DNA of 38,996 bases, from contig JACQFF010000209.1 in the NCBI GenBank assembly GCA_016200205.1, positions 1 through 38,996 on the forward strand. Direction: 5' to 3'. Made by a program: the position numbers and the translations under genes. Shown here piece by piece: positions 1 to 38,996 of this stretch (positions are counted from its first letter, which is position 1; each line of letters opens with the position of its first letter). The stretch is from Planctomycetia bacterium (lineage in GTDB: Bacteria > Planctomycetota > Planctomycetia > Pirellulales > PALSA-1355). The notes beneath the pieces are model-generated. The model had not been told where the DNA came from and did no database searches. It saw only the letters and a program-made list of their open reading frames with translations.

Positions 1-3000
1 GCCGAGCCGCTGCCGATGAAGGCGGTGACGGCCGGTTTGGAGTTGACGGTCGAATTGGCGGCGCCGACGAAAATCGCGCCGCCGCCGTAGACCTTGGCCG
101 TCGCGTCGCCTTCCGCGCGAGAGGACTTGGCGTCGATGATGATCGAGCCAGCGGCATGCTGGACCTGAACGTCATTTCCGATGAAGGCCTGGATGGTGGG
201 ATTGACATCGGTTTTCGCGTCGGCGCCGCTGTCGGAGAAGACGCCGCCGGTCCCGGCCAGCGAATAGCTGCTGCCGGTGGCCGTGCTCAAGGCGTGGAAC
301 TCGAGGTTGGCGGTCTTGACGACGTTGGCGTTATTATCCGCGAACGCCTTGGTGTTGCCGTCAATCGTGGCGTGCGATGAGAGGGATGCGCCGTTGATAA
401 CGCCGCCCCCGCCCCCGGTGGCACGGGCGCTGGCCGTGGGAATGGCGGTCGCCATGAACACGGCGTTGCCGCCGGCAGTGAGCTGGGCGGCGCCGCTCAG
501 TTGGGCTAGAGTGTCGCCGTGAACGTCGGCGACGGCATTGGCGTTGCCCCCGCCGGCGACGTTGATGCTGATCATGGAAGCGGTGGCAGTGGCGGTTCGC
601 GTGGCCGTGGCCGCCACGGAGAGGTCGCCCGTCTGGGCCTTGCCGTCGATGTGCGCCTTCGTATCCCCCTGGACGATGGCGTGGGGGTTCACGTCCGCCA
701 GGCCGATGATCGCGCCCTGCGTGCCGTTGGACGAAGCGGTGGCGGTGTTGGTTGACGTGGCGCTCACCGTCAGCGTGCCGCTGGCCGTCACGTCGGACCC
801 GCCGTCCAGGTAGGCCTCGACGCCATGTTGGGCCGTCGCGCTGGGGTCGAGCTTGACGCCGCCGAGCAGGGCGATGCCGAAGCTCTTCTGCGTGGCGCTC
901 GCGCTGTTGTTGGCGTCGGCCAGCAAGGACACGCCGCCGGCGTTGAGCACGGCCCCGTTGCCGACATACGCCTTGGTGGCGCCCGCCACGTTCGCATCGG
1001 CGCTGAGGAAGGCGAGACTGGCCACCCCAATGGTGATGTTGAGCGAATCGACGGTGGCGCTGGCCCCCGAGGTGGCGTGGAACGTCAGCGGGCCTCCGCT
1101 CACCGTGACGTGAGCAGCGGGGGCCAGAAAGGCCTCCGTCTCGTCGTTGGCCGTGACCGGGTTGTGGCCGAGGGCCAGGTTCGCCACGCCGATGTCGAGC
1201 GAGAAAGTCTGGGTTGTCGCCTCGGTGTTCGGGGCCTCCGCCGTGACGTTCACCGCGCCGGCGGTAATGTCGAACGTGCCGCCGAGGTGGGCCAGCGTCG
1301 TTCCGCCGGACGTCACTTCCGGACGCACGGAACCTATCGTCACCAGGCCGAGATCAATCGTCATCGAGCCCATTTCGGCCTTGCTGTGCGACGTGGCCTC
1401 CACGCTCAGTGTGCCGCCGCCCAGTTTGATCGTCCCGCTAGTCATCGCCGTCGGTGCGTTGCCGGCCCGCGGCCCCACGTACGCCTCCGTGTCGTGCGTC
1501 GTTTTCACCGTCGGTTCGATGTCGGTCACGGCGACGGCGGCAATGCCGATTGAGCTCATGTCGATCGTGGCGGTGTTGGTCGCCGTGGCCGTGACGCTCA
1601 AATTCGCGGCGACGACGGACGCCCCCTCGTCGACGAACGCGCGAGTCGCTCCGTCCGCGTCGACTTCGGGCTGGAAGACATTCACGGTGATCGCGCCCAG
1701 GCTGAAGTCGAACTTCTCCAGTTTGGGCTGGTTGAACGAGGTCGCGCCGAGCGTTATGTCGCCGCCGTTTTCCGTGATCGCGGCGTTGCGTCCCACGAAG
1801 GCGTCGGTCTCGTGCGGCGTGGAAACCTTCGGCGAGATGACATCGACGCCAACGGCGGTGATGCCGATGTTCAGCGAGTTCCACAGAGGGGAGTTCGTGG
1901 CCGTCGCCTGGCCCGTTACCCCCGGCGCGTTGAACGTGTACTTCCCTCCAACGTGGACCTGCGTGCTTCCTCCGGTGCTGATCTGGGGGCTCACCGCCTT
2001 GATTTTGAAACCGCTCACGCCAATGGTCAGGTCTTTGATCGTGGCGTCGTTCGTGGAGGTGGCAGTCAACTGCAACGGCGCGCCGACGGTGATCGTGCCT
2101 TGATCCTCCTGCTTGACCAGGCGATGGTGCTGGCCTGAGATATTGTCCAGCTTCAGGTCGATAGCGTTGCTGTTGTTCAGCGCGTTATCCCTTGTCGTGA
2201 ACAATTGGACTTTGACATTACTCGGATCGCTGCTGTCCACGCGGACGAAGTAGGTCATGCCGTCGATTAACCCGACCACATTTGCCCCGCCGCCGTTAAA
2301 GTATTTGACGGCGTTGCCCGTTGCTAGCGTGCCGGCCACCTGACCGAGGTTGATCGTGTCGTGGTCGGCATCCACGGCATGCACCGGGTCGGTCGGATCG
2401 AATTCCTTCTCCACGTTGGCCGCCGGTCCAACGAAGGCTCCGGTGTTATGGCTCGTGGTGGCATGCGGCTTGGTGGCGTCGATTTCGATTCCTGAAATCT
2501 GGAACTGGAAATTATTGATTTTGGCGTTGTTGTTGGATGTGGCAGTGGCCAAAAGCGCGGTGGCGTGAATCGTGCTGGCTTCGTCCACGTAGGCATTCGT
2601 TGAACCGCCCGCATCGGCCGTCGATTCCACGACTTTGATATTGAGCGCGGAGAGATCAAAGGCGTTCGTCTGGTCGAGGGTGGCGGTGCTTTTGGAATTT
2701 GCCGTCAACGTCAGCGGGCCCCCATTGACAGTGAGGCTGGCCTGCGGCGTGACGAAGGCTTCGGTCACGTGGGTGGTTTGGACGGCCCGCTGCGAAAGGT
2801 TCAGATCGAACGCGTTGATCTGGAAGGCCAGGGCGTGCGACGTGGCCATATTGGTCGAATCGGCAAAGGCCGTGATTCCCGCGGCACCGGCATTGATCGT
2901 AAAGTTGCCGCCTGCCTGGGCCCGCGTCGAGCCGCCGGCGATCGCCTGCGGGTTGACCTTCTCGATCTTGACGGCGGAAACGTCGAAGTCGAGCTGCTTG

Positions 3001-6000
3001 ACAGTCGGCGTGTTGATCGAGGTGCCACTGAGCGTGATGCCGCCATTGGCAACGGTCAACGTGCCGGCCGGCTGGTTATAGACGTACTGCCCAGCCGCCG
3101 GCCCCAGATAGGCGGCCACGTCGTGGCTCGTGCTGGCCTTGATGTCGGCCAACGACACGTCGACGCCGGCCACGCCGGCGGAAGCCCCGCCGGCGGTCGC
3201 CGTGTTGTCCGCGTGGGCCGTCGAGGTGAGTGTATCGACGTCGATCGTGGCGCCCGAATCGATGTGCATCTGGGTCGAGCCGCCGATCGAGGCTTCGCTC
3301 TGGAAATTGCTGACATTGACGATGGTCGCGCCGCCGAGGTCGGTGTTGGAATTGGCGATATTCGTGGAATCGGCCGTGACGCTCAGGGCCGCAGCCGTGG
3401 TGACGTTGGCGCCCGTGCCTAAATACGCCGACTCGTCGCCACCGATTTGGGACACCGCAGAAGTGTCGAACGACACGGGAATGGGGATTGGCAAATCCGC
3501 CGGCAAGCCGTCGGAGATTTTCGAAAGGAGGATGCCGTTGAGCGACACGAGGGAGAATTTGATGACGATCGTGCTCGCATCCGCGGTCTTTTTGGCGCTG
3601 GCCGCCACCGTGACGTCGTTGGCGGACACCTTCCCATCGACGTGGGCGCTGGCATTGGATCCGGCGGCCGCGAAGCTGGTCAGGCCGCCGATGCTGAAGG
3701 CGGCGACGAAGTTCGGATCGACAATGTTCATATCGGCCACGTCGGTCGACGTCGCCTTGACGTTCACGTTGCCACCGCCGGTGATGACGATGTCCGCGCC
3801 GGCGCCGATCAGGGCTTCGGTCGTGCCGCTGGTCTGGCCGCCGACAAACGCCGCTTCTCCGGTGAACAGGGCGAATTGGAGCCACTGCAGGCCGGCGTCG
3901 GGCGTGCGGGTGGCGTCGGCCAGCACGTCAAGCTGATTCGTGGTGATCTTCCCGGTGGCTTCGGAGCGGGCACTATCGCCGACCGCCGATTCCGCCACCA
4001 TGACACTGCCCGCCGCGAACCCCGCCGCGGCCAGGCCCGTCGCCACAGTGCTTTGGGACGCCTTCGACGTGGAGTGCAGCGAGACGGTGTCGGCCGTGAC
4101 GGTCGCCAGACCCGTGATGCCCGCTCCAGACTTCGTTTTCGAGTCGTTGATGGCCGCGGCGCCGCTGGCAGACAACAAGGGGCTTAGCGTGATTGCGACC
4201 GCAAGGGCCGTGAGTGCCGGCACCGACGTGCCAGTGATATCCAAGGTGCCCACGGCGTCCACGATCGTGTCCGGGCCGTCCACGAATGCCTGAACCACGT
4301 TAGCGGCTGTGTTCGAGGCGAACGACAGTCCCGCGCCGACGAACGCGCTGGCCCCCAGGCCGGCGGCTATGCCACTCAACTCGGAATCGTCTATGGCCGA
4401 AAGCACTACCTTGTCAGCGGAATGGACGTTGGCACCGCTGTCGATGAAGGCCTGCGTCGTGTTGCTGACGTCGTTGATGGCCGCCATGCCGTAACCCGCC
4501 GCCAGACCGGCCACGGAGAATCCCAAGGCGAATGCGCTGACGTCATTGCCGCCGGAATGCGACGTTTTTGCGGTAACCGAGACATCGCCGGTATTGGTCG
4601 TCACTTTGGCGCCGCTGATGCCGGCTCTCACCGTGCCGGCCATTTTGTTCATGGCCAGCGACGCGCCGGCACCGACCCCGAGGCTTGCAGACAGCCCGCC
4701 GGAATCCGCGCTGACGCTGGAATCATCGAGCGCGTGCACCAGCACTTCGTTCTGGGCCACGACCGTCGCCGCGTCGCGGAGCGAGGCATCGGTCGTGTTG
4801 TTCAGGCTGTTCTCCGTGATGGAGCCAACGAAGCTTGCCGCGCCCGCCAGCGAAAACCCCAGGGCAAGCGCGTGTACATCGTACGAGGACGTGGCGGAAA
4901 CGTCGACGTTGCCGTTTTGGGCCGTCACCGTAGACCCGGCGATGTACGCCTGGACCGTATTGGTCATCGAATTGATCGCCACCGAGACTCCGGCGGCGCC
5001 GACGAAGCTCGCCGCCAACTGGGCCGAGTTTGCCGTGAGCGCTGAGTCGTCACTGGCCGTCACGAAAACGCTCGTAGGCGACGTCACCGAACCGGCCCCG
5101 TCGATTGCCGCGGTGGTGGTGTTGCTGCTGATATTCGCCGTGACCGCTCCACCGACGGCGATTATTCCCCCAGCTGTCAAACCGAGCGCAAACGAATTCA
5201 CGTCCCCGTGGGTCTTTGAAATCACGTTGATCTGGCCCGTCGTTGTCTGGACCGTGGCCGCGCCAATCTTCGCCCTGGCCTCGCTGTTGGTGCTGCTGAA
5301 TGCCGCGCCGAGAGAGGCGGCGAACAGCGTGCTGAGCGCGCCGCCGACCGCCTGGCTGTCGAGCGTCTGCTTATTCTTGGCCCGCACGTCGACGCCGTTT
5401 TGTGCCGTCACATTGGCGCCGTCGTCGATCAGCGCCTCGGTCAAATCGCCGGGGACCGTCACGGCGCCGGCCGCCGCGGCGCCGGCCGCCGCGACCAGGG
5501 AAAACGCCACTCCGCCCGCCCGGGCGGTCGAGTCGACCCCGCCGGAATCGACGAAGTTCGGACCGACGCGGCGGAGGTTTGCCAGCACATCGACGCCCGT
5601 GGCCGAGTTGACCGTGGCATTTTTCCCGATCCGGGCGGCGGTATGATTCATCATTGCATTGACGGCCAGGGAGCCGGCGAGATTTCCGCCCAGGCCCAGG
5701 GCGGCGCTTGCGCCGTTCGCGGTATACCGGTCCGGCAAGTCGTTCTTTCCGCCCGCGACAAGCGAGACCGAATTGGCGGTCACGTGCGCCCCGTCGTCGA
5801 CCTGGGCGATGTTCGTGGCCTGCGAATAGTTTCCTCCCAGCGCCAAACCCACGGACAGCGGTGCTGCAAGAACGATGGACAGCGCGTCAGCGTCGCCGTG
5901 GGAATCCAAATCCAGCAACGAGGAGACATTCACCTGATCGGCGACGATCGTGCCCCCCGGGCCGATCGCCGCTTCGCTATGCGCCAGGTTGACGCCGACG

Positions 6001-9000
6001 CCGATCGCCGCCGCTGCGCCGACTTGGACGTTGGGCAGGCTGCGCTGATCGACATGGTTGACGACGACTTTCTCGAAGCGGTGCGCGGTGCCCGTCGCCA
6101 CCGACCCGTCCAGATCAATCGGCACAGCCGTCGCGGCCACGGCGGGATCGCTGGAATTGGCGATCTTTGCCAGGCCCTGGTCCTCAAACAGCCGCACGCG
6201 GATCAGATGCTCGATGAAGTGCGTAGTGCCGGTCGCCGGACCAGAGTCGAGAGTGATGGGATTGTTGTCGGCCTCTGCGTCATCCTTGCTGTTGTAGAAT
6301 TTCGCAAAAAAGACGTTGCCGGGGTCCTTGGGGTCGACTTTCAAAAAGTACGTGTTGCCGCTGGTCAATCCTCCAATCGCCACGCCGCCGTTGCTGTCAT
6401 AAACGATGCGATCGCCGGTCTGGAAGCCCTGGCTGTTGCCGGCGCCGAGCATCACGGCGTTTGTCTCGCCACCCACGTGTTTTGGATCGAACACGTACTG
6501 GCTTGGGTGAACGACATCGGAAGCGACGTAATACACCGCGCCATCGACCAGACCGCCGATACTGGCGCTGCCGCCGTTGCGGTAGACTACGGCGTCGCCG
6601 TCGGACAGGCTGCGGAAGTCTCCAAAATCAATGGTGTTTGCGTCGCTATCGACCGACGTGGCAGGATCGATGACCCGCGTGGGCTCCAAACTGTGCAGGA
6701 CATTGGCGCTAGCAACCGGCGCTAGGGCGATGGGATTTTGCCCGGTTAGGGCCTGGGCGCGGGTCGCATAGAGCTGCAGCGCCACGGACGAGCCGTTGGC
6801 GTCATTGACGACGCCGACATAGTAGGTGTTGCCGCTGACCAGGGCGCCGATGCTTTGAATGTCGCCATTGTTGTGATAGACGACGGTGTCGCCGGTGACG
6901 AATCGCTGGGCCGTGCCATTCTTCTTAATCGTGTTGGTGGCGGCATCCACGTCGCTCTGCGGATCGATTGCCAGGCGCAAGGGCTCTTGGGCGTCCACCA
7001 CCCGGACGACCCGGTGCGTCGTGCCGGTCACGCCGGCGAGCTTCAGATCGATCGCCCCGTCGTTCTTGAGGGCGGCCTGGCGAGTCGCAAAGAAATTGGC
7101 GGTGATCGCATTCGGATTGCTGGCGTCGACGTGGACGTAGTATAGTCCGCCGTCGGTCAGTCCGCCGATATTCGTTCCGCCGCCGTTGAAGTACTTCACG
7201 GCATCGCCGTCGACCAGTCCGGACAGGTTGCCGAGATTGATTGTATCCGCGCCCTCATCGACCGCCGTCGCCGGATCGAACGTCTTTTCCGCCGTGAGCG
7301 TGTGCCGATCATCGAAATCGGGGACGGGCGTCAGGTGTACTGGATTGAGGCCGGCCAGAGCATCGGCCCGCGTCGAGTGCAGTTGAACGAGCGCCGGGTT
7401 ATCGGCATTGACGCTGATGAAATACGTCTGCTGATCGAGTAGGTCGCCGACATCCGTGTCGTCCTGATTGATGCGATAGACGACGGCGTCGCCGGTGCTG
7501 AATTCATGCGGCGTGGCGATTGTTATGGTGTCGGCGGCGGCATTGACGTCGGTGACGGGGTTGAAGCTGGCCTGCAAGGGCGGGTTCGGATCGACGAACG
7601 GAAACAAAATGGGATCCAATCCCGTAAGCACCGACAACCGCTTGAGTTGCCGCTGCGTTTGTTCGTCCACGGAGATTCCGGTGGCGACCACGCCGGCTTG
7701 GGCGGCGAAGGCATTGGTATGCACGTTGGTGCTGGTGTTGGCCGAGACATTGACGCTGCCGCCCACGCTGAGATTTGGCCCTGCGATCGCATGCCCGCCG
7801 CCGATCGGGCCGCCGGCGGCGATCGCCGCGCCCAAGCCGACCTGCGACGTGAGAAGACCGGACAGTTTGGCGTCGGCCACGGTATTCGTCGTTGCCACGT
7901 GGTTGGCCGTCACGGTCAGATTCCCCGGAATGTGACTCATCACGACGCCGGGCATCAGCTGGGCGAAGGTGTCGTTCGATGCCCCGGTGAGGGCAATGGC
8001 CGCCGGCAGGGCGCCGCTGTTGTTGGCGCCGGCGTCGGCGTGGGTGGTGGTCGTGTACGTGCCGTTGCCGGTGACGTCGATATCGTTTGCCCCAGTGATA
8101 AGCGCAGCCCCGATCTGGGCCCGCGTGGTGTGGTTGATGGCATTCAGTGCGACCGAGGGGCCGATGCCGATCGTAGGCCCGCTGGCCGGCAGCGACGTGG
8201 CCGTGGCCCGGTAATCGCCGACGTAGTTGGAGGTTACCACGACGTTGCCACCGGCAGGGAATATGTTCAGGTTCGCCCCGTCGGCAATCAGCGCATTCTG
8301 CTGGCCGCCGCCGGTGCCGTTGAGGAGGTTACTGGGATCGGCTGAGACGTTCAGTGCGAAAGCGCCGGCCACGCCGATATCCGCGCCGCCCGCCCCGGAG
8401 ATGGCCTTTGCGACGAAGTGGTTGATCCCGTCGCCGCTGGTCTCCGTGAGGACCGTGATGGAGGGCGCGGTGACCGACCCGCCGATCGAAGTCTCGATGC
8501 GCTGGCCGTCGACGTTGATCGCCGCGGCGATCCCGATGCCGCTAGCCGCATCGACGCTGTGCGCGTCGGCAGTCGCATCCACGCCGAGATGGCCGCTGGC
8601 CTTCACCAGCGGCGCGGCCGGCACAACAACCACGCCGCCTGGGGCCAGGCTGGCGAGCGAGGCCCCAAAGTCGAGGTTGAGTGCCAACGCTGCCGCGGCC
8701 CCCACGGGGCCGTCGGCCGTTTCGGCCGTGGCCCGCTCCAGGACGTTGACAACGTTCACCGGCACTTCCGGCAAGCCGGCCACGGCCAGCAGGCCCTCGA
8801 CCTGGTGCACCGTCTCTTTGGTGACCTGGAAGTTTCCCGCGGCGGTGCTGGCGCCGCTTTGGCCCGAAGTCCCGTTGGCCGTTAGCGTGCTTGTGTTGTT
8901 GGCCAGCACGGTGACCGTCCCCGTGGGAACGTTGATCCGCATGCCGCTGCTGGCCTGGGCGCCGCCGTCGGAGTAGCCCGCCGCGATCGCCGCGCCAAAG

Positions 9001-12000
9001 CCCGAAGAGACGGCGCTGTTGGTGCTCGCGGTATGCAGCTGACTGACCGTGTGCTGGGCCTCGATGTCTAGGTTGCCGCTGATGTTTGTCGTGCCCGTCG
9101 TGTTCGTGGACCGGGCGATCGTGTCGAGCTTGCCGTAATTCAGCGCGATTGCCCCGGGAAAACCGGTCGAGCTGTTGGAGCCCGAATCGGCGGTGGCCGT
9201 CGACCTGAAACTGCCCGTCGCCATCACGTTGATATCGGTGCGATCAAGTCCGTTCACCTGGTTTCCCGTGATCGTGGCATCCTGGATCTCGGCCAGCGTC
9301 TGCTGCGTGGTCGCGTTGGTCGCGGCGGACGGGCCGACTCCGACCGATCCGCCGGTGTCCGCATGCGCCGTCGCCTGGTAATTGCCCTGGTAGTCCGAGT
9401 GGACGTTCAAGTCGCCGCCGTTCAGCAAGGTAAGATTCGCGCCGCTGAGAATCACCGCGTTCTGTTGGCTGCCGACCGGCGTCGGGATGTTGGGCAACGT
9501 CGGCAGGTTGATGGGAATCGGCAGGGGGACCGGCAATGCGGGCAACGTCGGCAGTGGAATGTTGATCGGAGCGATGGGAAGCGGAATGCCGAGATTCAAG
9601 GCCAGCGCGCCGGCCACGCCCGTGTCGGCCATATCGCCCGTCCCCGAGATTGCCTCCGCGCTTGGGGAGGCGACGCCGCCGCCACCGAGCGAGGAGCCCA
9701 CGTCGATCGTCGGCGCGGTGACGGTCCCGCCGATCGACGCCTGATTCACCTGGCTGACGATGTTGGCCGCCACGGCGACGCCGACGCCTGTCCCGGTATT
9801 GACGTTTCCGGCGTTGGCAAAGCTAGTCGGATTGCTTTCCAAAATGGAGTGAACGTTGACTGCGCCGCCCGAATTGAGTACAGCGCCCGGGGCAACGCCG
9901 GCCAGCGCCGAGCTGAAATCCAAGTTCGCCGCCGCGGCCGCCGCGGCCCCCACGGCACCGCGCCCGGTTCCCCGGCTCTTGTTGATCAGTGCCACAACCG
10001 CCGCGGGAACGGCCGGCTTGATGAGGCTCATCACGTCCGCGTCGCTTGCCGGCTCCAAATTCACGGGATTGGCGCCGCTCACCGCGTCGTCAAATGTCCC
10101 GTGGAGCGTGAACGTGTTATTGGTCAACTTGTGAACGTAATACGCGAGTCCGTCCTGCAGGCTGCCAACGTTATCGCTGTCGTCGCCATTGTTGGTGTAA
10201 ATCACCGCGTCGCCTGTGTTCAGGCCGTGATTGGGAATGGTGAGCGTATCGGCAGGGCCGTTCACAGCCGCGATCGGATCGAATTGAAGCGGCGCGCGGC
10301 CCAAGCCGCTGGCATCCATTCCCAGGGCGATGATCTGGTCGAGAAGCGCGGGCAGACCCTGCTGCACCCCCATCTGACTGGCGACGGCATCAGTGCCCAT
10401 GAACGTCTGGGTGTTGGCGGTCACGGAAACCGTTCCAGCAACGTTCATGCTGTTGCCGGCAAACGACTGGGCGCCCCCCTGGATCACGGGGATGGCGATC
10501 GCGGCGCCGGCGCCGATGTCGCCGGCATTGCTACTGGCAAGGGCGAGGTAACTCGCGGTAGAGACCTGATGCGCAGTGACCACCAGGTCGCCGGTGATCG
10601 TCGAGACCGCCGTGCTGTTTGTCAAATTGGCGATGGTGTTATTGTTGCTGATCACGGCCGCCAGAGCGGCCGCCGCGGCCTCGTCGTTGGATGCCCCGGC
10701 GGCGGCCAAGGCGTGCGTCTCGTAGTTGCCGGTCGAGAGAACCGAGACGTTTCGGGCGCCTTGGACACCCGCGTTTTGAATCTGTGCCACCGTTACGAAG
10801 TTGCCCGAGTTCAGTTCCGCCGAGGCCCCCACCCCCACCGTAATGCTCATATCGACAGCCGGTGTTGCATTAGCAACATTGTCAATCGTGGTGTCGGCCT
10901 GCACGAGGAGGTCGTGATTTCCCCCGCCCGCGAGCGTCAGCGTCGCGCCGTTGGCGACGAACGCGTTGCTGGTCCCCAGCGCCAAGGTTATAGCAACCGC
11001 TCCCGACAGACCTGCGACATTGGTGCCCACGCCCGAGGTGGAATCCGCGCTCAGCGTGTGGACTCCGTCCCCTGACATGCCCGTCCGGACGACGATCTGA
11101 TTGGCCGTCGCCGCGCCGCCGAGGGAAGCGATGGTGTTCATGGTCTGGGCGTCAAAGGCGATCGCCGCCGCGATGCCGGCAAGGTTGTTAACCGTACTTG
11201 CGCTGGCCAAGGCGTTGGAGTCGATGTCGCTGGTGGAGATAACGTTGAGCACGCCACCCGAAGACGTCACCACGGCGGTGCCGGTGACATTTGCCGTCGC
11301 CCCCGCATTGCCCAGGTTGAACCCGAGCGCCGCGGCGTTGCCCGACGTCGGTTGGTTGGTGAACACGGTCGTGGTCGGAGTTGATTGCGGCGGGACGGGC
11401 GCGGAGCCAAAGACGAAGTTGGCCCGGTTTTGCAGGAACGCGATTTCACTGGCGACCAGGGAATCCGAGCTGGTACCGTTGACGTCGGCGCCCGCGGCGC
11501 CGGCAACGCCTTCGGACTGATTTTGCACGGCACTATTGGCCAAGATGTTGATATCACCGGCGGCCGTCACGTTGCCGGCGACCGTCGTCGTGGCCAGGTC
11601 ATTGCCCAAGTTCACCGCCAGCGGCGTCGCCAACGCTTTGTTCGCACTGCCATTCAGGGCGGCAACCGCGTCGCTGCGGGCATGAAGGATGGTCGTTGCG
11701 TCGTGTTCAGCTTTAACCGTGAGCGCTCCGCCGAGGCTGATCGTCGTGCCGGCGTCGATCAGCGCCACGGAGCTGTTGTTGGAGAAATTTCCGGCGACCG
11801 TTAATGAATTGGCATTGCTGGTGGCCAGGGCGCCTGCCAGCCCAGTCACCAGGCCGTTCTGATTTCCGTGGGCGGTGACCGTCAGGTTGCGAGCGCCGGC
11901 GATGCTGGCCCCACTGCGGATGGCTGCCCGAGTTGTATTGAAGGACAAGTTTCCGGCGACGGACCGGCCCATGCCCAAATTGCCAATCACGGCGGCGCCG

Positions 12001-14078
12001 TCAGGCTCGGCGCTCGAATCAACAATGGTGCTGTTCTGCCCGTCAATCAATATGTCGGTCTGGTTGAGCGGTGGCAGGTTCAGGTTCGCCCCGCCTTGGA
12101 TGTACGCGTCGCTCAAAATGATATTGGTGTTCAGGGCCAGTGCTCCGGCGTTTGGACCCATATTGGCGTTATTGATGCCGGCGGCCCCAGACCGCGCCAG
12201 AACGGTGAGCGTGCTACTGCCGGCGGCAGTGCGAATCGTGAGCGCGGGCGCGGAAATCGTCGGATTCCCTCCCACAAAAGCTTCGGTTGTACTTGTCACC
12301 ACGTTGGTTGCGACCGCGAAACCATTCGCATTGGCCCCCACCGCGGGCGTCGCATTGGCCGTCGTGTTGACGTTGTGATTGGGAGTCGCAGTCAAAGTCA
12401 CTGCCCCGCTGGAGACAATGGAACCCGCCGTCGTGACATAGGCGCGCGTGTTGGCGAGAAGAACGGTCGCCGCGATTGCCGCGGCGTCGGTTTGGGGTCC
12501 TGCCGCTGTCGCTGCGCCAATTTGTGAGAGCCTCGTGGGATTGGGGCCCCCGCCCACAGGCGAGGCAGTGGACATGGTGGTAATGCTGCTGTTGGCCGTG
12601 GCGCTGACGTCGATCGAGCTGGATTGTGTCACGCTGGCTGTGCCGTCGATGAACGCCTCGGTTGTCTCCGTAATCACCGGTGCCGCAGTCGTCGTGCCAG
12701 TGGCGGCGCCGGCCCCGACCCCCGTTGTCGTCGTGTTGACCGTGGTGTTGGTTGTCGCGCTAACGTTCACCGCTCCGACGGCGCTAACGGTCGAGTTGCC
12801 CGAAACGTGGCTGCGCGCGGTGTTGTTGATGACCGGCGCCCCCACGCCGATGTCGGCGGCGACCAGCCCTGCGACTGCGTTGGCGAGCACCGTTGAGTTG
12901 ACGGTAGATACCGCGTTGGCTGTGAAAACGCCGGATGCCGTGATCATAGAGTTCCCCGTTACCGCCACCTCAGCCGACACGTTCGCCAGCAGCGACACAA
13001 GGGGAATGTTTGGCGCCAAGTTGGTGACGCTTGACACGAGCGTAGCGCTAGCCGTTAAGGTAATGTTGTTTCCGGCGAGGTTCGCGCCATTGATGTCCAC
13101 TGCGGCCGCGACGGTCGCAAGCGGGAGCATGTCGGGCGTGACGAGAGTTCCCACCGCCGCCGTCGCATTGAGCGTGATGTCTCCTGCCGTAACGGTAACC
13201 CCTGGGTTAACGGTAATCTGTTCCGCGTTGACCGTGAGCGAGTGGCCCGCCAGACTCACGTTGCCCATGACCGTCACCGCGTCCACGCCTGCCTGGCCAT
13301 CCACAGTCAGCGCTGCGTTAAAACCGGGGTCAAGCGGTCCTAGGGCAAATGTGTCATTCCCGCTGTTCATGTCCACCGTCAGCGAGGTGCTGGGAACGGG
13401 AAACGTCGTCGTCTCGAAACCTCCGTTGTTGCTCTGAAGAGTGACCTGTCCTGCGCTGCTGGTGAGCGTGGCGGACTGATCGGCGGCCGGGAGGGTGATG
13501 ACCACGTCAGACGCCGTGCCGCCCAGCGTAATTGGCTCTATATTGAGGTAATTGATGGTTGCGCCGTCGAACGTGATGGCCCCGGAACCGGGTCCGGTCG
13601 CGGACATTCCGACCTTCTGGTGGTTTCCGCCTTGGACCACGAGGGTGTCGAAACCCGGCCCGCCATCGTATGTCAACCCCGCCCCATTACTTCCCAACGC
13701 GGCAATCAGCGACGAATCCAGGTAGAGTGTATCGTTGCCTCCGCCGAGGCTCACGGTGATTTGCGTTGCCGGAGAAATCGTCAGCGATTGGACGCCCGCG
13801 ACCCTGCTATCCAAGTCCGCTGTATACTGGATTCCATCCGTGCTGAATTCCAGGACCCCCGATGTCGCCCGCAGATGGAGCTGGTCGTCCGCTGCATTGC
13901 CCAAGAATGTGACGGCGGCCGGCGGAGAAAGTTGAGGGCTGACGGTTAACAGCCTCCTTACCTCGAGCCATTCAAAGCCCAACCGCCGGCCGCGGGCAAG
14001 TAACGCTCGCCGCTGTGCGTGTGATTGAGAAACACTTTGACCCTTGTCACGCGAATCGGTCGTTCGATGTTTGCGCAT
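1..14078 (-). CDS. Giant LEPR-XLL-type secreted repeat protein, adhesin-like (3' end outside the window)
   Basis: The frame is open from ATG 14078 to base 1, giving at least 4,692 codons. The C-terminus lies beyond the left edge. The N-terminus is basic, followed by FEWLEVRRLLT (residues ~35-45), which fits the LEPR-XLL motif found near the start of giant planctomycete exported proteins. Residues ~95-150 hold two RTX-like Gly/Asp segments (GGGNDTLYL, DGGPGFDTLVV). The rest is rich in Ala, Gly, Thr, Val, Asn and Ser and alternates short beta-strand phrases such as GNLTVTA and AFVGPAA, typical of a beta-helix or beta-solenoid stalk. I noticed no cysteine in the translation and very few tryptophans. 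Three repeat systems are listed separately. The start is chosen because an in-frame TGA lies ~80 bases upstream and GGGAG sits ~11 bases before ATG. Expected role (inference): cell-surface or exported structural protein or adhesin; no catalytic domain was seen. The plus strand carries long accidental frames that should not be annotated. Confidence 0.9.
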   Translation of the reverse strand, partial: MRKHRTTDSRDKGQSVSQSHAQRRALLARGRRLGFEWLEVRRLLTVSPQLSPPAAVTFLGNAADDQLHLRATSGVLEFSTDGIQYTADLDSRVAGVQSLTISPATQITVSLGGGNDTLYLDSSLIAALGSNGAGLTYDGGPGFDTLVVQGGNHQKVGMSATGPGSGAITFDGATINYLNIEPITLGGTASDVVITLPAADQSATLTSSAGQVTLQSNNGGFETTTFPVPSTSLTVDMNSGNDTFALGPLDPGFNAALTVDGQAGVDAVTVMGNVSLAGHSLTVNAEQITVNPGVTVTAGDITLNATAAVGTLVTPDMLPLATVAAAVDINGANLAGNNITLTASATLVSSVTNLAPNIPLVSLLANVSAEVAVTGNSMITASGVFTANAVSTVNSTVLANAVAGLVAADIGVGAPVINNTARSHVSGNSTVSAVGAVNVSATTNTTVNTTTTGVGAGAATGTTTAAPVITETTEAFIDGTASVTQSSSIDVSATANSSITTMSTASPVGGGPNPTRLSQIGAATAAGPQTDAAAIAATVLLANTRAYVTTAGSIVSSGAVTLTATPNHNVNTTANATPAVGANANGFAVATNVVTSTTEAFVGGNPTISAPALTIRTAAGSSTLTVLARSGAAGINNANMGPNAGALALNTNIILSDAYIQGGANLNLPPLNQTDILIDGQNSTIVDSSAEPDGAAVIGNLGMGRSVAGNLSFNTTRAAIRSGASIAGARNLTVTAHGNQNGLVTGLAGALATSNANSLTVAGNFSNNSSVALIDAGTTISLGGALTVKAEHDATTILHARSDAVAALNGSANKALATPLAVNLGNDLATTTVAGNVTAAGDINILANSAVQNQSEGVAGAAGADVNGTSSDSLVASEIAFLQNRANFVFGSAPVPPQSTPTTTVFTNQPTSGNAAALGFNLGNAGATANVTGTAVVTSSGGVLNVISTSDIDSNALASASTVNNLAGIAAAIAFDAQTMNTIASLGGAATANQIVVRTGMSGDGVHTLSADSTSGVGTNVAGLSGAVAITLALGTSNAFVANGATLTLAGGGNHDLLVQADTTIDNVANATPAVDMSITVGVGASAELNSGNFVTVAQIQNAGVQGARNVSVLSTGNYETHALAAAGASNDEAAAAALAAVISNNNTIANLTNSTAVSTITGDLVVTAHQVSTASYLALASSNAGDIGAGAAIAIPVIQGGAQSFAGNSMNVAGTVSVTANTQTFMGTDAVASQMGVQQGLPALLDQIIALGMDASGLGRAPLQFDPIAAVNGPADTLTIPNHGLNTGDAVIYTNNGDDSDNVGSLQDGLAYYVHKLTNNTFTLHGTFDDAVSGANPVNLEPASDADVMSLIKPAVPAAVVALINKSRGTGRGAVGAAAAAAANLDFSSALAGVAPGAVLNSGGAVNVHSILESNPTSFANAGNVNTGTGVGVAVAANIVSQVNQASIGGTVTAPTIDVGSSLGGGGVASPSAEAISGTGDMADTGVAGALALNLGIPLPIAPINIPLPTLPALPVPLPIPINLPTLPNIPTPVGSQQNAVILSGANLTLLNGGDLNVHSDYQGNYQATAHADTGGSVGVGPSAATNATTQQTLAEIQDATITGNQVNGLDRTDINVMATGSFRSTATADSGSNSSTGFPGAIALNYGKLDTIARSTNTTGTTNISGNLDIEAQHTVSQLHTASTNSAVSSGFGAAIAAGYSDGGAQASSGMRINVPTGTVTVLANNTSTLTANGTSGQSGASTAAGNFQVTKETVHQVEGLLAVAGLPEVPVNVVNVLERATAETADGPVGAAAALALNLDFGASLASLAPGGVVVVPAAPLVKASGHLGVDATADAHSVDAASGIGIAAAINVDGQRIETSIGGSVTAPSITVLTETSGDGINHFVAKAISGAGGADIGVAGAFALNVSADPSNLLNGTGGGQQNALIADGANLNIFPAGGNVVVTSNYVGDYRATATSLPASGPTIGIGPSVALNAINHTTRAQIGAALITGANDIDVTGNGTYTTTTHADAGANNSGALPAAIALTGASNDTFAQLMPGVVMSHIPGNLTVTANHVATTNTVADAKLSGLLTSQVGLGAAIAAGGPIGGGHAIAGPNLSVGGSVNVSANTSTNVHTNAFAAQAGVVATGISVDEQTQRQLKRLSVLTGLDPILFPFVDPNPPLQASFNPVTDVNAAADTITIATPHEFSTGDAVVYRINQDDTDVGDLLDQQTYFISVNADNPALVQLHSTRADALAGLNPVHLTPVPDFDDRHTLTAEKTFDPATAVDEGADTINLGNLSGLVDGDAVKYFNGGGTNIGGLTDGGLYYVHVDASNPNAITANFFATRQAALKNDGAIDLKLAGVTGTTHRVVRVVDAQEPLRLAIDPQSDVDAATNTIKKNGTAQRFVTGDTVVYHNNGDIQSIGALVSGNTYYVGVVNDANGSSVALQLYATRAQALTGQNPIALAPVASANVLHSLEPTRVIDPATSVDSDANTIDFGDFRSLSDGDAVVYRNGGSASIGGLVDGAVYYVASDVVHPSQYVFDPKHVGGETNAVMLGAGNSQGFQTGDRIVYDSNGGVAIGGLTSGNTYFLKVDPKDPGNVFFAKFYNSKDDAEADNNPITLDSGPATGTTHFIEHLIRVRLFEDQGLAKIANSSDPAVAATAVPIDLDGSVATGTAHRFEKVVVNHVDQRSLPNVQVGAAAAIGVGVNLAHSEAAIGPGGTIVADQVNVSSLLDLDSHGDADALSIVLAAPLSVGLALGGNYSQATNIAQVDDGAHVTANSVSLVAGGKNDLPDRYTANGASAALGLGGNLAGSLAVNAMMNHTAARIGKNATVNSATGVDVLANLRRVGPNFVDSGGVDSTARAGGVAFSLVAAAGAAAAGAVTVPGDLTEALIDDGANVTAQNGVDVRAKNKQTLDSQAVGGALSTLFAASLGAAFSSTNSEARAKIGAATVQTTTGQINVISKTHGDVNSFALGLTAGGIIAVGGAVTANISSNTTTAAIDGAGSVTSPTSVFVTASDDSALTANSAQLAASFVGAAGVSVAINSMTNTVQAYIAGSTVTAQNGNVDVSATSSYDVHALALGFSLAGAASFVGSITENSLNNTTDASLRDAATVVAQNEVLVHALDDSSVSADSGGLSASLGVGAGASLAMNKMAGTVRAGISGAKVTTNTGDVSVTAKTSHSGGNDVSAFALGFSVAGLAAGYGMAAINDVSNTTQAFIDSGANVHSADKVVLSAIDDSELSGIAAGLGASAFVGAGLSFASNTAANVVQAFVDGPDTIVDAVGTLDITGTSVPALTALAVAITLSPLLSASGAAAINDSKTKSGAGITGLATVTADTVSLHSTSKASQSTVATGLAAAGFAAGSVMVAESAVGDSARSEATGKITTNQLDVLADATRTPDAGLQWLQFALFTGEAAFVGGQTSGTTEALIGAGADIVITGGGNVNVKATSTDVADMNIVDPNFVAAFSIGGLTSFAAAGSNASAHVDGKVSANDVTVAASAKKTADASTIVIKFSLVSLNGILLSKISDGLPADLPIPIPVSFDTSAVSQIGGDESAYLGTGANVTTAAALSVTADSTNIANSNTDLGGATIVNVSNFQSEASIGGSTQMHIDSGATIDVDTLTSTAHADNTATAGGASAGVAGVDVSLADIKASTSHDVAAYLGPAAGQYVYNQPAGTLTVANGGITLSGTSINTPTVKQLDFDVSAVKIEKVNPQAIAGGSTRAQAGGNFTINAGAAGITAFADSTNMATSHALAFQINAFDLNLSQRAVQTTHVTEAFVTPQASLTVNGGPLTLTANSKSTATLDQTNAFDLSALNIKVVESTADAGGSTNAYVDEASTIHATALLATATSNNNAKINNFQFQISGIEIDATKPHATTSHNTGAFVGPAANVEKEFDPTDPVHAVDADHDTINLGQVAGTLATGNAVKYFNGGGANVVGLIDGMTYFVRVDSSDPSNVKVQLFTTRDNALNNSNAIDLKLDNISGQHHRLVKQEDQGTITVGAPLQLTATSTNDATIKDLTIGVSGFKIKAVSPQISTGGSTQVHVGGKYTFNAPGVTGQATATNSPLWNSLNIGITAVGVDVISPKVSTPHETDAFVGRNAAITENGGDITLGATSFNQPKLEKFDFSLGAITVNVFQPEVDADGATRAFVDEGASVVAANLSVTATATNTATIDMSSIGIAAVAVTDIEPTVKTTHDTEAYVGPRAGNAPTAMTSGTIKLGGGTLSVEATSHSKAEMGSMTIDLGLVTIGSVRPEVTSGGTTLAHLGGTFDITAGAVNVTAEAPNTEATTQTFSLDIGVANLALGHNPVTANDETEAFLAPAAHVTVSGGPLTFHATSGASATVDSLNITIGVASLAFLSADANVAGATKAYVGNGAVLNAGGVSLLADANNSASATQKSFGIALLGGVKLDPSATAQHGVEAYLDGGSDVTASGTLTVSATSTNTATASSNGTQGAIIGLADVNPHAIVQGDTKAHIDGKAQTGDLSVAATATRTATATASMISINVAGGGNANAVADVHGDTLAQLSGAAQLTAGGNAVFMATAIPTASARATGGGGGVINGASLSSHATIDGNTKAFADNNANVVKTANLEFHALSTATGSSYSLAGTGGVFSDSGADAKTDVNPTIQAFIGNDVQVQHAAGSIIIDAKSSRAEGDATAKVYGGGAIFVGAANSTVNSKPAVTAFIGSGS
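1130..3140 (-). repeat. Array of ~110-residue units with a TxHxTEAFVGP signature
   Basis: On the minus strand the phrase T/S-x-H-x-T-E/D-A-F/Y-V-G-P recurs six times, with its alanine-glutamate region read at about 3112, 2758, 2436, 1801, 1483 and 1132. Spacings are 354, 322, 635, 318 and 351 bases. Each unit also contains a GGSTQAHVGG or GGATRAFVDEGA phrase about half a unit away, so the unit is itself a two-part structure. The 635-base gap contains one DGDAVxY cassette. Confidence 0.7.
2102..2414 (-). repeat. Isolated DGDAVxY cassette interrupting the ~110-residue array
   Basis: The minus strand encodes EKEFDPTDPVHAVDADHDTI, then ATGNAVKYFNGGG, DGMTYFVRVDSSDPS and TTRDNALNNSNAIDLKL. It is very close to one cassette of the 6070-7580 run (shared KYFNGGG, AIDLKL and HR segments). 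It falls inside the ~330-base array and accounts for the one spacing of about 635 bases in an otherwise 320-355 base rhythm. Confidence 0.75.
6070..7580 (-). repeat. Run of about six DGDAVxYxNGG cassettes in the giant gene
   Basis: Read on the minus strand, this stretch encodes consecutive 75-105-residue cassettes with the order FDPxxxVDxxxDTI, a short linker, TGDAVVY or DGDAVKY, GGxxIGGLxDGxxYYV, a D-x-x-NP segment, then a QLxxTRxxAL-like segment and an xNPIxLxPV or TTHRVVR end. The first four are complete, the fifth lacks its tail, and the last (about 6480-6070) is degenerate and may be one and a half units. Two further complete copies lie elsewhere in the same gene (10050-10286 and 2102-2414). 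The cassette is unlike the surrounding beta-helix repeats. Its function is unknown; a compact beta domain is an inference. Confidence 0.75.
9475..9595 (-). repeat. Proline-rich linker inside the second long repeat copy
   Basis: The minus strand encodes about 38 residues of alternating Pro with Leu/Ile/Val (for example LPTLPALPVPLPIPINLP), placed just before the SQQNAVILSGANL phrase. The other two long repeat copies lack it. It is likely an extended, flexible or polyproline-type spacer. Confidence 0.6.
10050..10286 (-). repeat. Isolated DGDAVxY cassette inside the first long repeat copy
   Basis: The minus-strand translation reads LQFDPIAAVNGPADTLTI, then NTGDAVIYTNNGDD, GLAYYVHKL and NPVNLEPA, matching the cassettes at 6070-7580. 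It sits near the end of the first long repeat unit, before the next unit starts. The corresponding place in the second unit has no cassette, so the module appears to be inserted independently of the units around it. Confidence 0.75.
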
Positions 14079-14145
14079 CGGAACCAGACTCCCGTACAGA
14101 AATGCCGGGAGTCGAACACAGGCACCCGGTTCCGCGAGCGGAACC
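14079..14145 (-). promoter_or_regulatory. Structured 5' leader of the giant gene with two hairpins masking the ribosome-binding site
   Basis: Reading toward the start codon on the minus strand: GGTTCCG (14145-14139), loop CTCG, CGGAACC (14134-14128) form a 7-bp hairpin. Then GACTCCCG (14113-14106), an 11-base loop, and CGGGAGTC (14094-14087) form an 8-bp hairpin that contains the GGGAG ribosome-binding site. A second GGTTCCG (14085-14079) abuts the ATG and could pair with the same CGGAACC instead of the upstream partner. The stems are seen in sequence; a translational on/off role is inference. Confidence 0.5.
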
Positions 14146-14212
14146 GTAGACGTCAATAATCAGCAATGAAGTGCTGTGTCGCGAAACCCGCAGGACTCGG
14201 TGGAACGAAGAA

Positions 14213-14479
14213 CTATATCCGCTTGAATTTTCTGTTTTACAACGGAAGCGCGCTCGCGCCGCTCAGGTCTTTGGCGTTGAGAGACTCGATTTACTGGCTG
14301 TTGGCGACGTCGTACGTGCCGATGTTGTAAGCGCACCCCACGGCACCGTAGCCGGTCCCGTCGTTGGCATTGCCGGGACTGCCGACCCGGGACCAAGCGA
14401 CGGTGACAGCCCGCGCATCGGCAGCCAAAGCGGCGACTGCCGCTAGAAAGAAAACAGCGACTGATTTCCACTTTAGCGT
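14213..14479 (-). pseudogene. Broken exported formylglycine-generating-enzyme-like (SUMF1/FGE-sulfatase domain) gene, 5' fragment
   Basis: The minus-strand frame starts with a signal-peptide-like stretch (KWKSVAVFFLAAVAALAADARA). It is followed by VTVAWSRVGSPGNANDGTGY, GAVGCAYNIGTYDVANSQ, then (past a stop) IESLNAKDLSGASALPL. This is the N-terminal pattern of exported planctomycete SUMF1-domain proteins, normally YEVTNSQY-x-EFLNAKDPSG...LYN. The two TAA stops (14293-14291 and 14239-14237) fall where the family has tyrosine, and a TAG follows at 14215-14213. No ATG is present at the expected start; an ACG (14479-14477) sits behind AGGGGG. The catalytic C-terminal part is absent. A sequencing error could explain one stop but not all of these defects. 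Confidence 0.6.
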
Positions 14480-14618
14480 TTCCCCCTGGCAAGTTCCCAA
14501 TGCCTCTAGTCGAACCAACGGAACAGGATTACCAAAAGTGGGGAGTCTGTCAAGTATATTTACAGAGAATTCTGCGGAGGATTGCGCAAGGCCGTCTAGC
14601 AGGTCGGGGCTGCGGGAA

Positions 14619-14745
14619 TTGGGGGAGAAGGCGAAGGCCCAAGTGGCCTCTGAGTTCAGCGTGCACACCAGCCAGGTCGCGGCCTGGAAGAAGCAGCTTC
14701 TAGGGCAGTCGCTGTGCATCGATGAACCGCGCCGACGGCGCATGA
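14619..14745 (+). pseudogene. IS3-family transposase OrfA remnant (helix-turn-helix part)
   Basis: The plus-strand frame reads LGEKAKAQVASEFSVHTSQ then VAAWKKQLLGQS. This matches the DNA-binding part of IS3-family OrfA proteins (ELAxxFxVHPxQIxxWKKQLL). The N-terminus, frameshift region and DDE catalytic OrfB are absent, and no inverted terminal repeats were found. It lies beside the broken SUMF1 gene, between the giant gene and the symporter gene, which suggests old insertion and decay at this junction. Confidence 0.5.
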
Positions 14746-14763
14746 GAGAACCGGATCACGATC

Positions 14764-16560
14764 ATGATACTCGGGCTTAAATCGATCGACATTTCCGTCA
14801 TCGTCGCCTATTTCGCCGCAGTGCTGGCGATCGGTTTCTGGGCAGCGCGCCGCGTCAAGAGCGAGGAGGATTTTTTTCTCGGCGGGCGGCGCTTCGGCAA
14901 GGGGCTATTGGTGATGCACTGGCTCTGCACCGGCACTCACAGCGAGATGGCGGTGCAGGTCGCCGGCGCCACGGCCAGAGTCGGCCTCGGCGGCATCTGG
15001 TACCAGTGGATGTGGCTCTTCTCAACCCCCTTCTATTGGTTCATTGCGCCGATTACTCGGCGGATGCGCGTGATCACGACGGGCGATTTCTTTCGCATCC
15101 GCTACGGCCGCAGCCTGGAGATGCTCTATTCGGTTGTGGCACTGGTCTATTTCATGCAATCGATGGCCCTGCTGTTGCGCGGCGCCGCGGCGGCGATTTC
15201 CGGAGCGACCGGAGGCGAACTCCCCATGGAGCGGTCCGTTGTCGCGCTGTCGATCATGTTCGCCACATACGTCATGGCGGGCGGGCTGGTGGCGGCCGCA
15301 TTCACCGACGTGTTGCAAGGCGTGATGATCATCGCGCTGTCGTTGATGCTGGTGCCGGCGGGCCTCGCGCTGGTGGGAGGCCTCTCGGGGCTGCACGAAC
15401 AACTGCCCGCCGCCATGTTCTCGATTACCGCCCCGGAGGGAATGAACGAAGGAGACCCTTGGTTCGTGCTGGCCATGTCGGCGCTGGGGTTGACGGGCAT
15501 CGTCGCGCAGCCGCACGTCATGGCGGCCACCGCCTCCGGGCGAGCCGAGACCGAAGCGCGTGTCGGCATGACGTACGGCAATTTCATCAAACGACTCTTG
15601 ACGATCGCTTGGGCTTTCACCGGATTGATCGCCTTGGCCGCCTTCCCAGAGATCATTTCCGGACATGCGGCCGGAAGCGAGGAGCTCAAGCATGCGAGCG
15701 AAACTTTGTTCGGCCGAGCGATCCAGGAGTTCTTGGGAGACGGCTGGCGCGGCTTGATGATCGCCTGCCTGATCGCCGGCGTGACCAGCGCCGAAACCTT
15801 CATGGTCGTCGGTTCGGCCATCTTCACGCGCAACTTCTACGTCCATGCCGTCCCGGGCCAGACCGACGCGCATTACTTGTGGGTCGGACGCGCCGCCTCG
15901 GCCGCCATGCTGGCCCTGAGCATCCTGATGGCATTCTACGCCGGCAGTGTGACGCAATTGCTGGTCGCGTCGGTCCAAGTCGTGGGCTTGTTGGGAGGCC
16001 CGTTCTGGCTGGGCGTCTTTTGGCGCCGCGCCAACACGCCGGGCGTGTGGGCCAGTTTTGTCGGTACCTTGCTTGCGTGGGGCGCGATGAGCCTCGACGA
16101 GGGCAGCTTGCCGAACATCTATCCCGTGCAGTGGGCCGCCAGCGTGCTCACGGCGACGGGCGAGATGCTCCACGTGCGCGGCGTGTCGAAACCGGCCGAG
16201 ATCCTGATTACGCTTTCGACCGAGTTCGGGCTGCTGGTCCTTGTCAGCCTGCTGACGCGGCCGCATCCCCCCGGGCGGCTGGACCCGTTCTTCGCGCGGT
16301 TGCTGACGCCGGTCGGCAAAGAACCCGAGGTCCAGTGGATCGACGCCCCCGCGGATCTGCCCGAGTCGGCAACGCTGGGAATGGACGGGGTTAAGCTCGA
16401 CTATCGCAAGTCCTCGTCCTATGCGCACCAGCGCTTGCTCCGATGGGGGATTGAAATTCCCCGCATGACCTGGTTCGACTGGGGCGGGTTCGTGCTGGCC
16501 TGGATCCTTGTCGGGGCGCTATTGGCACTGATGCTGTTTCTGACCGGCTACGGCGCATGA
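14764..16560 (+). CDS. Sodium:solute symporter (SSS family)
   Basis: 598 residues and about 13 hydrophobic segments, matching the solute:sodium symporter family. The start shows the family pattern: a first membrane helix (residues ~7-28), EEDFFLGGRR (35-44), then a second segment with LCTGTHSEMAVQVAG. Later segments include the GLTGIVAQPHVMAATASGRA stretch and VVGLLGGPFWLGVFWRRAN. A ~60-residue polar stretch precedes a final membrane helix at the extreme C-terminus. It should import a small organic solute with sodium across the inner membrane; the substrate cannot be read from sequence. The dehydrogenase gene starts 56 bases downstream on the same strand, suggesting cotranscription and that the imported solute, or a product of it, is oxidised. 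The ATG start is kept because it directly precedes the family N-terminus; the ribosome-binding site (GAGAG) is weak. Confidence 0.88.
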   Translation: MILGLKSIDISVIVAYFAAVLAIGFWAARRVKSEEDFFLGGRRFGKGLLVMHWLCTGTHSEMAVQVAGATARVGLGGIWYQWMWLFSTPFYWFIAPITRRMRVITTGDFFRIRYGRSLEMLYSVVALVYFMQSMALLLRGAAAAISGATGGELPMERSVVALSIMFATYVMAGGLVAAAFTDVLQGVMIIALSLMLVPAGLALVGGLSGLHEQLPAAMFSITAPEGMNEGDPWFVLAMSALGLTGIVAQPHVMAATASGRAETEARVGMTYGNFIKRLLTIAWAFTGLIALAAFPEIISGHAAGSEELKHASETLFGRAIQEFLGDGWRGLMIACLIAGVTSAETFMVVGSAIFTRNFYVHAVPGQTDAHYLWVGRAASAAMLALSILMAFYAGSVTQLLVASVQVVGLLGGPFWLGVFWRRANTPGVWASFVGTLLAWGAMSLDEGSLPNIYPVQWAASVLTATGEMLHVRGVSKPAEILITLSTEFGLLVLVSLLTRPHPPGRLDPFFARLLTPVGKEPEVQWIDAPADLPESATLGMDGVKLDYRKSSSYAHQRLLRWGIEIPRMTWFDWGGFVLAWILVGALLALMLFLTGYGA

Positions 16561-16616
16561 CGCTTCGGCCCATTCGCAATTCCAAAAGTCTGCAATCAAC
16601 ACCCCGAGGAATCCCG

Positions 16617-17372
16617 ATGACAAACGAGTTTCAAGATCGCGTGGCGCTTGTGACCGGAGGCTCGCGCGGGATCGGCCGGGCCATTGCCCTACGGCTGGCC
16701 GGCGAGGGGGCCCATGTGGCGATCAGTTATGCCTCACGCAAAGGCGACGCCGAACAGACCGTGGGCAAGATTCGGGCCCTTGGGCGCAACGCGATCGCCG
16801 AGCCGTGTAACGTTGCCCATCCGACCGATGTCGAGCGGCTTGTCGCCAGAGCGCGGAATGAACTTGGACCGATCGACTACCTGGCACACTGCGGCGCGAT
16901 CAGTAACCTGGCCGACCACAACCAGCTCTCCTACGATCAATGGCGCGAGACGATCGACGTGAACTTGAATGGGACGTATCTTGCGGTATTCGCCGTCAAG
17001 GACGAAATGACCGCGCGCCGCTTTGGCCGCATCGTGACGATTTCATCCATCGCGGCCCTGTTGCCGCGTAAAATGCAGATTCACTATTCCGCGTCCAAGG
17101 CCGGCGTGATGGCTTTCACTCGCTGCTGCGCCGAAGCGCTGGCGCCCTATAACGTCCGCATCAACTGCATCGCTCCTGGCCTGATCGAAACGGAAATGGC
17201 GGGCGTCCTTCCGCCCGAGCGCAGACAAGAGGTGATCGCCGCCACGCCTCTGGGGCGTATTGGACAGCCGGAGGACATCGCCTCGGTGGCCCGCTTTCTG
17301 CTCAGCGACGAATCGAGCTTTATGACGGGCCAGACGATCGTGGCCTCGGGCGGCCGATTGATGATGAGCTGA
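16617..17372 (+). CDS. Short-chain dehydrogenase/reductase (classical SDR, FabG-like)
   Basis: 251 residues, the usual length for a classical SDR. The cofactor motif TGGSRGIG is at residues 13-20, the structural Asn in DVNLNGT at 116, and the catalytic set is Ser144, Tyr157 and Lys161 (YSASK), followed by the PGLIETEM loop. The usual NNAG motif after strand 4 reads HCGA (91-94), a mild departure. It catalyses NAD(P)-dependent oxidation or reduction of an alcohol/carbonyl group in the cytoplasm; FabG-like biosynthesis is possible but the neighbours favour catabolism. The start at 16617 is preferred over an in-frame ATG overlapping the symporter stop (16557), because GAGGA lies 7 bases before it and the protein then begins exactly at the fold. 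Confidence 0.9.
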   Translation: MTNEFQDRVALVTGGSRGIGRAIALRLAGEGAHVAISYASRKGDAEQTVGKIRALGRNAIAEPCNVAHPTDVERLVARARNELGPIDYLAHCGAISNLADHNQLSYDQWRETIDVNLNGTYLAVFAVKDEMTARRFGRIVTISSIAALLPRKMQIHYSASKAGVMAFTRCCAEALAPYNVRINCIAPGLIETEMAGVLPPERRQEVIAATPLGRIGQPEDIASVARFLLSDESSFMTGQTIVASGGRLMMS

Positions 17373-17688
17373 GCACTAAAGCCGTGCAACGGGATGAAAG
17401 CGGACTGCCGGATCGCCCCCGCGTGCCAGGCGGATTTCAAGGAGCCCGCGCTCAAGACAGCCCCATGCGCCGGACCGAGAGTCGCGTTGAACTGGCGATC
17501 AATGCACCGGCGGCGCTGCGCGGCCCGGGATCTCTTGCAGCCAACTCGAATCGACGTCCGCCGCGGGGATGGGTTGGCTTGGTTGCCTGTTGCTTTCGGC
17601 GGGTGTACAACACATCAACGTCAGCCTCGGGTATGGCTCGACGCGTCCGCATGGTGTCCCTGTTGCATAGTCCTTCGGATGCACGTCC
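17373..17688 (+). other. Intergenic, 316 bases, nothing recognised
   Basis: The stretch lies between the dehydrogenase and the cyclase-family gene. The short frames crossing it on both strands resemble nothing known, and no hairpin with a T-tract or clear promoter was seen. Confidence 0.5.
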
Positions 17689-18696
17689 ATGATCCATCGC
17701 ACTCGCGCTTCACTGACCGTTGTCGTCGCTTCATTGCCGCTTTTCGCGGTGACCCCATGCGGCGGCGAAAAACCGGATTTGGCCGTAAAATCAAAGCTCA
17801 CCAAAACGGACGTCGAGGCGATGATGAAGTCGCTGTCCAACTGGGGCCGCTGGGGCGACGACGACGAGCTCGGGGCCTTGAACCTGATCACCCCCGAAAA
17901 GCGCAAGCAGGCCGCGCGATTGGTCACCGAGGGCGTGACCGTTTCGCTGGCGCATGACGTCGTCAAGATCGAGACGGCGGGGTCACCGGCATTTGGACAC
18001 AAGATGACCGCCCTGCCGCAGGAGGCGGAGATCACCAGTTCCGCCGATGAGTACCGCGTGGCTTATCACGGATTTACGCAGACGCATATGGACGCGCTGT
18101 GCCATCTGTTCTACAAGGGTCGAATGTACAACGGCTTCTCCCAAAAGGAAGTGACCGAGCGCGGCGCCGCAAAGCTGTCGATCGTCAACGTCAAGCCGGG
18201 TATCTTCACCCGCTGCGTGCTGATGGACCTGCCCAAGCTGCTGGGCGTGCGATTCCTGGCCGGCGGGCATGCGATCTACCCCGCCGACCTCGACGCCTGC
18301 GAGAAGGCCGCCGGCGTCAAAGTCGAAAGCGGTGACGCGGTATTGATTCGCACGGGTCGGTGGACTCGTGCCGATGTCGAGGGGGACTGGGAAATCATGA
18401 AAAGCTCCGCCGGCTTGCACGCCTCATGCCTGCGGTGGCTCAAGCAGCGCGACGTGGCCGTCGTCGGCAGCGACTTGGCGCTCGATGTACTGCCCTCGGG
18501 CGTCGAGGGATTCGAAATGCCCGTGCACTGGGTGGTCGTGGTGGCCATGGGAATGCCAATTCTCGACAACCTCGACCTGGAGGCCGTGAGCAAGGCTGCC
18601 GAAGCGCGCAAGCGTTGGTCGTTTCTGTTGACCGTCGCGCCTTTGGCGGTGGAGGGCGGCACGGGATCGCCAGTCAACCCACTGGCGATATTCTAA
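17689..18696 (+). CDS. Exported cyclase-family hydrolase (PF04199, kynurenine-formamidase-like)
   Basis: 335 residues. An N-terminal signal peptide is visible (basic residues, then VVVASLPLFAVTPCGG; Cys24 makes a lipoprotein conceivable, although the lipobox is poor). The mature part begins with SNWGRWGDDDELGALNLITP (residues 50-69), typical of the longer branch of this family. The metal site HxGTHxDxPxH appears here as H127 in YHGFTQTHMDALCH, with H133, D135 and H139. Later H244, D262 and H280 may complete the site. Family members hydrolyse amide, lactone or cyclic bonds with a divalent metal. The signal peptide places it in the periplasm, so it could prepare a substrate before uptake. It lies 316 bases after the dehydrogenase and may be separately transcribed. 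Confidence 0.85.
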   Translation: MIHRTRASLTVVVASLPLFAVTPCGGEKPDLAVKSKLTKTDVEAMMKSLSNWGRWGDDDELGALNLITPEKRKQAARLVTEGVTVSLAHDVVKIETAGSPAFGHKMTALPQEAEITSSADEYRVAYHGFTQTHMDALCHLFYKGRMYNGFSQKEVTERGAAKLSIVNVKPGIFTRCVLMDLPKLLGVRFLAGGHAIYPADLDACEKAAGVKVESGDAVLIRTGRWTRADVEGDWEIMKSSAGLHASCLRWLKQRDVAVVGSDLALDVLPSGVEGFEMPVHWVVVVAMGMPILDNLDLEAVSKAAEARKRWSFLLTVAPLAVEGGTGSPVNPLAIF

Positions 18697-18700
18697 CAAC

Positions 18701-19168
18701 TCACAGGCACGGCCAGCCGCGGTGCCACTTCCGCGCGTCGTCGCGGAAGCGGAACGGCGAACCGCCCAGCAAGTCGACACTCGTAATCGTCGGACACCAG
18801 TGTCGCTCGACATGCTCGATCACCAGGTCCGTACCGCGGAAATGATCGACGAAGGGTTTCATCCGGGAGTTGTACATCGTGTCGGTCATGTCGCGGACCA
18901 GCATCACGCGCTTGCCGAGAGTCACCATCTGTCGAATTGCGAACGAACGTCCCAACACGCACATGTTCAAGTGCACGCCCGCGATGATCACCTGATCGAT
19001 TCCGCGTTGTTCGAGCAGATTGTAAACCTCCTGGCCGTCGTCGCTGATAGCGTCGGGGTCCTTGACGAGCACACGGTTGCGGGCGTGCAATCGCAATGGC
19101 TCCTGAGCCGGAATGCGAGCCTTTCCGCCGAAGCTCTCGAATGCGATCTGCCGCGGAGTGGCCAGGAC
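18701..19168 (-). pseudogene. 5'-truncated cysteine hydrolase (isochorismatase family)
   Basis: The minus-strand frame contains DAISDDGQEVYNLLEQRGID, IIAGVHLNMCVLGRSFAIRQ, LVRDMTDTMYNSRM and RHWCPTITSVDLLGG. This is the C-terminal half of planctomycete isochorismatase-like cysteine hydrolases, including the nucleophile Cys in HLNMC. The N-terminal half, with the catalytic Asp and Lys, is missing: the frame is closed by TAA at 19171-19169, and neither other frame upstream resembles the family. The nearest start is TTG at 19096, inside the domain. With two of three catalytic residues absent it should be inactive. The gene is convergent with the cyclase-family gene, ending 4 bases from its stop. 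A frameshift plus divergence is an alternative to a deletion. Confidence 0.6.
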
Positions 19169-19425
19169 TTACTTTCGATGGGCCCAAGCAATCACCGCCG
19201 CGACTCAAATCGTCGCCGGCATCCATTCCCCAGGCCCGCGTGAACTAAAGAGGCGAATCCAGAGACGCTCTGAGGCCTTCCGCACCCGAACCTGTACCGG
19301 CTGAGAGTGTCTATGTCAACATTGCGAATTGTCGGTCGCGCTATCACAATGACTGCCAAGAACTCGCGCCATGTTGCCAAAGTGGCGGCGGCCAATTCAT
19401 GCCCCGCTCGTACAGGTGATCGGTT

Positions 19426-21462
19426 ATGGCCACATCAGACTTCGAAGTACGCACCAGCAGCTGTCCTCTCGACTGTCCTGATGGCTGCAGTTTGAACGTG
19501 ACGCTTCGCGATGGCCGGGTTGAGTCGCTCGACGGCAACCATATCAATCCACTGACAGCGGGCTTCATTTGTGGCAAGGTACGGCATTTTCCGGAGCATA
19601 TGTACGGCGCGGATCGAGTTTTGTTTCCCGCCGTTCGCGTTGGACTGAAGGGCTCCGGAGAGTTTCGCCGCGTTAGCTGGGCAGAAGCGCTGGAACTGAT
19701 TGGCACCCGGCTCGCGGCGATTCGGAATCAGCATGGGGGAGAGGCAATTCTTCCCTATTCATACGGAGGATCAAACGGCTGGCTCACTCAAAACGGCACG
19801 GACGCCCGGCTGTTCCACCGCTTGGGCGCATCGCGCCTCGCTCGCACTCTGTGCGCCATGCCCACGTCGACCGCCGTGGCCGGACTCTATGGCAAAATGG
19901 CGGGAGTCGCATATGAGGACTACCCGGCTGCCAGGCTGATCATTCTTTGGGGTGTCAATCCGGCGGTCACGAGCGTTCACCTAGCACCCTTCATCCGACA
20001 AGCGCGGGCCAACGGGAGCAAGCTGGCCGTCGTTGATCCTCGCCGGACGCCATTCGCGCGACAGGCCGATTTGCATCTTGCCGTCCGGCCAGGCACCGAT
20101 TTGGCGGTTGCTTTGTCCGTGATCCATTGGCTGTTCGCCTCGGGCAGGGCCGACCTCGAATTCCTTTCCTCGCACGCTCGAAATTGGGAGCGTCTTCGCG
20201 AGCGCGCTGCCGAGTGGCCTTTCGAGCGCGCCGCCGAGGTCGCCGGAATCGAAGCCCGTGAGATCGCGGCGTTTGCTCGCCTTTACGCCGATTCGCGCCC
20301 CGCGGTTATTCGCTGCGGCTGGGGACTTGAGCGCAATCGCAACGGCGGCTCGGCCGTCGCGTCCGTGCTGGCCCTGCCGGCCGTGGCGGGTAAGTTCGGC
20401 ATCGCCGGCGGCGGCTTCACGATGAGTCAATCGGCGGCCTGGGACGTCGACCCGCTGGCAGGCGCGGCCGCTCCGGCGCCGCCGACGCGGACGATCAACA
20501 TGAGTCGGCTAGGGGAAGCGCTGCGGCCCGATTACCAACCGCCCATCCGGTCGTTATTTGTCTACAATTGCAACCCGCTGGCGACGGCGCCAGAACAGAC
20601 CAAGATTCGCGCCGGGTTAACCCGCGAGGACCTGTTTACCATCGTCCACGAACAGGTTCTTACTGATACGGCGCGCTACGCCGACGTGTTGTTACCGGCG
20701 ACAACATTCCTGGAACACACGGATCTGCGACGCAGCTACGGCGCGATGATCGCTCAACTGGCGCGACCCGTCGTCGAGCCGGTGGGCGAGGCCCGCTCAA
20801 ACCATTGGCTTTTCGGCGAACTATGCCGTCGACTGGGTCTGACACGACCGGGCGATCCCGAGACGCCCGACGAGATCGCCCAGGCGATTATCGCGACCTC
20901 CTCGGACCGCAATCGACTTGCCGAATCGTTCGCTTCCACCGGCCGCGCGATCCCGCCTTGCGGCGCCCGGCCGGTGCAGTTCGTTGACGTCTTTCCGGGC
21001 ACGCCGGATCGCCGGATCGACCTTTGCCCGGTGGCGCTCGACCGCGCCGCGTCAAAAGGCCTTTACTCGTTTCTGCCCCTATCGAGTGATGCCTTCCCGC
21101 TGTCCTTGATATCGCCATCGACATCGAAAGCGATATCATCGTCGCTCTACCAGCTTGTATGCGAAACCGTGCCGGTCGAGTTGCACCCCGATGACGCTGT
21201 GACGCGCCACATCTCCGACGGCGATGAGGTGCGAGTCTTTAATGCTTCGGGCGAGGTCCACTGCACCGCCCGGCTTAACGCCGAATTGCGACTCGGCGTG
21301 GCCGTATTGCCTAAAGGTCTCTGGGCTCGACATACGCTCAATGGCCAGACGGCCAACGCGCTGGTGCCGGATACGCTCACGGATCTCGGCGGCGGGGCAT
21401 GCTTTAATGATGCGCGGGTGGAAATCGAACTCGTTAGCGAGCCAGCCTGCGGTGGAAGTTGA
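19426..21462 (+). CDS. Molybdopterin-dependent oxidoreductase with an N-terminal [4Fe-4S] site
   Basis: 678 residues. CPLDCPDGC (C13, C17, C21) with C49 (FICGK) forms the iron-sulfur motif of the DMSO-reductase superfamily. The molybdopterin-binding core follows (VSWAEALELI, GSNGWLTQNG, LIILWGVNP, VVDPRRTPFA), and the C-terminal dinucleotide-binding domain starts around residue 570 (LVCETVPVELHPDDA). Cys143 lies where the molybdenum ligand is expected (RTLCAMPTSTA), but this needs alignment. There is no Tat signal, so it is cytoplasmic. No electron-transfer subunit is adjacent. It catalyses a two-electron redox reaction on an unknown substrate; a formate-dehydrogenase-like or hydroxylase role is possible. 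The start is supported by AGGTGAT 7 bases upstream. Confidence 0.88.
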   Translation: MATSDFEVRTSSCPLDCPDGCSLNVTLRDGRVESLDGNHINPLTAGFICGKVRHFPEHMYGADRVLFPAVRVGLKGSGEFRRVSWAEALELIGTRLAAIRNQHGGEAILPYSYGGSNGWLTQNGTDARLFHRLGASRLARTLCAMPTSTAVAGLYGKMAGVAYEDYPAARLIILWGVNPAVTSVHLAPFIRQARANGSKLAVVDPRRTPFARQADLHLAVRPGTDLAVALSVIHWLFASGRADLEFLSSHARNWERLRERAAEWPFERAAEVAGIEAREIAAFARLYADSRPAVIRCGWGLERNRNGGSAVASVLALPAVAGKFGIAGGGFTMSQSAAWDVDPLAGAAAPAPPTRTINMSRLGEALRPDYQPPIRSLFVYNCNPLATAPEQTKIRAGLTREDLFTIVHEQVLTDTARYADVLLPATTFLEHTDLRRSYGAMIAQLARPVVEPVGEARSNHWLFGELCRRLGLTRPGDPETPDEIAQAIIATSSDRNRLAESFASTGRAIPPCGARPVQFVDVFPGTPDRRIDLCPVALDRAASKGLYSFLPLSSDAFPLSLISPSTSKAISSSLYQLVCETVPVELHPDDAVTRHISDGDEVRVFNASGEVHCTARLNAELRLGVAVLPKGLWARHTLNGQTANALVPDTLTDLGGGACFNDARVEIELVSEPACGGS

Positions 21463-21545
21463 TCGCAATGATTGCTTTCGGGATCTAGGTAGGAACGAAG
21501 AAGGGATTATGTGTAGTTGACAAGTGACTTCCGCCCCGGCCCCTC

Positions 21546-21554
21546 TGCTAGAAT
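21546..21554 (+). promoter_or_regulatory. Extended -10 promoter candidate, giving a possible leaderless transcript
   Basis: TGCTAGAAT fits the extended -10 form TGnTAnnnT. Transcription would begin about 7 bases downstream, on or next to the ATG at 21562. A perfect TTGACA is present at 21517-21522 but the spacing is 26 bases, too long for a standard sigma-70 promoter; GTGACT at 21524-21529 with a 19-base spacer is a weaker alternative. Confidence 0.35.
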
Positions 21555-21561
21555 CGAGGGC

Positions 21562-21837
21562 ATGGAACGAACTGCGACCCAAATCACGATTAGGGGCATT
21601 CTCGGGGCGACCTTCTGGATAGGCGCAACTTATGCAGCATGGGCCAGGATAGACGCAGTTCATGCTGGCGAGTCAATTCCCCCATTGGCAGTTTGGCTCG
21701 CCTTAGGCGTCCTGGCCGTTGCCGGGCCGTGCATTGCCGTAGGCGCCTTGCTGAGGCGAACATTACTGGCAATCTGTATTGGTATCGGGGTCGCGTCTGT
21801 CATGCTGCTGAATCTGTTCTTCTCCTATCCGTCCTGA
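21562..21837 (+). CDS. Small integral membrane protein, function unknown
   Basis: 91 residues with about three hydrophobic segments: ~10-32 (GILGATFWIGATYAAWARI), ~38-63 (PPLAVWLALGVLAVAGPC and following) and ~66-88 (LLAICIGIGVASVMLLNLFF). No family is recognised. The ATG at 21562 is chosen over an in-frame TTG at 21517 because the latter is part of a promoter-like hexamer. There is almost no room for a ribosome-binding site between the -10 element and ATG, in keeping with a leaderless mRNA. It stands alone between the oxidoreductase and the Gfo/Idh/MocA gene. Confidence 0.55.
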   Translation: MERTATQITIRGILGATFWIGATYAAWARIDAVHAGESIPPLAVWLALGVLAVAGPCIAVGALLRRTLLAICIGIGVASVMLLNLFFSYPS

Positions 21838-21996
21838 GTTTTCCCCTGACACCGCGCCAAAACGTACCACTACCGTGGCCAGACGTGTGTGGAAATGCGA
21901 ATGCAGTGGCGGTATGCTGTAAGTCTACCGGTCACATGTTAAGGCACGCAGGCGTGGATGGGCGGTCAACGGATCAACACGATCAGGAGAGCAGTC

Positions 21997-23283
21997 ATGT
22001 CGAAAAAGGTAATGCAGGTTCATCGGCGGCGGTTTTTGAAGACCGCACTTTCGGCTGGCGCTGCGGTGATGGCGCCCCAGATCATCCCGAGCTCCGCCTT
22101 GGGCAGGGACGGTGCAGTAGCCCCCAGCGAGCGGATCGTGCTGGGAGGAATCGGCATCGGAAACCGGGGAACGTACGACCTCGGCTGCTTCCTGGATCAA
22201 AGAGACGTGCAATTCGTGGCGGTTTGCGACGTGAAGGCGGTTCGGCGTAATGCGGTCAAGAAAATGGTCGATCAAAAGTATGGCAATCAGAACTGCGGCA
22301 TGTATCGCGACTTTCGCGAACTGCTTGACCGCACCGATATCGATGCGGTGCTGATCGCCACCGGACCGAACTGGCATGCGACCGCCGCGATCAATGCGGC
22401 GAAGGCCGGCAAGGACATGTATTGTGAGAAGCCCTGCACGAAGAACATCGCGCAAAGTCTGACGCTGGCGGAAACCATGCGCCGCACCGGGCGCGTGTTC
22501 CAGGCAGGGACGCAGCGGCGGAGCCTGCCGCACTTCGCGTTTGCCTGCGAGCTTGCTCGAACCGGAAAGCTCGGCAAACTCAAGACTGTCTATGCGCACC
22601 CAGCCGGAATGACCGCGACCATGAGCGGTTGGTTAGCTGCGGAACAAGAACCGCCGAAAGACGTCGTCGATTGGGATATGTACCTCGGGCCCGCGGCATG
22701 GCGGCCGTTCAACGCGAAGCTTCTCGATGGTTTCAACTTCGAAAAGGGGGGCGGACTGGTTGGCGGCGGCGTGCTGGAATGGGGCTCCCACTGCGTGGAC
22801 CTCTGCCAATGGGCCGTCGGTGCCGATAATACGTCTCCAGTTGAGTACAACCCGCCGAAAGACGGGCGCCTGGTCGCGCGCTACGCCAGCGGCGTGGAGT
22901 TGGTCATCCGCGAGACCGGTTGGCTTCCCTTGGGCTCCTGCCCGGTGCGGTTCGAGGGAGAGACGGGCTGGGTCGAAGCGGGCGACAGCGGAAAACTCGT
23001 GTTGAGTTCTCCCGAATTGCTCGCAGGCAGATCGGTCGCTGAAATCGACGGCTACCCGGCGACCTTCCACGTTCGCAATTTCCTCGACTGCGTGAAGTCG
23101 CGTAGCCAGCCGAAGGCCAATGCGGAGGCGGCTTGCTACGCGCACATCGCTTGCCACGCGGCGAACATCGCCATCTCCCTGGGACGCAAGCTCGCTTACG
23201 ATCCCATGAAACACGAGTTTATCGGCGACGAGCAAGCCAACCGTTTGCGATCGGAGGCGCTGCGCGAACCGTGGCGGCTATAG
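21997..23283 (+). CDS. Tat-exported Gfo/Idh/MocA-family oxidoreductase
   Basis: 428 residues. The twin-arginine signal is HRRRFLK (residues 9-15) followed by a hydrophobic stretch to about residue 36. The Rossmann motif GGIGIGNRG is at 50-58, strand 2 ends with VAVCDVK, and the family EKP motif is at 144-146 (YCEKPCTKN). The C-terminal substrate domain contains GGGLVGGGVLEWGSHCVD. These enzymes use a tightly bound nicotinamide cofactor to oxidise or reduce sugars and related compounds, and the exported planctomycete paralogues are very numerous. The start is ATG 21997, with AGGAG about 8 bases upstream, rather than an in-frame codon at 21958. The HEAT-repeat gene follows 116 bases later and may be cotranscribed. 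Confidence 0.9.
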   Translation: MSKKVMQVHRRRFLKTALSAGAAVMAPQIIPSSALGRDGAVAPSERIVLGGIGIGNRGTYDLGCFLDQRDVQFVAVCDVKAVRRNAVKKMVDQKYGNQNCGMYRDFRELLDRTDIDAVLIATGPNWHATAAINAAKAGKDMYCEKPCTKNIAQSLTLAETMRRTGRVFQAGTQRRSLPHFAFACELARTGKLGKLKTVYAHPAGMTATMSGWLAAEQEPPKDVVDWDMYLGPAAWRPFNAKLLDGFNFEKGGGLVGGGVLEWGSHCVDLCQWAVGADNTSPVEYNPPKDGRLVARYASGVELVIRETGWLPLGSCPVRFEGETGWVEAGDSGKLVLSSPELLAGRSVAEIDGYPATFHVRNFLDCVKSRSQPKANAEAACYAHIACHAANIAISLGRKLAYDPMKHEFIGDEQANRLRSEALREPWRL

Positions 23284-23399
23284 AGCGTAATCAGCACTTT
23301 CACTTGGCAACAACACGCGCATGCATCAATGCTATTGCACGTCAACAGCGGCAAATCTGGCAGCCCGAACAGGCCTAATCGAACATCAGGATCAAAACC

Positions 23400-25541
23400 A
23401 TGTATAAGACTCGATTCTGGACACATTGCGTCGCTTTGCTCGCAGCGCTAATTTTGCTGGCGGGCGGCTCGACCCAGGCTGGCGAAGATCAAAACGCGTC
23501 CAAAGAGAAGGAACGAGCATTGATCGAAGTGCTCCGATCGGCCTCGCCGGCGGAGAAAGCAACCGCCTGTAAGCAACTGGCCATCCACGGCAGCAAGGAG
23601 GCGGTCCCTGAATTAGCGCGGCTTTTGGCCGACGAACAGCTTGCTTCGTGGGCGCGGATCGCGCTGGAAGCGATTCCGGATCCGGCCGCGGACGAAGCGC
23701 TGCGCAATGCGACGCATTCGCTGAAAGGCAGACTGCTGATCGGCGCGATTAATTCGATCGGAGTCCGCCGAGACGCCAACGCTGTCGATCAATTGACCGG
23801 CCACTTGAAGGACCAGGACTCAGAAGTTGCCTCGGCCTCGGCCGTTGCGTTGGGGCGCGTCGGAAATGCCGCAGCGACGAAGACGCTGCGACAATCGTTG
23901 GCCGGCGCCGCCGGGGCCGTCCGTACAGCGGTCGCCGAGGGCTGTATCTTGTGCGCCGAACGCCTCATTGCCGAAGGAAAGTTGAGCGAAGCCGCGGAGA
24001 TTTACGACGAAGTTCGTCGGACTGACGTTCCCAGGCAGAAGATCCTCGAGGCGACCCGCGGTGCGATTCTCGCCCGAAAGTCGGATGGAATCCCACTCTT
24101 GATCGAGCAACTCAGGTCGTCGGACCATGGACTATTCCAGATTGGCTTGAGCACTGCCCGAGAGCTTGCCGGACGTGAAGTCGCCGATGCCCTGGCGACC
24201 GAGCTGGCTCGCACGACACCCCAACGAGCGGCTTTGCTGCTTTATGCATTGGCTGACCGCAGAGAATCCGTCGTACCCCCCGCCGTGGTCGAGGCCGCAA
24301 AAAGCGGCCCCAAGGAGGTACGAATTGCGGCAATCGGCTTCGTCGGGCGTTTGGGCGACGCATCCAGTTTGTCCACGCTGCTGGCGATTGCTACCGAAGC
24401 CGACGCGGAGCTGGCGCAAACGGCGAAGACGGCGCTTGCCGGCCTGCCGGGTGAGAAGGTGAACACGGAAATAGTTGCTCGCCTGCCCGGCGCCGAAGGA
24501 AAAACGCTCGGGGTTCTGATCGAACTCGTCGGGCAGCGGCGAATCGACGCGACGGTAGCTCTCGTGAAGGCGGTCGATCATCCGGACGCGGCGATTCGCA
24601 GCGCCGCCCTGACCGCATTGGGGGCCACGGTCGGTCCCAAGGAGCTTTCGGTGCTAGTTTCGCCGGTCGTTGCTCCCAAGAACCCGGGTGATGTGGAGGT
24701 GGCCGGGCGGGCTCTTCGCGCCGCTTGTATCCGCATGCCCGATCGCGAGGCGTGCGCGGCGGAACTGGTGGCGGCGATGCCGCGGGCGTCGGTGTCGACG
24801 AAATCGAACCTGCTGGAAATCCTTGGCGCCATGGGTGGACCGAAGGCTCTGGAGACGATTGGCGCCGCGGTGAAGGGCAGCGATGCAGAGCTCCAGGACA
24901 CCGGAAGCCGTTTGCTTGGCGAGTGGATGACTGTGGACGCCGCGCCGGTGTTATTGGACCTGGCGAAAAACCCGCCTAGCGACAAGTACCAGGTCCGCGC
25001 GATGCGCGGTTACATCCGCCTTGCGCGCCAATTCTCCATGTCGGATCGACAGCGAGCCGAGATGTGCCAGAACGCGCTAGAAGCCTCAAATCGTATCGCC
25101 GAGCAAAAGTTGGTGCTGGCGGTGCTCGAACGCTATCCAAATGCGGATACGCTCAAGGTCGCCGTCAAGGCGACAGAAGTGCCCGCGTTGAAGGAGGATG
25201 CCGCCCGAGTCACGCTGGCCATTATCCAGAAGCTCGGCGGCAAATCGGCCGACGCTCAGGAACTGCTAGCCAAGATCGGTCTGGATCCGGTGAAGGTGGA
25301 AATCATCAAAGCGGAATATGGAGCCGGGACAACACAGAGGGACGTGACCGAGGCGCTCCAACGGTACGTTCGCGACTTGCCCCTGATTACCTTGCCATCG
25401 CCAAGTTATAATGACAGCTTCGGGGGCGACCCGGCGCCGGGAGCCACGAAACAATTGAAAGTCCGCTACCGGATCAATGGCAAGGCAGGCGACGCGTCAT
25501 TCGCGGAAAATGCCTTCATCATGCTTCCCATGCCGAAGTGA
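23400..25541 (+). CDS. Exported HEAT-repeat protein with a C-terminal DUF3395-like domain
   Basis: 713 residues. The signal peptide (CVALLAALILLAGGSTQAG, ending near residue 28) is followed by HEAT-like helical repeats from about 40 to 620, with recurring phrases such as AVPELARLLAD, DAVDQLTGHLKDQD (roughly), VASASAVALGRVGN and AIRSAALTALGATVG. The last 76 residues (638-713) start AEYGAGTTQRDVTEAL and contain GGDPAPGATKQLKVRY and a closing LPMP. This resembles a small beta domain at the C-terminus of DnaJC11-type and many planctomycete proteins. It is probably a periplasmic binding or scaffold protein; no catalytic residues are seen. Pairing with the upstream Gfo/Idh/MocA gene suggests a shared role. 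AGGA lies 9 bases before the ATG. Confidence 0.85.
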   Translation: MYKTRFWTHCVALLAALILLAGGSTQAGEDQNASKEKERALIEVLRSASPAEKATACKQLAIHGSKEAVPELARLLADEQLASWARIALEAIPDPAADEALRNATHSLKGRLLIGAINSIGVRRDANAVDQLTGHLKDQDSEVASASAVALGRVGNAAATKTLRQSLAGAAGAVRTAVAEGCILCAERLIAEGKLSEAAEIYDEVRRTDVPRQKILEATRGAILARKSDGIPLLIEQLRSSDHGLFQIGLSTARELAGREVADALATELARTTPQRAALLLYALADRRESVVPPAVVEAAKSGPKEVRIAAIGFVGRLGDASSLSTLLAIATEADAELAQTAKTALAGLPGEKVNTEIVARLPGAEGKTLGVLIELVGQRRIDATVALVKAVDHPDAAIRSAALTALGATVGPKELSVLVSPVVAPKNPGDVEVAGRALRAACIRMPDREACAAELVAAMPRASVSTKSNLLEILGAMGGPKALETIGAAVKGSDAELQDTGSRLLGEWMTVDAAPVLLDLAKNPPSDKYQVRAMRGYIRLARQFSMSDRQRAEMCQNALEASNRIAEQKLVLAVLERYPNADTLKVAVKATEVPALKEDAARVTLAIIQKLGGKSADAQELLAKIGLDPVKVEIIKAEYGAGTTQRDVTEALQRYVRDLPLITLPSPSYNDSFGGDPAPGATKQLKVRYRINGKAGDASFAENAFIMLPMPK

Positions 25542-25775
25542 CCTTGCGTCGTCAACCGTGTATTCGAGCGAAGACTTGCCGTCGCGAGTTTACTTGCAGG
25601 GGAGCGGTCCAGCGGCGCAAATGGCGGCCGAGGCTGGTCCGGATACCTTCGCGCCACAAGAATGTGCTTTGCGGCGTCGGGGGGCCCCAGGTCGTGGTTC
25701 CTGCCGCGGATCGTGACAACGGCGCACTTTTGGGCCTTGCGGAAGCGATAAGCCGGAGCTCGATTATTGCGAGGC

Positions 25776-26468
25776 CTAGGAAACGTCCAGGTCCGCCTCG
25801 AGAGTGCTAAGAATGCGGTCCCGAACCGGGGCCACCAGATTCGACTTGCTCAGCCGATATGCGGGATTAGGCAACGTCGACAATCGTTTGGCACGTGCCA
25901 AGGCGGTATCCAAAAGCGAGTCGGCGTCGACGACTTCATCCAGAAACCCGGCTTTCAGAGCACCCTCAGGGTCGCAGAGAACCGCATGTTGAGTGCTGGA
26001 AATCAAGCTGGCCGTCGGTAACCGGTAACGGGCCAACTCGACAGCGAAAATCGGCAGCACCAGACCATCGCCGACCTCGTTCAGCCCCACTTTGAAGTTG
26101 CCCAGGGCTCCCAAGCGATAATCCATGGTCATCATGAACAAAGCGCCCATAGCAATGCAGTGGCCAGTAGCGGCGCCGACTACCGGACGCGGAAAAGTCA
26201 TTACATCCATGGCCATTCTCACGGTCATCGACACCATCTTCGCCGTGGCGGCCGAATCGCCTGCATTGATTGTTTTCAGGTCAAAACCGGCCGAAAAGAT
26301 GCCCGGCCGGCCCATCACTACCACGGCGCCGACATCTGGACCAACTTCATCAAAGCACTCTTGGAGTCGTTTCGCCATCGCGGGTGAGAACACGTTGGCC
26401 TTCCCGTCATCGATCGAAAGGATGGCAATATTTGCCTCGTGCCGAATGGTTGCGAGCGTACCGGACAT
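25776..26468 (-). CDS. Enoyl-CoA hydratase/isomerase (crotonase) family protein
   Basis: 230 residues, slightly shorter than the usual 255-270. Crotonase features are a first oxyanion-hole segment FSAGFDLK (near residue 60), a second GHCIAMGALFMMTMDYRLG (near 105-123), and a following FKVGLNEVGDGL segment whose Glu may be the one retained catalytic acid; the second glutamate of true hydratases is not evident. It acts on an acyl-CoA thioester in the cytoplasm (hydration, isomerisation or hydrolysis cannot be distinguished). The start is ATG 26468, with AAGGAA about 9-14 bases upstream; an in-frame TTG at 26513 would overlap the preceding gene. It begins 32 bases after the stop of the upstream minus-strand gene, so the two form an operon. 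Confidence 0.85.
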   Translation of the reverse strand: MSGTLATIRHEANIAILSIDDGKANVFSPAMAKRLQECFDEVGPDVGAVVVMGRPGIFSAGFDLKTINAGDSAATAKMVSMTVRMAMDVMTFPRPVVGAATGHCIAMGALFMMTMDYRLGALGNFKVGLNEVGDGLVLPIFAVELARYRLPTASLISSTQHAVLCDPEGALKAGFLDEVVDADSLLDTALARAKRLSTLPNPAYRLSKSNLVAPVRDRILSTLEADLDVS

Positions 26469-26500
26469 AGTGAATGTTCCTTGTATCAGGGCGACAGTCC

Positions 26501-27772
26501 TCAGCTTCGCCAATAGGTAGAGTCACGTGGCGGCTGGTAGCGAATGGCCAGATGGGGCGTCTCGATCCGCTTCTGGCCGAGCCCGAGCGATCGCATGCCG
26601 GCTTCGACCAGGCCGGAAGTCAACAACGTGCGCTCGATCGGATAGGGAGCCTTGCCTGTCAGGAACATCTCTTCGGCCTTCGACATCAGCGCCGCCGAGT
26701 ACACGACGTTTGGATTCGGGGGCAAGTAAAACAAAGTCGACAAGGGTTCGGTTTGCCCCTTCAAGCGTGCGGCGAAAGTAAAATCGCCCACCAGGCCATT
26801 CATCAACAACATCGTGGCTTTTAATCCGTCCGCGTACTCGAAACGGTAAGCCACCGGATCCTTGACCCACTCGTGCATTTGCGTGAGGGTCGGATAGCGA
26901 TGGCTGAAAGTCTCTCCCTGGGCGAGCGTGTGACTGCGCGAGAGGCACGCTTCAAAGAGCCGCGGATCCCAGCCGCCGCTGCCCCAGCCGCCGGCTTCCA
27001 TTGCCTTCCACACCGAATTGCCGCGCAGGGCTTGCATCGCCGTCACTCCGGTCTCGCCGTCCCGCCTCCGCTCGGCCATGCACTGAATGACCTCCAGGGC
27101 ATGAAAGTCGTAACTGTCCAAGCCCCCAATGGCTACACATAGCATTTCTTCGACTTCGGAACCCAAGGGGAGGTCAATGTCCGGCATTCGCCAGGTGACG
27201 CTCAGCGACGAGCCGGCCAAGAACGGAAAACGCAGCTCGCGCGAAATGTCCACCATCTCTTTCGCCCAATCCCACTTCCACGACAGGTGCTTGTCGTTGA
27301 ACACGGGCACTGCCACGCCATCCCGGCGAAAGACGTCGGTCACCTGCTTGAAGAATTCGTAGCGCGGGTATTTTTTCTGCCCGTATTCGTTCGTCGGATA
27401 GTCGCCGTGCTCGCCAATGATCAGCACGGCGTCTACAGCGAGCTTGTCGCCCCCGCGGCGGAGCGCCTGAGCGATGGTCGGGTAAATCGGGAAGCCGAAT
27501 TCCTGGGCCCGCTTGCGACTCAGGTCGTTTTCGGGCGTCTGATCGACGTAGGCCGCGACCACGTCGAGTGGCGGCTGGTGCCACCGACCATTGATGGGAT
27601 AGCCCACCAGGAACCGCTCCCCCATGTGCCAGGCATGAGAATGGTACCGCCACTCCGTGGTTACGATGGCCATCCGCGCGCGTTTTTTCGACGGTGGATC
27701 CGCCGCCAGCACCAACCGGCCGCCGACAAGTCCCACGCCAACCGCCCCCAGGAAAGTTCTTCGCGTGATCAT
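26501..27772 (-). CDS. Tat-exported protein of unknown function, Rossmann-like N-terminal half
   Basis: 423 residues. The twin-arginine signal is TRRTFLGAVGVGLVGG at the start, with cleavage near LVLAADPP. The mature protein begins with RMAIVTTEWRYHSHAWHMGE, then VVAAYVDQTPENDLSRKRA, FPIYPTIAQAL and AVLIIGEHGDYPTNEYGQK, a beta-alpha layout similar to the N-terminal domain of Gfo/Idh/MocA proteins but without the glycine-rich loop or EKP motif. A histidine-rich patch (YHSHAWH) and GEHGDYP are the likely functional sites. No characterised family is recognised. The ATG start gives a clean Tat signal. It is first gene of an operon with the crotonase and divergent from the amidohydrolase gene, so a shared pathway is plausible. 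Confidence 0.8.
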   Translation of the reverse strand: MITRRTFLGAVGVGLVGGRLVLAADPPSKKRARMAIVTTEWRYHSHAWHMGERFLVGYPINGRWHQPPLDVVAAYVDQTPENDLSRKRAQEFGFPIYPTIAQALRRGGDKLAVDAVLIIGEHGDYPTNEYGQKKYPRYEFFKQVTDVFRRDGVAVPVFNDKHLSWKWDWAKEMVDISRELRFPFLAGSSLSVTWRMPDIDLPLGSEVEEMLCVAIGGLDSYDFHALEVIQCMAERRRDGETGVTAMQALRGNSVWKAMEAGGWGSGGWDPRLFEACLSRSHTLAQGETFSHRYPTLTQMHEWVKDPVAYRFEYADGLKATMLLMNGLVGDFTFAARLKGQTEPLSTLFYLPPNPNVVYSAALMSKAEEMFLTGKAPYPIERTLLTSGLVEAGMRSLGLGQKRIETPHLAIRYQPPRDSTYWRS

Positions 27773-27806
27773 GATTCATCTCAATTGCGTTTGGTTACAC
27801 AAGGGG

Positions 27807-27850
27807 TTTCAAAACCGCCAGGACTGTGCCCTCTGCGAGCAGTTTTGAAA
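27807..27850. promoter_or_regulatory. Inverted repeat in a divergent intergenic region, operator candidate
   Basis: TTTCAAAAC (27807-27815) and its exact reverse complement GTTTTGAAA (27842-27850) are separated by 26 bases. The right arm is also part of the palindrome GTTTTGAAAAC (27842-27852). The site lies between two divergent gene starts (27772 minus and 27952 plus), which fits a shared regulator binding site, although a 9-bp repeat can occur by chance. Confidence 0.3.
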
Positions 27851-27951
27851 ACAGTTCTGGTGAATCGTCCCTTGCCGGCAACGAATCGACACGAGCCAAT
27901 ACGATAGGTATCCTACTCTAGTCAGCTCTCTAGGACGACCAGGAGAAGACC

Positions 27952-28980
27952 GTGCAGCGTCAACATCCCTCCGCCAATAGCCTCGCGGACCGGAAACCGG
28001 ATCGCCGCGAGTTTTTGAAGACCTCGGCGTCTCAAGCGGTGGCGGTCGGCGCCCTGCCCCTCACGATTGGCCTGAGCAATCGCGCTTTTGCCTCGCCCCG
28101 GACCGAGCGGCCGATCATCGACGCACACATGCACGTGTGGGCAAATGACCAAAAGCGCTACCCTTTCGCTCATCCCTACGTCGAGAACTATCAGGGGATG
28201 CCACACGACGGCACGCTTGAAATCCTGATCGAGGACATGGATCGGCACGGCTGCACGCACTGCGTGCTGGTCCAGACCATCTGCCACGGCTGGGACAATG
28301 CATATCTGGCGGACTGTGTGAAGCGATACCCCGAACGCTTTAAAGGGCATGGGCTTATCGACCCGACCGACGCCAAGGTGGCCGACAAATTGGAATACTG
28401 GACGAAGCAGCACGGACTCGTCGGTATGCGTTTTAGCCCCATGTATTACCAGAACGGCAGCCACGGCGGAGATGGTTGGATCGACGCACAGGAAACGCAT
28501 CGTCTTTGGCGCAAGGCCGAACAGCTCGGCTCCGTGTTCAACTTCTTCATCGCCCCAACGCAGTTGCCAAGGCTCGCGAAGATGGCCCAGGCTCATACGG
28601 GCGTGCGCGTGGTCATCGATCATCTCTCGCAAATGGACTTGGGCGCCGAGAATCCCGAGCCGGATTTTCGATTGCTGCTTGCCATGGCACAGCATTCGAA
28701 TGTCTGGGTCAAGGTCTCGGAACTCAGTTCCGTATCGAAGTCCCACAAGTACCCGTTTCAGGACGCGTATCCGTACGTGAAGCGCGTCTATGAAGCACTT
28801 GGTTCAGATCGACTTCTTTTTGGAACCGGTTATCCAGGCGCCGCCCGCGCCGCGTATCAGCGGCCCACGCTCGATGAAGAGATCGATCTGGTCCGAAAGG
28901 AAATTCCCTTTTTTACCAAGGAGGACCGCGAAAAAATTCTCGGGCGCAACGCCGCGAAGCTGTGGGGCTTCAAGGCCTGA
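27952..28980 (+). CDS. Tat-exported amidohydrolase-2 family (PF04909) TIM-barrel hydrolase
   Basis: 342 residues. GTG start at 27952 with AGGAG about 6 bases upstream. The Tat signal is DRREFLK (residues 17-23) followed by a hydrophobic stretch to ~48. The metal motif is DAHMHVW (H59, H61), and VIDHLS supplies a third His (H224). At the end of the barrel the family usually has F-G-S/T-D-Y/W-P; here it reads FGTGYP with Gly293 in place of the Asp, so metal binding may be altered. The family includes decarboxylases and lactone or amide hydrolases. The signal suggests periplasmic action. It is divergent from the unknown Tat protein and crotonase operon. Confidence 0.85.
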   Translation: MQRQHPSANSLADRKPDRREFLKTSASQAVAVGALPLTIGLSNRAFASPRTERPIIDAHMHVWANDQKRYPFAHPYVENYQGMPHDGTLEILIEDMDRHGCTHCVLVQTICHGWDNAYLADCVKRYPERFKGHGLIDPTDAKVADKLEYWTKQHGLVGMRFSPMYYQNGSHGGDGWIDAQETHRLWRKAEQLGSVFNFFIAPTQLPRLAKMAQAHTGVRVVIDHLSQMDLGAENPEPDFRLLLAMAQHSNVWVKVSELSSVSKSHKYPFQDAYPYVKRVYEALGSDRLLFGTGYPGAARAAYQRPTLDEEIDLVRKEIPFFTKEDREKILGRNAAKLWGFKA

Positions 28981-29303
28981 TCCGCCAATCGTCGGCGCGC
29001 TTATCGAGAGCAGGTCGCGGGACGGCTAAAGCTGCCGTGGAATTAAGTGCCTATCCGAGAACCGTCGGAATGAGCGTTGAATTGGCATTCTCATTACAGC
29101 TCTCCTCAAATAGTTTCTGGTAAATGAAATGGAGCGGCGCCAGACGAAAGTGGATGGTTTGGAACTCTCGAGTCGAAACGCAAAAACGTTCATGAAGCCG
29201 CGCCTTGTTTCACTAAAAAATAGCTCACGGCGAGCCGACGGACCCTGGCGGTGGAGTGTCGCCAAAACCAAGAAGGCGGTTGCTGAATTCCTGGCTGCCG
29301 CCG
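28981..29303. other. Intergenic, 323 bases, nothing recognised
   Basis: The stretch lies between the convergent amidohydrolase and HdeD-like genes. No convincing gene, terminator with a T-tract, or repeat was seen. A short AT-rich stretch occurs around 29090-29130. Confidence 0.5.
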
Positions 29304-29924
29304 CTAACTCGGCTCGGCGGGCAAGTTGCGAATGGCAAGCGAGAGCATGATCCAGGTCCAGCCGTTGAAGAGCATCTCCAACCCTACCAGCAATCCGATC
29401 ACCCACAGGGCGTCGCCGGGCAGTTGGCGGTAGATGACAATTCCGGCGAGCATCGTAATCACGCCATTCAGGAGAACCCAGCCCCATTGCGGGAAATGGA
29501 GCAGCAGGGCCCCCACGATGCGAAACGCTCCCAGCACGATGAACGACATGGCGATAAACACCGTGATGATCAGAGCCGTGATCACCGTGTTTTCGGTCAT
29601 CACAAAACCAGCGGCCAGGTAGAGAATGCCGACGAGCAATTGTAGGAGCAGTCCGCTCCATTTGCCGGCCCAAAATGCGCCCACAATGATGGCCACGCCC
29701 GAGACCATCAGCAGCACGCCCAGTAAAGTAGTCACCGTGAAGGACGTGATCACGGTCAGTTGGGGAAACACGATGGCGGCAGTTCCGGAAACGGTCAATA
29801 GCACACCCAAGAGCATCAACCACCACCAATTCGAGCGCAAGTGGTGTAACTCGTGTGTCAAATGTCCCGCGACCGCGGACAATGCCGCTGCACGCCCCGC
29901 TTTGGTCTCAATTTCGCTGCCCAT
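29304..29924 (-). CDS. HdeD-family (DUF308) membrane protein
   Basis: 206 residues with six predicted membrane segments, the usual HdeD layout: a soluble N-terminus of ~30 residues, then WWWLMLLGVLLTVSGTAAIV, TTLLGVLLMVSGVAIIVGA, LLVGILYLAAGFVM, VFIAMSFIVLGAFRIVGAL, GVITMLAGIVIY and IGLLVGLEMLFNGWTWI. The family is built from repeated DUF308 helix pairs. In enterobacteria HdeD contributes to acid and stress tolerance; the role in planctomycetes is not established. The ATG is preceded by AAAGGTC about 7 bases away. It is divergent from carB. Confidence 0.85.
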   Translation of the reverse strand: MGSEIETKAGRAAALSAVAGHLTHELHHLRSNWWWLMLLGVLLTVSGTAAIVFPQLTVITSFTVTTLLGVLLMVSGVAIIVGAFWAGKWSGLLLQLLVGILYLAAGFVMTENTVITALIITVFIAMSFIVLGAFRIVGALLLHFPQWGWVLLNGVITMLAGIVIYRQLPGDALWVIGLLVGLEMLFNGWTWIMLSLAIRNLPAEPS

Positions 29925-30136
29925 TGGATTGACCTTTCTGCAAAAGTGAAGCGAGCACTTCCTTGCTGAGTGAGGTTCCTATCGCATGGGCGGTTCCGAC
30001 GGCCCTGACTCGGACTCAGCCGCGGTCGGACCTTCCCGAGCATGGCAATGATTGCGCAAGCAGCGCGCGGACATAAGTGTACCGCGCGTTTCGGTTCGTG
30101 CGGTAAAGTCTAGCTGATTTTCTACTTGCCAACCCC

Positions 30137-30166
30137 TTGTCGACTAGCACAAATAGATGGTAAACT
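30137..30166 (+). promoter_or_regulatory. Sigma-70-like promoter candidate for carB
   Basis: TTGTCG (30137-30142) and TAAACT (30161-30166) are separated by 18 bases in a locally AT-rich part of the 319-base region between hdeD-like and carB. Each hexamer matches its consensus at four of six positions. The rest of that region shows no gene. Confidence 0.35.
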
Positions 30167-30243
30167 TGAGGGATTTTAGATAGTTGCCAATGCCAGGGCT
30201 GCGCTCAGCGGCCCAGGCTAGCGCCAAGGGAAGGTCGATAACC

Positions 30244-33200
30244 GTGCCGCGCCGCGACGATATCCACAAGATCTTGCTCATCGGTTCCGGGCCGATCGTC
30301 ATCGGTCAGGCCTGTGAATTCGACTATTCGGGTACCCAGGCTTGCAAGGCCCTGCGCGAGGAGGGCTATGAAGTCGTGCTCGTGAATTCGAACCCGGCCA
30401 CGATCATGACCGATCCGGGCATGGCCGACCGGACCTATATCGAGCCGTTGACCTGGGAAGTCGTCGCCAAAATCATCGAAGTCGAACGGCCCGACTGCTT
30501 GTTGCCGACCCTGGGAGGCCAAACCGCGCTCAATCTGGCCATGGAACTGCACCAGCACGGCGTGCTGGAAAAATACGACGTGGAAATGGTCGGGGCTCGG
30601 CCCGAGGTCATCGAAAAAGCCGAGAACCGGCAGCAGTTCAAACAAGCCATGGAGCGGATCGGCCTGGAAGTATGCCGCGGCGACACCGTCCACAACTTGC
30701 AAGCAGCGCGAGAGCTGGTACAGGACATTGGTTTGCCCTGCGTGATCCGTCCCAGCTTCACCATGGGCGGCAGCGGTTCGGCCGTCGCGTTCAACCGCGG
30801 CGAGTTCGATCAACTGGTCACGCGCGGACTGGAGTCATCGCCGGTGGGCGAAGTGCTGATCGAAGAATCGATCATCGGCTGGAAAGAATACGAAATGGAG
30901 GTGATGCGCGACGCCGACGACAACGTGGTGATCATCTGCTCGATCGAAAACTTCGATCCAATGGGGGTGCACACGGGCGATTCGATCACGGTGGCGCCGG
31001 CCCAGACCCTGACCGACAAGGAATACCAGCGGATGCGTGACGCGGCATTGGCCGTGATTCGCGAAATCGGCGTGGAGACGGGCGGCTCGAATATCCAATT
31101 CGCCACCCATCCCGACACCGGCCGGATGATCGTGATCGAAATGAATCCGCGCGTCAGCCGCTCCAGCGCCCTGGCCTCGAAGGCCACGGGATTTCCGATC
31201 GCCAAAATCGCCGCCAAGCTGGCCGTCGGCTACCGGCTGCACGAACTGCCCAACGACATTACGCGCGAAACGATGGCTTGCTTCGAACCCACCATTGACT
31301 ATGTGGTGACCAAGATCCCGCGATTCGCGTTCGAAAAATTTCCCGAAGCCGACGCCACGCTCACCACGCAAATGAAAAGCGTGGGCGAGACGATGGCGAT
31401 CGGCCGCACGTTCAAGGAATCGTTTCAAAAGGCGCTGCGCGGCTTGGAGGTCGGCAGTTTCGGTTTCGGCTGCGACGCCAAAGATCGCTGGGGCACGCCC
31501 GAGCAGCCCGAGCGCGACGAAATTCGCGTCAAGCTCTCCACGCCCGGCGACGATCGCGTGTGGTTTATCCGCTATGCCTTCAAAAGCGGCATGACCGTCG
31601 CCGAGGTGCATCAACTTACGCGGATCGATCCCTGGTTCCTCCAGCACCTGCAAGAGATCGTGGAGCTCGAGGGCGTTCTGCGGGCCCACGAGGATCTGTC
31701 GACGGTGAGCGACGCGCTGTTGCGGCGGGCCAAGCAATACGGTTTTTCCGATCGGCAACTCTCGACGATTTGGGAAACGAACGAAATCGGCATTCGGGAA
31801 TATCGCAAAAGCCGGGGCATCGCGGCCACCTTCAAGGCGGTCGACACCTGCGCCGCCGAATTCGAGGCCTACACGCCGTATTTCTACTCCACGTATGAGG
31901 ATGAAGACGAAACGCCCGCCAGGCCGCCCGGCCAGAAGAGGATCATGATCCTCGGCGGCGGGCCCAACCGCATTGGACAGGGCATCGAGTTCGACTACTG
32001 CTGCTGCCACGCCAGCTTCGCGCTCAGCGAGATGGGCATCCAGTCGATCATGGTCAATTCGAATCCCGAAACCGTCAGCACCGACTACGACACAAGCGAT
32101 TTGCTGTTTTTCGAGCCGCTCACGACTGAAGACGTGCTGAACATTTGCGATCGCGTGCAGCCCGACGGAGTGATCGTGCAGTTTGGCGGACAAACGCCGC
32201 TCAATCTGGCGCGGGCCTTGTCGAGCGCGGGCGTGCCGATCATCGGGACCAGCGTCGATACGATCGAAGACGCCGAGGACCGCGAAAAATTTCAGCAGCT
32301 GCTCAAGCGTTTGGGTTTGAAACAGCCGGCCAACGGCATCGCCCGCACGATGGCCCAAGCCCGGACCGAGGCAGCCAAAGTCGGCTTTCCGGCGCTGGTG
32401 CGGCCGAGTTTCGTGCTCGGTGGCCGGGCGATGGAAATTTGCTACGACCAAACACAACTCGAACGCTTCGTGGCCGAAGCCTTTATCGTGGCCCAAGGCC
32501 AGCCCGTGTTGATCGACCGCTTTCTCGAAGATGCCATCGAAGTCGACGTCGATGCGATCAGCGACGGCGAGCAGGTCGTCGTGGCGGGCATTATGGAACA
32601 CATTGAAGAGGCGGGCATCCACTCCGGCGACTCGGCCTGCGTGATTCCGCCCTATAGCCTGCAAGGCCCGATTTTGGCCGAAATCCGTGAAGCCACGCAT
32701 GCCCTGGCACGCAAGCTGCGCGTCGTGGGACTGATGAATATCCAATTCGCGATCAAAAAAGAAGACGGTCGCCAGAACCTCTACGTGCTCGAGGTCAATC
32801 CTCGGGCCAGCCGCACGGTGCCGTTTGTCTCGAAAGCCACCGGGTTGAGCGTCGCCAAAATCGCGGCCAAAGTCATGGCCGGAATGACCCTGGCCGAGTT
32901 GGGTTGCGAATCCGAACCGATCCCCAGCCACGTGTCGATCAAGGAAAGCGTGTTTCCGTTCCGAAAATTCGTGGGCGTCGACATCGTGTTGGGCCCCGAA
33001 ATGCGTTCGACCGGCGAAGTGATGGGCATCAGCGACAGGTTTTCGATCGCCTTTGCCAAGAGCCAACTGGCCGCCGGCACCGTGCTTCCGCGCGAAGGCA
33101 CCATCTTTATCAGCGTCGCTCCGCCGGCCAAGGAACACATGGTCGGACTGGCCAAACGGCTGGCCGCCATGGGCTACCAATTGATGGCCACCGAGGGGAC

Positions 33201-33519
33201 CGCCCGGCGTTTGGAGAAGGCCGGCATCGGCGTGCAACACGTCAATAAATTGCAAGAAGGGCAACCGAACCTGCTCGACTTTTTGATCGACGGCGCGATT
33301 CAATTGATCATGAACACTCCCAGCGGCAAGGGAGCTCGCACCGACGAGGGCAAGATCCGCTCGGCCGCCGTGGCGCGCGGCGTGCCTTGCATTACCACCA
33401 TCCAAGCGGCCGATGCCGCCGTCAAGGCCATGGAAGCGCTACGCAACGAACCGATCACCGTGCAGGCGCTGCAGGATCGGTTTTCGACGCTGGACCCAGT
33501 GCCGGCGCAGAAACGTTGA
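30244..33519 (+). CDS. carB: Carbamoyl-phosphate synthase large subunit
   Basis: 1,091 residues against ~1,073 in E. coli. It makes carbamoyl phosphate from bicarbonate, ammonia (delivered from glutamine by CarA) and two ATP, for pyrimidine and arginine synthesis in the cytoplasm. Both ATP-grasp halves are present: [18 protein letters not shown] at the start with [16 protein letters not shown], and [19 protein letters not shown] with [13 protein letters not shown] in the second half. The C-terminal allosteric domain ends with [20 protein letters not shown], typical of the MGS fold. I place the start at GTG 30244, preceded by AAGGGAAGG and giving [16 protein letters not shown] as in other CarB proteins; a start at 30184/30190 would add 18-20 residues without homology. 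carA is not adjacent. Confidence 0.95.
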
Positions 33520-33601
33520 GTACAATTCCGGCAGGTTCGAGGTCCGACCCAAGGACCTAGTCGGGATTGACACGCACTTGCGAATCGGTACACTCCTCTT
33601 G

Positions 33602-33712
33602 GCCCACAATTTGTGGCTGAAAGGTGATGGAGTTCACCGAAAACCGCCCCGGACTGTCACGACCGTGGCTGATGACTCCTGCCGACGCTCGGTAGGAGTC
33701 TTTTCTTTTTAT
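33602..33712 (+). ncRNA. Riboswitch-like leader RNA of the antiporter gene, nhaA-I (Li+-I) type suspected
   Basis: The 5' leader shows ordered structure. CCACA/TGTGG forms a small stem (33604-33616). GGTGA (33623-33627) pairs with TCACC (33634-33638) around the loop TGGAGT. GCC-C-CGG (33646-33652) pairs with CCG-T-GGC (33663-33669). Loop bases GGAGT (33629-33633) are complementary to ACTCC (33675-33679), which is the 5' arm of the downstream terminator. So a pseudoknot and the terminator exclude each other, as in a transcription-attenuating riboswitch. The downstream gene encodes a cation:proton antiporter. Known leaders with this gene association include nhaA-I, nhaA-II and the Na+-I (DUF1646) class; nhaA-I is my best guess from recall, not from a search. 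Confidence 0.6.
33674..33710 (+). terminator. Strong intrinsic terminator in the antiporter leader
   Basis: GACTCCTGCCGA (33674-33685) pairs with TCGGTAGGAGTC (33689-33700) over 12 positions with one G-U pair, around the loop CGC. It is followed at once by TTTTCTTTTT (33701-33710). It lies only 13 bases before the antiporter ATG (33724) with GGAG in between, so it must be conditional or the gene could not be expressed from upstream. Confidence 0.85.
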
Positions 33713-33723
33713 GGAGCGGACAC

Positions 33724-34878
33724 ATGGATCCGACCTATGCAGCGGCGTGGGTTGCACTGCTGATTTTTGTAGCCAGCGTTCTTTCGGTGGAAGCGGCGTT
33801 GTCAGCCGCAATCATTGAAATCGCGGCCGGAGTCGTGGCCGGGAATTGGCTCGGACTCGACCCCGCTCCGTGGATGGACTTCGTGGCTGGGTTTGGAGGC
33901 ATCCTTTTGACATTTCTGGCCGGCGCGGAAGTCGATCCAAAGATGCTCCGAGCAAAGCTGAAGGAAAGCCTGCTCATCGGGGGGTTTTCCTTTCTGGCGC
34001 CGTATTTTGCTGCGATTGGGTATTGCTACTGGGTCGCCCATTGGACGTGGCCGGCATCACTTATCGCGGGCTGTGCCTTGTCCACGACGTCCTTGGCTGT
34101 CGTGTACGCGGTTCTCGTCGAGAGCGGACTTACCGACTCCAACATTGGCAAGACCATGATGGCGGCGACTTTCGTCACCGACATGGGTACTGCCCTTGCT
34201 CTCTCGGTTACATTCGCCGAATGGAGTGTGCGAACTGTTTGGTTCTTGCTGATTTCTGCCGCAATCATTGCACTGGCACCGCGTTACCTTCCGCGAGTTT
34301 TTCAGCGATATGGAGCAAGGGTCATTGAGCCGGAAATAAAATTGCTGTTCTTTCTGCTGTTTGTGTTCATGGCATTGGGCAAGTGGGGCCAAAGTCACGC
34401 TGTCCTTTCGGTTTTCGTGCTGGGGCTTTCCTTGGCCAAAATGTTTCGGGAACACATCGAGCTGCAACGGAAACTCAGGGTTATCGCCTTTGCGATGATT
34501 ACGCCCTTCTTTTTCATCAAAGGCGGAATGAACGTGTCATTGCCAGAAGTGTTGGCGAACTGGGAATTGCTGGTCATGCTCTTAGGGGTCAAGACCGCGG
34601 CCAAATTCATCGGGGTTTGGCCTCTTGCCAAGCGGTATGCCAACGACCACGCCGCCTATCTGACGCTGCTGATGAGTACCGGCTTGACGTTCGGCACCAT
34701 TTCGGCGATGTACGGCTTGCAGGCAGGATATATATCTTCGTCGCAGTTCTCCGTACTCGTGGCGGTGGTCATCGGCACGGCGATCGTTCCGACTTTTGTT
34801 GCGCAGAGATGGTTTTCACCGGACCTCCCGGAACAAGTGCAAGAGGAGCTGCTTGCACAGGAGGAGGAGAGCATCTAG
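33724..34878 (+). CDS. Cation:proton antiporter (CPA2-type membrane domain only)
   Basis: 384 residues and about 11-13 membrane segments. The pattern fits monovalent cation:proton antiporter-2 proteins: FGGILLTFLAGAEVDPKMLR (residues 58-77), GCALSTTSLAVVYAVLVESG (116-135), then an ion-binding helix where the position of the paired Asp of NapA-like proteins reads T152-D153 (FVTDMG), leaving a single acidic residue. Late segments include PFFFIKGGMNV and LLMSTGLTFGTISAMYGL. There is no C-terminal RCK/TrkA-N domain, so it is not a full Kef-type channel. It should exchange Na+, Li+ or K+ for protons. GGAG lies 7 bases before the ATG. Expression is probably controlled by the leader RNA and terminator directly upstream. 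Confidence 0.88.
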   Translation: MDPTYAAAWVALLIFVASVLSVEAALSAAIIEIAAGVVAGNWLGLDPAPWMDFVAGFGGILLTFLAGAEVDPKMLRAKLKESLLIGGFSFLAPYFAAIGYCYWVAHWTWPASLIAGCALSTTSLAVVYAVLVESGLTDSNIGKTMMAATFVTDMGTALALSVTFAEWSVRTVWFLLISAAIIALAPRYLPRVFQRYGARVIEPEIKLLFFLLFVFMALGKWGQSHAVLSVFVLGLSLAKMFREHIELQRKLRVIAFAMITPFFFIKGGMNVSLPEVLANWELLVMLLGVKTAAKFIGVWPLAKRYANDHAAYLTLLMSTGLTFGTISAMYGLQAGYISSSQFSVLVAVVIGTAIVPTFVAQRWFSPDLPEQVQEELLAQEEESI

Positions 34879-35014
34879 CCGGCTTGACGATCTGAACAAA
34901 TCTCAGCGGTACGATCTCGGCTGCTCTTCTCACCGTTGGGGCGAACGACCTCGGCTCCGGCACCGCCTCGGGCCGAGCGGATCGCCGGGAGCCCGTTTAG
35001 ACGTTCTTTCAAAT

Positions 35015-35124
35015 CCCTCTCCCGCTGGGAGAGGGCAGGGTGAGGGTCTTTGTCGTCTCCGACTTCGCCCTCATCCCAACCTTCTCCGGCTCGACTGAGC
35101 TCGCCGAAGTCCAAAGGGAGAAGG
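35015..35124. repeat. Dispersed palindromic (REP-like) intergenic element
   Basis: CCCTCTCCC (35015-35023), GCT, GGGAGAGGG (35027-35035) is a perfect 9-bp hairpin. It is followed by CAGGGTGAGGG, then GCCCTCATCC, and an outer pair CCTTCTCC (35080-35087) with GGAGAAGG (35117-35124). This layout matches a short repeat that recurs in intergenic regions of many GC-rich bacteria. Only one copy is visible here. It lies between the convergent antiporter and D-aminoacylase-like genes and might also stop transcription. Confidence 0.55.
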
Positions 35125-35142
35125 AGCCATACGAAACCGTGC

Positions 35143-36714
35143 TTAGCGGTGAAATCGCAGCGCTCGGCCCGGTAATTCTCCACCGAGATTTTCCACCGGC
35201 TGGCCGTGGCTTAGAATTTCCACGCCACCCACCAGCACGTGCTCGATGCCGACGGAAAGCTGATGCGGCGTTTCATACGTGGCCCGATCCGACACGGTTT
35301 GCGGGTTGAACACGACCAGGTCGGCAAAGGCTCCTTCGCGAATCACTCCCCGATCCTTGAGCCCAAACCGCTCGGCGGGATAGCCGCTCATCTTGCGAAT
35401 TGCCGCTTCCAGCGAGAACAGTTTCCGATCCCGCGCCAACGGGCCCAGCATCCGCGGCGTCGAACCGTAAACCCGCGGGTGCACTTGTCCATCGGCAAAA
35501 AAAATCCCGTCGCTGCCGAGCATGAATTTGGGATGCGCCAAAAACGGTTCGATCCACTCGTCCCGGCCCGTCCGCAGCAGACACAGCGCCGCCAGGTTTT
35601 CGTCGATCAGCAAATCGCAAACCGCCTCCGCCGGACCCTTGCCGGAGAGGGCGATATATTCCGCCAGGGAGCGGCCCTGATGGCGGGCGCCCGACTTCGT
35701 CGCGGTCCACGCCAGCACGATATTTTCCAGCGGCACGGAAACGTCGGCCAGCAGCGTTCCAAATCGCTCGCGCACCGCCGGATCGCGCAACTTCGCCGAG
35801 GCCGCCAGCGGGCCATCCTCCCACACTTCATAGGGGAGCAGGTAATTGATCATCGTCGAGCCGGGCAGATACGGGTACACGTCAAACGAAAAATCGACCT
35901 CGTGCACGGCGACGCGGTCGACGTAGGAGAGCAGTTCGTCGGCTTCTTCCGGCGAGCCCGGCTTCAAATGCGAAATATGGACGCTCACGCCGGCCCGCTT
36001 GCCGATCTCCACCGCCTCTTGCAATCCGGCCAGCGTCCCCTTTTTGTAGCGCACGTGGGTCACGTAGAGGCCGCGCCAAGGGGCGATTGCCGCGCAGACT
36101 TCGGCGATTTCGTCGGTCGTGGCGAAGCACTCGCTGAGATAGTCCAGCCCGGTGGAGATGCCCACCGCGCCGGCGTCCATCGCCTGTTCGACTTCGCGGC
36201 GCATGATTTTGATTTGCACGTCGTCCAGCGGACCGCGCCGCCATCCGGCCGCCAGCACGCGGACGTTGGCGTACGGAATTTCGGCCGCCACGTTTTGCGC
36301 CGTGTGACCATCGAGCAGGGCCAGATAATCGGCGATCGTTCGCCAGCCGCGATAGTCTTCCTGTTCTAGGCCGTTTAGCGAGCGGAGATACAAGAACCAA
36401 TCGCGATAATTTTCGCGTGTGACGGGGGCGTAGGAAATGCCGTCGCTCATCAAGATTTCGGTCGTGAACCCCTGGCTCGTCTTGGGCAGCAAGTGCGGAA
36501 TTTTCAGGAGCCAGCCATCCGAGTGGTTATGCACGTCGATAAAGCCCGGCGCGACGATCAGGCCGCCAGCGTCGATCGTCGCGCGCGCCGGCGTATCCGC
36601 GGCGAGCTGGCCGACCGCAACGATCCGATCTTTCGCGACCGCCACGTCCGCACGCGTGCGCGCGGCGCCCGTGCCGTCAATGACCGTGCCGCCCTGGATT
36701 AGCAAATCAAACAA
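35143..36714 (-). CDS. N-acyl-D-amino-acid deacylase (D-aminoacylase) family amidohydrolase
   Basis: 523 residues from a TTG start at 36714 (GGGG about 7 bases upstream), which gives the standard opening FDLLIQGGTVIDGTG. Metal-site pieces are APGFIDVHNHSD (H62, H64), AGAVGISTGLDYLSECFATT (the loop whose Cys can bind zinc in D-aminoacylase), YVTHVR, VHISHLK, and the late GSDGIFF followed by HPRVYGSTPRMLG, the signature of this family. It removes the acyl group from N-acyl-D-amino acids, or acts on a related amide such as a dihydropyrimidine-like ring. No signal peptide is seen, so it is probably cytoplasmic. The frame is open upstream to 36864 (GTG), but that extension has no similarity. Confidence 0.85.
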   Translation of the reverse strand: MFDLLIQGGTVIDGTGAARTRADVAVAKDRIVAVGQLAADTPARATIDAGGLIVAPGFIDVHNHSDGWLLKIPHLLPKTSQGFTTEILMSDGISYAPVTRENYRDWFLYLRSLNGLEQEDYRGWRTIADYLALLDGHTAQNVAAEIPYANVRVLAAGWRRGPLDDVQIKIMRREVEQAMDAGAVGISTGLDYLSECFATTDEIAEVCAAIAPWRGLYVTHVRYKKGTLAGLQEAVEIGKRAGVSVHISHLKPGSPEEADELLSYVDRVAVHEVDFSFDVYPYLPGSTMINYLLPYEVWEDGPLAASAKLRDPAVRERFGTLLADVSVPLENIVLAWTATKSGARHQGRSLAEYIALSGKGPAEAVCDLLIDENLAALCLLRTGRDEWIEPFLAHPKFMLGSDGIFFADGQVHPRVYGSTPRMLGPLARDRKLFSLEAAIRKMSGYPAERFGLKDRGVIREGAFADLVVFNPQTVSDRATYETPHQLSVGIEHVLVGGVEILSHGQPVENLGGELPGRALRFHR

Positions 36715-36871
36715 AATAGCCCCGCCGTCAATAACGAAACGCGAAACAACAATGCGTGACGACGCGAATCCGTTGCTTTTTCGTGTGCCACGGTTGGCTC
36801 GCCCAACCGCCCTTTTGCGACACTGCTGGACAAGCCAGAAAGTGGCACCGGGCGATGTTGGCACTGATCGG

Positions 36872-37732
36872 CTAAGCGCATTTCCGCCGACGCCAGCCCC
36901 AAGCAGCCAATCCGAGCAAACCCAAAGCGGCCAGCACGATGCTGCTGGGTTCGGGAATGCTTGCGAGGCTTAATGCATCGACATACGCGCCGCCGAAAGT
37001 ACCGATGTACTCGAGCGCGGCTAATGAGGCTATCGATCCGACGAAACCGATTGGATGAGGCGACGAAAACTGTACGCCATCGACCGAAAACTGCCACGTC
37101 CGTGATGAAATGTCGATGAGCATGTCAATCCTGTGCCACTGATCTGGCATCCACATGAGTCCAGTGTCAACGACATGGTTCAGCGACCCATCACCGACGC
37201 CATCAACGATTTTAAAATGGTGGTCACTGTCGGCGAACCATTCGGGCCCAACCAAGGACGGTTGTGCGGGCAGAATAGTGTTGCCAGAAGCAGTGTTCGG
37301 GTCGTTGTTCAGGTTGAACATTAACGTCGCAGGCGATACAGCAACGGCCATTCGGACATATTGTTCGACGACAAGTTGGCCACTTGATTGTTCAGGGAAG
37401 CTCCTCTGCGGGTTCGAGGAATTTCTGACCCACATGGCGCCGTCCCCTTCGTACGTCACGTCGCTTTGCGCCGTCGCAGTGAAAACCGATCCGCCGACAA
37501 TCCAATAAGCGTGAAAGCCGCCCCAGCCAGGTTCCCCAATTCCATGCCCATGCACTGACGATGCCCCAAAATCGACTGGCGACAACTGGTAGGGGGAGTT
37601 CGGCGTTGCGTTGCTATTTATGCCCATAGCGTCATTGAACCCCGTCTGCGCGATAATGACCGCCTGCACTTTCCCAATGATGTTCGACATTAAGAACGCC
37701 GCTAGAAAAAGGCTTCCAAGTTGTTTCCGCAT
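36872..37732 (-). CDS. PEP-CTERM-anchored exported protein, lectin/LamG-like fold suspected
   Basis: 286 residues. The signal peptide is RKQLGSLFLAAFLMSNIIG and following (cleavage near residue 24). The C-terminus is a PEP-CTERM sorting signal: IPEPSS (259-264), a hydrophobic helix, then RRRK. The middle contains aromatic-rich beta strands (EPGWGGFHAYWIVGG, DHHFKIVDGVGDG, MPDQWHRIDMLIDISSRTWQ), which fit a concanavalin-A/LamG-like beta sandwich. No enzyme motif is seen. It should be processed by an exosortase and retained at the surface or in exopolysaccharide. ATG 37732 has AAGGGG upstream; a longer in-frame start (37867) would bury the signal peptide. Confidence 0.8.
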   Translation of the reverse strand: MRKQLGSLFLAAFLMSNIIGKVQAVIIAQTGFNDAMGINSNATPNSPYQLSPVDFGASSVHGHGIGEPGWGGFHAYWIVGGSVFTATAQSDVTYEGDGAMWVRNSSNPQRSFPEQSSGQLVVEQYVRMAVAVSPATLMFNLNNDPNTASGNTILPAQPSLVGPEWFADSDHHFKIVDGVGDGSLNHVVDTGLMWMPDQWHRIDMLIDISSRTWQFSVDGVQFSSPHPIGFVGSIASLAALEYIGTFGGAYVDALSLASIPEPSSIVLAALGLLGLAAWGWRRRKCA

Positions 37733-38093
37733 TAGCGTGCCCCTTAAGTGAACTGAGAAACCGATGCCCATTCGGGCGCATCGGCAGCCAGCAGTGTAGA
37801 CCGGCCACCGAGCGATTGCAAGAAAACCAGAGCGAGTCTCTCGCGTAGCATCTCCCAGGGTGGCCAAGTCGATGGGCGCCGCTCGGCCGGCGCGAACTGC
37901 AGGACGGATGAGGCAGGCCTAGGCGCGGGCCGCCAGTTAAGTTTTGGCGGCAAGACCGACGCATCCCGCGGCCAACCGCGAACCTCGCAGCGCCGGTCAA
38001 GCAAACTGCTCGGTGCATGATTCGCGGGTATGCAAAGCCAGGACTCTGGTACAATGTAGGACGGTTTAACCATGTAATTTTCGGAGAAGCCCA
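37733..38093. other. Divergent intergenic region, 361 bases, with a weak -10 element
   Basis: The stretch separates the PEP-CTERM gene (minus) from the small gene at 38094 (plus). TACAAT at 38050-38055 could be a -10 element for the plus-strand pair, but no fitting -35 hexamer was found 16-18 bases upstream. Nothing else was recognised. Confidence 0.35.
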
Positions 38094-38339
38094 ATGCTGC
38101 CAATCCCTTTTGGATTACTGAGCGAGGATACAATTCTGGACGCCGCTAAGACCGTCGATACACTTTGTGCATACGATCCAAACGGCAAGTTGATTGAGCG
38201 TCTGACGGGCAATGATCGCATGGCGCGAGTGGGAGGGATTGGAGCCCCGGCCTACAAAATAAACGAGTTTAATGTTGCGGTGAACCCGCAGGAACTTGCG
38301 CAACTCAAGGCCATAGTCGCCAACGCTCTAGGAGTTTAA
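38094..38339 (+). CDS. Small protein, function unknown; partner of the HEPN-like gene
   Basis: 81 residues, soluble. It starts with LPIPFGLLSEDTILDAAKTV and continues with CAYDPNGKLIERLTGND, INEFNVAVNPQEL and a short C-terminal helix. GGAG lies about 8 bases before the ATG. No family is recognised. The next gene begins 4 bases after the stop, and that gene's ribosome-binding site (AGGAG) lies inside the end of this gene, so the two are translationally linked. In such a tight small-gene pair it could be an antitoxin or cofactor of the second product, but nothing in the sequence proves that. Confidence 0.65.
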   Translation: MLPIPFGLLSEDTILDAAKTVDTLCAYDPNGKLIERLTGNDRMARVGGIGAPAYKINEFNVAVNPQELAQLKAIVANALGV

Positions 38340-38343
38340 TCAC

Positions 38344-38856
38344 ATGCCTAAGAATGCTAATGAATGGGGCATCGACGAAGCGTACTGCAATGGCATTGGC
38401 AAGATAATGATTGCCTTCCAATACCTCGAACAGTATATCGTCTACACGATCCACCTGTTCTTGGGCGGGGATATTCAAATCGCCGAATGCGTCACAGCCG
38501 AATTGCCCTTTGGTAAGCGGCTCGATTTGTTATCGAGTTTGTACAAATTCAGGGTTAAGCAAATTGGTCAACGTGAGCCTAAACTTGATCGCTGGTTAAA
38601 GGACGCGCTCGACAAGGCGGACAAAGCCGCGAGCAAGCGGAACCACATCGTCCATTCCCAATGGGGCTACGACGTAAAGCTCAAGCTAGATATTGCGAAG
38701 ATCGAAGCTAGAAGGAAACACGGTTTGCGAGCCGTGAGACTGCCGGTTAAGAGCCCAGCCGACCTGTTAGCAATCGTCAAGCAAATCGACGACGCAGGTA
38801 AGGTACTGCTCGGATTCTGCGGTCACTTTGCTGGGGTCTATCACAACGCCTATTGA
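38344..38856 (+). CDS. HEPN-like helical protein, candidate RNase
   Basis: 170 residues, mostly helical. Residues 97-107 read SKRNHIVHSQW: Arg99-Asn100-x3-His104 fits the HEPN catalytic motif R-x4-6-H, where a polar residue often follows the Arg. A helix before it (LDRWLKDALDKADKAASK) and an early helix with FQYLEQYIVYTIHLFL fit the helical bundle of that superfamily. Many HEPN proteins are metal-independent RNases in toxin-antitoxin or phage-defence systems, but similar RN-x3-H proteins of unknown role also exist. It is preceded at 4 bases by the 81-residue gene. The codon usage looks slightly more AT-rich than neighbours. Assignment rests on one motif. Confidence 0.6.
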   Translation: MPKNANEWGIDEAYCNGIGKIMIAFQYLEQYIVYTIHLFLGGDIQIAECVTAELPFGKRLDLLSSLYKFRVKQIGQREPKLDRWLKDALDKADKAASKRNHIVHSQWGYDVKLKLDIAKIEARRKHGLRAVRLPVKSPADLLAIVKQIDDAGKVLLGFCGHFAGVYHNAY

Positions 38857-38964
38857 CTGTCGGCATCAATTCGTCACCGGTTCGCATCAAAGCGGCAATG
38901 CATGTTGGTTCAAAGCGTGTCACCCCGACAAGGCGCACAGCACGCAAGCCGAGGTTGGGCAGCT

Positions 38965-38986
38965 GAGGCCGGTTGATCCCGGCCTC
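38965..38986. terminator. GC-rich hairpin after the HEPN-like gene
   Basis: GAGGCCGG (38965-38972), loop TTGATC, CCGGCCTC (38979-38986) is a perfect 8-bp stem 109 bases after the HEPN-like stop. No T-tract follows before the window ends, so it may be a weak terminator or a REP-type palindrome. Confidence 0.35.
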
Positions 38987-38996
38987 CCCTTACGCC

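Follow-up and report, generated by a model that had tools for sequence, protein, structure and literature searches.

A candidate fluoride exporter with a cation/proton-antiporter fold behind a planctomycete fluoride riboswitch

Fluoride riboswitches and the genes behind them

Transcriptional fluoride riboswitches of the Bacillus cereus crcB type are built from a P1 hairpin, a P3 arm and a pseudoknot around a conserved core, and one strand of the pseudoknot doubles as the base of an intrinsic terminator. This overlap is the established switch of the transcriptional members of the class (PMC11077080; also PMC13273304). The genes of the fluoride-riboswitch regulon include that for FluC (CrcB), a family of small dual-topology channels, and that for CLC-F, a protein of a different fold for which F- transport is proven. 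A 2024 review that draws on earlier riboswitch studies places Na+/H+ antiporters as the next commonest genes after the exporters, which it names as Fluc and CLC-F, and reads the riboswitch-linked antiporters as serving pH homeostasis (PMC11139923). That antiporters lie behind fluoride riboswitches is already known; that one branch of them exports fluoride is what we predict here from sequence. A literature search of limited coverage returned no report of fluoride transport by any CPA protein, an absence that is no proof.

The locus considered here lies in a stretch of 38,996 nucleotides from a Planctomycetia bacterium (contig JACQFF010000209.1; hereafter the window). It has the same P1, P3, pseudoknot and conserved core as the B. 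cereus riboswitch, and its pseudoknot strand likewise forms part of the terminator base. The interest of the locus lies in the gene and not in the riboswitch: an antiporter with an altered ion site stands where FluC or CLC-F might be expected. We call the branch to which this antiporter belongs CPA-F.

The leader RNA upstream of the antiporter gene

RF01734, the fluoride riboswitch (crcB motif), is the sole Rfam 15 match in the window. The aptamer occupies positions 33614 to 33688 of the + strand, which carries all features described below, and matches the full-length model (1–64) with a score of 52.4 bits (gathering score 34; E-value for the whole window 7.1e-12). A permissive scan of 33300–33900 returned nothing besides RF01734 at E up to 5; where an Rfam model exists, this covers nhaA-I, nhaA-II, Na+-I, DUF1646 and yybP-ykoY. 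The sequence-only reading of this DNA had suggested that the leader may be a divergent member of a cation-sensing class or a new class, on the strength of the downstream antiporter gene and of a pseudoknot combined with a terminator. Given the full-length match with its conserved core and the lack of any other Rfam family up to that E-value, we regard the chance of a cation riboswitch as negligible. A covariance-model match and compensatory changes in homologous leaders, the lack of which that reading had taken as grounds for dropping its proposal, are both in fact present.

The individual parts of the leader can be placed precisely. A sigma-70-like promoter, TTGACA-N16-TACACT (33567–33594; 10/12 matches in a consensus scan, and a consensus match only), precedes the aptamer, and a putative GGAG ribosome-binding site (33713–33716) lies 7 nt 5' of the ATG; both had been missed in the sequence-only reading. 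The P1 hairpin (33623–33638) consists of a GGTG/CACC stem, with two-sided changes at 3/4 pairs in homologues, and the loop ATGGAGTT. Within this loop, GGAGT (33629–33633) forms the first strand of the pseudoknot and pairs with ACTCC (33675–33679), again with compensatory changes in homologues. The intrinsic terminator (33674–33710) comprises a 12-bp stem (33674–33700) with a loop of 3 nt, which folded alone gives -21.4 kcal/mol, and the tail TTTTCTTTTT (33701–33710), which ends 13 bases before the ATG at 33724. The + strand of the window contains no other T-tailed stem of at least 11 bp; when the whole window was shuffled by dinucleotides, 2/40 shuffles contained one. Because the ACTCC strand lies wholly within the 5' arm of the terminator, pseudoknot and terminator are mutually exclusive. 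The complementary strands, the placement of ACTCC in a 12-bp T-tailed terminator, the distance to the gene and the mutual exclusion had all been described in the sequence-only reading and are borne out.

Covariation supports this architecture. Across 27 homologous leaders, all five pseudoknot pairs are paired in 100% of cells, with two-sided changes at three of the five (GGAGU/ACUCC, GAGGU/ACCUC, GAGGC/GCCUC), and the score for the whole structure is 0.407, whereas shuffles score 0.184 and slid controls no more than 0.142. As in the window, where the terminator stem spans the second pseudoknot strand and so provides an expression platform, terminators overlap this strand at seven other loci (L005, L007, L009, L012, L014, L015 and L022). 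An overlapping terminator was looked for and not found at most of the remaining loci, including all those from Actinomycetota; leaders of this kind may act by translational control.

Based on these data, we consider it virtually certain that the leader at 33614–33710 is a transcription-terminating fluoride riboswitch; what it recognizes is almost certainly the anion fluoride, bound to Mg2+. Of the mechanism suggested in the sequence-only reading, the general part, in which a ligand stabilizes the pseudoknot and blocks termination, is supported, whereas the proposed ion-sensing class gives way to RF01734 and fluoride. In the absence of fluoride, the ACTCC strand would go into the terminator and the transcript would stop before the gene; with fluoride present, the Mg-F complex would lock the pseudoknot, block the terminator and allow expression, presumably making this an ON switch in this organism as well. 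The leader differs from the RF01734 class in its longer P3 arm (the match spans 75 nt, the model 64 positions) and in its downstream gene, but these differences do not set it outside the class, and the riboswitch is an ordinary member of a well-studied family.

Fold and predicted ion site of the CPA-F protein

The gene behind the leader (33724–34878) encodes a CPA2-fold antiporter of 384 aa. PF00999 (E 7.5e-39) is its only Pfam match, in keeping with the earlier description of a CPA2-type antiporter that lacks an RCK domain, and the same Pfam search gave neither a PF02537 (FluC/CrcB) match nor the PF00654 fold of CLC-F. The CPA2 model TIGR00932 scores 95.9 bits, below its cut-off of 238.3. An AlphaFold model of the protein (mean pLDDT 86.4, pTM 0.85) has as its best solved-structure match NapA (5bz2; Z 40.8, rmsd 4.0, 367 aligned), and also resembles KefC (8bxg; Z 29.7, rmsd 3.9, 362 aligned). 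CPA2 membership is thus indicated by both the family profile and the NapA-like fold. The protein shares this fold, the TM5 aspartate and the TM10 lysine with KefC and with NapA of Thermus thermophilus, but is only ~19% identical to them, has no RCK domain and is preceded by a fluoride riboswitch.

Alignment to NapA shows how the ion site of the branch has changed. The essential D157 of NapA corresponds to D153 and K305 to K294, so that the canonical cation-antiporter pair is retained, while D156 corresponds to T152, a position that is T or N in CPA-F members and D in most relatives. A lysine at position 290 is found in 35/35 CPA-F members and in 0/22 relatives. Both crossover motifs, in TM4 and TM11, are altered (LSTTS and STGLTFGTI), and the TM11 segment is without an acidic residue in 33/35 members. 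In one profile alignment E333 of NapA falls on T322, a column that is unsure since part of the outgroup places its Glu at G324. In KefC and NapA, the two half-helices have positive ends that a TM11 glutamate neutralizes, and the lysine of NapA forms a pair with its second aspartate (PMC11150392). One further variant, which speaks against the exporter proposal made below, concerns the locus L007, in which Asn replaces the otherwise conserved TM5 aspartate D153.

We infer from the sequence comparison that the site, with its reduced number of acidic residues, its additional lysine and several Ser/Thr residues, has the look expected of an anion site. The published alternative is that the riboswitch drives a Na+/H+ or K+/H+ antiporter for pH homeostasis under HF acidification, with fluoride leaving the cell by another route (PMC11139923). 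The fold and the D/K pair are indeed those of cation antiporters; the loss of the second acid and the gain of a fixed lysine, however, do not point to an improved cation site, and together with the genome distribution described below they lead us to consider this reading rather unlikely. It is also conceivable, with still lower probability, that the switch controls a Kef-like K+/H+ exchanger, in which case proton influx would lower the pH gradient and less HF would be trapped as F-. An L-S-S-T motif has been assigned to K+-selective Kef-like exchangers (PMC6181914), and the TM4 stretch of CPA-F, L119-S120-T121-T122, resembles it, as do T/N at position 6 and K at position 8 the corresponding residues of Kef-like electroneutral exchangers. 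CPA-F proteins, however, have no RCK domain, their TM11 motif STGLTFGTI and K290 differ from the aligned Kef-type and other CPA2 relatives, and collapse of the pH gradient would be costly to the cell.

We propose instead that the CPA-F product would lower cytoplasmic fluoride in organisms that have neither FluC nor CLC-F, most likely by exporting F- itself, with F- moving out against H+ moving in. The route would run via D153 together with two lysines at the helix crossover, K290 and K294. A role for CPA-F in fluoride detoxification is very strongly indicated. As for the ion transported, the balance tips slightly toward F-, and the explanation as a whole, in which riboswitch and antiporter form a fluoride-lowering, F--exporting system, appears reasonably probable. 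Were CPA-F to move fluoride, the large family with the cation-antiporter fold would include an anion exporter.

Distribution of CPA-F among genomes and plasmids

The CPA-F branch is monophyletic (100/100 support) and contains the window protein and 32 other members. Homologues with 52–76% identity come from genomes labelled Elusimicrobia, Hydrogenedentes, Deltaproteobacteria, Eisenbacteria, Bacillota, Microgenomates, Bacteroidetes, Ignavibacteria and Actinomycetota, and RF01734 lies upstream in 18/18 of those from named genomes. It is also found upstream of three of the four matches with 35–43% identity in the window's own order (L024–L026); in the fourth (G045), stop codons interrupt the gene, and the stretch examined contains no RF01734. 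In the phylum sample, RF01734 adjoins the gene or its operon in 14/15 carriers, one of which (G152) scores 30.4 bits, under the gathering score, and the fifteenth carrier is cut by a contig end. Nearly every intact member of the branch therefore has an upstream fluoride riboswitch. The linkage ends outside the branch, with RF01734 at 0/14 of the more distant CPA2 loci scanned (at most 29% identity to the window protein).

The phylum sample comprises 392 genomes, among them 15 CPA-F carriers, each from a different family, several of these families having FluC in sister genomes. FluC scores above its cut-off in 235 of the 392, and CLC-F, called by its GREGT motif and in most cases also by GNNL, occurs in 20, one of them a fragment. 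Proteins taken for CLC-F by E-value in G127, G182, G236, G256 and others have GKEGP and no GNNL, and were ruled out. FluC is present in 1/15 CPA-F carriers (about 9 expected) versus 234/377 other genomes (Fisher p 1.8e-5), and FluC or CLC-F in 1/15 versus 254/377 (p 2.7e-6); among high-quality genomes alone the exclusion is 0/5 versus 145/212 (p 0.004). Since the sampled genomes are related, these p-values are guides only. CLC-F provides a yardstick: although unrelated to CPA-F in fold and sequence, it too sits behind fluoride riboswitches and excludes FluC, which is found in 0/20 CLC-F genomes (Fisher p 5e-9). CPA-F and CLC-F occur together in none of the 392 genomes.

The pattern extends beyond this sample. 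The 18 carriers from other phyla have neither FluC nor a CLC of the CLC-F type, and when the four from the window's order are added, FluC appears in G064 only, and such CLCs as occur, few in number, belong to the chloride type. The window's own genome has no FluC above cut-off and no CLC. A sub-threshold FluC match of 21.6 bits on its contig C305 was rejected, as translation gives no convincing FluC frame. Against the exporter reading, CPA-F and FluC co-occur in G326 and G064. Many genomes have none of the three proteins, so an exporter is not obligatory.

Both known exporters are absent from 14 of the 15 phylum carriers, and CPA-F thus behaves as an alternative exporter and not as a helper gene. 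This speaks against the pH-homeostasis reading, because a helper should accompany exporters and not substitute for them. The Kef-like reading accommodates the same pattern, since such an exchanger could itself replace an exporter. FluC, whose channels are unrelated to the CPA-F antiporter, seems to have been replaced by it. We regard the branch as a promising candidate for a fluoride exporter that has so far escaped notice. There is about an even chance that it represents a third kind in bacteria, in which a cation/proton-antiporter fold would have been turned to F- transport through loss of the second TM5 acid and of the TM11 glutamate and gain of K290; the branch would then take the place of both known exporters across many phyla and travel on conjugative plasmids.

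The gene in the window was probably acquired by transfer, as judged from the protein tree, where it clusters with Hydrogenedentes and Elusimicrobia and not with members from its own order, and from its absence in the one other genome of the genus. Plasmid relatives of CPA-F amount to 38 records, including conjugative plasmids of Klebsiella and relatives. RF01734 is present in all three plasmid homologues checked (L140, L141, L142); annotated operons among these pair the antiporter with Usp, under the mere label of cation:proton antiporter, and that on the Klebsiella plasmid NZ_CP084857.1 (L140) reads antiporter, Usp, MutS, MutS. The plasmid-type operon occurs in 1/5426 complete E. coli genomes. 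Enterobacterial plasmids carry CPA-F into hosts that probably have a chromosomal crcB, a further point against the exporter reading. If the proposal is true, genes labelled 'cation:proton antiporter', some of them on such plasmids, will need renaming as fluoride resistance.

Fluoride riboswitches were also seen before other genes. At L078 and L079 (genomes G125 and G256, both also without FluC), one precedes a different antiporter-like family with a DD motif and no match to the CPA-F profile. At L094, L095, L101 and G360 (L136:5296-7098), all in family f63 of the phylum, fluoride riboswitches precede a dynamin-like GTPase (PF00350), often as two or three successive copies ~2 kb apart; our limited literature search found no paper that treats fluoride riboswitches and dynamin together. 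The same stretch of G360 holds a CPA-F antiporter that is extended at its N-terminus (665 aa); behind it lie two genes that we name, from their sequence, formate/nitrite-transporter-like. A second link of the dynamin-like GTPase to fluoride is found in two Deltaproteobacterial loci (L009:3661-5801 and L022:3205-5308), where the order is riboswitch, CPA-F, a gene of Usp size (in L009 identified as Usp by Pfam) and then the GTPase.
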